DNA of 57,362 bases from NCBI GenBank assembly GCA_007679095.1, contig VEFU01000026.1:1-57362 (forward strand), given 5' to 3'. Under the pieces are notes generated by a model, which saw nothing but the letters and a program-made list of their open reading frames with translations, ran no database searches and was not told the DNA's origin. This stretch comes from Paenibacillus bovis. GTDB taxonomy: Bacteria > Bacillota > Bacilli > Bacillales > Bacillaceae_C. This document shows, piece by piece, positions 1-57,362 of this stretch; the stretch's first letter is position 1, and the number at the start of each line of letters is the position of its first letter. A program made the position numbers and the translations under genes.

Positions 1-74
1 GGTGTAAGAATACATGCGGTTATACTGTCCTTATGAACATCCAAACCACAGGCTCTTTCAATGATTATATCCAT
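1..74 (-). CDS. IS110-family transposase, N-terminal fragment cut by window edge
   Basis: Reading the minus strand from an ATG at 74 gives 24 codons beginning MDIIIERACGLDVHKDSI, after which the window ends. The G-L-D-V-H-K block is the usual N-terminal RuvC-like motif of IS110-family DEDD transposases, and its Asp is the first catalytic acidic residue. An AAAGGA Shine-Dalgarno lies 9 bases upstream of this ATG. An in-frame ATG at 83 also exists but sits too close to that SD. The rest of the protein lies left of the window, so whether the gene is intact cannot be judged. It reads in the same direction as pbpB and follows it after about 720 bases of noncoding DNA. Confidence 0.75.
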   Translation of the reverse strand, partial: MDIIIERACGLDVHKDSITACILT

Positions 75-356
75 TGAAAACATCCTTTCTACGGCCAATC
101 ATATTAGAGGCTGGCGCAACAACCAGAATAGGGTTAATCTACCATGAGTGCTTCCCTTACGGGAGCAACAGTCAGTGATGCACCGTGGTCGAAGGAGTCA
201 GACTGCGGGTAGGGCTCTAACGCACCAAGGAGTTTCGACCTTCCTCATCCAGCCGTAGCATCAGTATAGACAAACTACTAGAATCATTTTCATTTTCTGT
301 GGTGTATTTTGAATACATGGTTGACTGCGGGAATAAAGGCCTCGATGAGACACCGC
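75..356 (-). mobile_element. Probable noncoding left end of the IS110-family element
   Basis: This stretch upstream of the transposase start has no convincing gene and is richer in G+C than most of the window. IS110-group elements carry a noncoding left end before the transposase gene, and this fits in position and size. The outer boundary is inferred: from about 356 the sequence (AGACAGAAAAGCG) matches the flank of the intergenic repeat copies near 22770, so the element should end at or before that point. No terminal inverted repeats are seen, as expected for this family. Confidence 0.5.
140..250 (-). ncRNA. Candidate IS110 bridge (seek) RNA region
   Basis: IS110-group elements are known to transcribe a guide-like bridge RNA from the left noncoding end. 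Two hairpins on the minus strand fit such an RNA. One is a 7-bp stem GGTCGAA/TTCGACC (187-193 with 234-240) enclosing a ~40-nt loop. The other is a short TGCTTCCC/GGGAGCA hairpin at 149-167. The assignment rests on position and folding potential only. The RNA ends and the target- and donor-binding loops were not determined. Confidence 0.35.
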
Positions 357-382
357 AGACAGAAAAGCGAAGGCGACTGATC

Positions 383-493
383 AGCGGCTTACGAACGGGA
401 GCCAATCCTGTACTGAGATAAAGGAAACACGGCGAGGGAACGAGCCGATGTTGACTTATCGTAGGGAAAGGATTGGATCGTTCGCTAGCCGCT
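383..493 (+). repeat. Structured intergenic repeat, copy 1 (covarying stems)
   Basis: This is one of four copies of a repeat with a nearly fixed core (GAGATAAAGGAAACACGG, later GATGTTGACTTATC) inside long complementary arms. Here the pairs are AGCGGC/GCCGCT, CGAACG/CGTTCG, CCAATCCT/AGGATTGG, GATAA/TTATC and CGGC/GCCG. The arm sequences differ from the copies at 22489-22905, but the pairing is kept. The 3' flank carries GCTAGACA, as in the other copies. It lies between pbpB and the IS110 end, in the opposite orientation to both. Confidence 0.85.
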
Positions 494-581
494 AGGAGCC
501 TAAGCTAGACAGGCGTTTAGCGCCGAGGAGGCTCATTAGCCTTGTCTAGTTGTAGGCGCTATCGGCTCGAGGTCAAATAAC

Positions 582-621
582 CTGAGACATGAAAGGCAAA
601 GTACGCCTTTCTTTGTCTCAG
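582..621. repeat. Strong inverted repeat / hairpin
   Basis: CTGAGACA (582-589) pairs with TGTCTCAG (614-621), and AAAGGC pairs with GCCTTT inside it. There is no clear T-run on either side, so it is not a typical intrinsic terminator. It lies in the noncoding DNA downstream of pbpB. Confidence 0.6.
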
Positions 622-667
622 AACATTTGCTTGTCGCCGATAAGCAAGCGCCTTTCACTTTTCTAAG

Positions 668-740
668 CCCGTGGAAAGCGAAGTGTATTTCCGAAGCGTT
701 ATAGCTACACTTACATTGTTCGGATTTACATTCAAGTCAA
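668..740 (+). repeat. Second intergenic repeat family, copy 1
   Basis: About 70 bases (GCGAAGTGTATTTCCGAAGC through TTCGGATTTACATTCAAGT) are closely matched at 8825-8893 with a few substitutions. A shorter reversed piece (GAAATACACTTCGCTTTCC) occurs near 47060. No reading frame is shared, so this is a dispersed noncoding repeat. It sits directly downstream of pbpB. Confidence 0.7.
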
Positions 741-796
741 ATGGTTATGTTCCAACCTCTTTAATTGGTTCTGTACTAGACTTTTCTTATGTCGTT

Positions 797-2992
797 TTAT
801 TCATCTGTAACTTTGTCTTCAGTATCAGATTGTGATTCAGCTTGTTCCCTTTCTATCTTTGCAGCTGGTGTTTCAAAATGGACAACTAGCTGATCACCTG
901 CTTGAACAGATGTATTAGGTTGAAAATTTTGCTTATATGCATAACCGTTACCAACCATATTAAGCTCTAAGCTAGCAATTTGAGCAATCTTTAATACATC
1001 GCGCTTCGACCATCCGGTCATATTAGGCACAAATATATCACCGTCTGTTTTAACTATAATTTTTTCACCCTCTAGCAAGGAGACTCCACTAGCTGGGAAT
1101 TGCTCTACTATTTTGTTTCCTTTTCCGATCGTAACTAATTCCAAATTAGAATCTTGCGCAAATGTTTGTATATCTTGTAATTTCATTTTTGTTAAGTCTG
1201 GTAAACTAGTATTCTTCACTTCTGTAGTCTTTTCAGGTTCAATATTTAAATATTGTAAGCTTGTTTTCATTACGGTATTAAAAATCATCGAAACTGGCTT
1301 ACTACCGTTTTCATCCGGTTCTAGTTGAGGTTCCTCGACAGCGACATACATAACTAGCTGTGGATCATCAACAGGCGCTAGTCCTAGAAACGAGAAAATG
1401 TATTCATTTCGTTCATCCAAGTAACCAGGACCATCAGGGTTTGGTATTTGAGCAGTACCTGTTTTCCCTCCAACTCTATATCCCTCAAGATGATACGTTT
1501 TTGCAGTTCCATTTTCAGAAGTAATAGTGGTTTCCAAGATCTCTCGTACTCGCTTAGCTGTATCAGCAGATATCGGATTACCTGCAATTTCTGGTTTTGT
1601 TTCTGTAACCGTTTTGGTATTCGGGTCCACAATTTTGTCCACGACATAAGGCTTCATCATCTTACCATCGTTTGCAATTGCTGACATCGCCTGAACCATT
1701 TGAATAGCAGTGACAGTGGTACCTTGCCCATACACACTTGTTACTTTCTCAATTGGCCAATTATACAAGATCTTTCCTGGTACTTCATTCGGAAGTCCGA
1801 TATTTGTTTTCATCCCAAACTTGAATTTATTCATGTATTCAAGCCAAGTTTCTGCACCCATTTTTTCTAATAATTTGGCCATCACTACGTTAGATGAACG
1901 CTGAAAGCCTTCTAGATAAGAAATAGTTCCCCATCCTTTACCATAGTTATGGTCATTTATACAATTTTTACCATCTAAACAATATTGTCCAGAAGCAAAC
2001 TTGTCATTTGGGTTAAATACATTCTTTTCAATTGCTGTTGCTAGTGCAAAGATTTTCATCGTTGAACCTGGTTCGAATGAAGTCTCAATAATCTCATTAT
2101 GCCAAGATTGATCGATACCTTCTCGTGTCGTTGGATGATAAGTGGGACGTTGGCCCATTGCTAAGATTTTCCCTGTTTTCGGGTCCGCTACAACAGCCAT
2201 AATTCGTTTCGGCTTATATTGTTCATCCACTTTATTCATAGCGTCTTCAAGAAAAGTTTGAATCTTCTTATCGATGGTCAAATAAATATCTTGTCCATTT
2301 ACCGGTTCTTCTACGTGTTTTTTAGAATTAGGTAAAATATAATTCCATATATCTCCTTCATACTTAAAAGAACCGTCTTCACCATCAAGTAAATCATTGT
2401 AGCTATTTTCCAGTCCTGTAACTCCAACTAATTCTGATGATTCCTCATCTTTTTGTGCATAACCTATTAAATGCGATGCGAAAATACCATTTGGGTAATA
2501 TCGTTTCGTATCTTTAATAAATGTTATTCCAGGTAATTGAAGTTCCTCTATTGCTATTTTCACAGAGTTAGACAAATCTTTACCTGCACGTCCAAATTCA
2601 ACTTGAAATCTTCCTTCTTGAGTTAAACGATCATATATATCTTGTTCACTCATATCAATATGAAGTGCTAATTGTGCTGCTGTTTTACGAGGGTCAACTA
2701 CATGTCGCGGATAATCTGGATCTGTTGTCATCGTATCTGAAAGAATAGCAACTAATGTATAAGATGCTGCGTCTTCAGCAATAACTTCACCGTTGTTATC
2801 ATAAATACTTCCACGTTGTGCTTTTATAACGTCTTCTCTCATATATAATTGTGCAGCTTGAGCCGTTAATACTTTTCCTTCCACTTCTCCAGTGTATTGA
2901 ATAGAAATAAATCGGACAATTAACACAAAAAAGAGCAGACTAAAGAAGATAAAAAAGCTCGCTGCTCCAATGTTTCTATATTTTTTATTCAT
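797..2992 (-). CDS. pbpB: Penicillin-binding protein 2B, septal transpeptidase
   Basis: This is a 731-aa class B PBP that cross-links septal peptidoglycan with FtsW. There is one N-terminal membrane segment (about residues 11-30), a dimerisation domain, then a transpeptidase domain with the S-T-M-K nucleophile motif at 310-313, S-S-N at 366-368 and K-T-G at 510-512. Two PASTA domains follow (about 600-720), as in B. subtilis PBP2B (716 aa). Its ATG overlaps the ftsL stop by one base (TAATG), so translation is probably coupled. Two cysteines near 338 and 344 could form an extracellular disulfide. SpoVD is the paralogue to exclude; the direct link to ftsL favours pbpB. The usual next dcw gene is not in the window, where repeats and an IS110 end follow instead. 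Confidence 0.95.
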   Translation of the reverse strand: MNKKYRNIGAASFFIFFSLLFFVLIVRFISIQYTGEVEGKVLTAQAAQLYMREDVIKAQRGSIYDNNGEVIAEDAASYTLVAILSDTMTTDPDYPRHVVDPRKTAAQLALHIDMSEQDIYDRLTQEGRFQVEFGRAGKDLSNSVKIAIEELQLPGITFIKDTKRYYPNGIFASHLIGYAQKDEESSELVGVTGLENSYNDLLDGEDGSFKYEGDIWNYILPNSKKHVEEPVNGQDIYLTIDKKIQTFLEDAMNKVDEQYKPKRIMAVVADPKTGKILAMGQRPTYHPTTREGIDQSWHNEIIETSFEPGSTMKIFALATAIEKNVFNPNDKFASGQYCLDGKNCINDHNYGKGWGTISYLEGFQRSSNVVMAKLLEKMGAETWLEYMNKFKFGMKTNIGLPNEVPGKILYNWPIEKVTSVYGQGTTVTAIQMVQAMSAIANDGKMMKPYVVDKIVDPNTKTVTETKPEIAGNPISADTAKRVREILETTITSENGTAKTYHLEGYRVGGKTGTAQIPNPDGPGYLDERNEYIFSFLGLAPVDDPQLVMYVAVEEPQLEPDENGSKPVSMIFNTVMKTSLQYLNIEPEKTTEVKNTSLPDLTKMKLQDIQTFAQDSNLELVTIGKGNKIVEQFPASGVSLLEGEKIIVKTDGDIFVPNMTGWSKRDVLKIAQIASLELNMVGNGYAYKQNFQPNTSVQAGDQLVVHFETPAAKIEREQAESQSDTEDKVTDE

Positions 2993-3348
2993 TATTCTCC
3001 AACAACCTTAACATTATCTGCATTTAATTTATATCCTAAATCTTTTGCTTTTTTCCAAACTTCCTCATACCGGCTCATGTCACTTACTTGCATTGCTAAA
3101 TCTCCATTTATTTTTTCCTGTTCCTGAATAGCGGTTTTCGTGTCTTCAATTTGCATATTGATTTGATAAACATTCGCTTGAGAGGAAATTATTTGAACTG
3201 CCATAATAGCAAGAAATATTACTAGCATAACTGCAAGAATTTTTTCACCGGGAGTAATTAGTGATTTGCGTCTAATCGTCTGTTTCTGGACTTCAGTTTG
3301 TTCTATTGGTTTATATTGTTGTTGATATTTACGTGCTAAATTACTCAA
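2992..3348 (-). CDS. ftsL: Cell division protein FtsL
   Basis: A small bitopic division protein of 118 aa from the chosen start. It has a basic cytoplasmic N-terminus, one membrane segment (about residues 38-58) and an extracytoplasmic leucine-zipper-like coiled coil, and works with DivIB and DivIC to recruit PBP2B/FtsW. The start is TTG at 3348, because GGAGGGAG sits just upstream and the product then begins SNLARKY, like the remembered B. subtilis SNLA start. The upstream ATG at 3399 would overlap rsmH and lacks an SD. The family is short and weakly conserved, so the position between rsmH and pbpB is the main support. Confidence 0.9.
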   Translation of the reverse strand: MSNLARKYQQQYKPIEQTEVQKQTIRRKSLITPGEKILAVMLVIFLAIMAVQIISSQANVYQINMQIEDTKTAIQEQEKINGDLAMQVSDMSRYEEVWKKAKDLGYKLNADNVKVVGE

Positions 3349-3382
3349 AAATAACTCCCTCCAATAACTATATTTTATACTA

Positions 3383-4315
3383 CTATAATTTTTCTGCAAT
3401 CCTTAATTTTGATGATCTAGCGCGGTTATTCTCTTCCAGCTCGGCCTGCGAAGGAATAATTGGCTTTCGATTAATGAGTTTTATGAGTGGCTCATATCCT
3501 TCAGGAATGATAGGCAATCCAGGAGGTAATGGTGGTCCTTCACTTGCTTCTTTAAATACTGATTTACAAATTCTATCCTCTAAAGAGTGGAAAGTAATTA
3601 CACATATTCTCCCTTCTGGATGAAGCAAATCAATTGCTTGATTCAAAGAACTTTCAAATACATTTAATTCATCATTTACAGCAATACGAATCGCTTGAAA
3701 AACTCGTTTAGCAGGATGACCGCCTTTTCGTCTTGCTGGTGCAGGAATCCCTTCCTTAATAAGCTCTACTAACTCACCTGTTGTATTAATTGGTGATTTT
3801 TCACGTGCAGCTTCAATCTTTCGTGCGATTTGTTTCGAGAACTTCTCTTCCCCATATTTGAAAAAAATTCGAACCAAATCTTCATAAGCCCAGTGATTCA
3901 CTACATCATAAGCGGTAATCTCCCCTTCTAAATCCATACGCATATCGAGTGGGGCATCGTGGTGGTAACTAAACCCACGTTCTGGTGTATCTAACTGTGG
4001 TGAAGATACTCCTAGATCATATACAATCCCATGGACTTTAGAAAAGCCTAAACGGTTTACTTCTTCTTTCAGATGTTTAAAATTACTTTTTACAAATATT
4101 AGATTATCTTTGTATTTTGATAACTTTTCCCTTGCATGTGCTATTGCTGTTTCATCTTGGTCAAACGCAATCAGTTTTCCTTCACTTGATAATTGAGAAA
4201 GAATTTTTTCGGAATGCCCACCTCCACCAAGTGTACAGTCTACATATGTACCATCCGGGCGAATATTCAAACCTTCAACAGTTTCATTTAATAACACAGT
4301 TGTATGATTAAACAT
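3383..4315 (-). CDS. rsmH: 16S rRNA m4C1402 N4-methyltransferase RsmH
   Basis: RsmH (MraW) methylates N4 of C1402 in the decoding centre of 16S rRNA with S-adenosylmethionine. The SAM-binding block [10 protein letters not shown] appears about residues 27-36, followed by the helical insert and a C-terminal H-S-L-E-D-R motif. The length (310 aa) is normal. ATG at 4315 (MFNHTTVLL) is chosen because homologues begin there; an in-frame GTG at 4324 is the alternative. It is the second gene of the dcw operon, 34 bases before the ftsL start. Confidence 0.95.
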
Positions 4316-4369
4316 GGTTGTCACTACTTTCTTTGCATCTTTTTACATGAAATAGAGAGATTTTTGAAT

Positions 4370-4801
4370 TTAAATATCGAAGTCAATCATGTTCTCAGCT
4401 ATTTCAGCAAATGATTCTTCTGATTCTGCAAAATAGTCTTCCCATAATGTCTTACTCCAAATCTCAATTCTACTTGAAACACCTAAAATTACACATTCTT
4501 TTTCTAATTTTGCATAACCAAGTAGTGTTGTTGGCAAGTTTATCCTGCCTTGCTTATCAATTTCACATTCTACCGCTCCAGAAAAGAAGAAGCGTGTAAA
4601 TGCACGGGCATCTTTTTTAGTCATTGGGAGTGTCTTTAACTTTTCCTCTATTTGTTTCCACTCTTCAAGAGGATAACCGAACAAACATTGATCAAGCCCA
4701 CGAGTAATTACAAAAGTTTCTCCGAGGTGCTCACGAAATTTTGCAGGGACTATTAAACGACCCTTCGCATCAATATTATGTTGGTATTCTCCCATGAACA
4801 T
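4370..4801 (-). CDS. mraZ: Transcriptional regulator MraZ
   Basis: MraZ is an AbrB-fold DNA-binding protein that forms rings and regulates its own dcw operon. The product is 143 aa, the length remembered for B. subtilis, with both MraZ repeats (D-A-K-G-R near 12-16 and D-K-Q-G-R near 83-87). The start is ATG at 4801 (MFMGEYQ), with a GGGGGG SD eight bases upstream. It is the first gene of the dcw operon. A set of GTGG repeats spaced 10 bases apart lies just upstream and probably forms its operator. Confidence 0.95.
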
Positions 4802-4833
4802 ATTAATGCCCCCCACTTTCTATATTTAATGTA

Positions 4834-4857
4834 CCACATCCCCCCACCTTTCACCAC
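4834..4857 (-). promoter_or_regulatory. Probable MraZ operator (three GTGG boxes, 10-bp period)
   Basis: On the minus strand GTGG occurs at complements of 4854-4857, 4844-4847 and 4834-4837, exactly 10 bases apart and thus on one face of the helix. MraZ proteins are known to bind short G-rich direct repeats with this spacing upstream of mraZ. The site lies 33-56 bases before the mraZ start. Confidence 0.7.
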
Positions 4858-4902
4858 TCTTTTTCTGTATTTCATAAAAAATTCCTTATTTTTTCCTAGA
4901 AA

Positions 4903-4941
4903 TAAAAAAAACGACCTTTCCCTTAGTGGGGTAGGTCGTTT
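4903..4941 (-). terminator. Intrinsic terminator after bshC
   Basis: ACGACCT (4911-4917) pairs with AGGTCGT (4933-4939), and a run of T follows on the minus strand (4903-4910). The stem base touches the bshC stop codon, and the terminator separates bshC from the dcw operon. Confidence 0.85.
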
Positions 4942-6571
4942 AAATTTTAATCACCTTATGTTTTCCATCAAATTCAAAATTCTCCATCATTAGCTGATCT
5001 ATAAAAGATAAACCATATTCATTTAAATAATAGAAGATATTCCATATTCTTTCTTGTGGAATTCCATTAGGGTAAAGATGACGTTCTACTTTCTTATATT
5101 TATCTAAAGTTGCCTGGAATTTTTGTTCCATATTAAAGTTTGATTTTCTTTCTAGAAATTCTAGTTGCAGTAAATGAAAGTTTAAATTCTTTTTCGCTAA
5201 AGGTAGTAGACCACGATCACTTTCTTCGAGTCTAGAAAAAATATCGTTATATTCAGCTTTTAAATAGGATGCAATCTCATCTAACTTGGATATCAATTCT
5301 TGATCTCTTTCTGAGTCAAGGAAGACCTGCAAGGAAGAATTCACACCATTTTTTAATACATTATTTAAATCCAGTTCTAATTCATTAACATCTCTTTCCA
5401 CTACAGCCTCAACAAAGGTCATATTCAACCTTGGAATAATTGGTGGCATTTGAATTCCCAAATGTTCAAATACTTGCTTCAACTCACCCCAATATGCAAT
5501 TTCACCTGGCCCAGCGATAAATGCTAAGCTTGGAAAAACAAATTCTTGCATGACAGGTCTAGTTACAACATTATTACTAAATTTTTCAGGACTCGAATTC
5601 AGTTCCTCCAGTAATAATCGTCTCTCGATTTGAAAATTCCCTTTTTTCTCCACAAACATATCTTCCAGCGGGTCATAATTTAATAATAAGCGTTCATTAT
5701 TTTTGTAATAAAAAATATTTGCACAATCCGCGTCTATCTCGATCGCTTTTTTAAAACCGTGACCTGTAATTATATCTTGTTGTTGTAAAACTGCATTAGT
5801 GATTTGAGTGTTTTCATTAATTAGTTGTTCGAAGTAAGATTGTTCTAACTTTCTAATGTTCGGATCTGCAGCATCCATAATAAGCAATCCATAATCTTTA
5901 AATAACTCCATAATAATGTAAGAAAACAAATCAGTTATCGTATGACTGGATTGTAAAACTTCATCAATGAATGAGAGTAATTCTTTTGTATACTTCCGTT
6001 CTCCGAAATGCATAAAGATAGAATCAATCCACTTTTTCATCTCATCTTTATTAAATGATATATCAGATGTCATTCTCTTCTCATTGACATTTACTTCTTG
6101 ATAACTCATTTTCTTCATGGATTGACCAGCTTCTACATATACATGGTTCACTTCGAGTACGTCGTGATCCTCGCCCGCAATCCAAAAGACAGGTATAACT
6201 GGTGTCCCTAATTTCTTTTCTTGGTGTTCTGCTAATTTAATAATAGATATTACTTTATGTATTGTGTAAAGAGGACCCGTTAATAGTCCAGCTTGTTGTC
6301 CCCCAATTACTACTGATGAATTATGTAATTGCAGCTTTTTAAGTGAATTTTTAGTTTGCTCCGATTGGGGAAATTTCAACATATAAGCTTTTATACATTC
6401 TGCAAGGTCTGCACGGTTATACTTACGATTCATTACATCTTGATATCTTTTTTCAAAAACTGTGTTCTCCGTTATATCATAATGAAAGAAACCTCTTACG
6501 GGCTCTTTTTGTTCTATATAAAGAGAAGCAAAGTCGTTCATTGCTGGAATGACCATGCTTTCAAATTCCAT
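4940..6571 (-). CDS. bshC: Bacillithiol synthase BshC
   Basis: BshC adds cysteine to glucosaminyl-malate in the last step of bacillithiol synthesis, the main low-molecular-weight thiol of Bacillaceae. The 543-aa length is close to B. subtilis YllA/BshC (539 aa). Recognisable parts are the G-G-Q-Q-A-G-L-L-T-G-P block near residues 90-100, a Rossmann-like core (P-V-F-W-I-A-G-E-D-H-D) and a C-terminal coiled coil. An AAGGAAG SD supports the ATG. A perfect palindrome overlaps a likely promoter just upstream. It lies before mraZ as in B. subtilis but has its own terminator. Confidence 0.93.
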   Translation of the reverse strand: MEFESMVIPAMNDFASLYIEQKEPVRGFFHYDITENTVFEKRYQDVMNRKYNRADLAECIKAYMLKFPQSEQTKNSLKKLQLHNSSVVIGGQQAGLLTGPLYTIHKVISIIKLAEHQEKKLGTPVIPVFWIAGEDHDVLEVNHVYVEAGQSMKKMSYQEVNVNEKRMTSDISFNKDEMKKWIDSIFMHFGERKYTKELLSFIDEVLQSSHTITDLFSYIIMELFKDYGLLIMDAADPNIRKLEQSYFEQLINENTQITNAVLQQQDIITGHGFKKAIEIDADCANIFYYKNNERLLLNYDPLEDMFVEKKGNFQIERRLLLEELNSSPEKFSNNVVTRPVMQEFVFPSLAFIAGPGEIAYWGELKQVFEHLGIQMPPIIPRLNMTFVEAVVERDVNELELDLNNVLKNGVNSSLQVFLDSERDQELISKLDEIASYLKAEYNDIFSRLEESDRGLLPLAKKNLNFHLLQLEFLERKSNFNMEQKFQATLDKYKKVERHLYPNGIPQERIWNIFYYLNEYGLSFIDQLMMENFEFDGKHKVIKI

Positions 6572-6594
6572 ATACCGTACTTCCTTTCTTCATT

Positions 6595-6613
6595 TACTAA
6601 CGGTTAGTATAAC
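6595..6613 (-). promoter_or_regulatory. Extended -10 promoter overlapped by a 15-bp palindrome, upstream of bshC
   Basis: TACTAACGGTTAGTA (6595-6609) is a perfect 7+1+7 inverted repeat. On the minus strand it overlaps TGTTATACT, an extended -10 (TGn plus TATACT), about 35 bases before the bshC ATG. Similar symmetric sites are typical of TetR-family operators. The regulator is unknown and no TetR gene is nearby. Confidence 0.5.
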
Positions 6614-6651
6614 AAAATCAGAAATAAAAGGATAATAACTTGCACTAATTT

Positions 6652-7047
6652 TTATATTTTCACTGCTTCGAATATTCTTGACCCTAATCCATAAAGAAGT
6701 AAAATCAGATATACAAACGAAAAGAATAAAAAATTTAATCTCCAATATCTGCTAAAGATTTTTCGATAAACAATTTCATTTGCAAATTTCCAATATAAAA
6801 ATGTAAAAATAATAGCACTTAAAATCATAAATAAGATAATTGCCCAAATCAATGACTTCGCCCATATTGAAATAATGATAAAATGTACAGAAAATATAAG
6901 TGCGATTGTAGTCACATTAATAGCTATGTTCCTCGCACTTCGCTTTTTGTTTGTTATTTGTTTTCCAATATAAAATACTAATATAAATAAAACAAACGGA
7001 AAAATGATAATTATCGCTGTTAAAGAAGACATAATCGATTCCATCAT
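6652..7047 (-). CDS. DUF3397 membrane protein
   Basis: A 131-aa hydrophobic protein with about four membrane segments (roughly residues 8-27, 40-60, 65-85 and 103-124) and a basic segment K-K-R-S-A-R between the first two. It looks like the DUF3397 family commonly found between panE and bshC in Bacillaceae. Its ATG overlaps the panE stop by four bases (ATGA), so the two are probably translated together. No function is known and no enzyme motif is visible. Confidence 0.7.
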   Translation of the reverse strand: MMESIMSSLTAIIIIFPFVLFILVFYIGKQITNKKRSARNIAINVTTIALIFSVHFIIISIWAKSLIWAIILFMILSAIIFTFLYWKFANEIVYRKIFSRYWRLNFLFFSFVYLILLLYGLGSRIFEAVKI

Positions 7048-7940
7048 TTTTCTATTCCTCCCCTATACTCCATTCCTTTTATCATGTTGTATACAGCAGA
7101 GGTGAGTGGCATATCATTACCAACTTTATTTCCTTCTTCCATTATATAACCTAAAATAGCATCAATTTCTGTTTTTCCCCCACTTATAATATCCTTAAGC
7201 ATCGACGATGTATTGTTTCTCGTTTGCAAACAAATTTGTTTAATATGGAGGAAGCTCTGTTCCTTATTAACGGTTGGAAAAACGCTTACGATTTCATCAA
7301 AAAGCTGTTCAAACACAGAAAAATAATAAGGGTTAGTAATCAGTTCACCATTTTTCACTTGGAAAATTGCGGTTAGTGGATTTATAACTGCATTCGCTAA
7401 TAATTTTGAAATCAACATCACTTCATACTCTTTTTTAATTTCAAATGGAAAGTGATGATCTCTTGATAGTGGAAAATCAGTAAAATCCCCCTCTAACCCC
7501 CGATAAATCGCTACATTCGTCTGTCCAATTCCAGTATGCTCTACTGTCGTACTATTCACCTTCCTAACACCATGCTCTACGGTACCGACGAAGATTTTCT
7601 CATTAGACATTTGTTCCATTAATGACAAGTGACCCATACCATTCTGAATAAATAATATTGGAATGTCAGATGGTAGTATATCAGGTAGATTAAGTGTGGA
7701 AAAATGGTATTGCTTCATAGCTACAATGATAAAGTCCTGATTCTTTATCATATCACGACTTACTTCAGCACTAACTTTGCGAGTCTTTGCCAAATTCTCG
7801 CTGCAGACAGTTATACCTTCCTTGCCTAATACGGTAGCCTGTTCTACTGTTCTTGTAAATATCGTTACATTATGGTTCTGGCTTAAATAATAGCCAAATA
7901 GTAGTCCAACCGCTCCACCACCAATTATTCCTACCTTCAC
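7044..7940 (-). CDS. panE: 2-dehydropantoate 2-reductase
   Basis: PanE reduces ketopantoate to pantoate with NADPH in pantothenate/CoA synthesis. The dinucleotide-binding G-G-G-A-V-G is at residues 7-12. The conserved lysine segment (I-S-K-L-L-A-N) and N-P-L-T-A motif stand mid-protein, and the C-terminal T-E-I-D-A-I-L-G-Y block is present. GTG at 7940 with AGGTGAT just upstream gives 298 aa, the same length as the B. subtilis YlbQ family, and removes six extra residues of the longer ATG form. The annotation as PanE rests on family resemblance and place. Confidence 0.85.
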   Translation of the reverse strand: MKVGIIGGGAVGLLFGYYLSQNHNVTIFTRTVEQATVLGKEGITVCSENLAKTRKVSAEVSRDMIKNQDFIIVAMKQYHFSTLNLPDILPSDIPILFIQNGMGHLSLMEQMSNEKIFVGTVEHGVRKVNSTTVEHTGIGQTNVAIYRGLEGDFTDFPLSRDHHFPFEIKKEYEVMLISKLLANAVINPLTAIFQVKNGELITNPYYFSVFEQLFDEIVSVFPTVNKEQSFLHIKQICLQTRNNTSSMLKDIISGGKTEIDAILGYIMEEGNKVGNDMPLTSAVYNMIKGMEYRGGIEK

Positions 7941-8109
7941 GTTATCACCTATAAACATTGTATTTTATAGTACTATTGTAGCAAAAACGGAATGAAAGTA
8001 GTTAGTTATTTCGCATTTGAGAGGAATTCAATAAAAATAATGAAAAATATGAAACTATTCATACAAAATATCGTATAATTAAAAGAATGATATTTTAGGA
8101 GGTATTTGT

Positions 8110-8535
8110 TTGAAAAGAACAGCGGAATTTACACTAGGAATCATTGGAACAATCATTAGTGGATTAATGAGCCTTTTAGGAATGTTTTTAATTTGGACAG
8201 CATCTTCTGATGAAGTAAGGGCTGAAGTGGAAAAACAAGTTCAAGATGACCCTATGATGGTACAAGAAGATATTGATGTGGTACTTGGGCTATTCTCTAC
8301 AGGTGGCTGGGCTATTATTATAGCATCCATTATTGGAATTATTTTTGGAATAATAGCTATTATAAGCATAAAAGGTAATAAAAATCCGAAATTAGCAGGT
8401 TGGATGTATATAGTTGGCGGTGTACTAGTTGGTATTATTAGCTTAGGTCTTGGATTTTTACCTGCATTACTTTTCATTATAGCAGGTATTATGTGCTTCG
8501 TTCGCAAACAACCAGCTGAACCAACTGCATACTAA
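8110..8535 (+). CDS. DUF4064 membrane protein
   Basis: A 141-aa membrane protein: segment about 8-30, a 25-residue acidic outer loop, then three more segments (about 66-86, 95-112 and 115-131). The pattern matches the DUF4064 family, of unknown function. The start is TTG at 8110, eight bases after a strong AGGAGG. It is a single-gene unit divergent from panE and has its own terminator. It sits where B. subtilis has ylbP, to which it is not related. Confidence 0.7.
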   Translation: MKRTAEFTLGIIGTIISGLMSLLGMFLIWTASSDEVRAEVEKQVQDDPMMVQEDIDVVLGLFSTGGWAIIIASIIGIIFGIIAIISIKGNKNPKLAGWMYIVGGVLVGIISLGLGFLPALLFIIAGIMCFVRKQPAEPTAY

Positions 8536-8564
8536 ATCATTTTAAAAACAAAGGTACAAAAACG

Positions 8565-8611
8565 AGGCTTACCAAAGTGTCAACATATTTGACATATTGG
8601 AAGCCTTTTTT
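8565..8611 (+). terminator. Intrinsic terminator of the DUF4064 gene
   Basis: AGGCTT (8565-8570) pairs with AAGCCT (8601-8606), with CCAA/TTGG and TGTCAA/TTGACA pairing inside, followed by a T-run. Confidence 0.85.
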
Positions 8612-8749
8612 AATTTTTAAATTTAATTATTCAATTTACATGTAGAGAACAGATTCTTTCGATTGATGCTAATTATGTTTTACTCCACTATAAATAGCCA
8701 AAAAGCAGAATGGAATAAAAACAGGTTGAGAAAAAGGAATATAGTTGCA

Positions 8750-8793
8750 AATAAAAACCGAACTATCCTATTTCAAAATAAGATAGTTCGGTC
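8750..8793 (-). terminator. Hairpin terminator, probably for gerR
   Basis: ACCGAACTATC pairs with GATAGTTCGGT, continued by TATTT/AAATA. On the minus strand the stem is followed by TTTTTATTT. It would end transcription from gerR after the repeat at 8825-8893. The stem resembles the hairpins at 34522 and 55029 (CAAACTAT arms). Confidence 0.65.
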
Positions 8794-8824
8794 ACTTTAT
8801 TAATTATAAAAATTTTTTTGTTAC

Positions 8825-8893
8825 AAGCGAAGTATATTTCCGAAGCGGTATAGCTACACTTACATTATTCGGATCTACATCCAAGTTAAATCG
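8825..8893 (+). repeat. Second intergenic repeat family, copy 2
   Basis: This closely matches 668-740, from GCGAAGTATATTTCCGAAGC to TTCGGATCTACATCCAAGT. It lies downstream of gerR, as copy 1 lies downstream of pbpB; both genes are on the minus strand. The rest of the 8536-8951 gap holds two hairpins and no gene that I can see. Confidence 0.7.
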
Positions 8894-8951
8894 GTTTGTC
8901 TCAACCGCATTTCATTAAAAGAACTTAATGAACTTGAATTCATCTGCTCTC

Positions 8952-9515
8952 TTATGCGCTAAAGTCTTCTGCCATTTTTCTTGCCTTGTTCAGTACATTT
9001 ATTAAGGAGTTGTATTCATCTTTTAACATATTATATTCTTCCGTTAAATTATCTAATGACTTTAGTACTTTCGCATTCTCATCGTTGAGTTCATCTATTT
9101 TATTTCTTAGTTTGGCATTTTCTTTTTTATAATTAGAAATATTTTCTAATTCAGTTTCTATTCTTTTAATATATTGGAGAGCATCACTAATACTAACAAC
9201 TTCCTGTTCATTCACTTCAGCTTCCACACTCTCTTTCACTAGAACTGAAGGATTTACTGTTGGGACAACTTCTTGCGTTACTTCCTTTTTCTTTTCCTTT
9301 TTTTGTTTTTTAGCTAAGTCGATAGCTTCTTTATATTGCTTCCGGATATTTGAGTTCCAGCGAAATCCGCAAGCAGCGGCTGTTCTTTTTAGTTTTCTTC
9401 CTGCTGCTTCAAAGGCTTGTAGTTGAGTACTCCCATCCCTTATATGCGCAAGCACTATTTCCGCAAGCACTAAATCTTCATCAGCAGTCCATGCATCTTG
9501 GCGTGCAGCTGTCAT
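8952..9515 (-). CDS. gerR: RsfA/GerR-family sporulation transcription factor
   Basis: A 187-aa DNA-binding protein with an N-terminal Myb/SANT-like domain (W-T-A-D-E-D to G-F-R-W-N-S, about residues 8-52). A Lys-rich linker follows and then a C-terminal coiled coil (about 105-175), typical of the RsfA family. B. subtilis has two members: RsfA, acting in the forespore, and YlbO/GerR, acting in the mother cell. Position beside rpmF favours GerR. ATG at 9515 is chosen from AGGAGTGAT. A CATATAAT box about 38 bases upstream resembles a sigma-E -10 element, agreeing with mother-cell expression. Confidence 0.8.
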
Positions 9516-9594
9516 ATATATCACTCCTATTTTTTTTCTAATTATATGCTTCAAATAGGAGAGATAGAATTAAATTAAGATCATATTAAGATAA

Positions 9595-9633
9595 TAAAAA
9601 AATCGCGAAGAGCAATGGTCTCTTCACGATTTT
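9595..9633 (-). terminator. Intrinsic terminator after rpmF
   Basis: AATCGCGAAGAG pairs with CTCTTCACGATT with one mismatch, and a T-run follows on the minus strand (9595-9600). Confidence 0.85.
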
Positions 9634-9636
9634 TTA

Positions 9637-9810
9637 TTAATTGCTTGCTACTTCTTTGCCTTTATATGTTCCACATTCTTTACATACACGGTGTGCTAGT
9701 TTCATTTCTCCACAATTAGAGCATGCAACCATACCTGGGACCTGCAGTTTGAAATGTGTGCGGCGTTGTCTTTTTGCTGTTTTAGATGTTCTTCTCTTAG
9801 GTACTGCCAT
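9637..9810 (-). CDS. rpmF: Ribosomal protein bL32
   Basis: A 57-aa large-subunit protein with the basic N-terminus A-V-P-K-R-R-T-S-K and a zinc ribbon of four cysteines (C-S-N-C and C-K-E-C), so this is the zinc-binding (C+) form. The start at 9810 follows AAGGAGGTGGGAAGA. An upstream in-frame ATG at 9819 lies inside the SD. It is paired with the YceD/DUF177 gene, as in most bacteria. Confidence 0.97.
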
Positions 9811-9858
9811 TCTTCCCACCTCCTTAAAAGGATAACGTTCACTTTCTAGTGATTGATT

Positions 9859-10392
9859 TTACTCATTATTGTTATCCAGCAATTTAGCTAATCCTGCTAA
9901 ACGCGGATCTACTTTTTTTTCCTTATCTTGCAAATATTGTTCTTCCGTCATTACTTCCCAGTCACTTCCTGCCTGAAGACCCTTATTTTCAAGAGCAGCT
10001 TCTGAGAAAACTTGTATTGGAATTTCCAATATAATTAACTCTTCAATGATAGGCATTAAATCCACAATACCTGCTTCCGCATGGTGGAATTCGTCCATTT
10101 CGGCAAATTCTTCTTCTTGAGGATTTAACAGAAAGATTTCTGTTGAATGGATATCAATAGGAAAATCTACATCTACAAGAGTTCTAGAACAGGGTAATAT
10201 TATTGACCCTGTTAAATGAAGGTCAAAAGTTACTTTTTGTGAATCAAGTTTGGCTTTTCCCGTGATATGAATTAAAGATGCTCCTCTAACTTCCGAGTCA
10301 CGTCTCTTTAATCCTTCTGCCACGTTGACATAACCATCAATTTTCAGGCCATTTTCACGATATTTCCGCAATTGATTAACTGTCCATTTCAT
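9859..10392 (-). CDS. ylbN: YceD/DUF177 family protein (YlbN)
   Basis: A 177-aa protein of the YceD (DUF177) family, linked to 23S rRNA or large-subunit metabolism and nearly always found before rpmF. It shows the central C-S-R-T-L segment with surrounding beta strands and an acidic tail ending in D-P-R-L-A-G-L-A-K-L. The start at 10392 (MKWTVNQL) has a GAGGTGAT SD. The longer frame to 10470 is cysteine-rich and unlike the family. It is about 48 bases before rpmF and probably co-transcribed. Confidence 0.9.
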   Translation of the reverse strand: MKWTVNQLRKYRENGLKIDGYVNVAEGLKRRDSEVRGASLIHITGKAKLDSQKVTFDLHLTGSIILPCSRTLVDVDFPIDIHSTEIFLLNPQEEEFAEMDEFHHAEAGIVDLMPIIEELIILEIPIQVFSEAALENKGLQAGSDWEVMTEEQYLQDKEKKVDPRLAGLAKLLDNNNE

Positions 10393-10676
10393 CGATATCA
10401 CCTCTAGGCAACAAAAGTAATTATAGCTTTCAGTACAAAGTTTGTCAATAAAAAAACAGTTGCATAACACATTATCCTGAACACTTATTATATCGGGATT
10501 TATTCAAGCCTTAAAACGTAAGACACCCCACCACTTATTACAAATCCAAAAGATATAATTCCAATAACAATTAGCTTTTCCAAGTATACAAGTATTCATA
10601 AGGTGTTTATAATTTCTATTATGACAGTATGATATATGTAAGGATGGAATTGATTTTAGTAAAAGGAGGTAAATGG

Positions 10677-11915
10677 ATGATGCGGAGTGTTGGAGTAGTA
10701 GTAGAATATAACCCTTTTCATAATGGACACCTATATCATATACAATCAGCAAAACAACTATCACAATCTGATATAACCATTGCAGTGATGAGCGGAAATT
10801 TCCTACAAAGAGGTGAACCTGCACTAGTATCAAAATGGGCACGTACTAAAATGGCGCTACATGCAGGAGTAGATATAGTTATCGAGCTTCCATACGCTTT
10901 TGCTGTACAACAAGCAGAAACATTTGCATTTGGCTCCGTTTATATACTGGATGCATTGAAGTGTAATGGAATTTGCTATGGTAGTGAATCAGGCGATGTA
11001 AATCATTTTGTAAGTACATATACATTTTTAGAACAACATAGGGATAGTTATGAGCATTATATTCGCACATTTATAAAAGAAGGAGTAAGTTATCCAACTG
11101 CTTTAGCGAAAGCATTTGACAAACTTCAGCCTGATAAAGATATGATTGATTTGTCAAAACCAAATAACATACTTGGCTATCATTATTATGCAGCAGCTAA
11201 AAGATTACATTCTTCACTTGATTTTTATACAGTAAAAAGAAAAAATGCAGAATATCATGATCAAGACTTTTCTAATGCTACAATTGCTAGTGCTACTTCC
11301 ATTCGAAAAGCTTTACAGCAAAATGGTAACCTTTCAGATGTTGAACCTTACTTACCAAAATCCACAACATCTGAATTGGAAAGTTATCATGCAAATTATG
11401 GCCAATTCCATGATTGGGAAGTTTATTGGCCATTGTTACAATATCAGTTGTTTTCTCATAATGAAACTAGCCTGCGAGAGATTTATGAAGTGGAAGAAGG
11501 AATAGAAAACCGATTATTAAGAGCAGCAAAATCAGCCAATAGCTTTGAGACTTTTATGCAAATTATAAAGACGAAACGTTATACATGGACTAGATTACAA
11601 CGAATGTGTGTACATATTTTAACGAATACCCCCAAAAGCTTTATTCATTCATTAGGAGAAACTCCTTCTTATGCTCGTTTACTCGGGATGAGTGAGGCTG
11701 GTAGGGTTTATTTAAACCAAATTAAGAAGGAAATAGAAATCCCTCTTGTTTCTAAAGTTTCTGCTTTTGATAACGAAATGATTCAGCTTGATGTAAAAGC
11801 TGCAAATGTATATGCGACCGGGTTAAATGAGCCTTATAAATCAAAGCTGTTGAAGCAAGAGTTTGCCCAACCACCTGTTTACTTAAAGGAAAGAGGCTTG
11901 AACAAAATAATGTAG
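10677..11915 (+). CDS. tmcAL: tRNA(Met) cytidine acetate ligase TmcAL
   Basis: TmcAL (YlbM) uses ATP and acetate to make N4-acetylcytidine at the wobble base of elongator tRNA-Met. The nucleotidyltransferase-fold motif E-Y-N-P-F-H-N-G-H is at residues 10-18, followed by V-M-S-G-N-F-L-Q-R-G-E-P. The length of 412 aa is near the 415 aa remembered for B. subtilis. The start at 10677 lies six bases after GGAGGT; ATG at 10680 is nearly equal. It is divergent from ylbN. The neighbour ylbL, usual between ylbM and ylbK, is absent. Confidence 0.94.
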   Translation: MMRSVGVVVEYNPFHNGHLYHIQSAKQLSQSDITIAVMSGNFLQRGEPALVSKWARTKMALHAGVDIVIELPYAFAVQQAETFAFGSVYILDALKCNGICYGSESGDVNHFVSTYTFLEQHRDSYEHYIRTFIKEGVSYPTALAKAFDKLQPDKDMIDLSKPNNILGYHYYAAAKRLHSSLDFYTVKRKNAEYHDQDFSNATIASATSIRKALQQNGNLSDVEPYLPKSTTSELESYHANYGQFHDWEVYWPLLQYQLFSHNETSLREIYEVEEGIENRLLRAAKSANSFETFMQIIKTKRYTWTRLQRMCVHILTNTPKSFIHSLGETPSYARLLGMSEAGRVYLNQIKKEIEIPLVSKVSAFDNEMIQLDVKAANVYATGLNEPYKSKLLKQEFAQPPVYLKERGLNKIM

Positions 11916-12010
11916 GTAAGGATAAAATAAAAGAAACAGAGAGAATTCAAGCAAAAGGCTCCTAAGTCTTGGCAAAGTACAAGTTGGGTTTTGATCAAGG
12001 ACAAATAACC

Positions 12011-12047
12011 AGAGACACTAAAAGAATAAACGTCTTTCCGTGTCTCT
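12011..12047. terminator. Hairpin between convergent tmcAL and ylbK
   Basis: AGAGACAC (12011-12018) pairs with GTGTCTCT (12040-12047), with a large loop and a T-rich tail on the plus strand. It is probably the tmcAL terminator and may also serve ylbK. Confidence 0.55.
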
Positions 12048-12054
12048 CCTTTTC

Positions 12055-12831
12055 TTATTTAAATTGTTCCATTTTCGCTTTTATTGCTGGTAGCATTTTT
12101 CGTGTCTCTATCTCACCATATTTAATTATTTCGTTAATGTTAGTAAAAGCTCTTGCACTAAATTGTTCTACAGGTGGACGAATCATAATATCTGATTCTT
12201 CTCTTCTATTTTCCACTATTTCAATTTGAAGTATATCCAAACTCTGCATGATTACATCATAAATCGTCGTAATTTCCGCTTTTGTATTTAATCTAGCAAC
12301 ATCACAACCAATGATAATATCAGCACCCATTTTTTTAACTGTTGAAACTGGTACGCGATCCACTACTCCACCGTCTATAAACAATGATCCATTTATTTCC
12401 TCTGGAGTAAATACACCTGGTATAGCAATACTTGCCCTAACTGCCTGTGCTATAGATCCCTTTTTGAACTCCACTTTTTCACCTGTTTGAAGATTGGCAG
12501 CAATGACGCATACAGGAATCTTCAAATCTTCTAAGTTTTTCCCATGCATAAACAAGTCAATTAAATGTTTCACTCTGTTTCCAGCTATTAATCCCATCTT
12601 TGGTACAGTAAAATCTAAATAATACGTTCTTTTAAACGCGGTGGATAACTTAATTAACTGGTCCAAATCATGACCAAATGCATAGAAACAACCTACAAGT
12701 GCTCCCATACTGCTGCCCGCAATCATGTCGATTGGAATAGAGTTTTCTTGTAACACCTTAATAACTCCTAAATGAGCAAATCCCCTTGCGCCTCCAGATC
12801 CAAGAGCCAAACCAACTTTAGGCATTCCCAC
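12055..12831 (-). CDS. ylbK: Patatin-like phospholipase family protein (YlbK)
   Basis: A 258-aa patatin/NTE (RssA-like) serine hydrolase. It has the glycine-rich oxyanion motif G-S-G-G-A-R-G (11-17), the nucleophile elbow G-S-S-M-G (39-43, Ser41) and the Asp of the dyad in I-D-G-G near residue 153, so the Ser-Asp dyad is intact. The physiological lipid is not known. GTG at 12831 is preferred because GGAGGAG is six bases away; ATG at 12825 is the alternative. It is divergent from ylbJ. Confidence 0.87.
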   Translation of the reverse strand: MGMPKVGLALGSGGARGFAHLGVIKVLQENSIPIDMIAGSSMGALVGCFYAFGHDLDQLIKLSTAFKRTYYLDFTVPKMGLIAGNRVKHLIDLFMHGKNLEDLKIPVCVIAANLQTGEKVEFKKGSIAQAVRASIAIPGVFTPEEINGSLFIDGGVVDRVPVSTVKKMGADIIIGCDVARLNTKAEITTIYDVIMQSLDILQIEIVENRREESDIMIRPPVEQFSARAFTNINEIIKYGEIETRKMLPAIKAKMEQFK

Positions 12832-12919
12832 ACAAATCTCCTCCTACAACATTTTATGGTCTAAAAATTATTTCTATGAGTATATTGATTGTGTGGATGT
12901 TGGACAGGAGGTATTGGTG

Positions 12920-14140
12920 TTGAATGTATCTAAATTAAAGACAATTTTATTAGCTTCAGGGGCAACATTTATGGCAATTACAATGATTTTTCTTCCTGAG
13001 GAATCATTTAAGGCATCCATTCGTGGTTTAAAAATGTGGTGGGAAATTGTCTTCCCTTCATTATTTCCATTTTTTGTGATTGCGGAATTACTAATTGGAT
13101 TTGGAGTAGTTAGATTTATTGGGACATTATTAGAACCTTTAATGAGGCCATTATTTAAAGTACCTGGAGTTGGAGGTTTTCCTTGGGCAATGGGAATGGC
13201 AACTGGATTTCCTGCTGGAGCAAAGCTAACAGCTAGACTTAGACAAGAAAAGCAACTAACGAAAATTGAAGCAGAAAGACTTGTCTCTTTCACAAATGCT
13301 TCAAGCCCACTTTTTATTTTCGGCGCTGTATCTGTTGGCTTTTTTCATAACCCAAGACTGGGAATCATTCTCGCACTTACGCATTACTTAGGTAATTTTT
13401 GCGTTGGCCTTATGATGAGATTTTACGGAAAAGATCATAAAATGATAAAAGAACGAAAAAGAACCTCTTCCTTATTTAATATAAGACAAGCTTTATCTGC
13501 ATTACATCAAACAAGAATGAAAAACAAGCAACCTATCGGAAAATTATTAGGAGATGCTGTTATATCTTCCATCCATACGTTACTAATGATTGGTGGCTTC
13601 ATTATTTTATTTTCAGTACTAAATAAATTATTGTTACTATTAAATATTACACATATATTAGCTTCATTTTTTGTTATCCTCTTATCTGTCTTTCAATTAC
13701 CAATTGAATTGAGTATTCCTGCAATTGCTGGCATATTTGAAATTACATTAGGTAGTCAATTAACGAGTGAACTCGCTAATGCAACTTTAATGCAAAAAAC
13801 AATTATCGTTAGTTTTATTTTGGGTTTTAGTGGTTTAAGTGTTCAAGCACAAGTAGCAAGTATTTTAGCAGAGACAGACATAGATTTTAAACCGTTCTTT
13901 GTAGCAAGAATTTTCCAAGGTATATTTGCTGCATTTTTTACGTTCTTATTGTGGAAGCCAATTGCTACAAAATTTCAACTTGAATCTACTCAAACAACCG
14001 CTCCGGTATTTCTACAGCAACATGACTTGTGGTGGCATGAAACAGTGCAATATTTCGCAGAAATTGGTCCAATAATTACGATCCTTTCCCTTATATGTTA
14101 TATCTTTATTTATATAAAAAGGATGAGTTCTCCTGTATAA
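12920..14140 (+). CDS. ylbJ: Sporulation integral membrane protein YlbJ
   Basis: YlbJ is a polytopic membrane protein (406 aa) with about eight to ten hydrophobic segments and two copies of the nucleoside-recognition ('Gate') type domain. The family is required for efficient sporulation and is expressed in the mother cell. Family blocks seen are G-L-K-M-W-W-E-I-V-F-P-S-L-F-P-F near the start and A-T-G-F-P-A-G-A-K about 90-98. The start is TTG at 12920, seven bases after AGGAGGT, giving MNVSKLKTILL like homologues. Upstream TTG and GTG codons overlap the SD. The 3' end overlaps the terminator of convergent coaD. Confidence 0.9.
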   Translation: MNVSKLKTILLASGATFMAITMIFLPEESFKASIRGLKMWWEIVFPSLFPFFVIAELLIGFGVVRFIGTLLEPLMRPLFKVPGVGGFPWAMGMATGFPAGAKLTARLRQEKQLTKIEAERLVSFTNASSPLFIFGAVSVGFFHNPRLGIILALTHYLGNFCVGLMMRFYGKDHKMIKERKRTSSLFNIRQALSALHQTRMKNKQPIGKLLGDAVISSIHTLLMIGGFIILFSVLNKLLLLLNITHILASFFVILLSVFQLPIELSIPAIAGIFEITLGSQLTSELANATLMQKTIIVSFILGFSGLSVQAQVASILAETDIDFKPFFVARIFQGIFAAFFTFLLWKPIATKFQLESTQTTAPVFLQQHDLWWHETVQYFAEIGPIITILSLICYIFIYIKRMSSPV

Positions 14141-14157
14141 GAATAGCACTCATCCTT
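14119..14157 (-). terminator. coaD terminator overlapping the ylbJ 3' end
   Basis: AAGGATGAG pairs with CTCATCCTT, with TTTTTATAT following on the minus strand. It lies partly inside the last codons of convergent ylbJ. Confidence 0.8.
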
Positions 14158-14163
14158 ATCGTC

Positions 14164-14646
<483 letters not shown>

Positions 14647-15216
14647 TTAGTCCTCCTTAATAGCCTCTGATAAATAATAAATTGTCAAACCAATATTTCC
14701 GTAATCACTTGTTTTTCCCTGTTCCAGATTACCAATTTTCTTAGGAAGGACTACGTCGGTTCCGTGTTCACAAACCACAGTTCCATTCATTGTTAATAAA
14801 TTGTTTTGCTCAATCATATTAAGTAATGACTCTAATTTTTGCTTACGGTATGGTGGATCAAGAAATATACAATCAAATTGGATTTCTCGCTTAATAATGG
14901 ATTTTAATGCACGCTCTGCATCATTTCGATATATTTCACATTTATCTTCCAATCCACATAAGCCAACGTTTGCTTTTATCGTTTGTAGTGCATTCATATC
15001 TCTATCTACAAAGATTACTTTATCTAACCCTCTGCTTAAGGCTTCTATCCCTAGACCACCACTTCCTGCAAACAAATCTAAGCCTAGCCCACCTGAAAAG
15101 TACGGGCCAATGACATTAAACATTGTTTCCTTTACTTTATCTGTAGTAGGTCTTGTCTGTTTCCCAGGCACTGATTTTAATTGTCTTCCTTTATAATATC
15201 CTGATATAACTCTCAT
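14647..15216 (-). CDS. rsmD: 16S rRNA m2G966 methyltransferase RsmD
   Basis: RsmD (YlbH) methylates N2 of G966 in 16S rRNA. The 189-aa protein starts M-R-V-I-S-G-Y-Y-K-G-R. It has the SAM-binding D-L-F-A-G-S-G-G-L-G-I-E-A about residues 48-60 and the catalytic D-P-P-Y near 118-121. The SD is weak (GGTGAAG), but homologues begin at this residue. It is the first gene of the rsmD-coaD unit. The gap upstream holds the CsfG-like RNA on the opposite strand. Confidence 0.95.
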   Translation of the reverse strand: MRVISGYYKGRQLKSVPGKQTRPTTDKVKETMFNVIGPYFSGGLGLDLFAGSGGLGIEALSRGLDKVIFVDRDMNALQTIKANVGLCGLEDKCEIYRNDAERALKSIIKREIQFDCIFLDPPYRKQKLESLLNMIEQNNLLTMNGTVVCEHGTDVVLPKKIGNLEQGKTSDYGNIGLTIYYLSEAIKED

Positions 15217-15317
15217 TACTTCACCGATTCACAATAGATTTTTTTCTTTTTACATCCTATCATAAGTTCCTTATGCATTCCACAAATAAGAAATTTTCGC
15301 TCTAACATAGTATATGT

Positions 15318-15346
15318 GTATAAAATATCCTTATAGGGCGATAATA
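15318..15346 (+). promoter_or_regulatory. Sigma-F/sigma-G type promoter of the small RNA
   Basis: GTATA at 15318-15322 matches the forespore -35 (GYWTA). GGCGATAATA at 15337-15346 matches every position of the sigma-F -10 consensus GGNRANAHTR. The spacer is 14 bases, slightly short. The transcript should start about 15352. Confidence 0.65.
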
Positions 15347-15351
15347 ACGAT

Positions 15352-15490
15352 AACAGCATCAAGTGATGTTGTTGCCAACCGCGGAGAAGACTTACGTTCC
15401 CCTTAAGTTCTTCCTCCGGTTTCTCCTCTCCCTTTGCCTTCTATCCTTAATGGAATTAGAAGGGCCCTGCATAATGTGCAGGGTTTTTTT
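15352..15490 (+). ncRNA. csfG: CsfG-like sporulation small RNA
   Basis: B. subtilis csfG is a forespore-expressed small RNA of endospore formers encoded between ylbG and ylbH (rsmD). Here an RNA-like segment lies in the matching place beside rsmD. It has a forespore promoter, a hairpin AACAGCATCA/TGATGTTGTT, a longer imperfect stem (AACCGCGGAGAAGACTTA with TAAGTTCTTCCTCCGGTT) whose loop exposes TTCCCCT, a CU-rich strand (TCTCCTCTCCCTTTGCC), a CCTTCTA/TAGAAGG stem, and a terminator. No ORF is evident. The predicted length is about 139 nt, shorter than the B. subtilis transcript as I recall it. Its target is not known. One extra protein gene separates it from ylbG here. Confidence 0.75.
15465..15490 (+). 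terminator. Terminator of the CsfG-like RNA
   Basis: CCCTGCA (15465-15471) pairs with TGCAGGG (15477-15483), followed by seven T (15484-15490). It ends one base before the convergent gene's stop. Confidence 0.9.
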
Positions 15491-15491
15491 A

Positions 15492-16874
15492 TTATTTGAT
15501 GACTATTTCTTTTTCTGTTTGAACTACAGTAACATTAAAAAGCTTATCAATAACATTTAATTCAATATAAGGATCCTTATTAAATAAACGAATAGGGTTA
15601 TGCGTCATTTGATATCGTTGATTATTTAACATAAACCTCTTCTCTTCCGGATAAAAATGATATTGAATTACACCTTTTTCTGCTGCAATTTCCCTATTCT
15701 CTTTTAAACTCACTTCGTACTCTATAGCTTGTAAGAAAGGAATAAATTCAATATATATTTTTTCATCATCGAAAATTACTTGTATATCCTTATTTGTATC
15801 ACTGTCAATCATTAATTCTCGACTATCCTTATACATCAATGGTATTAATGTATTTTGATGCTGATTGATTTCAAAAAATAATACTTGAGCATTCAATACA
15901 GTAGACAAAAGTTCATCCATTTCTTTTGGTGAGGTTATTATCCGGTTATCATTTTTGATTTTATCAACGAAATGATTTAGTTCGTTGTCACTAAGTTTCT
16001 CCGAAAGTTCCTTATACATCCCTTTTGCTTTGTCTGTTCCAACTGGACGCTCTAAAATGATGGCTAACACAATTTCACGTAACCACTGCAAATTATTATC
16101 TAAATTAAACTTCATATCGATATTTGCTAGTACAATTTTTTCTTGAATTGTGTTTATTGGAGTTTGTACATGAAAAAGGTGTAATGAATCTGTTTGAAAT
16201 TCTGTATGTGCATTTGAGAATATGACATAATCTTTTGTTGAATTGATCTCTTCAAAATCAAGTTGAGTGATATCTATCTCGACATTATTATTTTTATAAA
16301 CAATAAGATTATCATTTACTTCTATGTAATCTAACACTTCTTTCTGCCAATATAAAATTGGGCTAACCTCGTTAAGTTCATACACATAGTAATCAATATA
16401 ATCCATTCTCTTACTGCCTACTAATCTTCCAGGGCTGACCCAGCTACCCTCTCTCTTAAGTGAATCAGAAATCTCCAAACGGGTTGACTTTACTTCTATA
16501 CCTTTAATTTCGACTACAAAACCGTCATATAAAATACTCTTTTGGTCTTTTGGTGCTGGGAGTTCATAAGATATTGTGACAACGCTTTTCGGATTTTTCA
16601 AAATACCATCATCAATTTCACATTTTTGATTACTTCCTGCTTCACATACAATGTTATCTGCTTGCTTTGGTAAATCAATAGTATATTTTTGCTTTTTCAG
16701 CCCATCAATTGTTTGCTCAATCTTAATCATATTTTTATCATGAAACATGCGAACAGTTTGTTTCACAGGGACAACAGCTTCTTCCGCATCTGATGAGAAG
16801 CCATTCCATTGAAAATATAACATTATTCCTGTCATTAAAATGATGGGTATTATAAGAAATAAAAACTTCTTCAA
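15492..16874 (-). CDS. Secreted or membrane-anchored protein of unknown function
   Basis: A 460-aa protein I do not recognise as a named family. It has an N-terminal hydrophobic segment (about residues 3-20) after K-K, so it is exported and either anchored or cleaved. The long remainder is mixed alpha/beta and mostly hydrophilic, with two cysteines near 79 and 86 that could pair. The last ~100 residues (F-L-Q-A-I-E-Y-E-V-S, then P-Y-I-E-L-N-V-I-D-K-L-F-N-V-T-V-V) resemble copper-amine-oxidase N-domain ('stalk') repeats of Bacillaceae surface proteins; this is a guess from pattern. The start is TTG with AGGAG eight bases upstream. It lies between ylbG and the CsfG-like RNA, where B. subtilis has no gene. 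Confidence 0.8.
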   Translation of the reverse strand: MKKFLFLIIPIILMTGIMLYFQWNGFSSDAEEAVVPVKQTVRMFHDKNMIKIEQTIDGLKKQKYTIDLPKQADNIVCEAGSNQKCEIDDGILKNPKSVVTISYELPAPKDQKSILYDGFVVEIKGIEVKSTRLEISDSLKREGSWVSPGRLVGSKRMDYIDYYVYELNEVSPILYWQKEVLDYIEVNDNLIVYKNNNVEIDITQLDFEEINSTKDYVIFSNAHTEFQTDSLHLFHVQTPINTIQEKIVLANIDMKFNLDNNLQWLREIVLAIILERPVGTDKAKGMYKELSEKLSDNELNHFVDKIKNDNRIITSPKEMDELLSTVLNAQVLFFEINQHQNTLIPLMYKDSRELMIDSDTNKDIQVIFDDEKIYIEFIPFLQAIEYEVSLKENREIAAEKGVIQYHFYPEEKRFMLNNQRYQMTHNPIRLFNKDPYIELNVIDKLFNVTVVQTEKEIVIK

Positions 16875-16970
16875 TTCATTATCTCCTATCGTCTATCCAT
16901 TTTTACCATAGAAAAAGCTGTCATATTAGCAAGGTTGTATTTGACCTTACCTTTATAACAGCTTCATTCA

Positions 16971-17264
16971 TTACAATCCGATTCTATAATCATATTCCTT
17001 CGCTTTATCAGGCTTAGAATTCTCAAATTCTGTTTTTAAATAAGGTCGATAGGAAAGTTCTGCCTTTTTTACAAAGGGCATCGAGGACAACTTTTCTACA
17101 AGTCCTGCTGCTTCATCCTGTGCACAATATAAGACAACGTATTTCATTCGTTTAGAAATATAGTGAACATTTCCAAATCTCCTTAAAGTCTTGGCATTCT
17201 TTAAGCTATATAACCAAATAATAACACCTTGTCTGCCATTAGCTATTTTCTTTTCTTCATGCAT
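16971..17264 (-). CDS. ylbG: YlbG family protein
   Basis: A 97-aa member of the YlbG (UPF0298/DUF2129) family, with the blocks [19 protein letters not shown] and [17 protein letters not shown] at 17264 overlaps the ylbF stop by one base (TAATG), and a GGAGG inside the last ylbF codons can act as SD, so expression is coupled to ylbF. The frame open further upstream to 17297 runs inside ylbF and is not needed. The function is unknown. Confidence 0.9.
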
Positions 17265-17707
17265 TAAGAACACCCACATCCTCCACCGGATCCGCACCCC
17301 CCACTACAAGAAGACCCAGTCTCAAAAAAGGGATTCCCTGTAGGAACTTTTATGTTTTCTGATACAGATTTTCCGATTATCATGCTAACTTCATCCAATA
17401 ATCCCTGTAATTCAGTCTCTGCTTTTCGGAAATTTGCTACATTTTCATCTAGATCCATATCCCGTTTAAGTTGTCTTGTTTTAACCATTATCTCTTTATA
17501 GTCGGGATGATAACGCCCAAATCTTTGGACATCTTCATATAGATCTTTCATTTTTGAAAACTCTGCAATTTTCCTTTTTGTTTCCGGATCATTATATAAT
17601 TTTTTATAATAAAAACGGTACTTTTCAGCAATTTCTGATGTCAGTATCAATTCACCTAACAGTTCCGCTCTATCTAATAATTCTACACTTTCGATTGTAG
17701 CAAGCAT
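17264..17707 (-). CDS. ricF: RicF (YlbF), Y-complex subunit
   Basis: YlbF/RicF joins YmcA (RicA) and YaaT (RicT) in the Y-complex, which guides RNase Y maturation of polycistronic mRNA and affects competence, biofilm and sporulation. The 147-aa protein is mainly helical (about residues 1-115), with a Gly/Cys tail [14 protein letters not shown]. Such cysteines are known to help bind an Fe-S cluster in the complex. ATG at 17707 has GGAGGTGA upstream. It is followed by ylbG with a one-base overlap. Confidence 0.92.
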
Positions 17708-17760
17708 TTGCTCACCTCCAATCGTAATTTTACCATGTTTTCATAATGCTTGCACATCTA

Positions 17761-18144
17761 TTAGATAATTGTGACTAAAAATTCCTTACTTACTCCATAC
17801 GACTTATTATTCAAATCTACTAATTCAACTTTTAGTTTATGTGTTCCAGATTTTAATCCTTTTACAACAAAGGCCGCAGTATTATATTCATTGTATAACC
17901 TATTATTAACATATAATAAAACTTTTCCATTATTTTTACTAGCGGTATTAGCGAAGTGTATATCTTTTACATTACACTCCACTAACACATTTCTGCCATG
18001 AACATTGTGCTTAATAATTGCTTGCGAAAAATCTTTCTTTTGTAATTCAGTAGCTTCTACAGTTAAAGCTTCAGGCTCAGGAACTTCTTGTTTACATCCA
18101 CTTAAGAATAATAAAATTATTACGCAATAAAACATCTTGTTCAA
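17761..18144 (-). CDS. Small lipoprotein of unknown function
   Basis: A 127-aa predicted lipoprotein: hydrophobic signal peptide with lipobox L-S-G-C, Cys at residue 17, followed by a beta-rich domain (about 60-127) that looks like a small Ig-like fold (K-V-L-L-Y-V-N-N, G-T-H-K-L-K-V-E-L-V-D). The start is TTG at 18144, eight bases after AAGGAG; a GTG at 18153 sits within the SD. The SD is partly buried in a perfect 14-bp hairpin. It lies between ylbE and ylbF, where B. subtilis has no such gene. No function can be assigned. Confidence 0.75.
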   Translation of the reverse strand: MNKMFYCVIILLFLSGCKQEVPEPEALTVEATELQKKDFSQAIIKHNVHGRNVLVECNVKDIHFANTASKNNGKVLLYVNNRLYNEYNTAAFVVKGLKSGTHKLKVELVDLNNKSYGVSKEFLVTII

Positions 18145-18154
18145 GAAAATCACT

Positions 18155-18186
18155 CCTTAATCATTAGTTTTTACTAATGATTAAGG
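18155..18186 (-). promoter_or_regulatory. Perfect 14-bp hairpin sequestering the lipoprotein SD
   Basis: CCTTAATCATTAGT (18155-18168) and ACTAATGATTAAGG (18173-18186) form an uninterrupted stem with a 4-base loop. In the minus-strand mRNA its 3' arm ends in AAGG, the first bases of the AAGGAG SD of the gene starting at 18144. No T-run follows, so it is not a simple terminator. It could be a translation-control hairpin or a DNA operator. Confidence 0.6.
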
Positions 18187-18207
18187 TTACATGCATTTTC
18201 TATTATT

Positions 18208-18447
18208 TTATTCAGATTGATTCATTGATTGCAGCATACTCATCATCATCGAGGCCATATGTAGGTTATTAGAAAACCTTTGAACTCGATGTGGGATTGT
18301 TTTCTGGAAATAATGTAACGAAGCTATTTCAAACTGCTCCAATAATTCTGGGTGCCTAGCTAACTTCCTATACCAAATTGGTTGTTCTCTAATAAATTGT
18401 TTCAAATCATTTTTAGAATGAATGTATTGCACTATTTCTTGTCTCAA
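18208..18447 (-). CDS. ylbE: YlbE-like protein
   Basis: A 79-aa protein matching the YlbE-like family: I-R-E-Q-P-I-W-Y-R-K-L-A-R, then E-I-A-S-L-H-Y-F-Q-K-T-I-P-H and a Met-rich C-terminus. TTG at 18447 is the likely start because GGAGGGG precedes it and the length then equals B. subtilis YlbE. The longer frame to 18534 overlaps ylbD. It is part of the ylbD-ylbE unit. The function is unknown. Confidence 0.88.
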   Translation of the reverse strand: MRQEIVQYIHSKNDLKQFIREQPIWYRKLARHPELLEQFEIASLHYFQKTIPHRVQRFSNNLHMASMMMSMLQSMNQSE

Positions 18448-18466
18448 AATTTTCCCCTCCAGCTTT

Positions 18467-18886
18467 TTAGTCTTTTCTAAATGCGAAAGGGTGTCTCGCG
18501 CCTTGAGATTGATTTGTATTTTGTTTATTTTCACTTTGGAATTGACCCATTACACCTTGTATAGCACCAATAGCTTCACTTAACTGACCAATATGATATT
18601 GAAGTTGATTTGGATCCATTTTCTTTAACACACCTGTTATTTGGTTAATCCAATTACTATTACCACTGGATTCTTCCGTTGTATCATTACTTTCCGTAGA
18701 TTTACTTTCCGTAGATTGATTCAGTTTATAATTAGACCATTTAGGATCATCTGGACCTAATAAATACCACTCTTCATAGAACTCTTGCCACGTTCCTTCA
18801 CCACTTCGAACTGCTTTTACTAATTCAGGGTGTTCTTTTACAAATAATTTAAATTCTTCAACGGATGGATGTAATTTTTCCGCCAC
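18467..18886 (-). CDS. ylbD: Spore coat-associated protein YlbD
   Basis: A 139-aa protein of the YlbD family, annotated as a putative spore coat protein. The conserved N-terminus is K-L-H-P-S-V-E-E-F-K-L-F-V-K-E-H-P and W-Q-E-F-Y-E-E-W-Y-L-L-G. The middle is Ser/Thr/Asn-rich and the C-terminal part amphipathic and Gln-rich. Several GTG codons lie near the SD GAGGTGA; GTG at 18886 has the best spacing, while 18889 and 18895 are possible. It lies upstream of ylbE in one transcription unit. Confidence 0.82.
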   Translation of the reverse strand: MAEKLHPSVEEFKLFVKEHPELVKAVRSGEGTWQEFYEEWYLLGPDDPKWSNYKLNQSTESKSTESNDTTEESSGNSNWINQITGVLKKMDPNQLQYHIGQLSEAIGAIQGVMGQFQSENKQNTNQSQGARHPFAFRKD

Positions 18887-19001
18887 CACACTCACCTCAA
18901 ATAATTTTCTATTATTATTTAAAGTATGAAAAATTAGGTGGAAATGTGATGTTTACCATCATTCACTTATAAAGCTGTTATTAGTAGTAATCATACTATA
19001 C

Positions 19002-19025
19002 AAAAAAAAGACCATAATTTGGTCT
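19002..19025 (-). terminator. Terminator after ylbC
   Basis: AGACCATAATTTGGTCT forms a short stem followed by eight T on the minus strand. Confidence 0.7.
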
Positions 19026-19031
19026 CCATCA

Positions 19032-20081
19032 CTAATCCTCAATTTCTATAAAGTTTTGTGTATAATTTTTACGATAAACTCCGACACCGAGATGTGTGAA
19101 GTTTTCTGCTAATAAATCTTTCTGATGGGCTTCAGAATTCAACCAACCTTCAATTGCAGCTGGACCATCCATATATTCAGCTGCTATATTCTCTCCAGCA
19201 TTTTTATAACTAATATCATTAGATTCTAAACGGTTAGTTAATGTCCCAAAATCTGGTGAATCATGTGAAAAATAATCATTTTCAAACATGTCCTTACTGT
19301 GTTCATATGCTATTCTTCCCAATTCTTGGTTCCACTGTAATCGTTTAAGCTGATTCCTATCTCTAATTACGTTCGTAATATCAAAGATTTGTTGTTCTAT
19401 TCCTATCTCAATTTCATTCCATTCAATATCACTTATTTCTGGTGGTTCAATTAATTCTCCTCGATACACTAATTCATATGGCCTCATTGCTATCAACGTT
19501 TCTTTATCAAAAAAACGTATACTAGATAAACTACTTGTGTATTTATTTAGTGATAATTGCGCGTATATATCACCTAATTGGACAAGCGGCCGAATATTCA
19601 AATCCTCTTCGGAAAGTTCAAATCGATATGCCCCATCTTCAATAGTAACTAAAATCTCAGCTTCTAAAAATGTAGTACGAAAAATTTCTTCGATTGTTTG
19701 ACCAATACGAAATGGTGCTACATTCAGTTGATTACCAAGTGCATATATAGTTACAATCTTTCCATATTCAACACCTACTTGCATATAAGTACCCGAAAAA
19801 CTTTTATAAATCCACCAATCATAACCGTAGGCGGATGGTTCTTTTCTTTGTGGTTCGCCATACACTTCCGTAAATTCCTTACCTGATTTACCTATATATT
19901 TTGATAAGCCCTCATCTGGTCGTTTCGTAATAGTTGATGTATCCTCTTCTATCGTATAGTCAACCTTAGGAGAACTCAAATTATCTTTTAAGGGTTCATT
20001 TTCATCTCGAATAGAATAACTATATATCATTAATATAAAAATAATAGGCACTAAAATTATAATTCGAATAATGCTGCGCAG
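19032..20081 (-). CDS. ylbC: YlbC: CAP-associated and CAP (SCP) domain protein
   Basis: An exported protein of about 349 aa. One membrane segment at the N-terminus is followed by a CAP-associated domain (about residues 60-200, with G-K-S-G-K-E-F-T-E-V-Y-G-E-P) and a C-terminal CAP/SCP-like domain (about 232-345). The CAP marks are N-x-x-R at the domain start, H-S-x-D-M, H-x-S-P, G-E-N-I-A and W-L-N-S-E-A-H. B. subtilis YlbC is similar. The SD GGGAGGTG lies eight bases before a CTG at 20081, and no ATG, GTG or TTG has better spacing. The upstream ATG codons (20120, 20099) precede or overlap the SD. The start is therefore probably the rare CTG. Confidence 0.85.
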   Translation of the reverse strand: MRSIIRIIILVPIIFILMIYSYSIRDENEPLKDNLSSPKVDYTIEEDTSTITKRPDEGLSKYIGKSGKEFTEVYGEPQRKEPSAYGYDWWIYKSFSGTYMQVGVEYGKIVTIYALGNQLNVAPFRIGQTIEEIFRTTFLEAEILVTIEDGAYRFELSEEDLNIRPLVQLGDIYAQLSLNKYTSSLSSIRFFDKETLIAMRPYELVYRGELIEPPEISDIEWNEIEIGIEQQIFDITNVIRDRNQLKRLQWNQELGRIAYEHSKDMFENDYFSHDSPDFGTLTNRLESNDISYKNAGENIAAEYMDGPAAIEGWLNSEAHQKDLLAENFTHLGVGVYRKNYTQNFIEIED

Positions 20082-20334
20082 AATTATCACCTCCCACATG
20101 AAATAGCAATAAATCATCATATATTAGAACTTTAGTAGGATATATCAATTAATTTATGATTATTATAACATCAACATACTAAGTTCGATAATAGAAAGTA
20201 TTGTAAACGTTAATATTTCCGGATAATAAAATTGCTCCTCATGAAAGCTAATAAATAATATGGTCCAATCAATCGTCTTCAAACTTTATTTATTGATAAA
20301 TAATGGCAAAACCAGTACTCTTATCGTCAATTCA

Positions 20335-20363
20335 TTGCAACAATATCAACTTTCGACTATTAT
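20335..20363 (+). promoter_or_regulatory. Sigma-A promoter of the yugN-like gene
   Basis: TTGCAA (20335-20340), a 17-base spacer and TATTAT (20358-20363) fit a vegetative promoter. Confidence 0.6.
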
Positions 20364-20397
20364 AAAATGGAGTAATTTTATTCATTATAGATATTAG

Positions 20398-20409
20398 GTC
20401 AAATTTGAC
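20398..20409. promoter_or_regulatory. 12-bp perfect palindrome GTCAAATTTGAC
   Basis: The palindrome lies between the predicted transcription start and the SD of the yugN-like gene, a position suited to an operator. No matching regulator is recognised. Confidence 0.4.
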
Positions 20410-20432
20410 ATCAACAATTGGAGGGAAAACTA

Positions 20433-20792
20433 ATGAAATTTGAAAATAGTGGTATTGAATCCATTAAAGTTGATCTTAATAATTTAGATGTAGTTATGGA
20501 TCAAAACGGTATGGTTAGAGCAGGTCAATGGGATTATGAACGTGTTACATACGATCATAAATTTCAAATTAAGGAAGGTACATACTATCTACGCGTTCAA
20601 GGTTATGCAATTGAAGGTGACGTAGGAGCACACGATGCAGTGATTCAATTAATGCAGCCAATTTTAGGTAAGCATTATTATCCACATGGCGTTGAATATG
20701 GAGAAGACGAGTATTTTCCAGAGCATCTAGTAAAACAATGCAAGCAAATCCTTGAGAAAATTAATAAAGAACTAGCAATATTTGCTGAATAA
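20433..20792 (+). CDS. yugN: YugN-like family protein
   Basis: A 119-aa cytosolic protein of the YugN-like family, with V-R-A-G-Q-W-D-Y-E-R-V-T-Y-D, the Y-Y-L-R-V-Q-G-Y-A-I-E-G-D-V-G block and the strongly conserved L-G-K-H-Y-Y-P-H-G-V-E-Y-G-E. ATG at 20433 follows GGAGGG; the upstream in-frame ATG at 20418 lies before the SD. It is a single-gene unit with its own promoter and terminator. The function is unknown. The locus differs from B. subtilis, where yugN is elsewhere. Confidence 0.88.
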   Translation: MKFENSGIESIKVDLNNLDVVMDQNGMVRAGQWDYERVTYDHKFQIKEGTYYLRVQGYAIEGDVGAHDAVIQLMQPILGKHYYPHGVEYGEDEYFPEHLVKQCKQILEKINKELAIFAE

Positions 20793-20800
20793 ATTTACTA

Positions 20801-20834
20801 AAAAGAACATGGACAATGAAACCATGTTCTTTTT
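20801..20834 (+). terminator. Terminator of the yugN-like gene
   Basis: AAGAACATGG pairs with CCATGTTCTT, followed by a T-run. Confidence 0.85.
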
Positions 20835-20907
20835 CCTTTACTAGCTTATTATTAATAATAATACGCAATAACACTGCAATTATTAACCATGTTTATAAAA
20901 TTAACAA

Positions 20908-20936
20908 AAGCTGCCGGATACTAGACCCAAGCAGCT
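20908..20936 (-). terminator. Probable terminator after ctaM
   Basis: AGCTGC pairs with GCAGCT, followed by TTTTG on the minus strand. It is 18 bases after the ctaM stop. Confidence 0.6.
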
Positions 20937-20953
20937 ACTATTAAACACTTATG

Positions 20954-21415
20954 TTAAAGCCCAAGAATTGCCTTGATCATGGAAGTAGTCGTACCACCTT
21001 CATAGATGATATAAAGTAATAAGTAAACGACAACACCAGTTATGGCAGTTAAAAACCACACAATACTTGTAATCGGTCCAAGCTTGCGATGAAATGTAAG
21101 CTTATTTTTATAACCTGTAACAAGTGAAATAATTCCTAGTACGGCTCCTATAGTTGCAAGCGTAATATGGAATATTAAGAATATAGTGTAGTATATTTTA
21201 TACTCATCTGGTCCTCCAAATGAAGTATTTCCAACAAAAATGGTTCTACTAGAATAAATGATGAAAAATACTACTGCAAATATAGCAGCGCCTGTCATCA
21301 CTTTTTTATGACCATCAATATCCCTTTTTCTAATCTTTCCCCATCCAATAGCAACGAGGATAGCACTTATTATAATACACAATGTACTTAATGTTGGTAA
21401 TAATGGAACCGACAT
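20954..21415 (-). CDS. ctaM: DUF420 membrane protein, CtaM/YozB-type oxidase assembly factor
   Basis: A 153-aa protein with about five membrane segments. It is a DUF420 protein like B. subtilis YozB and S. aureus CtaM, which is needed for maturation of aa3-type oxidase. Family marks are the D-G-H-K-K-V-M-T block after the first segment (around residue 35), H-I-T-L-A-T-I-G-A-V-L-G, and L-T-F-H-R-K-L-G-P. The conserved histidines could bind metal. It follows ctaG by 44 bases, so the pair is probably one unit, and its place by the cta genes supports an assembly role. The name is by family and context. Confidence 0.82.
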   Translation of the reverse strand: MSVPLLPTLSTLCIIISAILVAIGWGKIRKRDIDGHKKVMTGAAIFAVVFFIIYSSRTIFVGNTSFGGPDEYKIYYTIFLIFHITLATIGAVLGIISLVTGYKNKLTFHRKLGPITSIVWFLTAITGVVVYLLLYIIYEGGTTTSMIKAILGL

Positions 21416-21459
21416 AGGCTTCTATCTTCCCCTTGTAACATTCTTTTTCTGTATATTTT

Positions 21460-22371
21460 TTACTCTGCTGGTTGAGTTCTTGGTTCTAATAATGCTGCCT
21501 CGTTTATTTTATCTCCTTCTTCTTGTTCCTTTTTGTACCACTCAAAGAAGATCTTAATTAACATTGTTCCTAAAATAATCTCTTGCATTATTTTCATAAT
21601 TACTCCACCAAGCTGTTGATCCTCTAATGGTTTCATATTGACGAATAATTCTGGTCCGCTTATCGATAGATTAGTCAATAATGTTCCCGGTACACAAAGT
21701 TCCATCGCCTTCATCCACATTTCACCGTCTGTATATGTACCATACATAGCTGCTGGTGCGAAGATGATCAACCCACAAGCTGGTGTTAATAATACACTAT
21801 CACCAATTAAATAAGCTAATTTCTTCAAACCATGTAGTTGGTGATGTCCCTCTAATTTATTTACTAATGGCCACCATTGTAAAATAGCAAATATAAAGAG
21901 AACTACAGTATATAATGCATGAATAAAAATATTCATCTTCACTGCATCCATAATTAATGGTATATGGTAAACGGAGAATAAGCCATTAAACATTATTATT
22001 GCAATTAATGGTTTAGTAAGGAATTTAAAAACTGGTTCGATTACTCGAATACCTACTATCTTTCTCCAAACCCAGTTAGGAATACCCATAATGACAAGTA
22101 TAGGTATAACTAAATATAAAATTGCCATTTGTACCATATGGAACGTAAACATGATATGAGCCATTAAATCGACAGGAGATCCTTTTGTTGCATATAACAA
22201 TACCATTGCAATAACAAAAAGAATTGCTTCACTCTTCTTTAATGGTTCACTTTCTGAATATTTATGGCGATTTTTCACAGTGATATAAAAATACCCAGCT
22301 ATAATAAGCACGACAAAAATGAAAAAATATGGACTCCATAATGCACGAAATCCAAAAATACTTAAAGGCAT
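21460..22371 (-). CDS. ctaG: Cytochrome c oxidase assembly factor CtaG
   Basis: A 303-aa polytopic membrane protein with about seven segments, of the Bacillus CtaG (caa3_CtaG) family, required for active caa3 oxidase. Conserved histidines occur in H-I-M-F-T-F-H-M-V-Q-M (about residues 76-86) and Y-H-I-P-L. It is unrelated to proteobacterial CtaG (Cox11). ATG at 22371 is chosen because GAGGTGA ends five bases before; a GTG at 22380 overlaps the SD. In B. subtilis ctaG directly follows ctaF; here about 770 bases of repeats intervene, so it needs its own promoter or read-through. Confidence 0.92.
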   Translation of the reverse strand: MPLSIFGFRALWSPYFFIFVVLIIAGYFYITVKNRHKYSESEPLKKSEAILFVIAMVLLYATKGSPVDLMAHIMFTFHMVQMAILYLVIPILVIMGIPNWVWRKIVGIRVIEPVFKFLTKPLIAIIMFNGLFSVYHIPLIMDAVKMNIFIHALYTVVLFIFAILQWWPLVNKLEGHHQLHGLKKLAYLIGDSVLLTPACGLIIFAPAAMYGTYTDGEMWMKAMELCVPGTLLTNLSISGPELFVNMKPLEDQQLGGVIMKIMQEIILGTMLIKIFFEWYKKEQEEGDKINEAALLEPRTQPAE

Positions 22372-22488
22372 TACCTTCACCTCTTTACTAGGTTTCTTCC
22401 CTAACCTCTATTATACTTTTCCCACCCCCCCACTTCAACAAAACCAAATGACAAGTTCATGACAAAACTAAAAGCGACAGCGACTGTT

Positions 22489-22603
22489 TATCGACGTAAA
22501 AACTTCAGGGCCTTTGACTGAGATAAAGGAAACACGGTAAGCCGCTAGGCGAACCGATGTTGACTTATCGGAGGGAAAAGGACAAGAAGTTTTCTAGTCG
22601 ATA
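22489..22603 (+). repeat. Structured intergenic repeat, copy 2
   Basis: Arms TATCGAC/GTCGATA, AAAACTTC/GAAGTTTT and CCTTT/AAAGG enclose the fixed core with GATAA/TTATC and CGGT/ACCG; a further GCC/GGC pair lies inside the apical stem. It is nearly identical to copy 4 (22791-22905) and clearly different in arm sequence from copies 1 and 3. Confidence 0.88.
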
Positions 22604-22643
22604 GGAGCTGGAGCTAGACAACGAAAAGTGGAAACGCCTGGTT

Positions 22644-22749
22644 AGCGACGTACGGATTTCTAAGAGCCCTGACGAGATAAAGGAAACACGGCGAGGAACG
22701 AGTCGATGTTGACTTATCGTAGGAAGGGATCTGAAATCCGCTAGTCGCT
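22644..22749 (+). repeat. Structured intergenic repeat, copy 3
   Basis: Arms AGCGAC/GTCGCT, CGGATTTC/GAAATCCG and CCCT/AGGG enclose the same core, with GATAA/TTATC and CGGC/GTCG (one G-U pair if RNA). It sits between copies 2 and 4 in the same orientation, joined by GCTAGACAA/GAAAAGYGGA-type linkers. Confidence 0.88.
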
Positions 22750-22790
22750 AGGCGTTGGAACTAGACAAAGAAAAGCGGACAGCGACTGTT

Positions 22791-22905
22791 TATCGACGTA
22801 AAAACTTCAGGGCCTTTGACTGAGATAAAGGAAACACGGTAAGCCGCTAGGCGAACCGATGTTGACTTATCGGTGGGGGAAGGACAAGAAGTTTTCTAGT
22901 CGATA
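22791..22905 (+). repeat. Structured intergenic repeat, copy 4
   Basis: Nearly a duplicate of copy 2, differing mainly in the GGAGGGA versus GGTGGGG stretch after the core. The copy 2/copy 4 similarity extends into the flanks on both sides, which points to duplication of a larger unit around copy 3. Confidence 0.88.
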
Positions 22906-23006
22906 GGAGCTAGAGCTAGACAAAGAAAAGTGGAAACGCCTGGTCAGCGACGTGGGCATACAGGAGGTAGGTTACGTCAACGTTGTGACGTACAGGATGT
23001 ACTAAT

Positions 23007-23043
23007 GCAGGCGAAGCGACAGGATGTCGCAGCTTAAGCCTGC
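23007..23043 (+). repeat. GCAGGCGAAGCGAC hairpin module, copy 1
   Basis: GCAGGC..GCGAC pairs with GTCGC..GCCTGC. The 14-base left arm recurs exactly at 47139-47152, where the hairpin is perfect. It is another dispersed noncoding element. Confidence 0.65.
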
Positions 23044-23102
23044 ACAGGACATGCCGGTTTTAGTCGACGCACCACTCTCTAAGGTCCCACAATGGAAATG
23101 AA

Positions 23103-23136
23103 CAAAAAAATATAGGGCTCCACTAACGGAAGCCCC
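23103..23136 (-). terminator. Terminator after ctaF
   Basis: GGGCTTCCG/TGGAGCCC-type stem on the minus strand followed by TATATTTTTTT. It closes the ctaCDEF unit. Confidence 0.8.
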
Positions 23137-23146
23137 ATACTATTAA

Positions 23147-23476
23147 TTACCACCAAACAATTGTTAGAAAACCAAGTAGGATGGAAAAGCCGATTATAGC
23201 TCCACCATATAAAAACAATTGTGGTGCTTCATGCCCTTTATTTCCCATGTGCATGAAGTAATATAATTGAAAAATAACTTGAACAACTGCTAGTAGTAGT
23301 ATTACTGGTACTACAAACCATTTATCAAAGCCTGCATACACTGCACCAAATGCTACTAGCGTTAAGAAGATGGAAATTGCGAAAGAAATTACTTGGTGAC
23401 GCATTTCCTCTGCATTTCTTCTACGACGATATTCATATTCTACATTAGGATTGTTAGAATTTAAGTTGTTTGCCAT
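23147..23476 (-). CDS. ctaF: Cytochrome c oxidase subunit IV (CtaF)
   Basis: A 109-aa small subunit of caa3 oxidase with three membrane segments (about 28-48, 54-76 and 86-107) and a charged N-terminus. It contains the subunit IV signature Q-L-Y-Y-F-M-H-M-G. ATG at 23476 is chosen because the product then starts M-A-N-N and lies two bases after the ctaE stop. The longer frame to 23527 overlaps ctaE. It is the last gene before the terminator. Confidence 0.93.
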   Translation of the reverse strand: MANNLNSNNPNVEYEYRRRRNAEEMRHQVISFAISIFLTLVAFGAVYAGFDKWFVVPVILLLAVVQVIFQLYYFMHMGNKGHEAPQLFLYGGAIIGFSILLGFLTIVWW

Positions 23477-23478
23477 CT

Positions 23479-24111
23479 TTATCCCACCATCCCCATTAAA
23501 TATACTACAGTGAAGATAAATACCCATACAACATCAATAAAGTGCCAATAGATACTAGCTACATAGAACTTTGGAGCATTATATAGGCTTAATCCTCTCT
23601 TCGCATTTCTTACCATTAGAGCGATAATCCACCCAAGTCCAAACACTACGTGTGCACCGTGGAATCCGACTAACGTATAAAATGCAGAACTAAAAGCACT
23701 TGTTGTAAATCCAAATCCATATTCATGTGTATAATGATAAAACTCATAAATTTCTAATCCAAGGAAGCCCAAGCCTAATAATACAGTAATTAACAACCAA
23801 GCTTGCATCTTCTTGAAGTGGTAATTCTTCATATGATATATCGCATACACACTTGTAATGGAACTTGTCAGTAATAGCATTGTCATTAGAAATGCTAATG
23901 GTAATTCAAATAAATCCTTAGCTAATACATCAGTTGCAGGATTTGGTACTTTATCCTTTAATGCAAGATATGTTGCAAACAAGGAAGCGAAAAGTACTGT
24001 TTCGCCACCTAGAAACAACCAGAATCCTAAAAACTTATTTTTTCCCTCTAATGTTGCTCTTTCGGGTGATTCAGGCCATGTTTTTGGTGTATAAGGTTGT
24101 TCAACATGCAT
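23479..24111 (-). CDS. ctaE: Cytochrome c oxidase subunit III (CtaE)
   Basis: A 210-aa polytopic subunit III. Five membrane segments are recognisable, with the conserved F-H-G-A-H-V segment near 150-155, a glutamate-containing E-I-Y-E-F-Y block and W-H-F-I-D-V-V-W near the C-terminus. It stabilises subunit I; it binds no metal. Its ATG overlaps the ctaD stop by one base (TAATG). Confidence 0.96.
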   Translation of the reverse strand: MHVEQPYTPKTWPESPERATLEGKNKFLGFWLFLGGETVLFASLFATYLALKDKVPNPATDVLAKDLFELPLAFLMTMLLLTSSITSVYAIYHMKNYHFKKMQAWLLITVLLGLGFLGLEIYEFYHYTHEYGFGFTTSAFSSAFYTLVGFHGAHVVFGLGWIIALMVRNAKRGLSLYNAPKFYVASIYWHFIDVVWVFIFTVVYLMGMVG

Positions 24112-25979
24112 TATGCCCTTACCCCCTTATCATTATCATTCAATAATTCTTCCTTTGTAATATGGTATCCATGATCATCTTTCAATGATCTAATTAACAT
24201 GGAACCAAATGCAATTACAAGTCCAATGATTAGGACTGCAAGCCCCCAAGAATGTTCTTGACGGTAAATTGCTCCAAATGAAGCAATAAAGAATCCTAAT
24301 GAAATACATATAGGAAGAATTGAACCGTTAGGCATATGAATATCCCCTACAGGTTCTGCAGCTGTAACTTCTTTTTTCCCTTCCATTTTTTCAATCCAGT
24401 AAGTGTCAATACCACGTACTAGTGGAAGTTGTCTAAAGTTATAGTGCGGTGGTGGTGATGGTAAAGACCATTCTAATGTTCTTCCGTCACCCCAAGGATC
24501 GTTGCCAACTTTTTCATTCTTAACAGAAGTAACAATAATATTATACAGCAATATTAATACCGCAACACCCATTAATAATGCACCAATGGAACTGATAAAG
24601 TTTCCTGCGTCTAACCCTTGACCAGGTAAGAATGTTGCAACTCTTCGTGGCATCCCCATTAAGCCTAGGAAATGTTGAATAAAGAATGTTAAATGGAAAC
24701 CAATTAAGAACAACCAGAAAGTTATTTTTCCAAGTGTTTCATTTAACATAGTTCCAAACATTTTTGGCCAATAGAAATGTGTAGCAGCTAGAATAGCTAA
24801 CACTACCCCACCAACAATTACATAGTGGAAATGCGCTACAACGAAATACGTATCATGGAACTGATAATCTGCTGGTGCCATCGCAACCATGATACCAGTT
24901 ACCCCACCCATTACGAATGATGGTATAAATGCAGCTGCATACATCATTGGAGTAGTAAATTTAATACTTCCACCCCATGCAGTAAATAACCAGTTAAATA
25001 TCTTAATTCCAGTAGGAACACCAATTGCAAATGAAGCTACAGCGAAGATTGCATTGGCAATACTACCTAGACCGACAGTAAACATATGGTGAGCCCAAAC
25101 CATGAAGCCTAGGAAACCGATAAGTACTGTTGCAAAGACCATGGATGAATATCCAAAAAGTCGCTTTCTAGAGAAAGTTGCAAAGATCTCAGAAAAAATA
25201 CCGAATGTCGGTAAAACTAAGATGTAAACTTCTGGGTGTCCAAAAATCCAGAAGAAGTGTTCCCAAATTATTGTGTTACCACCAGCTACTACATTAAAGA
25301 AGTTTGCATCAAACATTCTATCAAATGTAAGCATAAATAATGCTACTGTTAGAGGTGGAAATGCAAACAAAATTAGAGTAGAAGCAATAAAAGTAGTCCA
25401 ACTAAATAACGGCATCCTCATATATGTCATACCAGGTGCTCTCATGTTAATAATCGTAACTAAGAAGTTGATACCACCCATTAATGTACCGAAACCAGAT
25501 ATTTGGATACCTAATGCGTAATAATCAATACCATGCGTAGTAGAATTCAATGCTAATGAAGCATAAGAAGTCCAACCTGCATCAGGTGCTCCACCTAAAA
25601 ACCATGATAGGTTTAATAACAACCCACCAAAAAAGAATAGCCAAAAACCAAGTGAGTTCAAGAATGGAAATGCCACATCTCGAGCTCCAATTTGTAATGG
25701 CATTATTAAGTTCATAAATCCAATTAACAGCGGCATGGCTGCTAAGAAAATCATGGTTGTACCGTGCATAGTTAACATTTCATTAAATAGACCTGCACTA
25801 ATGAAATCACTATTCGGTGCGAATAATTGAATACGAATAATCAATGCTTCGAGTCCGCCTAAAAGAAAGAAGAAACCACCAGCAGCGATGTATAATATCC
25901 CAATCTTTTTATGGTCTACTGTCGTTAAGTAGTCCCAAAGTGCGGCACCAAAGCCTCTTTTCTGAGCAATAGTACTCAC
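24111..25979 (-). CDS. ctaD: Cytochrome c oxidase subunit I (CtaD)
   Basis: The 622-aa catalytic subunit of caa3 oxidase, with about 14 membrane segments, as expected for Bacillus CtaD. Ligands are all visible: H in M-H-G-T (heme a), H-P-E-V-Y with the CuB His and cross-linked Tyr, H-H-M (CuB), and H-F-H-Y (heme a3 and a). K-channel and D-channel landmarks look normal. It oxidises cytochrome c through CtaC, reduces O2 and pumps protons. The start is GTG at 25979 with GGGAGG upstream. Confidence 0.97.
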   Translation of the reverse strand: MSTIAQKRGFGAALWDYLTTVDHKKIGILYIAAGGFFFLLGGLEALIIRIQLFAPNSDFISAGLFNEMLTMHGTTMIFLAAMPLLIGFMNLIMPLQIGARDVAFPFLNSLGFWLFFFGGLLLNLSWFLGGAPDAGWTSYASLALNSTTHGIDYYALGIQISGFGTLMGGINFLVTIINMRAPGMTYMRMPLFSWTTFIASTLILFAFPPLTVALFMLTFDRMFDANFFNVVAGGNTIIWEHFFWIFGHPEVYILVLPTFGIFSEIFATFSRKRLFGYSSMVFATVLIGFLGFMVWAHHMFTVGLGSIANAIFAVASFAIGVPTGIKIFNWLFTAWGGSIKFTTPMMYAAAFIPSFVMGGVTGIMVAMAPADYQFHDTYFVVAHFHYVIVGGVVLAILAATHFYWPKMFGTMLNETLGKITFWLFLIGFHLTFFIQHFLGLMGMPRRVATFLPGQGLDAGNFISSIGALLMGVAVLILLYNIIVTSVKNEKVGNDPWGDGRTLEWSLPSPPPHYNFRQLPLVRGIDTYWIEKMEGKKEVTAAEPVGDIHMPNGSILPICISLGFFIASFGAIYRQEHSWGLAVLIIGLVIAFGSMLIRSLKDDHGYHITKEELLNDNDKGVRA

Positions 25980-26011
25980 CTTTTAACCTCCCTCTTTATC
26001 AAGAGCCAAAA

Positions 26012-27088
26012 TTACTTATCTTGTACTTTAAGCTCCATTAAATAAGCTGCAAGAGCATCTAGATCTTCATCACTAATTGCATCTTTTTTAAATTCAGGCA
26101 TTGGATTACCTGGCTTATATTTTTGACCATCTCTTATCCAATTTTTTAATTCCTCTTCATTATGATCAAGGATACCTGCAATTTTTTCTCTTTCTGCAAA
26201 ATTAGTTAAGTTTGGTGCGAATAACGGTGCATCATTACTTGCGGAAATCGCGTGACAAGTGATACAGCTATTATTAAATACCTCTTCACCTTGTCTAGCT
26301 AAATCTGTAGTTGGTTCAGGAGCTTCAGCATTTTTCATATCTAAAACCCATTGATCAAATTCGTCCCTAGGCATCGCTTTCACTTTAAAATCCATAAAAG
26401 CATGGGACGGTCCGCATAGCTCAGCACATTTTCCGTAAAATACGTTATTAGCTTCCTCGGCTTTTTCTTGATCCACATGTAAGAAGAATTTATTGATGTT
26501 TTCCGGATTGTTATCCATTTTTCCTCCTAGAGGTGGAATCCAGAAAGAGTGTTTTACATCCGCAGAAGATAATTGGAAATAAACTCTCTCATCAGTTGGA
26601 ATTACAAGGTCCTGACTCGTTACAATCCCTAAATCAGGATATTCGAATTCCCACCAATATAGATGAGCACGAACATTAACTACTAGATTTTCCGGATTAC
26701 CATCTGCATCCTTTTTACCAATAGCGGAAACATCTCCTTGAGAGAACGTAACAGCTACTGTAGGAACAGAAAGAATAATAACAAGAATGATTGGAATAAT
26801 TGTCCAAACAAGTTCTAGTTTATGACTTCCTTCAACTTGTTTAGGAATTTTATTTTCCTCACCTTTTTTGCGGCGGAAACGTATCATGACATAAATAAAA
26901 ATAACAGTTACTACAACAATAACTAGTGTCATAACAGCTAAACTAAACATTATGAGATCATATTGTTGTTCCGCTACTTCACCCGCTGGTTTTAATGCGG
27001 ACAAGTAGTTCTCGCCACATCCAGACAGGATAAGTGCCAGAAACGCAAGAACTGACACGATACGCATTTTTCGCAGCCATTGTTTCAT
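26012..27088 (-). CDS. ctaC: Cytochrome c oxidase subunit II with fused cytochrome c (CtaC)
   Basis: A 358-aa lipoprotein (lipobox L-S-G-C, Cys near residue 24). It has two membrane segments, a periplasm-side CuA domain (about 115-240, with C-A-E-L-C-G-P-S-H-A-F-M) and a C-terminal cytochrome c domain with C-I-T-C-H heme motif and a P-M-P-E-F methionine ligand. The fusion defines a caa3-type enzyme. ATG at 27088 gives a standard signal peptide; ATG at 27112 is possible but has no SD. It is the first structural gene after ctaB, about 126 bases downstream of it. Confidence 0.95.
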   Translation of the reverse strand: MKQWLRKMRIVSVLAFLALILSGCGENYLSALKPAGEVAEQQYDLIMFSLAVMTLVIVVVTVIFIYVMIRFRRKKGEENKIPKQVEGSHKLELVWTIIPIILVIILSVPTVAVTFSQGDVSAIGKKDADGNPENLVVNVRAHLYWWEFEYPDLGIVTSQDLVIPTDERVYFQLSSADVKHSFWIPPLGGKMDNNPENINKFFLHVDQEKAEEANNVFYGKCAELCGPSHAFMDFKVKAMPRDEFDQWVLDMKNAEAPEPTTDLARQGEEVFNNSCITCHAISASNDAPLFAPNLTNFAEREKIAGILDHNEEELKNWIRDGQKYKPGNPMPEFKKDAISDEDLDALAAYLMELKVQDK

Positions 27089-27214
27089 AATTTCATCAAA
27101 CCCCTCTTTCATTCAATGTCTTAACTTAAGGTCAAGCCTTTTAATATATGGATTCCTTATAAATAAGAAAGAATACCCCTAATAATTCAAACTATCATTG
27201 CTTATTTCCATTTG

Positions 27215-28129
27215 TTAAAATACAGAAAGAATTACCATTCCTGTAAACAGAATCGTCAAATAGTTCAATGAATATACAAACATTCGAGTCGCCCATTTTA
27301 TATTATCCATTGTCTTATAACCAATTAATCCAAAAACGAGCCAACCTATATTTAATATAGTTGCTAAAATAACAAAAGCCATTCCCAATTCTGTCATAAA
27401 AAATGGTGTAGGTAATAATAATAATACCCAAATAATAATATGACGTTTCGTTACTTCAAATCCTTTAACAACTGGAAGCATTGGAATGGAAGCTGCTCGA
27501 TACTCTTCAACCCTTCTCATTGCAAGGGCATAAAAATGTGGAGGTTGCCACACAAACATAATAAGGAATAGCATCCAAGCCATCGTAGGTAATGTCGGAT
27601 CAACTGCTGCCCAACCTATTAAAGGTGGTACTGCTCCTGATATGCTTCCAACAATTGTATTACTAACATGTCTTCTTTTTGACCACATACTATATAGCAC
27701 TACGTAACTAAATACGCCTATTATACCGATGACACCTGTTACTATATTTGTTAGAAAGAGCATTAATAAACCAAGGCCGACTAAAGTAAATCCAATTATT
27801 AATACTTTAGAGCCACTAATTTTCCCTGTTACGGTTGGTCTTCCCTTTGTCCTTTGCATTATTGGATCAATATCTCTATCGATAAAATTATTTAAGGCAC
27901 ATGAACCAGCAATAATGAATGCTGACCCTACTAAGGTTAAAATAACTATATCAAGAGATTGGAGAAAGTGTTTCTCTGTGAACATAAACGCTAACCATAA
28001 ACCTGTAAAAGTAGTGATTAAGTTCGAGTTCACTATTCCGATTTTGATTAATGCCGTAAAATCACTCCAAGTAGTTTTTGCAGGACTTGATGTTTCATCG
28101 ATTGTTGTAATTGTACGACTATTCCCCAT
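27215..28129 (-). CDS. ctaB: Protoheme IX farnesyltransferase (heme O synthase)
   Basis: CtaB attaches farnesyl to heme B, giving heme O for heme A synthesis. The 304-aa protein has about nine membrane segments and the UbiA-family metal-diphosphate motif N-N-F-I-D-R-D-I-D near residues 81-89, followed by R-T-K-G-R-P. A GGAGGGG SD precedes the ATG. It is divergent from ctaA across a 480-base region and heads the cta genes. Confidence 0.96.
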   Translation of the reverse strand: MGNSRTITTIDETSSPAKTTWSDFTALIKIGIVNSNLITTFTGLWLAFMFTEKHFLQSLDIVILTLVGSAFIIAGSCALNNFIDRDIDPIMQRTKGRPTVTGKISGSKVLIIGFTLVGLGLLMLFLTNIVTGVIGIIGVFSYVVLYSMWSKRRHVSNTIVGSISGAVPPLIGWAAVDPTLPTMAWMLFLIMFVWQPPHFYALAMRRVEEYRAASIPMLPVVKGFEVTKRHIIIWVLLLLPTPFFMTELGMAFVILATILNIGWLVFGLIGYKTMDNIKWATRMFVYSLNYLTILFTGMVILSVF

Positions 28130-28611
28130 TCAACCCCTCCTCTCTTCAAAATATCTTCTACAATCTTTACTATAAGCCATAATACTGTTATTTTCTCTAT
28201 TTTTGGAGAAGTTTCAGTATTTGTTCAATAAGTGAACAAGCGTTTGGCGAATTGGAAAATGTATGTATTTTAAATCGACTTACACATTATAACATAATTC
28301 GTCAAAAAATCATTATGGAGGATTAATAGTGGTCGCACAATACAATATTAAACCATATTCACGTCTTTTACTGCTATAAATTTTGATAAGTGTATGGCAA
28401 ATCTGTGACAGCTTTTAATACAACGTACCATTAAAGAATCAACTCTATTGTACAATTTTTATAGTGATTTTCAAGCAATCCGTTTACACAAGAGGAATTG
28501 TAACAATTTTGTCGGTTGTTTTTTAAAATAAGATTCGGTAGTATCAGTTATGGTATTAAAAGTATAAACCTATCAAGATATCACAATTAAGTATAGTAAG
28601 AAGGTGGAATA
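28130..28611. other. ctaB/ctaA divergent regulatory region
   Basis: This 482-base gap separates two heme-modifying genes. It contains a -10-like TATAAC near 28285, a 16-codon reading frame with an excellent SD (28329-28379), and AT-rich sequence before ctaA. ResD control of this promoter region is known in B. subtilis, but I could not identify a ResD site with confidence. Confidence 0.6.
28329..28379 (+). CDS. Possible 16-aa leader peptide upstream of ctaA
   Basis: ATGGAGGA is followed six bases later by GTG and 15 further sense codons, encoding MVAQYNIKPYSRLLLL, then TAA. SD and spacing are ideal and a TATAAC box lies about 40 bases upstream. It could be a leader peptide, a remnant of a lost gene or chance. 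The coding evidence is weak because of size. Confidence 0.3.
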   Translation: MVAQYNIKPYSRLLLL

Positions 28612-29562
28612 TTGTACCGTAAGTTAAAAGGGTTTTCCGTTATCACAACTCTTATTATGATTGGTGTATTATTGGGAGGAGCCCTAGTTACTAAAACAGA
28701 CTCAGGTATGGGGTGTGGTCGATCTTGGCCGCTTTGTGAAGGAGAACTAATCCCTAGTGTTATTACACCAGAACTAGTGATTGAACTTGCTCATCGACTC
28801 GTATCCGGAAGTGCTGCTATATTCGTACTTATTTTAAGTATTTGGAGTTGGAAGGTTATAGGACATATTCGCGAAACAAAACTATTAGCGATTTTGTCTA
28901 TCTCTTTTCTAATCATTCAGGCTTTAATCGGAGCAGCTGCAGTGCTTTGGCCACAATCAGATTTTGTTCTAGCCTTACACTTTGGAATTTCACTCATATC
29001 ATTTGCAGCAGTATTCCTACTGACACTGCTAATTTTTGAAGTCGATAAAAAATTTGATACCGAAAAACTTATTATCGACAAACGGATGAAATTTCATATT
29101 ATAGGTGTGACAATTTACAGTTATTTTGTAGTATATACAGGCGCTTTAGTAAGACACACTGAATCAAGTCTAATTTGTCATGATTGGCCAATGTGTGTAA
29201 ATGGTTCATTTACATTACCAGTGAATCAATATGAATGGATACAAATGGGACATCGCTTAGCAGCCGGATTAATTTTCATCTGGATTGCCTACGTAATGAT
29301 TATTGCTATAAGACATTATAAACATCAAAAAGTTTTATATTTAGGCTGGATTATCGCTTTTATAATCGTTTCATTACAAGTCACTTCTGGTGCGATTGTC
29401 GTCCTAACAGGTCTTAATATTTATTTCGCTCTGCTCCATGCATTATTTATAACACTTCTATTTGGGTTATTATGTTATTTCATCATGCTTTTATCACGAA
29501 ATAAAGTGGTCGCATCAAATCAAGCTGCAATTCAAAACAAAATGGATAAAAAGAGTTTTTAA
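28612..29562 (+). CDS. ctaA: Heme A synthase
   Basis: CtaA oxidises the C8 methyl of heme O to formyl, making heme A. The 316-aa protein has eight membrane segments in two four-helix halves. The Bacillus-type cysteine pairs are present: C35 and C42 in C-G-R-S-W-P-L-C, and the second pair in C-H-D-W-P-M-C near 190-196. The E-x-x-H heme-ligand motif is near 58-61, and histidine repeats occur in H-F-G-I-S and M-G-H-R. The start is TTG at 28612 after AAGGTGG. It is divergent from ctaB and convergent with ftsW. Confidence 0.96.
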
Positions 29563-29570
29563 ACACCATA

Positions 29571-29604
29571 AAAAAACTTGCATATATGAATATGCAAGTT
29601 TTTT
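29571..29604. terminator. Bidirectional terminator ctaA / ftsW
   Basis: AAAAAACTTGCATAT pairs with ATATGCAAGTTTTTT. A- and T-runs on both sides serve both convergent genes. Confidence 0.92.
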
Positions 29605-29606
29605 AT

Positions 29607-30821
29607 TTACCGAAAATTGTTTTCATAATTCAAAGGGATTGATGGTGACACTGGCTTATCCTCTACTTTTTGATGTTTATATTTTTCATCATAATTTTTA
29701 AACATCGCGACATTAGATAATATCCCCATCGCTATCGATAAAACTAATATAGAGGATCCACCGTAACTAATAAACGGCAATGTTACACCTGTGATTGGTA
29801 TTAAGCCAGACATTCCACCTAAATTAATAAATGATTGAATTCCTATCATAGACGCAATACCAATTGCTAACATACTTCCAAAAGGATCGCGACACCTAAT
29901 GCCTATATAGATTCCTCTTAAGACTAGGTAACTTAATCCACCAATTACTATAATAACTCCAGCTATACCTAATTCTTCGGCAATAATTGCCATAATAAAA
30001 TCAGTATGTGGTTCTGGAAGATATCCTAATTTCTGGACACTTTGTCCAAGACCTACACCTTTGAGCCCACCAGATCCAATAGCTAAATAAGAATTAACTA
30101 ATTGGTAACCTTCTTTTTGAGCAAGTTCAAACGGATGTAAAAAGCCAGTAATACGGGCCATATTATTATCAGTTACGATAGAATCAAATTTAAATAGGAT
30201 AAACGGAACAAACAATAATGCAAGTCCTCCAGCAATAGCTGCTAGTTTCATTAATGTTTTAAATTTCATTCCAGAGCAAAGAATTATCGTCATACCTATT
30301 AAGAAAGTAATTACTGCAGATCCATTATCTGGTTCGATTTTAATTAAAAAACAAACAAATACTAAATATATTATTGGTGGTAATACACCTTTATTTAGCT
30401 GGTTTATATATGCTTGTTTATTAGCATATACGGCAGATAAATAAATAATGACAGACACTTTGACAAACTCAGATGGCTGAATACTTCTAAAACCAACACT
30501 AATCCAACTTTGTGCATTATTTCCGACATAACCATAAGCGGACACTGCAAATAAAGCAAGTATAGCAGTTATTGTCATCGTTATTAGGAACTTTTTATTT
30601 CTAAAAGCTTTATAAGGAAAAAAAGCAAAAAATAAAAATGCAGCGAATGCAATAAGTAGGTTAATTTTTTGTTTATCGTAAAAAAAATCAGCTGGATATC
30701 CATAACGTTGGACAGCCATTACCATGCTCGAACTATATATCATGACAAGTCCAAACAAACAAAGGAAAATATAAACACCTATTATTGAATAGTCATGTGA
30801 TTTAAGCATTTTTTTAAACAT
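29607..30821 (-). CDS. ftsW: Peptidoglycan glycosyltransferase FtsW
   Basis: A 404-aa SEDS-family protein with ten membrane segments that polymerises septal glycan from lipid II together with PBP2B. Family marks are W-I-S-V-G-F-R-S-I-Q-P-S-E-F-V-K (about 112-127), the large outer loop with L-P-E-P-H-T-D-F-I, the catalytic Asp region I-E-P-D-N-G-S-A, and the C-terminal G-V-T-L-P-F-I-S-Y-G-G-S-S. Position beside ylaN identifies it as YlaO/FtsW rather than RodA or SpoVE. A GGAAG SD precedes the ATG. The usual neighbour pycA is absent. Confidence 0.93.
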   Translation of the reverse strand: MFKKMLKSHDYSIIGVYIFLCLFGLVMIYSSSMVMAVQRYGYPADFFYDKQKINLLIAFAAFLFFAFFPYKAFRNKKFLITMTITAILALFAVSAYGYVGNNAQSWISVGFRSIQPSEFVKVSVIIYLSAVYANKQAYINQLNKGVLPPIIYLVFVCFLIKIEPDNGSAVITFLIGMTIILCSGMKFKTLMKLAAIAGGLALLFVPFILFKFDSIVTDNNMARITGFLHPFELAQKEGYQLVNSYLAIGSGGLKGVGLGQSVQKLGYLPEPHTDFIMAIIAEELGIAGVIIVIGGLSYLVLRGIYIGIRCRDPFGSMLAIGIASMIGIQSFINLGGMSGLIPITGVTLPFISYGGSSILVLSIAMGILSNVAMFKNYDEKYKHQKVEDKPVSPSIPLNYENNFR

Positions 30822-30989
30822 ATAATTCTTCCAATCTATTTAAATAAGTTCGGCATAAAAGAAATAACACCTTTCAAAATCTAGGCTATCACATATTATT
30901 GAAAAAAACTCAAACAATTTCAATAAAATGTTTGAGTTTACATGATTTTTTGCGTTAAAAGTAAACTATTTATATGTTTAATCTACAAG

Positions 30990-31271
30990 TTATTTATCAA
31001 TTGAAGCTTCATGAAGAGCTGAAAGTTTTCTTTCTAAAGAACCAATTAATTCTTTCCCATCTTTTTCATCCACAAGTCCTAAACGTACAGCGAAATCTAT
31101 TTCGCGAGACAATCCAAACATTTGAGTGTCTAGCACTTCTTCATATAAAGGGCATTGCGGCATTGTTAAATTATCCATCTGTACCTGTATAAGACGTAAT
31201 ATCTTTTCAGCATCCGCCTTTAATATTTCGTAGGCTTTTTCACGATGATTTATTTGAGTTTCAGACACCAC
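30990..31271 (-). CDS. ylaN: YlaN, Fur-linked iron homeostasis protein
   Basis: A 93-aa small helical protein, extremely conserved in Firmicutes ([21 protein letters not shown]). Recent work on the family links it to Fe(II) and relief of Fur repression. GTG at 31271 after GGGGGA gives the family length; GTG at 31268 is possible. It lies upstream of ftsW but with 170 bases between. A TTAGCGCTA palindrome is 28 bases before the start. Confidence 0.95.
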
Positions 31272-31298
31272 ATTAATCCCCCTATCTCCTATCACGCA

Positions 31299-31307
31299 TT
31301 AGCGCTA
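31299..31307. promoter_or_regulatory. TTAGCGCTA palindrome, ylaN side
   Basis: A TAGCGCTA palindrome, extended to TTAGCGCTA, 28 bases upstream of ylaN. The same 9-mer occurs at 31467-31475 before the divergent ylaL. Confidence 0.45.
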
Positions 31308-31466
31308 GAGTCCCTAAAAAATATGTAAGCAATTCTTATAAAAGGTCAGTATTATCTATAAATTTTACAACTAATATCAAAAAAAAGCAAGGGATTAGAG
31401 AATGAGGTAACGGAGATTTCTAACTAACTAAAAGGAAATGAACTAGACTCTTTTAATTTATAAATG

Positions 31467-31479
31467 TTAGCGCTATAAT
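31467..31479 (+). promoter_or_regulatory. TTAGCGCTA palindrome overlapping the ylaL -10
   Basis: TTAGCGCTA (31467-31475) overlaps TATAAT (31474-31479), a perfect -10 for ylaL about 29 bases before its start. The -35 is weak, so activation or other help may be needed. Confidence 0.5.
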
Positions 31480-31507
31480 TTATTAATAGGAAGGAAGGGA
31501 TATTACC

Positions 31508-32002
31508 GTGGATTTGATTATGAATATTAAAGGAAAAGTAAAATTTCCAATAACTTTAGATGTAGGTGCTTGGATTTTTGATGATCGCAGAATTGATTTA
31601 GATACATATTTCAATCATTCAATTGATGAAAATGAGGAAGAAGAAGAACTTACAATTGCTTCTAAACATTGGGATAGAGTAATTAAAGAAGGCTCGGTTG
31701 CCCCACCAACATTAAAGACCGAACGCAAATATGAAAAAATTAAAATGTTAACTGGTACATTTGGTATTATTTTTAGACCATTTTTACATAATTCCGAACC
31801 ATTAGAAGATGCTACCACATTAATTTTTGAAACAGATAAGGGAGAATTTTCTTTACCTTTAGAGCAAGGATATGACGTCATTATCCAATTCTCAAAGGAA
31901 GGAAAGCCACTACGTGAAGACGGTCCTGTCCACATTTTATTTCCAGATGGATCCAATCGTGATAATCCAATTAAGCACGTCAAAGGATTTAGAGTTGAGT
32001 AG
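31508..32002 (+). CDS. ylaL: YlaL family protein
   Basis: A 164-aa protein like B. subtilis YlaL, between ylaN and phoH as there. The acidic insert D-E-N-E-E-E-E-E is at about 40-47. The C-terminal half (L-E-Q-G-Y-D-V-I-I-Q-F to D-G-P-V-H-I-L-F-P) resembles part of the sulfite-oxidase-type molybdopterin-binding fold, but I see no cofactor cysteine, so enzyme activity should not be assumed. The start is GTG at 31508 after AAGGAAGGGA. ylaM (glutaminase), next to it in B. subtilis, is missing. Confidence 0.8.
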   Translation: MDLIMNIKGKVKFPITLDVGAWIFDDRRIDLDTYFNHSIDENEEEEELTIASKHWDRVIKEGSVAPPTLKTERKYEKIKMLTGTFGIIFRPFLHNSEPLEDATTLIFETDKGEFSLPLEQGYDVIIQFSKEGKPLREDGPVHILFPDGSNRDNPIKHVKGFRVE

Positions 32003-32006
32003 AATC

Positions 32007-32035
32007 AAGCAGGCGGACGCACCCGCCTGCTTTTT
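32007..32035 (+). terminator. Terminator after ylaL
   Basis: AAGCAGGCGG pairs with CCGCCTGCTT, followed by T5. It lies four bases before the convergent phoH stop. Confidence 0.92.
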
Positions 32036-32038
32036 ACG

Positions 32039-33367
32039 TTACAGTAAGTCTGCAGCTAATTGAGCAAGTCCTGAGCGTTCCCCCTTCACTAATTTAATAT
32101 GACCAGCAACTGGTTGTGATTTGAATTTCTCCAGTATATATGTCAATCCATTATTATATTCATCCAAGTATGGGTGATCGATTTGTTCAGGATCTCCTAC
32201 AAAAACAATTTTACTTCTTTCTCCTACTCTCGTTAATATCGTTTTAGCTTCATGTTTTGTTAAGTTTTGCGCTTCATCAATTATGATAAATTGCTCTGGG
32301 ATACTACGACCTCTTATATAAGTTAGAGCTTCCACTTCAATTGAACTCATTCCAGCTAAAATTGCATCCAACTCACCAGGTTTTTTTGTATTAAATAAAT
32401 ATTCAAGATTATCGTATATCGGCTGCATCCACGGTCTTAATTTCTCTTGCTTCTCCCCCGGTAAATAACCAATATCCTTTCCAACAGGAACAATAGGTCG
32501 CGCCACAAGCAGTTTTTTGTATAATCGCAAGTCTTCGGTTTGCATTAAACCAGCAGCAAGGGTAAGTAATGTTTTGCCCGTACCTGCTTTTCCAATCATC
32601 GTTACTAATGGAATATCCCTTCTAAATAATAATTCCAAAGCCATTGTTTGTTGAGCATTCCTTGGCTTGATACCCCAAATGGAATCATATTGATTGATGA
32701 GTTTCTTTAATGCTGTACCTTTCTCATTTACAATACCAATCGCTGATGCGGAACTACCAAGTTCATCTCTTATGATTAAAAATTGATTTGGATAAAATCC
32801 ATTACCACTGCACTCAAGTAACGGTATTTCACCGTGTTCATAAAACATTCCAATTTTATCTATGTTGACATACATTTCTTGTACACCAGTATATATGTGA
32901 TCTAATTCGACCACTCGGTCACTCAAGAAATCCTCTGCCATCAATCCAAGTGCATCTGCTTTTACACGGAGTAATGCATCTTTACTTACGAGTATAACAG
33001 GTTTCCCATCCGTCTTTGTTTCTTCTTCAAGGGCAATATTTTTTGCTACAGCTAATATTCGATTATCATTCGTTTTCTCTATAAAGATTTCTTGGAGTTG
33101 TTGAAAGGATCGATGGTTTAATTCGATACGCAATGTCCCTCCATTCTCTAATACAATTTTTTCATGGAGTTTACCTGTACCCCTAAAACCATCAATCATT
33201 TTTGAGACGATTCTTGCATTCCTGCCAACATCATTTAAGTATCTTTTCTTTGAATCCACCTCTTCAAGTACAACTGCTGGAATTACAATCTCATTGTCTT
33301 CAAATGAGTAGACCGCATTGGGATCTTGCAGTAAGACATTTGTATCCAATACATAAATTTTTGTCAA
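32039..33367 (-). CDS. phoH: PhoH family protein with PIN domain (YlaK/PhoH2)
   Basis: A 442-aa PhoH2-type protein. The N-terminal PIN RNase domain (about 1-140) has acidic residues at D8 (V-L-D-T-N-V-L-L), E in V-V-L-E-E-V-D, and D in N-D-N-R-I-L-A. The C-terminal PhoH ATPase has Walker A G-K-A-G-T-G-K-T near 260 and Walker B F-I-I-I-D-E-A-Q-N near 358. PhoH2 proteins are sequence-specific RNA helicase/RNases. The start is TTG at 33367 with GGAGG eight bases upstream. It is divergent from ylaJ. Confidence 0.93.
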   Translation of the reverse strand: MTKIYVLDTNVLLQDPNAVYSFEDNEIVIPAVVLEEVDSKKRYLNDVGRNARIVSKMIDGFRGTGKLHEKIVLENGGTLRIELNHRSFQQLQEIFIEKTNDNRILAVAKNIALEEETKTDGKPVILVSKDALLRVKADALGLMAEDFLSDRVVELDHIYTGVQEMYVNIDKIGMFYEHGEIPLLECSGNGFYPNQFLIIRDELGSSASAIGIVNEKGTALKKLINQYDSIWGIKPRNAQQTMALELLFRRDIPLVTMIGKAGTGKTLLTLAAGLMQTEDLRLYKKLLVARPIVPVGKDIGYLPGEKQEKLRPWMQPIYDNLEYLFNTKKPGELDAILAGMSSIEVEALTYIRGRSIPEQFIIIDEAQNLTKHEAKTILTRVGERSKIVFVGDPEQIDHPYLDEYNNGLTYILEKFKSQPVAGHIKLVKGERSGLAQLAADLL

Positions 33368-33478
33368 TATCGATGCCTCCTGCTCCTTTTTTATAATATA
33401 TGTGGCTCCAAGTTGGCCGGTTCCTGAAGAAATTACTTCAAACAGTTCTTCCTATTTTTATGAAATATATGAAAGTCA

Positions 33479-33507
33479 GAATAAAGATAGAAGATAAAAG
33501 CAAAATA
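33479..33507 (+). promoter_or_regulatory. Candidate sigma-G promoter of ylaJ
   Basis: GAATA (33479-33483) fits the -35 consensus GHATR. After 17 bases, CAAAATA (33501-33507) fits CATWMTA with one mismatch. Forespore expression agrees with the spore lipoprotein downstream. Confidence 0.5.
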
Positions 33508-33545
33508 ATAAAAAGTAATGAAGATTTTTTTAGGAGGTATTGTGT

Positions 33546-34175
33546 GTGAGAAATGTACTATTTATTGTTTTATGTTTAATTATACTGTCTGCATGTACTC
33601 AGAATAATGCTGACTCACAAAACGAAAATAAAAATTCAAATAATAATGTTCCTAATTCGGAGTTTATGCCTAAAGGTGTTTCCGTTAGAGATAGTCATTT
33701 AAACACCGATACAACTAAGGCATCAGATGAAGAAAGAGCTCAACACTTAGCAAATCTAGCTGCAAGTGTCCCTAATGTAAATGATGCTACAGCTGTCGTG
33801 TTAGGAAATATCGCCGTTGTTGGTATCGATATTGATGGAAATGTGGAGAGGTCCCAAGTAGGTACTATTAAATATTCTGTGGCTGAAAGTTTAAAACATG
33901 ATCCACATGGTGCAGGAGCTGTTGTTGTAGCAGATCCTGATATTAACGCAAGATTGAAGGAAATAAGTGAAGATATTAAAAACGGCAAACCTATCCAAGG
34001 ACTTATGAATGAATTGGCAGACATAGTTGGTAGAGTTATTCCTGATATTCCAATACAGGAAAAAGGTAAAAATCCTGAGGATTCAATGGATAATCAAAAA
34101 CAAGACCTGAATAATACGAAGGAGAATAAATTAGAAAAAGAACAAGAGGAGCATTCTAGCGGAAATAATATTTAG
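33546..34175 (+). CDS. ylaJ: YhcN/YlaJ family sporulation lipoprotein
   Basis: A 209-aa lipoprotein: signal peptide with lipobox L-S-A-C (Cys near 17), Asn/Ser-rich linker, then the YhcN/YlaJ domain (about 55-160) with the family run A-V-V-L-G-N-I-A-V-V-G-I-D-I-D and H-D-P-H-G-A-G-A-V-V-V-A-D-P-D. The tail is highly charged. Family members sit in the inner spore membrane and affect germination. GTG at 33546 lies seven bases after AGGAGGT; the TTG at 33540 is too close. Confidence 0.9.
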   Translation: MRNVLFIVLCLIILSACTQNNADSQNENKNSNNNVPNSEFMPKGVSVRDSHLNTDTTKASDEERAQHLANLAASVPNVNDATAVVLGNIAVVGIDIDGNVERSQVGTIKYSVAESLKHDPHGAGAVVVADPDINARLKEISEDIKNGKPIQGLMNELADIVGRVIPDIPIQEKGKNPEDSMDNQKQDLNNTKENKLEKEQEEHSSGNNI

Positions 34176-34238
34176 TTTTCACAATCTTTCATGATATACT
34201 TGGATAATAATATTGCATTTTATCCAGGAGTGTATGAT

Positions 34239-34439
34239 ATGAAAGTACAATGTGTCATATGCGATGGTCAATCTCAGCTTGATGATGATTTGCCACTCGC
34301 TAAGAAATTGCGTAACCGACCAATTCATACGTATATGTGCCATGATTGTTATGAAAGAATTAAAATAAAAACCGAAGCACGCCTTGCTAGCGGTAACTTC
34401 CACTTATATCAATATGACACAAAAAACAATGAATTCTAA
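34239..34439 (+). CDS. ylaI: YlaI, small zinc-finger protein (DUF2197)
   Basis: A 66-aa protein with a treble-clef-like zinc site: C-V-I-C at residues 5-8 and C-H-D-C near 35-38. It belongs to the YlaI/DUF2197 family of Bacillaceae; the role is unknown. ATG at 34239 follows AGGAGT. It lies 63 bases after ylaJ and probably shares its transcript. Confidence 0.87.
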   Translation: MKVQCVICDGQSQLDDDLPLAKKLRNRPIHTYMCHDCYERIKIKTEARLASGNFHLYQYDTKNNEF

Positions 34440-34521
34440 ACAAAAAGTGCTTCTGTCGATTTCATTTACAATATTAATAAAAAAATCGAAAGAAGCTGAA
34501 ACATAAGTATGTAGATAGAAC

Positions 34522-34570
34522 AAAAAGCCAAACTATTGCTTGAATTAATCACAAGCTAGTTTGGCTTTTA
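34522..34570. terminator. Hairpin terminator after ylaI
   Basis: AAAAGCCAAACTA pairs with TAGTTTGGCTTTT with inner GCTTG/CAAGC pairing. A very similar arm (AAGCCAAACTAT) forms the hairpin at 55029-55077. Confidence 0.75.
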
Positions 34571-34679
34571 GCGTTTAAATTACTAGTGTAAAATTCGAGT
34601 CAATTGTTTTTGCGCTTAACAGCGTGGTGTATTTTCACAACGAGTTAATTGCACTTACATATACCTAGTCTCTTTCTTA

Positions 34680-35039
34680 TTAAATAGCACCAGATTTTCT
34701 TTCACGATGGAGTCTAATTTTATAAATGATTAAGATTAATGCAGCAACCATTAACCCTTCTGTAATTGGCAAAAAGATCGCTAAAAAGGTTAAAAATAAG
34801 CATCCCGCTATTAAAAAGGTATATATGATAGCTGATTTCAAAAGAGGTAGTTTTTTCGCAAACCCTAGTTTATATACTACAATAGTTAACGCGGTTATCG
34901 TAATCCATAGTAACCAATTTGATATACTTGGACTATCTGTAAGTAGATAATAAAAACGCAAGGTTGGTGAAAAACTATCAATTGCCTTTTGATCACTTAC
35001 TGCTCCAATCAGGAAAGGGATATTTATCATGAGGTTCAT
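34680..35039 (-). CDS. ylaH: YlaH-like membrane protein
   Basis: A 119-aa protein with three membrane segments (about 40-58, 66-88 and 90-110), matching YlaH: V-V-Y-K-L-G-F-A-K-K-L-P-L-L-K near the middle and L-P-I-T-E-G-L-M-V-A-A-L-I-L-I-I-Y-K-I-R-L-H at the end. ATG at 35039 is preferred (AGAGGGGG upstream); the frame extends to 35090 but that start lies in the typA terminator. ATG at 35030 is the other choice. The function is unknown. Confidence 0.82.
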   Translation of the reverse strand: MNLMINIPFLIGAVSDQKAIDSFSPTLRFYYLLTDSPSISNWLLWITITALTIVVYKLGFAKKLPLLKSAIIYTFLIAGCLFLTFLAIFLPITEGLMVAALILIIYKIRLHRERKSGAI

Positions 35040-35064
35040 TCCTGTAATTGCCCCCTCTACTAAT

Positions 35065-35104
35065 ACTAAAAAAATACTCGAACCTAACAATTAGGTCCGA
35101 GTAT
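35065..35104 (-). terminator. Terminator between typA and ylaH
   Basis: ACTCGGACCTA pairs with TAGGTTCGAGT around ATTG/TT, followed by ATTTTTTT on the minus strand. Confidence 0.85.
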
Positions 35105-35138
35105 ATCATAACATATAAGCAGGATATTGCTTCAACTA

Positions 35139-36977
35139 TTACTCAACTTCTTGTAATTTTTTCTTCTTTGCTGCCTTTTCTCGTTCATTTTTGTCTAATA
35201 TTTGTTTACGTAACCTGATGGATTGCGGAGTTACTTCACAATATTCATCGTCATTTAAATATTCTAAAGCCTCTTCTAATGACATAATTCTTGGTTTTTT
35301 AATAACAGTTGTTTGATCTTTTGTTGCTGAACGAACATTTGTTGCATGTTTCGTTTTTGTTATGTTAACTGTAATATCATTTTCCCGAGTGTGTTCCCCA
35401 ACAATCATACCCTCATATATTTCGGTACCAGGCTCCACAAATATAGTACCTCGGTCTTCTACCTGTAAGATTCCATATGAGGTAGATTTTCCTGTTTCCA
35501 TAGAAACAAGAACACCTTGTCTTCTTCCGCCAACTTTACCTTTTTGTAATGGTTGATAACTGTCAAATGTATGGTTCAAAATTCCATACCCTCTTGTAAT
35601 CGACATAAATTCTGTCGTATAACCAATCAAACCACGAGCTGGAATATTAAATATTAATCGGACTTGGCCATTACCATTGTTAATCATATCTAACATTTCA
35701 CCTTTACGTGTACCAAGTGATTCAATCACACTTCCAGTATGTTCTTCAGGAATATCTATTTGCACACGTTCAACAGGCTCACATTTTACTCCGTCAATTT
35801 CTTTCACAATAACTTGCGGTTTCGAAACTTGAAGTTCAAATCCTTCTCTTCTCATATTTTCAATAAGAATAGATAAATGTAACTCACCACGGCCTGAAAC
35901 AATCCAAGCATCAGGGGAATCCGTATTTTCAACGCGAAGACTCACATCAGTTTCAAGTTGGCTTCTGAGACGTTCTTCCACTTTACGTGAAGTAATAAAC
36001 TTCCCTTCTCTACCTGCAAATGGACTATTGTTTACTAAAAATGTCATTTGTAATGTTGGTTCATCAATACGTAGAATTGGTAATGGTTCTTGATGTTCTA
36101 CCGGACAAATCGTATCACCGACATCAATACTTTCCATCCCAGAAACTGCAATTAGATCTCCTGCTGAAGCTTCTTGAATCTCTACCCGTTTTAAACCAAA
36201 AAAACCAAACATTTTAGTAACACGAAATTGCTTTGAAGTACCGTCTTGTTTTAATACGACAACTTGTTGTCCAACCTTCATGCTACCACGAAAAATTCTT
36301 CCAATTCCAATTCGACCAACAAAATCATTATAATCGAGTAACGAAACTTGGAATTGTAATGGTTCTTCTTTATTATCAATAGGTGCAGGAATATTTTCAA
36401 TAATTGTTTCGTAAAGTACTTCCATATTTTCATCCTGGGAACTTGGATCTTTACTAGCAGTTCCTTGAATACCAGAAGCGTATATAACAGGGAATTCTAA
36501 TTGTTCATCATTGGCATCTAATTCAATAAATAATTCAAGAACTTCATCTACTACCTCTTCAGGTCTAGCGAAATCACGATCAATTTTATTTACAACAACA
36601 ATTGGTGTTAAGTTTTGTTCAAGTGCTTTTTTTAGCACAAAACGAGTTTGTGGCATACATCCTTCATAAGCATCCACAATTAGTAATACGCCGTCCACCA
36701 TTCTTAAAATACGTTCTACTTCTCCACCAAAGTCAGCGTGTCCTGGTGTATCCAAGATATTTATTTTAGTATCTTTATATTGAATGGCAGTATTTTTCGC
36801 CAAAATTGTAATACCACGTTCTCTTTCAATATCATTGGAATCCATTGCCCGTTCTGCAACTTGTTCATTTGTACGAAATGTTCCTGATTGTCGTAATAGT
36901 TGGTCAACCATTGTCGTTTTTCCATGGTCAACGTGTGCAATTATGGCAATATTACGGATATCTTCTCTAAGTTTCAA
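35139..36977 (-). CDS. typA: Ribosome-associated GTPase TypA/BipA
   Basis: A 612-aa translational GTPase of the EF-G type, involved in ribosome assembly and stress or cold adaptation. The G1 motif A-H-V-D-H-G-K-T is at 14-21, R-G-I-T near 58-61, D-T-P-G-H, N-K-I-D, then domain II, EF-G-like III and V domains and a basic C-terminus. TTG at 36977 is the probable start: GGAGG is eight bases upstream and the product begins (M)KLREDIRN like B. subtilis (612 aa). The ATG at 36992 overlaps this SD. Confidence 0.96.
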
Positions 36978-37081
36978 GTTTTTTTCCTCCATTAATTGGG
37001 ATTAACTGAAGTATTATATCATATACAGTAGAAGATTTGTATTATTTTTTGTACAATAGTATTACACGAGGGGGTAATGTC

Positions 37082-37264
37082 ATGCAAAATATTCAGTGGA
37101 ACTTTCTAGCATTAGCCATTTTAGCTGTTGCATCAATTATAGGAATCGGCGTTTTCTTAGGAAGAGGAAGTTTATTAGGAATTGGAATTTGCTTCATACT
37201 GTTCATTGCAATCATGGGAACTGGATTTACATGGAAAAGAAACCTACGTAATAAAGAAAATTAA
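37082..37264 (+). CDS. ylaF: YlaF family small membrane protein (DUF5325)
   Basis: A 60-aa protein with two membrane segments (about 7-26 and 30-49) and a basic tail, matching YlaF/DUF5325 by size and by place divergent from typA. ATG at 37082 follows GAGGGGG; the open frame extends upstream to 37037 without an SD. The function is unknown. Confidence 0.8.
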   Translation: MQNIQWNFLALAILAVASIIGIGVFLGRGSLLGIGICFILFIAIMGTGFTWKRNLRNKEN

Positions 37265-37267
37265 TAT

Positions 37268-37309
37268 AAAAAAATAGGCTCACCATAATTTGGCGCCTAT
37301 TTTTTTATG
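37268..37309. terminator. Bidirectional terminator ylaF / suhB
   Basis: AAAAATAGGC pairs with GCCTATTTTT across a 19-base loop. The suhB stop lies inside it. Confidence 0.8.
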
Positions 37310-38091
37310 TATGATTTAAATATTTGTTCATGTAGCCCTGATGATGTAACGAGTACTGGGCTTTTTTCTAATAAATTTAATGCTTTTCCATCCAAATCAG
37401 TAACAATGCCACCGAGTTCTTCAATGATGATCTTCCCACCCGCAAAATCCCAAGGAGCGAGACGCATACTAATATAAGCATCTAAACGACCTGTTGCAAC
37501 ATAGGAAAACTCTAATGCAGCAGATCCGTATGAACGTGTCCCTCGTACATCCTTTACGAGTTCGATTAAGGCTTCCCCTTTATTCGTATCTTTATTCTCA
37601 ATGAGCCATGTAGCACTTATTCCAACAATAGCTTCATGTATAGGGACATCCTTTATTGGAGGAATTTTCACTTCATTACAATGAACACCTTCCCCCTTTT
37701 TACCATAATATAATTCATTATGTACGACATCATATAAATAACCGAGCTGTCCAACTCCATCTTCATAAATACCAATAGAGATGAAGAAATTTCTTTTTTG
37801 GTGCACGAAATTCATCGTTCCATCAATTGGATCGATTATCCAAACTACACCATCAAGCTGTTCGATCTCATGTCCGATACTCTCTTCTCCAAGTATTTCA
37901 TGACTTGGAAATTGATTTCGAATATTAGTAACAAAGAAATTTTCAATTTCTTCATCCATATTCGTAACTAAATCATTTGCATCCGACTTTGTAGTAATTG
38001 TTAAAGTACTTTCAAATGAAGCAATAATCTTTGATCTAGCTTCCTGTAACCATTCTTTTGCAAACTTGTCTATCTTATTCCAATCAGTCAA
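37297..38091 (-). CDS. suhB: Inositol monophosphatase family protein (SuhB/YktC)
   Basis: A 264-aa Mg-dependent phosphatase of the IMPase family: E-E in G-E-E-S (around 69-70), D-P-I-D-G-T-M-N-F (87-95) and W-D-F-A-G-G near 212 give all metal ligands. In the phylum such proteins hydrolyse inositol phosphates or NADP. TTG at 38091 with AAAGGAT upstream gives (M)TDW, like B. subtilis YktC (265 aa); the frame extends to 38196 without support. It is downstream of ykzI but separated by a terminator. Confidence 0.92.
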   Translation of the reverse strand: MTDWNKIDKFAKEWLQEARSKIIASFESTLTITTKSDANDLVTNMDEEIENFFVTNIRNQFPSHEILGEESIGHEIEQLDGVVWIIDPIDGTMNFVHQKRNFFISIGIYEDGVGQLGYLYDVVHNELYYGKKGEGVHCNEVKIPPIKDVPIHEAIVGISATWLIENKDTNKGEALIELVKDVRGTRSYGSAALEFSYVATGRLDAYISMRLAPWDFAGGKIIIEELGGIVTDLDGKALNLLEKSPVLVTSSGLHEQIFKSYIKK

Positions 38092-38234
38092 TATAATCAA
38101 TCCTTTCAAGATAGAAAACCGAGAGTGTTTGTAAAATCTAATAAAGTTTAGCAGGTTGGATATTGTTGATTTACACATACAGTGCATATTTCTCAAGTTG
38201 AAGAAAAGTAGTGATGAAATTTTCTCTCGAATAG

Positions 38235-38278
38235 CAAAAAACGAACTTCCTTTATATATAATACATCAGGAAGTTCGC
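38235..38278 (-). terminator. Terminator after ykzI
   Basis: ACGAACTTCCT pairs with AGGAAGTTCG, followed by TTTTTTG on the minus strand. Confidence 0.85.
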
Positions 38279-38318
38279 TTTATCATACTATCAGGAAAAA
38301 AATCACCCAATTTACGAT

Positions 38319-38513
38319 TCAAAATGCTTCTAGTTTTATTAGTTCTTCACGCAGTCTTTCCAGTTTGCGTTTTGTTTTTAATTGTAGATCTTCATCATTT
38401 TCCTGAAGTGCCTCATAAAGAACAGCTAATTCATAATTTAACTCTAAACGGAGTACCGCAAGCCTTTGTCTATCTAAGTTTTTCTTCCGATATGCATTCA
38501 CTACTTGTTTCAT
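38319..38513 (-). CDS. ykzI: Small conserved protein, probably YkzI
   Basis: A 64-aa charged helical protein (R-K-K-N-L-D-R-Q-R-L-A-V-L-R-L-E-L-N-Y-E-L-A-V-L-Y-E-A). The name is from length and from place beside suhB (yktC) and yktA. ATG at 38513 has GGGGTG upstream. No function is known. yktB, found between yktA and ykzI in B. subtilis, is missing. Confidence 0.7.
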   Translation of the reverse strand: MKQVVNAYRKKNLDRQRLAVLRLELNYELAVLYEALQENDEDLQLKTKRKLERLREELIKLEAF

Positions 38514-38722
38514 GGAAAAACACCCCTTCCGAAATTGATTAACGACCATTCATCTTTCGGGAATTACTTAATATATTCTATGTTACCGGTACTATTGCCG
38601 TAACAAAATTGTGTGTTTACCTATGTAGTGTACTAGCTATTGGGTGATATTTATTATTTCTGTTATTATTTTGTACCCAATTTTTCTCTCCAATAAACTT
38701 TTCTTATGAATTTCGACTATTC

Positions 38723-38998
38723 TTACTTACTCATCTTTATTTTATCCATTTGGTCTGAGCTTTTCGCCTGTTGGATTGTTCTATAGGCAGAATATCCACT
38801 TTCCTCTTCAAACTCATTACAAATATTTCTTTCATCTGCTTTCCCTGGAACAATCACCTTAAATTTCCGATATGCTTCCATAAGTTCTTCTTTTTTAATC
38901 CCTTTTTCATACGCAGCCTCTATAGCGTGAAAAAAAGCTACCACATCCAAAATTTCTTCTTTTGTCCAGTCGATTGAGAATGGATAACGATATTCCAT
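38723..38998 (-). CDS. yktA: UPF0223 family protein YktA
   Basis: A 91-aa helical protein of UPF0223: Y-R-Y-P-F-S-I-D-W-T-K-E-E-I at the start, then F-H-A-I-E-A-A-Y-E-K-G, F-K-V-I-V-P-G-K-A-D-E and E-E-S-G-Y-S-A-Y-R-T. The start at 38998 is chosen with GGGGG eight bases upstream; ATG at 39013 is too near its own SD. The function is unknown. Confidence 0.9.
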   Translation of the reverse strand: MEYRYPFSIDWTKEEILDVVAFFHAIEAAYEKGIKKEELMEAYRKFKVIVPGKADERNICNEFEEESGYSAYRTIQQAKSSDQMDKIKMSK

Positions 38999-39078
38999 TT
39001 TTTGTGCCCCCATTTCCCCTTCTTTGTATTATTGTTGGTAATCTCAAACTATCATATACCAAAAAAAACATAAATTAT

Positions 39079-39933
39079 TTATTGTATATTCGGAGTTTGG
39101 ATTAACTTCGGATCCACAGGTTCGTATCCTTTTTCACGTAATCCTGTAACAATACTCTCTAACCCCTCAGCAGTCCATTTACGATCATGCATGAGTAAGT
39201 TCGATCCATTCGCTAATAAGGGAGTATTAACCATAATATCCGCAATCGCTTCTTTTGTCATATATTGTTTATCCCAATCATAACCAAATGACCAGTTCAT
39301 TAAAAGCATATTCTCATCTGCAGCTATTTGTTGACTTACTTCGGTATTAACCCCAAATGGTGCTCTAAAAAACTTCGGCCTTTCACCTGTAATTTTTTCA
39401 ACCATATCATTTACTGAAATAATTTCCTCTTTCTGTTCTTCCGCACTTATTTCTTTTAGATTAGGATGTGTTGCTGTATGATTACCGATTACAAACCCTA
39501 AATCATAAATTTCCTTTAATATTTGTTGTTTTTCAGGCGTTTGTATAAAATGACCATTCACAAAAAATATTGCTGGAGCATCCAACTCCTTAAGTGTTTT
39601 CGCCATTTCTAACGAATATTTATCCGGTGCATCATCAATTGTAAGTAACACTACTTTTGGATTCGCATCATCGATTGGGACGATGGAATAAATTTCATTC
39701 ATTTTATATTGTGGTTCCTTCGTAATCACATCATTTTGTTCTTCCACTTCATCAGATATAGAATCTGATTCATCCACTTCACTATCTTCCTCATTTTGTT
39801 CTTCTAAGTTTATATTCTCGTTTTTGTCATTTACATTATCTTTCGTCTCATCTATTGATGATTCTTTTTCTGTAGAACAAGCACCAAGAAATATTACGAC
39901 CAAAACAAGTAATATATATAAAGACTTCTTCAT
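39079..39933 (-). CDS. Polysaccharide deacetylase-like lipoprotein
   Basis: A 284-aa lipoprotein: signal peptide with lipobox L-G-A-C (Cys19), an acidic Glu/Asp/Asn-rich linker (about 20-75), then a NodB-homology domain (about 90-280). Motifs are T-I-D-D-A-P (normally T-F-D-D-G-P), H-T-A-T-H-P with both metal histidines, R-A-P-F-G, W in N-W-S-F-G-Y-D-W, and L-L-M-H-D. Metal ligands seem intact, but the first motif is unusual, so the substrate (peptidoglycan or other glycan) and even activity are uncertain. An AAAGGAGAGG SD precedes the ATG. Confidence 0.85.
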   Translation of the reverse strand: MKKSLYILLVLVVIFLGACSTEKESSIDETKDNVNDKNENINLEEQNEEDSEVDESDSISDEVEEQNDVITKEPQYKMNEIYSIVPIDDANPKVVLLTIDDAPDKYSLEMAKTLKELDAPAIFFVNGHFIQTPEKQQILKEIYDLGFVIGNHTATHPNLKEISAEEQKEEIISVNDMVEKITGERPKFFRAPFGVNTEVSQQIAADENMLLMNWSFGYDWDKQYMTKEAIADIMVNTPLLANGSNLLMHDRKWTAEGLESIVTGLREKGYEPVDPKLIQTPNIQ

Positions 39934-39992
39934 ATTTACCTCTCCTTTATACCGAATTTTCCACTTCCATTTTACTCTATCTTCTATAAACT

Positions 39993-40268
39993 TTAGAAGA
40001 GGATTTCTAACCTATTTAACGTATCTAGTATGAAATAAACGATACCGTATGCTCCCAAACTCGTTATCGTAACAATGATTGAAATTCTATTCGATTCCAC
40101 TATTTTTCTCGAAGTAAGAAATGCTAGATAAAGAAAAACTATAAATAGCACCAATTTATAAATGAAGTGATCCTTTCCAGATAACCACTCAGCAACTGTA
40201 TACCCACACCAGAAAAATGTTTGGATTAGCATGGCAACATATTTTTTCAACATGGACCGCAACACCAT
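39993..40268 (-). CDS. Small membrane protein of unknown function
   Basis: A 91-aa protein with three hydrophobic segments (about 10-27, 33-51 and 62-82) separated by short basic loops; no family recognised. It may start at ATG 40268 or the following GTG/TTG codons; the AGGAAAAG SD is close to all. It stands between pdhD and the deacetylase-like gene, facing away from the pdhD terminator. Confidence 0.55.
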   Translation of the reverse strand: MVLRSMLKKYVAMLIQTFFWCGYTVAEWLSGKDHFIYKLVLFIVFLYLAFLTSRKIVESNRISIIVTITSLGAYGIVYFILDTLNRLEILF

Positions 40269-40340
40269 CTTTTCCTAAATAGATTATTACTCTGATAATA
40301 TGCGGGACAATTTATAGAATAAACCTTTACTTGTCTATAA

Positions 40341-40390
40341 AATAAAAAGGTTGTTTCAGCACAACAAAATGTGCTGACAACAACCTTTTA
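40341..40390 (-). terminator. Terminator of the pdh operon
   Basis: AAAAGGTTGTT pairs with AACAACCTTTT with inner AGCACA/TGTGCT, followed by TTATTTT on the minus strand. Confidence 0.88.
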
Positions 40391-40403
40391 TATATATTCA
40401 CTA

Positions 40404-41813
40404 TTACATAATATGGATTGGAGTTCCTAAAGCAACTTCCGCTGCTTCCATCGTAATTTCACCTAAAGTAGGGTGAGCATGGATTGTTAAAGCAATATCT
40501 TCAGCTGTCATTCCCGCTTCAATTGCTAGACCAATCTCAGCGATCATATCAGATGCACTTGCACCAGCAATTTGACCACCAATGATTACTCCATCTTCTT
40601 TACGAGTCACAAGCTTTAAGAATCCATCTGTGTTGTTTAAAGCGAGAGCACGGCCATTAGCTGCAAATGGGAACTTAGCAGCAACAACTTCTAACCCTTC
40701 TTCTTTTGCTTGTTTTTCAGTATAACCAACAGTCGCAAGCTCTGGTTCAGAGAATACAACAGCAGGTATTCCTAAATAATCAATTTCAGAAGGCTCACCA
40801 GCAATAGCTTCGGCTGCAATTTTAGCTTCATAAGATGCTTTATGAGCAAGTTGAGGTCCTGGAACAATATCACCGATTGCATAGATATTCGGTACATTTG
40901 TACGACATTGTTGATCGACTTCAATTACACCACGATCTGTCATCTTAATGCCAACTTGTTCAAGGCCTATTTCGTCTGTATTTGGACGACGACCAACCGT
41001 TACTAGGACATAATCAGCTTCAATTGTTTTCTCTTCTCCATTTGCTTCATACGTTACAACTACACTGTCTTCTTTTTCTTCTGCGCCTTTTGCCATTGCA
41101 CTTGTAACAATTTCTGCGCCTTTATTTTTCAAGTTCTTCACAACAACAGAAGTCATTTGTTTTTCAAATGCACCAGCAAATAATTCACTGCTACCTTCAA
41201 GAATGGTAATTTCAGTTCCGAAGTTAGCATATGCAGTTCCAAGTTCTACTCCGATAACTCCACCACCAATAATCACTAATTTCTTAGGGATTTCAGGTAA
41301 GTTTAATGCACCTGTTGAATTGATGATGCGCTTTGAGTATTTAAATGATGGTATTTCAATAGGACGGGATCCAGTTGCAATAATCGCATGCTTGAAAGTA
41401 TATGTTTGTGCAGATGATTCATCCATTACGCGTAATGTATTTTCATCCACAAAATATGCTTCACCTTTAACGATGTCAACTTTATTACCTTTTAATAAAC
41501 CACCAACACCTGATGTAAGTTTGTTTACAACTTGACCTTTCCATTCTTGTACTTTAGAAAAATCAACTGATACATTATCAGCAGTAATACCAATATTATC
41601 AGAGTGTTTAGCTGTTTCATAACGATGACTAGCAGTAATCAGTGCTTTTGATGGAATACAACCAACATTTAGACATACGCCACCCAAATCAGCTTTTTCT
41701 ACAATCGTTACTTTTTGGCCAAGTTGTGCTGCACGAATTGCAGCTACATACCCGCCTGGTCCTGCTCCAATGACAATTGTATCTGTTTCGATCGGAAAAT
41801 CCCCTACTACCAT
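40404..41813 (-). CDS. pdhD: Dihydrolipoyl dehydrogenase (E3)
   Basis: A 469-aa FAD enzyme that reoxidises dihydrolipoyl-E2 with NAD+. FAD-binding G-A-G-P-G-G is at 16-21, redox disulfide C47/C52 in [12 protein letters not shown]-binding G-G-G-V-I-G-V-E near 185, and catalytic H-P-T-L-G-E near 447. GGAGG inside the last pdhC codons is the SD, nine bases before ATG. It is the last gene of pdhABCD and probably serves other 2-oxoacid dehydrogenases too. Confidence 0.97.
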
Positions 41814-41817
41814 TATT

Positions 41818-43101
41818 TTACGCCTCCATTAATAAAAGTTCAGGATCACTTAGTAGTCGTTTAATTTGGTTAAGTGCATTTTGAGCAGTTGCGCCATCAA
41901 TTGCACGGTGGTCAAAGCTTAGTGATAGAGCTAATACTCTAGCTGCAACTATTTCTCCATTTTTAACAACTGGTTTTTCTGCAATTCTACCAATACCTAA
42001 GATAGCGACTTCTGGATGGTTGATAACTGGAGTGAACCATTGACCTCCTGCAGAACCAATATTAGAAATTGTGCAAGACGCACCTTTCATTTCATTTGGA
42101 GCAAGTTTTCCATCACGTGCTTTAGCAGCAAGTTCATTAATTTCATTTGAAATAGCAAATACAGATTTTTGATCCGCATTCTTAACAACTGGAACTAGGA
42201 GACCTTTTTCCGTATCAGCCGCGATTCCGATATTGTAATAATGCTTTTGTACGATTTCATCTGTTTTGTCGTCAATTTCAGTGTTCAGAACAGGATACTC
42301 ACGTAATGCACTTACAAGAGCTTTCACTACATAAGGTAAGAATGTTAATTTAATACCTTTTTCAGCAGCAATATCTTTGAATTTCTTACGGTGATCCCAA
42401 AGTTTAGATACATCAACTTCATCCATTAATGTAACATGTGGTGCAGTATGTTTGGAATTTACCATCGCTTTAGCAATAGCTTTACGGATTCCACTCATCT
42501 TCTCACGTGTTTCTGGGAAATTACCTTCTGGAATTGCAGGTTTCGCTGCAGCAGTAGTAGTTTCAGCTTTTGGTTCTTCAACAGTCTCTGCTGTAGCTGC
42601 TGCAGGTTGTCCACCAGATACAAATGTATCAACATCTTCTTTTAAGATACGGCCGTTTTTACCTGATCCAGTAACCTTTTGAATATCTACACCTTTTTCA
42701 CGTGCATATTTACGAACAGATGGCATTGCAATAACACGTGTGTTAGGATCTGCAGCTTCTTCACTTGCACTAACAGCTTCTTTAGTAGCTGGAGCTTCCG
42801 CTTCTTGTGCAGGTTGTTCTGGTTCCTCTCCAGAGTCCCCTTTGAATTGAAGATCTTCATATCCGGGAGCATCAAATTTAATTAGTACGTCACCAACAGT
42901 AGCAGTTGCACCTTCTTCAACTAATATTTCCAAGACAGTACCTGCTACTGGAGAAGGAAGTTCTACTACAGCTTTATCATTTTGCACTTCACATAGAACA
43001 TCATCTTCTTCTACTTTATCTCCTGGTTTAATAAACCATTTTACGATATCGCCTTCGTGGATACCTTCACCGATATCTGGCATTTTAAATTGAAATGACA
43101 T
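41818..43101 (-). CDS. pdhC: Pyruvate dehydrogenase E2, dihydrolipoamide acetyltransferase
   Basis: The 427-aa core of the PDH complex. It has one lipoyl domain (about 2-78, lipoyl-lysine K43 in N-D-K-A-V-V), an Ala/Glu/Pro-rich linker, an E3/E1-binding domain (about 125-165), a second Ala/Thr-rich linker, and a catalytic domain (about 200-427) with S-F-D-H-R-A-I-D-G. The SD is AGGAGGT. It is 44 bases after pdhB and four before pdhD. Confidence 0.97.
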
Positions 43102-43145
43102 TGATTTTCAACCTCCTGTTTATTCATAATCGAATTCTTGGTGTC

Positions 43146-44123
43146 TTAATATTCTAGTACTTTTTTAGCAGTTTCGATGATATCTTTGTGATTTGGTAAC
43201 CACACAGGTTCTGCTTGAGAGAATGGATATACAGTATCAGGTGCTGCTACACGTAACACAGGTGCTTCTAAGCTTAAGATAGCTCTGTCATTAATCTCAG
43301 CAACAACATTTGCTGCAATTCCTGCTTGTTTTTGTGCTTCTTGGACAACGATAGCTCGATTTGTTTTTTCAACAGAAGCAATGATTGTTTCGATATCTAG
43401 TGGGCTAACAGTACGTAAGTCAATTACTTCTACTGAATAACCTTCTTTTTCTAATTCTTCCGCAGCTTTAAGAGAATCATGAACCATTGCACCATAAGTA
43501 ACGATAGATAGGTCAGAACCTTCTCTTTTCACTTCTGCTTTACCTAATGGAATTGTGTATTCCTCTTCAGGTACTTCTTGACGGAATGAACGATAAAGTT
43601 TCATATGTTCTAAAAAGATAACTGGATCATTATCACGAATCGCAGAGATCAATAGACCTTTTGCATCATAAGGTGTTGAAGGAATAACAACTTTCAAACC
43701 AGGTTGCTGTGCCATCAGACCTTCTAAACTGTCCGCATGCATTTCTGGTGTATGAACACCACCGCCAAATGGTGAACGAATTGTAATTGGAGCATGATAT
43801 GTTCCACCTGAACGATATCTCCAACGAGCCATTTGTCCACTAATGGAGTCCATTACTTCATATACAAAGCCAAAGAATTGAATTTCCGGAACAGGGCGGT
43901 ACCCTTGTGTAGTCAATCCAATAGCCAATCCGCCGATGCCTGATTCGGCAAGAGGTGTATCAAAAACACGATCTTCGCCAAATTCTTTCTGAAGACCCTC
44001 TGTAGCACGGAAAACCCCTCCGTTTACGCCAACGTCTTCACCAAAAACTAAAACATTTTCATCGTTGCGCAATTCAGTGCGAAGCGCATCCGTGATAGCT
44101 TGAATCATAGTCATTTGCGCCAT
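43146..44123 (-). CDS. pdhB: Pyruvate dehydrogenase E1 beta subunit
   Basis: The 325-aa beta subunit that with PdhA binds thiamine diphosphate and decarboxylates pyruvate. Seen are [13 protein letters not shown] near 26-38, the glutamate activating ThDP in [13 protein letters not shown], and the C-terminal V-Q-E-A-Q-K. Its ATG lies three bases after the pdhA stop, with AAGGAG inside pdhA as SD. Confidence 0.97.
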
Positions 44124-44126
44124 GGC

Positions 44127-45663
<1,537 letters not shown>

Positions 45664-46314
45664 TTACACTTCAGAAGTGATGTTTAATCCAGAATCTTTA
45701 TAAAACTGTAGTTTTGCTTCATTAAATTTATCTGTTGCTTCATTAAACTTTTCATTTGCTTCTTTTACTTTTTCATATGTCTCATTACGGGCTTCAATTT
45801 GTGCTAATAAATCTTCTTCTTTAAGATTTTCATCTTTTAACAATTCATAAATCTTACGATCCTCTGCAAGAACATTTATATTAGCGGTATATAATTCTTC
45901 ATATACTTGATATCGCTCATCCATAATACTTTTTAAGTCTTCTGCTTGCTTCTTTAAATCAGCATCTTTTATTTTTTCCATTTCATCTACTATTTTATTA
46001 AATTCGTCATAAGATGAAGAAATGGATTCTTTTTCTTTATTAATATGCTCTTCTCTCTTATCTATATTTTCTAATGCATTATTAGATAGAGTAGAGATTT
46101 GTTCAAATTCCTTTAATCCAAGCGCAATGATTTCATCAAAAAGATTCTTTTCTTCTTCTACTAGGTCAGCAATAGGCTTCTGCTGATCCTCAAAAACTTT
46201 TTCTTCCTGAGCACTTGCTTCAATTATTTCATAAATGGTTTCTTCAGGTGATGTACACCCAGCTAAAATTACCGAAAAAATAAATATAAGAATTGCTATA
46301 TATTGCTTTTTCAT
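45664..46314 (-). CDS. ykyA: YkyA family lipoprotein
   Basis: A 216-aa lipoprotein, lipobox L-A-G-C (Cys near 21), followed by an almost wholly helical, coiled-coil, Glu/Lys-rich domain. It matches the YkyA family (putative cell-wall-binding lipoprotein) and lies beside pdhA as in B. subtilis. ATG at 46314 has AGGAGGG upstream; the frame continues to 46338 within the SD region. It faces away from def. Confidence 0.9.
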   Translation of the reverse strand: MKKQYIAILIFIFSVILAGCTSPEETIYEIIEASAQEEKVFEDQQKPIADLVEEEKNLFDEIIALGLKEFEQISTLSNNALENIDKREEHINKEKESISSSYDEFNKIVDEMEKIKDADLKKQAEDLKSIMDERYQVYEELYTANINVLAEDRKIYELLKDENLKEEDLLAQIEARNETYEKVKEANEKFNEATDKFNEAKLQFYKDSGLNITSEV

Positions 46315-46468
46315 CCAAACCCTCCTAACCTTTTCCATTAATACTATACCGAGATATACTTAATTTGACAACATTCTTGAAAATAAATAAGATGTTTTTA
46401 TTCAGCTATTATTTTTTATTTTGATATACTTACTATATTATTATATTCGATTTTTTAGGAGTGATGAA

Positions 46469-47023
46469 ATGATTCTTATGAAAGACATCGTAAGAGAAGA
46501 TCATCCGATACTTCGAAAAGTAGCAGATGAAGTCTCTCTTCCCCCTAGTAATGAGGATAAAAATACGTTAAAAGAAATGCGAGAGTACTTACTAAATAGT
46601 CAAGATCCTGAACTAAGTGTTAAATATAACCTACGCCCTGGTGTTGGACTTGCTGCCCCACAGATTAATATATCGAAAAGAATGTTTGCAATTTATTTAG
46701 AAGATAACGAAAAGTTATATGACTATGCATTAATAAATCCCAAAATTATTAGTCACTCTGTTGAAAAAGCATACTTAACAAGTGGAGAAGGCTGCTTATC
46801 TGTAGATCGTAATGTGCCAGGGTACGTACATCGATATGCACGAATCACTATCACTGGTTATGATGTGAACACAGAGCAAGACGTAAAACTACGTTTAAAA
46901 GGATTACCCGCAATCGTATTTCAACATGAGTTGGATCATTTAAATGGTGTTATGTTTTATGATCATATTAATCCAGAAAATCCTTTTCAAGTTGAAGAAG
47001 GAGCCAAACCAATTAATAGGTAG
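46469..47023 (+). CDS. def: Peptide deformylase
   Basis: A 184-aa type 2 deformylase (DefB/YkrB) that removes formyl from nascent proteins. Motifs: G-V-G-L-A-A-P-Q near 59-66, E-G-C-L-S near 110-114, and Q-H-E-L-D-H-L-N-G near 153-161; Cys and the two His bind Fe. ATG at 46469 after AGGAGT gives the family length. Confidence 0.96.
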
Positions 47024-47138
47024 AGACTAGTATTTGTGCGGATATTCCTGTTGCAGAAATACACTTCGCTTTCCCGGGCATAGAAAATTGATAAACGCTT
47101 GGAACTTGAAGGAAGGCTAATCTCATAACATCCTGTTT

Positions 47139-47171
47139 GCAGGCGAAGCGACGAACTGTCGCTTCGCCTGC
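47139..47171 (+). repeat. GCAGGCGAAGCGAC hairpin module, copy 2
   Basis: A perfect 14-bp inverted repeat with a 5-base loop. Its left arm is identical to 23007-23020. It lies in the def/ykrA convergent gap together with a short reversed piece of the 668-740 repeat (about 47060-47078). Confidence 0.7.
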
Positions 47172-47277
47172 ACTAGTACGTCCTGTAAAATAGATTACAT
47201 AAAAGACTATTTTTTATTACAAACTATTTTCTCCAAAACACAGATACATCTTTTGCAATATATATTTGTCGCTGTTT

Positions 47278-48069
47278 TTATATAATTTCAAAACTGTCAT
47301 CTAGAAGTCCAACCTTCTTCAAACCAACTGCAATCCCATTATTCTCTACGCGCTCCGTGACTATATCAGCATGTAGTTTCACTGCCTCATGAGCATTCCC
47401 CATCGCTACACCAGTTCCAACCGTCTTTAGCATTTCAATATCATTTAATCCATCACCAAATGCATACACATCTTCCATTTTAAAGCCTAATCTTTCAATT
47501 AATATTTTAATACCTTCTGCTTTTGAACCACCTTTTGGCACTACGTCCATTGCTTCTTTATGCCATCTAATGAAAGTATATATGTCCTCAAATGCGGATA
47601 AATATTCCTCTTCATCTTCCTTTGCATATAATAATGTTTGATAAATATCTTCTTTTACATAATAATCAGGATCAACATCAGGATGTACAAGCTGAAGAGA
47701 AGCCATACTATCTGCAATTCTCTTATCTTTTTCAACATTCCCCTTTAATGTTTTTTCACTCATATAAACTAGCGGATGATTACGTTTATTTGCTTCACTA
47801 GCAAACCTTTTTAATTCTGTTGGATTAAATGGATTTTTATAGATAACTTCTTTCTCAAATACAACAAATTGACCATTAAAAGCTACATAAGAATCAATAT
47901 CTAGTTCATTTATAACTTGTGTTACCATAAACGGCCCTCTACCAGTTGCTATCGCCGTATAAATACCATTTTTCTGCAATGCTTTTACTGCTGCTTTTGT
48001 TGATGACGGTAAATTTTTGTCATCATCCAACAAAGTTCCATCAATATCAAAAAACACTATTTTACTCAT
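47278..48069 (-). CDS. ykrA: HAD-IIB (Cof-type) phosphatase, YkrA
   Basis: A 263-aa Cof-type HAD hydrolase: motif I F-D-I-D-G-T-L-L at 6-13, motif III lysine (G-G-S-K-A-E-G), and motif IV G-D-G-L-N-D-I-E-M near 211-219. Such enzymes dephosphorylate small metabolites; the substrate here is unknown. ATG at 48069 follows AAGGAG. Synteny with rnjA and def supports the name. Confidence 0.9.
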   Translation of the reverse strand: MSKIVFFDIDGTLLDDDKNLPSSTKAAVKALQKNGIYTAIATGRGPFMVTQVINELDIDSYVAFNGQFVVFEKEVIYKNPFNPTELKRFASEANKRNHPLVYMSEKTLKGNVEKDKRIADSMASLQLVHPDVDPDYYVKEDIYQTLLYAKEDEEEYLSAFEDIYTFIRWHKEAMDVVPKGGSKAEGIKILIERLGFKMEDVYAFGDGLNDIEMLKTVGTGVAMGNAHEAVKLHADIVTERVENNGIAVGLKKVGLLDDSFEII

Positions 48070-48246
48070 TTTACAGCTCCTTAAAAGTTTAATACCAATC
48101 TTTACTAGTATAATTTTTGAGTGACTTTTCATAATGAGCATATAATAAATTTAACAAAAATGCACAAAATGAGCGCTTATCATAGTAAGTTACTTTTACT
48201 TTAGACAACAATCGGTTAAAATAGAATAATAAGGAGTGAACCCACA

Positions 48247-48399
48247 ATGTTTAAGAGGCTACGTAAGAAGCTTTTAAAACAGTGGAAAGATTTACTTAGA
48301 AAAAAACAATTGCCTAATTCAATTTTTATAAGTCCCTCTCATATAAGAGGGCTTATTTATTGGAAGGATTCTGTATTACTAGGTTATCTCATCTTATAA
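48247..48399 (+). CDS. Possible small basic protein (50 aa), unknown
   Basis: ATG at 48247 lies about nine bases after AAGGAG and opens 50 codons to a TAA at 48397. The first 21 residues (M-F-K-R-L-R-K-K-L-L-K-Q-W-K-D-L-L-R-K-K-Q) would make a basic amphipathic helix; the end is hydrophobic. A terminator-like hairpin CCCTCT/AGAGGG lies inside the frame at about 48332-48352, so the true product may be shorter or an RNA. No family recognised. Confidence 0.4.
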   Translation: MFKRLRKKLLKQWKDLLRKKQLPNSIFISPSHIRGLIYWKDSVLLGYLIL

Positions 48400-48477
48400 A
48401 AATCCTTTAATAAAAATATGCCTGTAATAGCTGCTAAGCTTTATATATTACAAAACTAATGAAATGGAGAGATTCAC

Positions 48478-48690
48478 ATGATTTTTAAAGTATATTATCA
48501 GGAAAGTAAAACTGAAGTTCCAGTTCGAGAAAACACTAAAACATTATATATGGAAGGAGAAAACGAACGAGAAATTAGAGAAAAATTACAAGGTAAAGAT
48601 ATAAATATCGAATTAGTTCAGCTCCTTGAAGGTGCTTACCTCGAATATGAAAAACAAAGTGAGAACTTCAAAATACAGGAGAATGTTTAA
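48478..48690 (+). CDS. rpoY: RNA polymerase epsilon subunit
   Basis: A 70-aa protein (YkzG/RpoY) that binds core RNA polymerase in Firmicutes. It starts [10 protein letters not shown], has the conserved [13 protein letters not shown] and [24 protein letters not shown] precedes the ATG. It ends one base before the rnjA start codon, the usual arrangement. Confidence 0.96.
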
Positions 48691-48691
48691 T

Positions 48692-50359
48692 ATGAAGTTT
48701 GTAAAAAATGACCAAACTGCCGTTTTCGCCCTTGGCGGCTTAGGCGAAATTGGTAAGAACACCTATGGAGTTCAGTTTCAGGATGAAATAATTTTAATTG
48801 ACGCAGGCATTAAGTTTCCTGAAGATGAACTTTTAGGAATTGATTACGTCATACCTGATTATTCTTTTCTTGTTAAGAATGCCGAAAAAATTAAAGGATT
48901 ATTCATCACACATGGACATGAGGACCATATTGGTGGAATTCCGTACTTATTAAGAGAAGTAAATGTACCAATTTATGCTGGAAAATTAGCTATTGGTCTT
49001 ATTCGAAAAAAACTCGAAGAACATGGATTACTTAGACAAACTAAGTTTATAGAAATTAAAGAAGATGATATTATTAAATTCAGGAAAACTTCGGTCTCTT
49101 TCTTCCGAACAACTCATAGTATTCCTGACTCGTACGGAATAGTTGTAAAAACTCCTCCAGGTAATATTGTACATACTGGAGATTTTAAGTTTGATTTTAC
49201 ACCAGTAGGTGAACCTGCAAACTTAACAAAGATGGCTGAACTTGGGAAAGAAGGAGTTCTATGTCTTCTATCAGATAGTACAAATGCCGAAGTTCCACAA
49301 TTTACGATGTCAGAAAGACGTGTTGGAGATAGTATTCACGATATTTTCCGCAAAGTGGATGGTAGAGTTATTTTCGCTACATTTGCATCCAATATTCATC
49401 GCTTGCAACAAGTAACAGAAGCAGCTGTTGCAAATGGAAGAAAAATTGCTGTATTTGGAAGAAGTATGGATGCTGCGATAGAAATAGGTCAAGAACTTGG
49501 TTATATTAAAGCGCCTAAGGATACATTTATTTCTGCGCAACAGCTAAATCGGCTCCCAGCAAATAAAGTTACAATTCTATGTACTGGAAGCCAAGGAGAA
49601 CCAATGGCTGCACTATCTAGAATAGCAAATGGTTCTCATCGTCAAATACAAATTCAGCCTGGTGATACAGTCGTTTTCTCTTCTTCACCAATTCCTGGAA
49701 ATACGATAAGTGTAAACAGAACTATAAATCTATTGTATAGAGCAGGTGCTGATGTTATTGCAGGATCTCTAAACGATATTCATACATCAGGTCATGGTGG
49801 TCAAGAAGAGCAAAAGCTTATGTTACGATTAATGAAACCAAAATTTTTCATGCCAATACATGGTGAATTCCGTATGCAGAAGATGCATGCTCAATTAGCG
49901 ATAGATTGTGAAGTTCCAGAGGAAAATTGCTTTATTATGGATAATGGAGATGTATTAGCATTATCGGCAAACACTGCAGAAATAGCTGGAAAGATACCAT
50001 CTGGTAATGTGTATATTGATGGAAGTGGAATTGGAGATATTGGTAATATCGTGCTTAGAGACCGCCGAATTTTATCTGAAGAAGGTTTGGTAATCGTTGT
50101 CGTAACAATAGATATGGAGAACAACCAAATACTTGCTGGTCCAGATATTATTTCACGTGGATTTGTTTATATGAGAGAATCTGGGGATTTAATTAATGAA
50201 GCACAAAAAATGATTTCCAAACACTTGAATAAAATCATGGAGCGAAAAACAACACAATGGTCAGAGATTAAAAATGAAATAACGGATACAATCTCCCCAT
50301 TCTTATATGAAAAGACAAAAAGAAGACCAATGATTTTACCAATCATTATGGAAATTTAA
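48692..50359 (+). CDS. rnjA: Ribonuclease J1
   Basis: A 555-aa metallo-beta-lactamase/beta-CASP RNase with 5'-to-3' exo- and endonuclease activity, central to mRNA decay and 16S rRNA processing. The zinc motif H-G-H-E-D-H is at 74-79, further ligands H in T-T-H-S and D in H-T-G-D-F, beta-CASP in the middle, and S-G-H-G-G-Q-E-E plus P-I-H-G-E-F. The start at 48692 after AGGAGA gives the B. subtilis length. It is co-transcribed with rpoY. Confidence 0.97.
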
Positions 50360-50677
50360 AACATACTAAAAAAGGCAGTTAATCATCTGCCTAACTTGTA
50401 ATTATTGATTTCTAGGACATGCTAGGGTACTAAGTTCATAACTAAATGGCATTAGGTGCCCTGCTACACCCTATAATCAGCAATAAAGGTATAATTCTAT
50501 TTTTACATGGAATTATACCTTTTTTATTAAAGTATTTATTTGATTTTATTCCATTATCCTGTACTCACTTAGTATGTATGTCTGGCTCTCTACTTCACTA
50601 TTCGAAAAAGCAAATGTCAACATAGAATTATCTATAAGTCAGACATGCGATTACAGTAATAGTAACCCTTTATTAAA
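50360..50677. other. rnjA / ktrC convergent gap
   Basis: No gene is seen in these 318 bases. A weak AGGCAG/CTGCCT hairpin follows rnjA at once (about 50370-50390), and a strong terminator is at 50485-50527. Between them lies a short GC-richer stretch (50415-50480) with no convincing pairing. Confidence 0.6.
50485..50527 (+). terminator. Strong terminator downstream of rnjA
   Basis: AAAGGTATAATTC pairs with GAATTATACCTTT, followed by T6. Confidence 0.88.
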
Positions 50678-51337
50678 TTAATTCATTAATTTTGTTTCGA
50701 AACGATTTATATCCGAATCAGCGCCAATTACGATTAGAATATCTTCTAATAACAATGGGTCGGCAGCAGCCGGTGAAACAATTATTTCTCTCTTCCTTTT
50801 AATAGCTACGATATTAAGGCCGTACTTCGCTCTCACGTCTAGTTCTATTAATGATTTTCCAGCAAGCTTTTCATTTACTTTTATTTCAACAATACTATAC
50901 TCATCAGAAAGCTCTAGATAATCCAGTACATTATTAGACACAATATAATGCGCAATTCTCCTACCCATATCACGTTCTGGATGAACTACATGGTCTGCAC
51001 CGATTTTACGTAACACTTTCTCATGGTAATCATTTTGTGCTTTTACCGTAATATGCTTTACACCAATTTCTTTTAACATAAGTGTTGTCAAAATACTTGA
51101 TTGAATGTCCTCACCGATTGCAACGATTACATGATCAAAATTTCGCAAGCCTAAATTCTTCAACACATTTTCATCTGTAGTATCAGCAATAACTGCATGA
51201 GTAGCAATAGAAGCGAATTCGTTTACTCTTTCCTCATCTACATCCATTGCTAAAACTTCCATACCTTGTTCTAATAATTCTCGACAAATACTTCCTCCAA
51301 AACGGCCAAGCCCAATAACTGCAAATTGTTTATTCAT
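50678..51337 (-). CDS. ktrC: Potassium uptake gating protein KtrC
   Basis: A 219-aa cytosolic RCK protein that gates the KtrD channel and binds ATP/ADP and c-di-AMP. It has an N-terminal Rossmann RCK_N domain with G-L-G-R-F-G at 9-14 and an RCK_C domain (about 140-219). ATG at 51337 after GGAGGT; upstream TTG at 51349 precedes the SD. Position beside rnjA matches B. subtilis YkqB (KtrC). KtrA is a close paralogue. Confidence 0.9.
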   Translation of the reverse strand: MNKQFAVIGLGRFGGSICRELLEQGMEVLAMDVDEERVNEFASIATHAVIADTTDENVLKNLGLRNFDHVIVAIGEDIQSSILTTLMLKEIGVKHITVKAQNDYHEKVLRKIGADHVVHPERDMGRRIAHYIVSNNVLDYLELSDEYSIVEIKVNEKLAGKSLIELDVRAKYGLNIVAIKRKREIIVSPAAADPLLLEDILIVIGADSDINRFETKLMN

Positions 51338-51378
51338 AAGTACCTCCAATTAAGCTCCTATTCCTATAAAACGAACTA

Positions 51379-52014
51379 TTATTTCTCAACCAAATGATTC
51401 TTAAATGCGTAAATAGCAGCTTGTGTCCTATCTTGTATTTCTAATTTACTCAATATATTACTAACATGGGTTTTCACCGTTTTCAATCCAATAAATAATT
51501 CTTCTGCAATTTCTTGATTTGTCTTCCCCTCGGCAATTAGCAATAATATTTCAAATTCACGATTGGTAAGTTGATCATGTAAAATTGGTGTTTGCCTTTT
51601 TCTCATACCCTCCATCATTTTCCCCGTAACTTCAGGTTCTAAGACAGATTGACCTTTATATGTAGTGCGAATTGCTTCAGCAATTTCATCCGCAGTAGAT
51701 GTTTTTAATATATAGCTTGTTGCCCCTGCCTCTAAGGCCGGATAGACTTTATCATCATCTAAAAAACTAGTAACAATAATTATTTTAGCTGTAGGCCATT
51801 GTTCAATAATTTTTTTTGTTGCCTCAATACCGTCCATTTGATCCATCACTAGGTCCATTAAAATAATGTCTGGGCGTAATGAGAGTGCTAGTTCAACTCC
51901 TTTTGCCCCATTTTCTGCTTCACCAACAACTTCAATATCTGGTTGAATTGACAAGTAGGCTGATACGCCAATGCGCACCATCTCATGATCATCTACTAAT
52001 AGTACCTTTATCAT
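51379..52014 (-). CDS. liaR: LiaR (VraR-type) response regulator
   Basis: A 211-aa NarL/LuxR-type regulator: receiver domain with D-D-H near 8-10, phospho-Asp54 and K103-type lysine (L-K-T-S), then a C-terminal HTH (L-T-N-R-E-F-E-I-L to K-T-H-V-S-N-I-L). It responds to lipid II-targeting antibiotics through LiaS. ATG at 52014 (MIKVLL) has AAAGGA upstream; the ATG at 52023 overlaps liaS more deeply. Confidence 0.92.
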
Positions 52015-52015
52015 T

Positions 52016-53056
52016 TCACTCATCCTTTTGTATTATTATCGGTACTTTTACTTCAATATTGGTCCCACTTCCAGGGATAGATATTATCTTTACACTCCCC
52101 CCAATTTCCGATGCTCTTTCTTTAATATTATTAATACCATATGAACCTTTATTAATGTTATCCACATCAAAGCCTTTCCCATTATCCATTATTTTTAGGA
52201 AAACAACTTGATTAATTTGTTTTAAAGTAACTTCTAAGGAAGTCGCTTTGGCGTGTCGTAATGTATTAGAGACTGCCTCTTGTACAATACGGAATAAATG
52301 ATCCTCTACGCCTTTATCTAAGGAAACATCCTGTATATGCCAAAAAACTTCTAATGGAAGTTTAGATGTTAATTCGGATAGCAACTCTTCCATTCCACTT
52401 TTAAGTGATTTTCCTTCTAATTGGATAGGACGTAAATGGAGTAGTAATGCTCTCATTTCTGTTTGTGCATCATTGACAATACCTTCTACTAGTTTTTGTT
52501 GCTTTTTCATTGTTTCACTATGCTGATCTGGATTTTGATTTATCGCAGATAAAAGCATTGTTGCGGCAAATAATTGTTGACTTACAGAATCATGTAATTC
52601 ACGTGCTAATCGATTTCTTTCCTTTGTAATCAGTTCTTCCTTTAATTGATTATTCCATTCCACACGCTCTGTTGCTAACTTTTGATGCACTTTTGCTTGC
52701 TCCTTAAAACGAGTGGAAATTGCATTAATACGCTCCCAAACAACATAAAAATCATCACTTTGTTTCCATCCTGCAGGCTTTAAATCATAATTCCCCTTTT
52801 CAATTTCAAGCAAGCTTTCTGCAATAGCGTTTCTTTTCTGTACAATAAGCATTCCAATTATCCATCCTGTAACTGCGCCAAATAAAATACAAGTAAGTAT
52901 AATTACCAGGCCTGTCGGAATTAAAAAAACTTTTCGTTGAAATAAAACTTCCGTCCAATTAGCATCAATAAGATAAATTAATGATCCACCAACAAAGATT
53001 GAAGCAATGAACATGGCTGAAGCGAAATAAAGAGAGAAAGTGGCTTGGATTCTCAT
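52016..53056 (-). CDS. liaS: LiaS (VraS-type) sensor histidine kinase
   Basis: A 346-aa intramembrane-sensing kinase: two membrane segments (about 8-30 and 44-72) with a very short outer loop, a HAMP-like region, HisKA_3 domain with phospho-His155 in E-L-H-D-S-V-S-Q-Q, and HATPase_c (N in [20 protein letters not shown]). Its ATG overlaps the liaF stop (ATGA), indicating coupling. Confidence 0.93.
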
Positions 53057-53784
53057 ATTCGCCTCACCTCAAGATTTCCAACCACAATGTTAGTAATAAT
53101 TTTTATAGTTCGAATGGAAGATTCGTCCTGGTTCGGATGATAAATGACATTACTATTAAATAATTCTGTTTCTTCCTCTTCAAATACTTTTAATTTTCCA
53201 CTAACAGTCGAGTGATTTATGATAACTGCAGCATCGAAAGGAATAAGTAATTGTATATTTCCTACCAGCCCTCGTATTACTACAGTACTTTCACCTTTTG
53301 GAAGCATTGTCATTCCTAAATCCACTACTGTATCTCCGAAACCACATTGAATATTTATATCGTCCCATTCATAAATTTCATTTACTATCCGTTGGTTGCC
53401 AGCAAAGAAATTTCTAATAAAAGGTTGTTTCTTCTTAAAATGTGTCGTTTTTTGACCCGGTTCAATTGTGTTAACCGTAATGGTATTCACTTGCTTCTTC
53501 GATTTAGAGTATTCGTTTAACCCATAGATAACTACAACAATAATAAATAATTTCAAAAATGTAGAAGATAAAATAGGAATTGCTAATAATGAATAACCGG
53601 CAATTAATAGTAGTGTTCGTTTATTATCACGTAAATCCTTTTCATTTTTCACATGATACAGTATGAAAATGCCTATTAAAAGGGGGATGAGTAGCCACCA
53701 TTGAAAAAGAATTTCTAATCCCATTCCAATTGCAAATATTAATATGGTCCATCCGATAATACTAGTTTTACTCATATTCTTCAT
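53053..53784 (-). CDS. liaF: LiaF, inhibitor of LiaRS
   Basis: A 243-aa protein with about four membrane segments in the first 100 residues and a cytoplasmic beta-helical C-terminal domain (DUF2154/toast-rack type, about 125-243). LiaF keeps LiaS inactive without stress. Place directly before liaS with a four-base overlap is typical. The SD is AAGGGGG about 11 bases upstream; the in-frame ATG three codons later is possible. Confidence 0.92.
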   Translation of the reverse strand: MKNMSKTSIIGWTILIFAIGMGLEILFQWWLLIPLLIGIFILYHVKNEKDLRDNKRTLLLIAGYSLLAIPILSSTFLKLFIIVVVIYGLNEYSKSKKQVNTITVNTIEPGQKTTHFKKKQPFIRNFFAGNQRIVNEIYEWDDINIQCGFGDTVVDLGMTMLPKGESTVVIRGLVGNIQLLIPFDAAVIINHSTVSGKLKVFEEEETELFNSNVIYHPNQDESSIRTIKIITNIVVGNLEVRRI

Positions 53785-53835
53785 GATTCTGGTTCCCCCT
53801 TTCTTGTTAGTAACTGTTCAAAATAAAATAGACGA

Positions 53836-53863
53836 AAAAGGCGCATGTTTAACGCCTTTTCTT
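53836..53863 (-). terminator. Hairpin between liaH and liaF
   Basis: AAAAGGCG pairs with CGCCTTTT, followed by TTTTTCG on the minus strand. It would reduce read-through from liaIH into liaFSR, a layout known for lia operons. Confidence 0.8.
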
Positions 53864-53867
53864 CTTG

Positions 53868-54524
53868 TTATTGTACCACGTTTTCATCCAAACTGTTTTG
53901 TTTTTCAACCTTATTCATCTCTTTTGCAAGTTGCTGAATTTTTGCATCGAAGATAGAGATATCATATTCCTCATCTATATTTGTTTCTTTTTTCTTCATT
54001 TCAGATTCAACATTTTCAAAGTTTTTAGCAGCATTTCCAAACTCAGACTCGTCTAATAAGTTATTCATCTTCTCTTTCATTTCAAGAAGATTTTGTTTTC
54101 CCATTAGTTCTAGACGTTTATAATGCATATCCTTTACTTTCATTTTCATTTCTTCATACTTTTCTTCCAATTGTGCAAGCTGTTCTAAGGAATTCTCATA
54201 TGACTTTTGTAATTTTTCTGCTTGCTGTTCCGCTTGTACTTGGAAACGTAATGCTACCTCCGCTAAATCATCTTCTCCAGCCTGAATAGCAATATTAGCT
54301 TGTTCTTTACGCTTGTTCGCCAATGATTCCGCTAATTTCCATTCCTTATGGAATTCATTTCTCAATAAACGCTGTCTTTCCACTAATTTTGCTGCTTTTT
54401 CAACTTCTGCTTCACTATCACGTACATATTTATTTAATTGATTGATTGGGTTTTGTGGTTCATTTTTCATGTCGTTAAAATCTTCTAAGATTGATTTTTT
54501 TATTTTTTCAAAGATGTTTGTCAT
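53868..54524 (-). CDS. liaH: LiaH, PspA/IM30 family protein
   Basis: A 218-aa, nearly all-helical coiled-coil protein of the PspA/IM30/Vipp family, beginning F-E-K-I-K-K-S-I-L-E-D-F and N-P-I-N-Q-L-N-K-Y-V-R-D. It forms membrane-associated rings that protect a stressed envelope. An AAAAGGAGAG SD is present. It is 14 bases after liaI and upstream of liaF. Confidence 0.9.
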   Translation of the reverse strand: MTNIFEKIKKSILEDFNDMKNEPQNPINQLNKYVRDSEAEVEKAAKLVERQRLLRNEFHKEWKLAESLANKRKEQANIAIQAGEDDLAEVALRFQVQAEQQAEKLQKSYENSLEQLAQLEEKYEEMKMKVKDMHYKRLELMGKQNLLEMKEKMNNLLDESEFGNAAKNFENVESEMKKKETNIDEEYDISIFDAKIQQLAKEMNKVEKQNSLDENVVQ

Positions 54525-54538
54525 TATAATCTCTCCTT

Positions 54539-54883
54539 TTATTTAAGCCCTTGTAGTTTTTTCCATTCTTTATCAAATCCTGCAAACGGATCTTCTTGTT
54601 TTGATGACATTTCATCGCTCTTCCAGTGTTTATATCCAGTGTAAAGAATGTATACTGCAGCGATACCTGCTAATGCTGGCAGATTTGCTAACAATCCTGA
54701 AAAACCAATTAATCCGAGGATTGCCCAACAAACTTTTGCTCCTGTAGAATTTGTTGCTGTAAACTTCTTAAGTGAGTAATAGACAATTAATGCACTTATT
54801 GCCATCCCTATCATTGGTCCAATACTTGATAGTGCGATAATTGCTAAAACTATAGCTGCTGTGATCAATAAGAATTGTTTCAT
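54539..54883 (-). CDS. liaI: LiaI-like small membrane protein
   Basis: A 114-aa membrane protein with about four short hydrophobic segments in the first 85 residues and a charged C-terminal tail (D-P-F-A-G-F-D-K-E-W-K-K-L). It resembles the LiaI/Lmo0954 group, which anchors LiaH at the membrane. ATG at 54883 follows AAGGAGG. It is the first gene of the operon. Confidence 0.8.
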   Translation of the reverse strand: MKQFLLITAAIVLAIIALSSIGPMIGMAISALIVYYSLKKFTATNSTGAKVCWAILGLIGFSGLLANLPALAGIAAVYILYTGYKHWKSDEMSSKQEDPFAGFDKEWKKLQGLK

Positions 54884-54966
54884 CAAGTTTCCTCCTTCCG
54901 TTCCTTATATCTATACTTTAAAGAAATTTAGTGATTTGCTTAACCAGCCCTAGCTGGATTTTCATC

Positions 54967-54980
54967 TAAGACCTAAGACC
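54967..54980 (-). promoter_or_regulatory. Tandem GGTCTTA repeat upstream of liaI, candidate LiaR site
   Basis: On the minus strand GGTCTTAGGTCTTA lies about 85 bases before liaI. LiaR is known to autoregulate this promoter. The repeat is the most evident site there, but I did not match it to a known LiaR box. Confidence 0.35.
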
Positions 54981-55028
54981 GATTTGAAAATAAAAAAACG
55001 ACAATTTTTGCCGAAAATATTTCTAAAG

Positions 55029-55077
55029 AAAAAAAGCCAAACTATCTTGATTAATAAATCAAGCAATAGTTTGGCTT
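55029..55077 (-). terminator. Terminator after cvfB
   Basis: AAGCCAAACTAT pairs with ATAGTTTGGCTT, with inner TTGATT/AATCAA and TTTTTTT on the minus strand. The arms nearly match those of the hairpin at 34522-34570. Confidence 0.85.
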
Positions 55078-55091
55078 CCCAATCTCTTCGT

Positions 55092-55943
55092 TTATTTATT
55101 CTTTAAATGTGTCCAGCCGTCCTCTTGTGTAATTTTGCCTTCCTTCATTAGTCTACCGAGGCCGCGTTTAAATGCTGCTTTACTCATATTAAATCGTTTA
55201 TTGATTTCTTCAGGCAAGCTCTTATCCCAATAAGGCATAGAACCTCCCCTACTTTGTAAATAATCATATATAGTATTTGCATCGTCATCCATTTGTTCAT
55301 GCGTTCTTGGTAACAAGCTAATATTAATTGATCCATCGACTTTCACGTCAATGATTCTTCCACTTACTTTTTCGCCTAAGCGCGGTTCCCTTTTCCGCTC
55401 AGAAGAATGGATAAAACCTAAGTAGCCTTCTTCAGTTATTAAAAATGACCCTTCAAGAAGCAGACGATAAATATGACCAGAAACATTTTTGTTAAATGCA
55501 CTACGATCAGCTGGTTTTGAAATAGACCGCATCACATTCTCTGTACCTAACTTACCAAACAGGCGATTTTTATTATCAACCTTTAAGGAACAATATAACT
55601 TATCTCCCTTTTCTGGCCACAATTCAAACAAGGCTGGTAAATCATCCATCGAAACTAAAATATCTTTCTTCAAGCCAATATCTACAAATACACCTAGTTT
55701 TTTATTTACTTCCACCACTTCTACCCAATCATACAGATCTATTTGAACAGATGGAATTGTTAATGTTGCTGCAAGTCTTCCTTCATGATCTTGAAAAATA
55801 AATACATCTAATTCTTCATCTAATGTTATTTCATCATTTACTTCCGAACGATGCAGCAATATATCTTCTTCTCCATTAGATAAGAAGAAACCAAATGGCA
55901 CCTCACGAACAACTCGTAGTCTCTTAACTTTACCTGGTTCCAT
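55092..55943 (-). CDS. cvfB: CvfB/YitL family S1-domain RNA-binding protein
   Basis: A 283-aa protein made of several S1-like beta-barrel domains and a C-terminal winged helix (F-N-M-S-K-A-A-F-K-R-G-L-G-R-L), matching S. aureus CvfB and B. subtilis YitL. Landmarks are G-V-F-V-D-I-G-L, W-P-E-K-G-D-K-L and G-F-I-H-S-S-E-R. It binds RNA and affects virulence gene expression in S. aureus. ATG at 55943 with AGGG nine bases upstream is preferred over GTG at 55964. Confidence 0.9.
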   Translation of the reverse strand: MEPGKVKRLRVVREVPFGFFLSNGEEDILLHRSEVNDEITLDEELDVFIFQDHEGRLAATLTIPSVQIDLYDWVEVVEVNKKLGVFVDIGLKKDILVSMDDLPALFELWPEKGDKLYCSLKVDNKNRLFGKLGTENVMRSISKPADRSAFNKNVSGHIYRLLLEGSFLITEEGYLGFIHSSERKREPRLGEKVSGRIIDVKVDGSINISLLPRTHEQMDDDANTIYDYLQSRGGSMPYWDKSLPEEINKRFNMSKAAFKRGLGRLMKEGKITQEDGWTHLKNK

Positions 55944-56033
55944 AACTATTTTCCCTACTTTCACTTCACATACTTAATATTTACTTATATCATGTCACAA
56001 GAATTTACTATCATTCAACTAGGAGGCATGCTG

Positions 56034-57191
56034 CTAGTTATGTTGTGTTAACACTTTTGATTGCTGTTTTCTTTCTTTTAAAAACATAAATAAAACAATT
56101 GATGTGCCTATTAATGCTGATATTGAACCTAATTTATAAATTAAGCCCCCACCGTAATATTGCATTAAATATCCTCCAGCAGAACTTCCAATAATGGAAG
56201 CTATTCCTGTAAATGTAGCAAAATAACCAGTCTGACCTGTTGCCAGCATTTCAGGTGGGATGATTGAGGCTATGTATTGTAACGTAGCTACCATAAAAAT
56301 AGCAAATGTGACACTATGCATCGCCTGTGTTATGACTAATAAAAATGGTTCTGTAATAAACCCATATAAAAGCCAACGAATGGAATAAAAGAAGCCTGCA
56401 ATACTTATTAAAGCTAATAAGGGTAGTTTCCGCATTAAAAGATACATAATTGCAATTACAGGTACTTCACTTAATGCTGAAAAGGTCCATGCCAGCCCAA
56501 CTTGACCCTCAGTTGCTCCAAGTGATTTCATATATAAAGCTAGCATACTGTCATTCATTCTATGAGGAATTGCAATAAACAATACTGCTATTAATATTCC
56601 TACATATTTAGGATTCTTAAAAGCTTTCTTGAACCCTTCAGCAGTTACTGGTTTTCTAGCTGCTTTAGAATCTGATAAGGATAAAGCAAGAATAAAAGAA
56701 ATAATGATTATTATTATGTATATTACCCATAAATATTGAACCCCAATCTTCCCTATAATAAAACCTATTGCTAAGGACGATGAGGCAAATCCCAAGGAAC
56801 CCCATATTCTAATCGATCCGTAGTTTCCACCATTTTCTCTAGAGATATTTGTAGCAAGACTATCCATTAGTGGTTGTATAGGAGCCATAAAAAATTGAAA
56901 TAATAGCATTGAAACTATTAGTAAGATCATAGTGGAACTAAAGAAAACTGACATCCCTAATAATAATGATGCTACTAAAAGAAGTAATATTATTTTCTTC
57001 ACTGTTTGATATTTATCTGAAATGATTCCCCAAAGTGGTTGTGAAAAAATAGCAATTATTGGTGCCGAAGCAATTACTACTCCTATTTCAGCAGGTGTTA
57101 ATCCTTTATAACCAAATAATAAAGGCAAAAACACATTCACAATTGTCATCGACCAATAAAAAACAAAATAGAAAACCGATAACTTTATCAA
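56034..57191 (-). CDS. MFS transporter (MFS_1-like, YwbF/HcaT type)
   Basis: A 385-aa transporter with 12 membrane segments in two six-helix halves. Between segments 2 and 3 is the MFS loop G-I-I-S-D-K-Y, and R-I-W-G-S-L-G-F follows in segment 5. It resembles the nucleoside:H+/phenylpropionate (HcaT, YwbF) branch; the substrate is unknown. TTG at 57191 lies nine bases after AGGAG, while the ATG at 57200 is directly adjacent to that SD. It is a single gene. Confidence 0.85.
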   Translation of the reverse strand: MIKLSVFYFVFYWSMTIVNVFLPLLFGYKGLTPAEIGVVIASAPIIAIFSQPLWGIISDKYQTVKKIILLLLVASLLLGMSVFFSSTMILLIVSMLLFQFFMAPIQPLMDSLATNISRENGGNYGSIRIWGSLGFASSSLAIGFIIGKIGVQYLWVIYIIIIIISFILALSLSDSKAARKPVTAEGFKKAFKNPKYVGILIAVLFIAIPHRMNDSMLALYMKSLGATEGQVGLAWTFSALSEVPVIAIMYLLMRKLPLLALISIAGFFYSIRWLLYGFITEPFLLVITQAMHSVTFAIFMVATLQYIASIIPPEMLATGQTGYFATFTGIASIIGSSAGGYLMQYYGGGLIYKLGSISALIGTSIVLFMFLKERKQQSKVLTQHN

Positions 57192-57290
57192 AATAAGCAT
57201 CTCCTAAAAACTAATAAAGTACCTTGTACATTCTATCACGTAAAAACAGCAGAGTGAACAAATAGTTTCATAATATTTAATAAACAATCA

Positions 57291-57317
57291 AAACCACCAG
57301 TGTGAACTGGTGGTTTG
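57291..57317. terminator. Hairpin AACCACCAGT/ACTGGTGGTT near right edge
   Basis: A perfect 10-bp stem with a 4-base loop and T-rich flank on the minus strand. Together with GGCC-rich palindromes at 57338-57362 it probably marks the 3' end of something right of the window, possibly a mobile element, which cannot be identified from here. Confidence 0.6.
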
Positions 57318-57362
57318 TTCTGCGGCTGAAAGCCTCTCTTACCGGCCTCGGCCTAAAAGGCC

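Follow-up and report, generated by a model that had tools for sequence, protein, structure and literature searches.

A structured repeat family of Bacillaceae with directional placement at terminators, probably representing a non-autonomous mobile element

We describe here a family of structured repeats that forms a tandem array between ctaF and ctaG of Paenibacillus bovis and recurs at many other places in this and related genomes. These repeats are probably non-autonomous, structure-bearing mobile elements that insert directionally at terminators. A preliminary description, made from the sequence alone, had left the choice between a noncoding RNA and a mobile palindromic unit; dispersed copies, presence or absence at orthologous sites, truncation, nesting, and placement at terminators favor the mobile unit, and a noncoding RNA is less likely. 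The family was undescribed in the literature searched, which was mostly open-access with subscription papers mostly outside it, and matches of the core sequence in paper texts were, among the matches listed, chance occurrences in unrelated organisms.

The window, i.e., the whole 57,362-nt stretch of DNA that was analyzed, contains the following features of this family and its surroundings.

363..510, plus strand: lone copy of the repeat unit, away from the array (covariance model R1, 139.3 bits)
544..662, minus strand: second-family repeat, a distant relative of the unit (R1, 48.0 bits)
21460..22380, minus strand: ctaG, cytochrome c oxidase assembly factor, flanking the array (TIGR02737, 3.6e-117)
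22470..22619, plus strand: repeat unit 1, AAAAGC...GCTAGAC (R1, 136.9 bits)
22624..22766, plus strand: repeat unit 2, different-arm variant (R1, 148.5 bits)
22771..22921, plus strand: repeat unit 3 (R1, 127.8 bits)
22925..23079, 3' limit approximate, plus strand: unit 4, divergent (read from the sequence; no R1 match)
22989..23052, minus strand: Bacillaceae-1 RNA motif RF01690, in unit 4 (37.4 bits; gathering score, 35)
23104..23136, strand not assigned: A-run and terminator-like hairpin behind ctaF, faced by the 3' side of the array (read from the sequence; hairpin at the same place in relatives)
23147..23527, minus strand: ctaF/coxD, cytochrome c oxidase subunit IVB, flanking the array (TIGR02908, 1e-45)

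The window also holds a ylbH leader (Rfam RF00516; 15379-15493, minus strand) and a 21-bp tandem repeat of 3.6 copies (45713-45787). The leader and a CoxD_Bacillus match fit a genome of Bacillaceae type.

Units 1 to 3, of about 147 nt each, follow one another with short spacers between them and together span 22470-22921; they lie on the plus strand, and both flanking genes lie on the minus strand. The preliminary description had recognized the three tandem copies, and the helices that it named are present where it placed them, but the units are longer than it had noted, with two further outer helices beyond its ends. It had also regarded the three copies as covarying. The compensatory arms are there, but because units 1 and 3 agree at 146 of 150 aligned positions, compared with 110 of 141 for units 1 and 2, the window alone holds just two variants and thin evidence of covariation. 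Unit 4 has the 5' end GAAAAGTGG, as in the other units, and the arms CAGCGACG/GTCGACG, and carries the Bacillaceae-1 motif in place of the GATAAAGG core.

Selection for structure, as proposed in the preliminary description, is established by 106 aligned copies from the window, the P. bovis genome, and further genomes. Scanning the latter genomes for the core, with a variable loop allowed, gave at least 118 stretches; of 155 core matches, including those of P. bovis, 45 without recognizable ends were dropped, 107 distinct sequences were kept, and one 165-nt copy was excluded, leaving 106 rows. The unit forms 43 pairs in seven helices, for which 91.8 percent of the cells in the alignment are paired, and this value falls to 27.5 to 46.1 percent when the 3' partners are slid by one to three columns. 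Double-sided changes occur in 28 of the 43 pairs, a number reached by none of 500 shuffles. The covariation check suggested earlier was carried out with a simplified substitute based on the idea of R-scape, using a FastTree tree and Fitch substitution counts redistributed on its branches to yield 15 null alignments. Against this phylogenetic null, the ten top-scoring column pairs of the whole alignment were all helix pairs; 8 of the 41 tested pairs scored above every null maximum and 15 had E <0.05. As far as this substitute reaches, the refuting outcome envisaged earlier, an absence of significant covarying pairs, did not occur. The core is invariant in the 106-copy alignment because the search pattern demanded it. 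Model R1 was scanned against 100 sources, and 142 model matches, for which the core was unrestricted, showed double changes in 40 of the 43 pairs, core helices included, in an alignment that leans towards the structure since it was fitted to the model. Folded as RNA, copies 1 and 2 gave z-scores of -8.2 and -6.0, respectively.

Two observations show which strand is the structured one. By parsimony over 139 distinct rows, mismatches originating from Watson-Crick pairs were 150 G-T compared with 62 A-C, a ratio of 2.4, and 22 of 31 informative column pairs leaned towards G-T (helix 6 set aside). Furthermore, the strand read in the preliminary description (sense) outfolded the antisense strand in all four sequences compared, both as DNA and as RNA; as RNA, the z-scores of these sense strands ranged from -5.9 to -8.2. 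Since G-T mismatches on this strand are A-C on the complementary strand, the G-T excess and the better folding identify sense as the structured strand; the excess fits RNA and single-stranded DNA alike.

The P. bovis genome contains 37 exact cores, compared with none for a reversed-pattern control, and at least 65 model matches, with 150 of 863 candidates scored. Of the 34 genomes sampled from the GTDB family, 32 have exact cores, with up to 116 per genome (97 in genome G002 and 116 in G024); the reversed-pattern control gave two matches in total over the 34 genomes. Class-wide, 4 of 151 genomes matched, under thin sampling and with a stricter two-box pattern, and the distribution is thus patchy. 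Hosts among the 80 listed loci include Neobacillus, Pontibacillus, Virgibacillus, Lentibacillus, Halobacillus, Jeotgalibacillus, and Bhargavaea, and a host function could also explain that the core is kept across several genera. One Neobacillus copy, used as query, detected no unit among 72,556 plasmid and 50,697 phage records, and an exact pattern detected none in viral contigs; diverged copies could escape both kinds of search. Such an absence is unusual for an active mobile element and counts against one.

In the ctaF-ctaG gap of 16 species of the genus, model matches with E <1e-6 were present in four (P. bovis, G008, G006, and G003), weak matches in G002 (E 0.027) and G001 (E 0.077), and no match up to E 1 in ten, and the units at this site occur in both orientations across species. 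Behind gdhA, matches with E <1e-8 were found in 2 of 16 species, G003 and G007, the unit of G007 being interrupted by a module like Bacillaceae-1, and no unit was found in the other 14; G008 has just a 17-nt blastn match there, and the model match of G011 lies on the other side of gdhA. By eye, remnants had seemed present at ctaF (G004 and G013) and behind gdhA (G011); neither the model nor blastn supported them on the terminator side, and they are left out of the counts. Patchy orthologous presence, both orientations, truncated copies, and nesting with Bacillaceae-1 make mobility of the family very likely. Other short palindromic repeat arrays occur at the same two intergenic places, one in the ctaF-ctaG gap of G010 (locus L036) and one behind gdhA in P. 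bovis (locus L330); the palindromic repeats of these places read GTCCATAAGGAAC..CTAATGGAC and GGGAATCATACACGCATTTTGATTCCC.

The repeats are largely intergenic, with 3 of 120 merged loci within a long open reading frame. Considering the 98 of these 120 loci with both neighbors, the unit was oriented opposite to the genes of tandem pairs 46 times and along them 25 times, and 19 of the 98 gaps were convergent and 8 divergent, compared with 26 and 54, respectively, of 214 gaps without a unit. A miniature inverted-repeat element (MITE) of a DDE transposase would have terminal inverted repeats and a target-site duplication; the ends of the unit pair over 3 bp (AGC/GCT) before an internal loop and then a longer helix. 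A search of 118 loci for a larger element with the same ends revealed 64 end pairs within 3 kb, all of less than 400 nt, and 60 5' motifs without a 3' motif within 3 kb. No target-site duplication was established; the 5' end of the unit, GAAAAGC, resembles the A-tract of a terminator, blurring the junction.

Within 130 nt of the array, 30 of 115 arrays have a hairpin with an A- or T-tract at their 3' side, compared with 1 of 115 at the 5' side, and random windows from the same loci gave nine and seven hits of the two types in 600. By the same strict rule about three quarters of the arrays have no terminator, which counts against the proposed insertion at terminators. Since the 30 hairpins differ from copy to copy, they do not belong to the element. 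Arrays preferentially turn their 3' side to the A-tract of an intrinsic terminator, whichever side of the hairpin they occupy: at ctaF, the element precedes the terminator in G008 and G006 and lies behind it in P. bovis, G003, and G002, with its 3' side towards the hairpin in all five. Because G002, G012, and G015 have the gdhA terminator but no element there, the terminator is probably older than the insertion. A larger count, 41 versus 2 of 157 arrays (34 to 54 versus 1 to 5 under four rule settings), includes the 115 arrays; owing to this overlap, and because several hairpins in the loci of the window genus belong to a neighboring second repeat, it does not serve as our main figure. In the loci of the window genus, terminators accompanied 11 versus 1 of 41 arrays. 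We conclude that there is good support for directional placement at terminators, which, in the literature searched, is new for such a repeat.

Some arrays or units carry a 3' tail of 45 to 67 nt, and many copies are tail-less. Of 109 3' flanks, 55 resemble the flank of another copy in sequence, although five of these are further units rather than tails, and many tails stop at an A-run ahead of unrelated hairpins. The longer tail type (L069, L079, L091, L132, and L146) has TTATCCACA, which we take to be the DnaA-box consensus, beside an AT-rich stretch; the exact sequence is present in 5 of 157 arrays.

In some genomes, the units are also oriented with respect to replication. In G016, the unit was opposite to the leading strand in 49 of 57 merged loci; 74 of 114 flanking genes lie on the leading strand in this genome, and where the flanking genes are not both on it, the ratio is still 27:6. 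With near-terminus loci excluded, opposite-to-along ratios were 47:8 in G016, 38:13 in Neobacillus sp. OS1-33 (G034), and 37:7 in Neobacillus sp. SuZ13 (G035). Among the best-scoring model matches listed, there was no bias in G003 (13:13) and G006 (22:20) and a weak one in G020 (17:13; 11:5 for exact cores), and G019, apparently the same genome as G037, had too few copies to judge (5:3 for exact cores). These counts assume a terminus opposite dnaA and rely on estimated chromosome lengths for G003, G006, and G020 and on contig C1 as the whole chromosome of G016; near-terminus loci were those within 4 percent of the chromosome length (exact cores) or 150 kb (model matches). The bias against the leading strand is thus real in some genomes and not general; being strong in three of seven chromosomes (G016, G034, and G035) alone, it was rejected as a universal feature.

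The arrays themselves are polar. Of 108 arrays, 30 are followed on their 3' side by a further or partial unit, whereas 4 have one on the 5' side, two of the latter full-length (65 unplaceable units were excluded). The extra units on the 3' side match the beginning of the unit and often repeat its variable arms. The 5' end is sharp: among 66 single copies, the common sequence preceding the unit is only about six bases long. The 3'-side extra units and the sharp 5' end suggest that copying starts at a fixed 5' end. Simple replication slippage was considered and set aside, as it does not alone yield 3'-truncated second units bearing the arms of the first. In G006 (C6:2805232-2810101), tandem units recur with a 363-bp period in at least 14 copies of identical score.

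Bacillaceae-1, which comes from PMC2864571 according to the part of that source available, is catalogued by Rfam as an sRNA, and no function is entered for it in the accessible part of PMC9029176. It shares its hosts with the unit and was found in unit 4 and in apical loops of core units. However, it is a 67-nt motif with other conserved loops, a nested or adjacent module rather than the same thing. The core units have no match to RF01690 at E up to 5, 22989-23052 (minus strand) being the only part of the array that matches, and at this permissive threshold Rfam gave, besides Bacillaceae-1, only a chance lncRNA match. The P. bovis genome has 41 Bacillaceae-1 matches, of which 11 lie inside the apical loop of a core unit (10 on the opposite strand); the remaining 30 divide equally into 15 that have a core within 500 bp and 15 that are distant from any. 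With 26 of 41 inside or near core units, the Rfam sRNA is in this genome mostly a module of the repeat or a neighbor to it. A second, shorter repeat family with similar ends and a different core (GACAAGC...TTGACTTATGACCTCGAG in L101) often lies beside the first and matches R1 weakly, for instance at L101:6137-6256 and L130:4419-4699.

Among repeats known from Bacillaceae, the bcr repeats of the Bacillus cereus group are intergenic, in some cases MITE-like, and often located in untranslated regions (PMC3446304, in the part available). The bcr1 length of 147 to 167 bp given in the accessible text of PMC2267715 is close to that of our unit; compared by description only, bcr1 differs in being reportedly specific to the B. 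cereus group. The same part of PMC2267715 describes Bhal-1 of Bacillus halodurans, a stem-loop repeat family with 36 copies of 74 bp and hence, again by description only, also a Bacillaceae stem-loop family, but of half the size.

The dispersed copies might each act as RNA, i.e., belong to a multi-copy family of functional noncoding RNAs or 3'-untranslated-region elements transcribed from the sense strand. Covariation, the one-strand G-T excess, the strongly negative folding z-scores of the four sense strands as RNA, nearby terminators, and the catalogued status of Bacillaceae-1 all agree with this. It nevertheless appears rather unlikely to us, given that a common promoter is not seen in the six or so shared upstream bases, that units in tandem gene pairs more often oppose the genes, that most orthologous sites examined lack the unit, and that the adjacent terminators differ from copy to copy. 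A palindromic, intergenic, arrayed repeat present in many copies also brings to mind REP/BIME elements and their RAYT (TnpA-REP) transposases, and thus a DNA hairpin moved by a Y1 (IS200/RAYT-like) transposase on the single-stranded lagging-strand template. The replication-strand bias in three genomes and Y1_Tnp matches in 12 of 16 genomes tested would fit. However, REPs, as characterized in the part of PMC3733652 available, are of 20 to 40 bp with a GTAG or CGTC foot, whereas the unit, with its seven helices, is not a short single hairpin with such a foot. Moreover, no link to a Y1 gene was seen: the copy-rich genomes G002 and G024 have no Y1_Tnp match, and 30 Y1 loci contained no unit (0 R1 matches). 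By geometry, the lagging-strand template carries antisense, yet sense is the structured strand. We therefore regard this route as improbable.

A further kinship is with class C (IIC) group II introns, which insert at intrinsic terminators and whose endonuclease-less members use strands of the replication fork as primers (PMC4424553, in the part available). The unit resembles them in lying beside such terminators, predominantly by its 3' side. It differs in its small size, in having no open reading frame, and in its structured strand, which is not the one lying downstream of the terminator T-tract but its complement. Rfam gave no group II intron family in the window at the gathering score or in the array at E up to 5, and three copy-rich genomes had no RVT_1 match (see below). 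Another route would be SINE-like retroposition, with the T-tract of the terminator priming a reverse transcriptase that copies sense RNA. The sharp 5' end, the A-run that marks the 3' junction in many copies with a tail, the fixed terminator side, and antisense as the leading-strand sequence in three genomes are in line with it. We consider it very improbable, as many copies have no tails and the copy-rich genomes G002, G006, and G024 have no RVT_1 match. RVT_1 is present in 14 of the 20 genomes tested, a set that included P. bovis; since low-copy genomes (G014, G018, and G028) also have none, its occurrence does not follow copy number. Thus, missing from copy-rich genomes, neither the Y1 transposase nor the reverse transcriptase is supported as the mobilizer, for which a lost or unrecognized enzyme or host machinery is possible; that these searches gave no mobilizer counts against the mobile element. 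More speculatively, the family might be a SINE-like retroposon of bacteria. Structured RNA beginning at a fixed 5' end would be copied into DNA at the replication fork, primed by the T-tract of a terminator hairpin, by a host polymerase or a since-lost reverse transcriptase, and would so have spread through Bacillaceae without an element-specific transposase, but this is a long shot.

We favor the non-autonomous mobile element with directional insertion at terminators. The element would consist of one unit of about 147 nt, single or in tandem and sometimes extended by the 3' tail. An enzyme would recognize the folded unit via its core and purine-rich internal loops and attach it to a terminator hairpin on the side of the T-tract, which would probably be single-stranded at the replication fork. 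Repeated or incomplete rounds of copying from the fixed 5' end would then account for tandem arrays and for second units truncated on the 3' side. The array between ctaF and ctaG would be one such insertion, made up of three core units and a further unit with Bacillaceae-1.

Our survey reveals a repeat family without an Rfam match in nearly all sampled genomes of the GTDB family (32 of 34) and in many other Bacillaceae genera. In P. bovis, 26 of 41 Bacillaceae-1 copies are carried by the repeat or adjoin it, which bears on the annotation of that Rfam sRNA. The way in which the family is placed, directionally at terminators and in some genomes also against the leading strand, provides a handle on how palindromic repeats without a known transposase spread.
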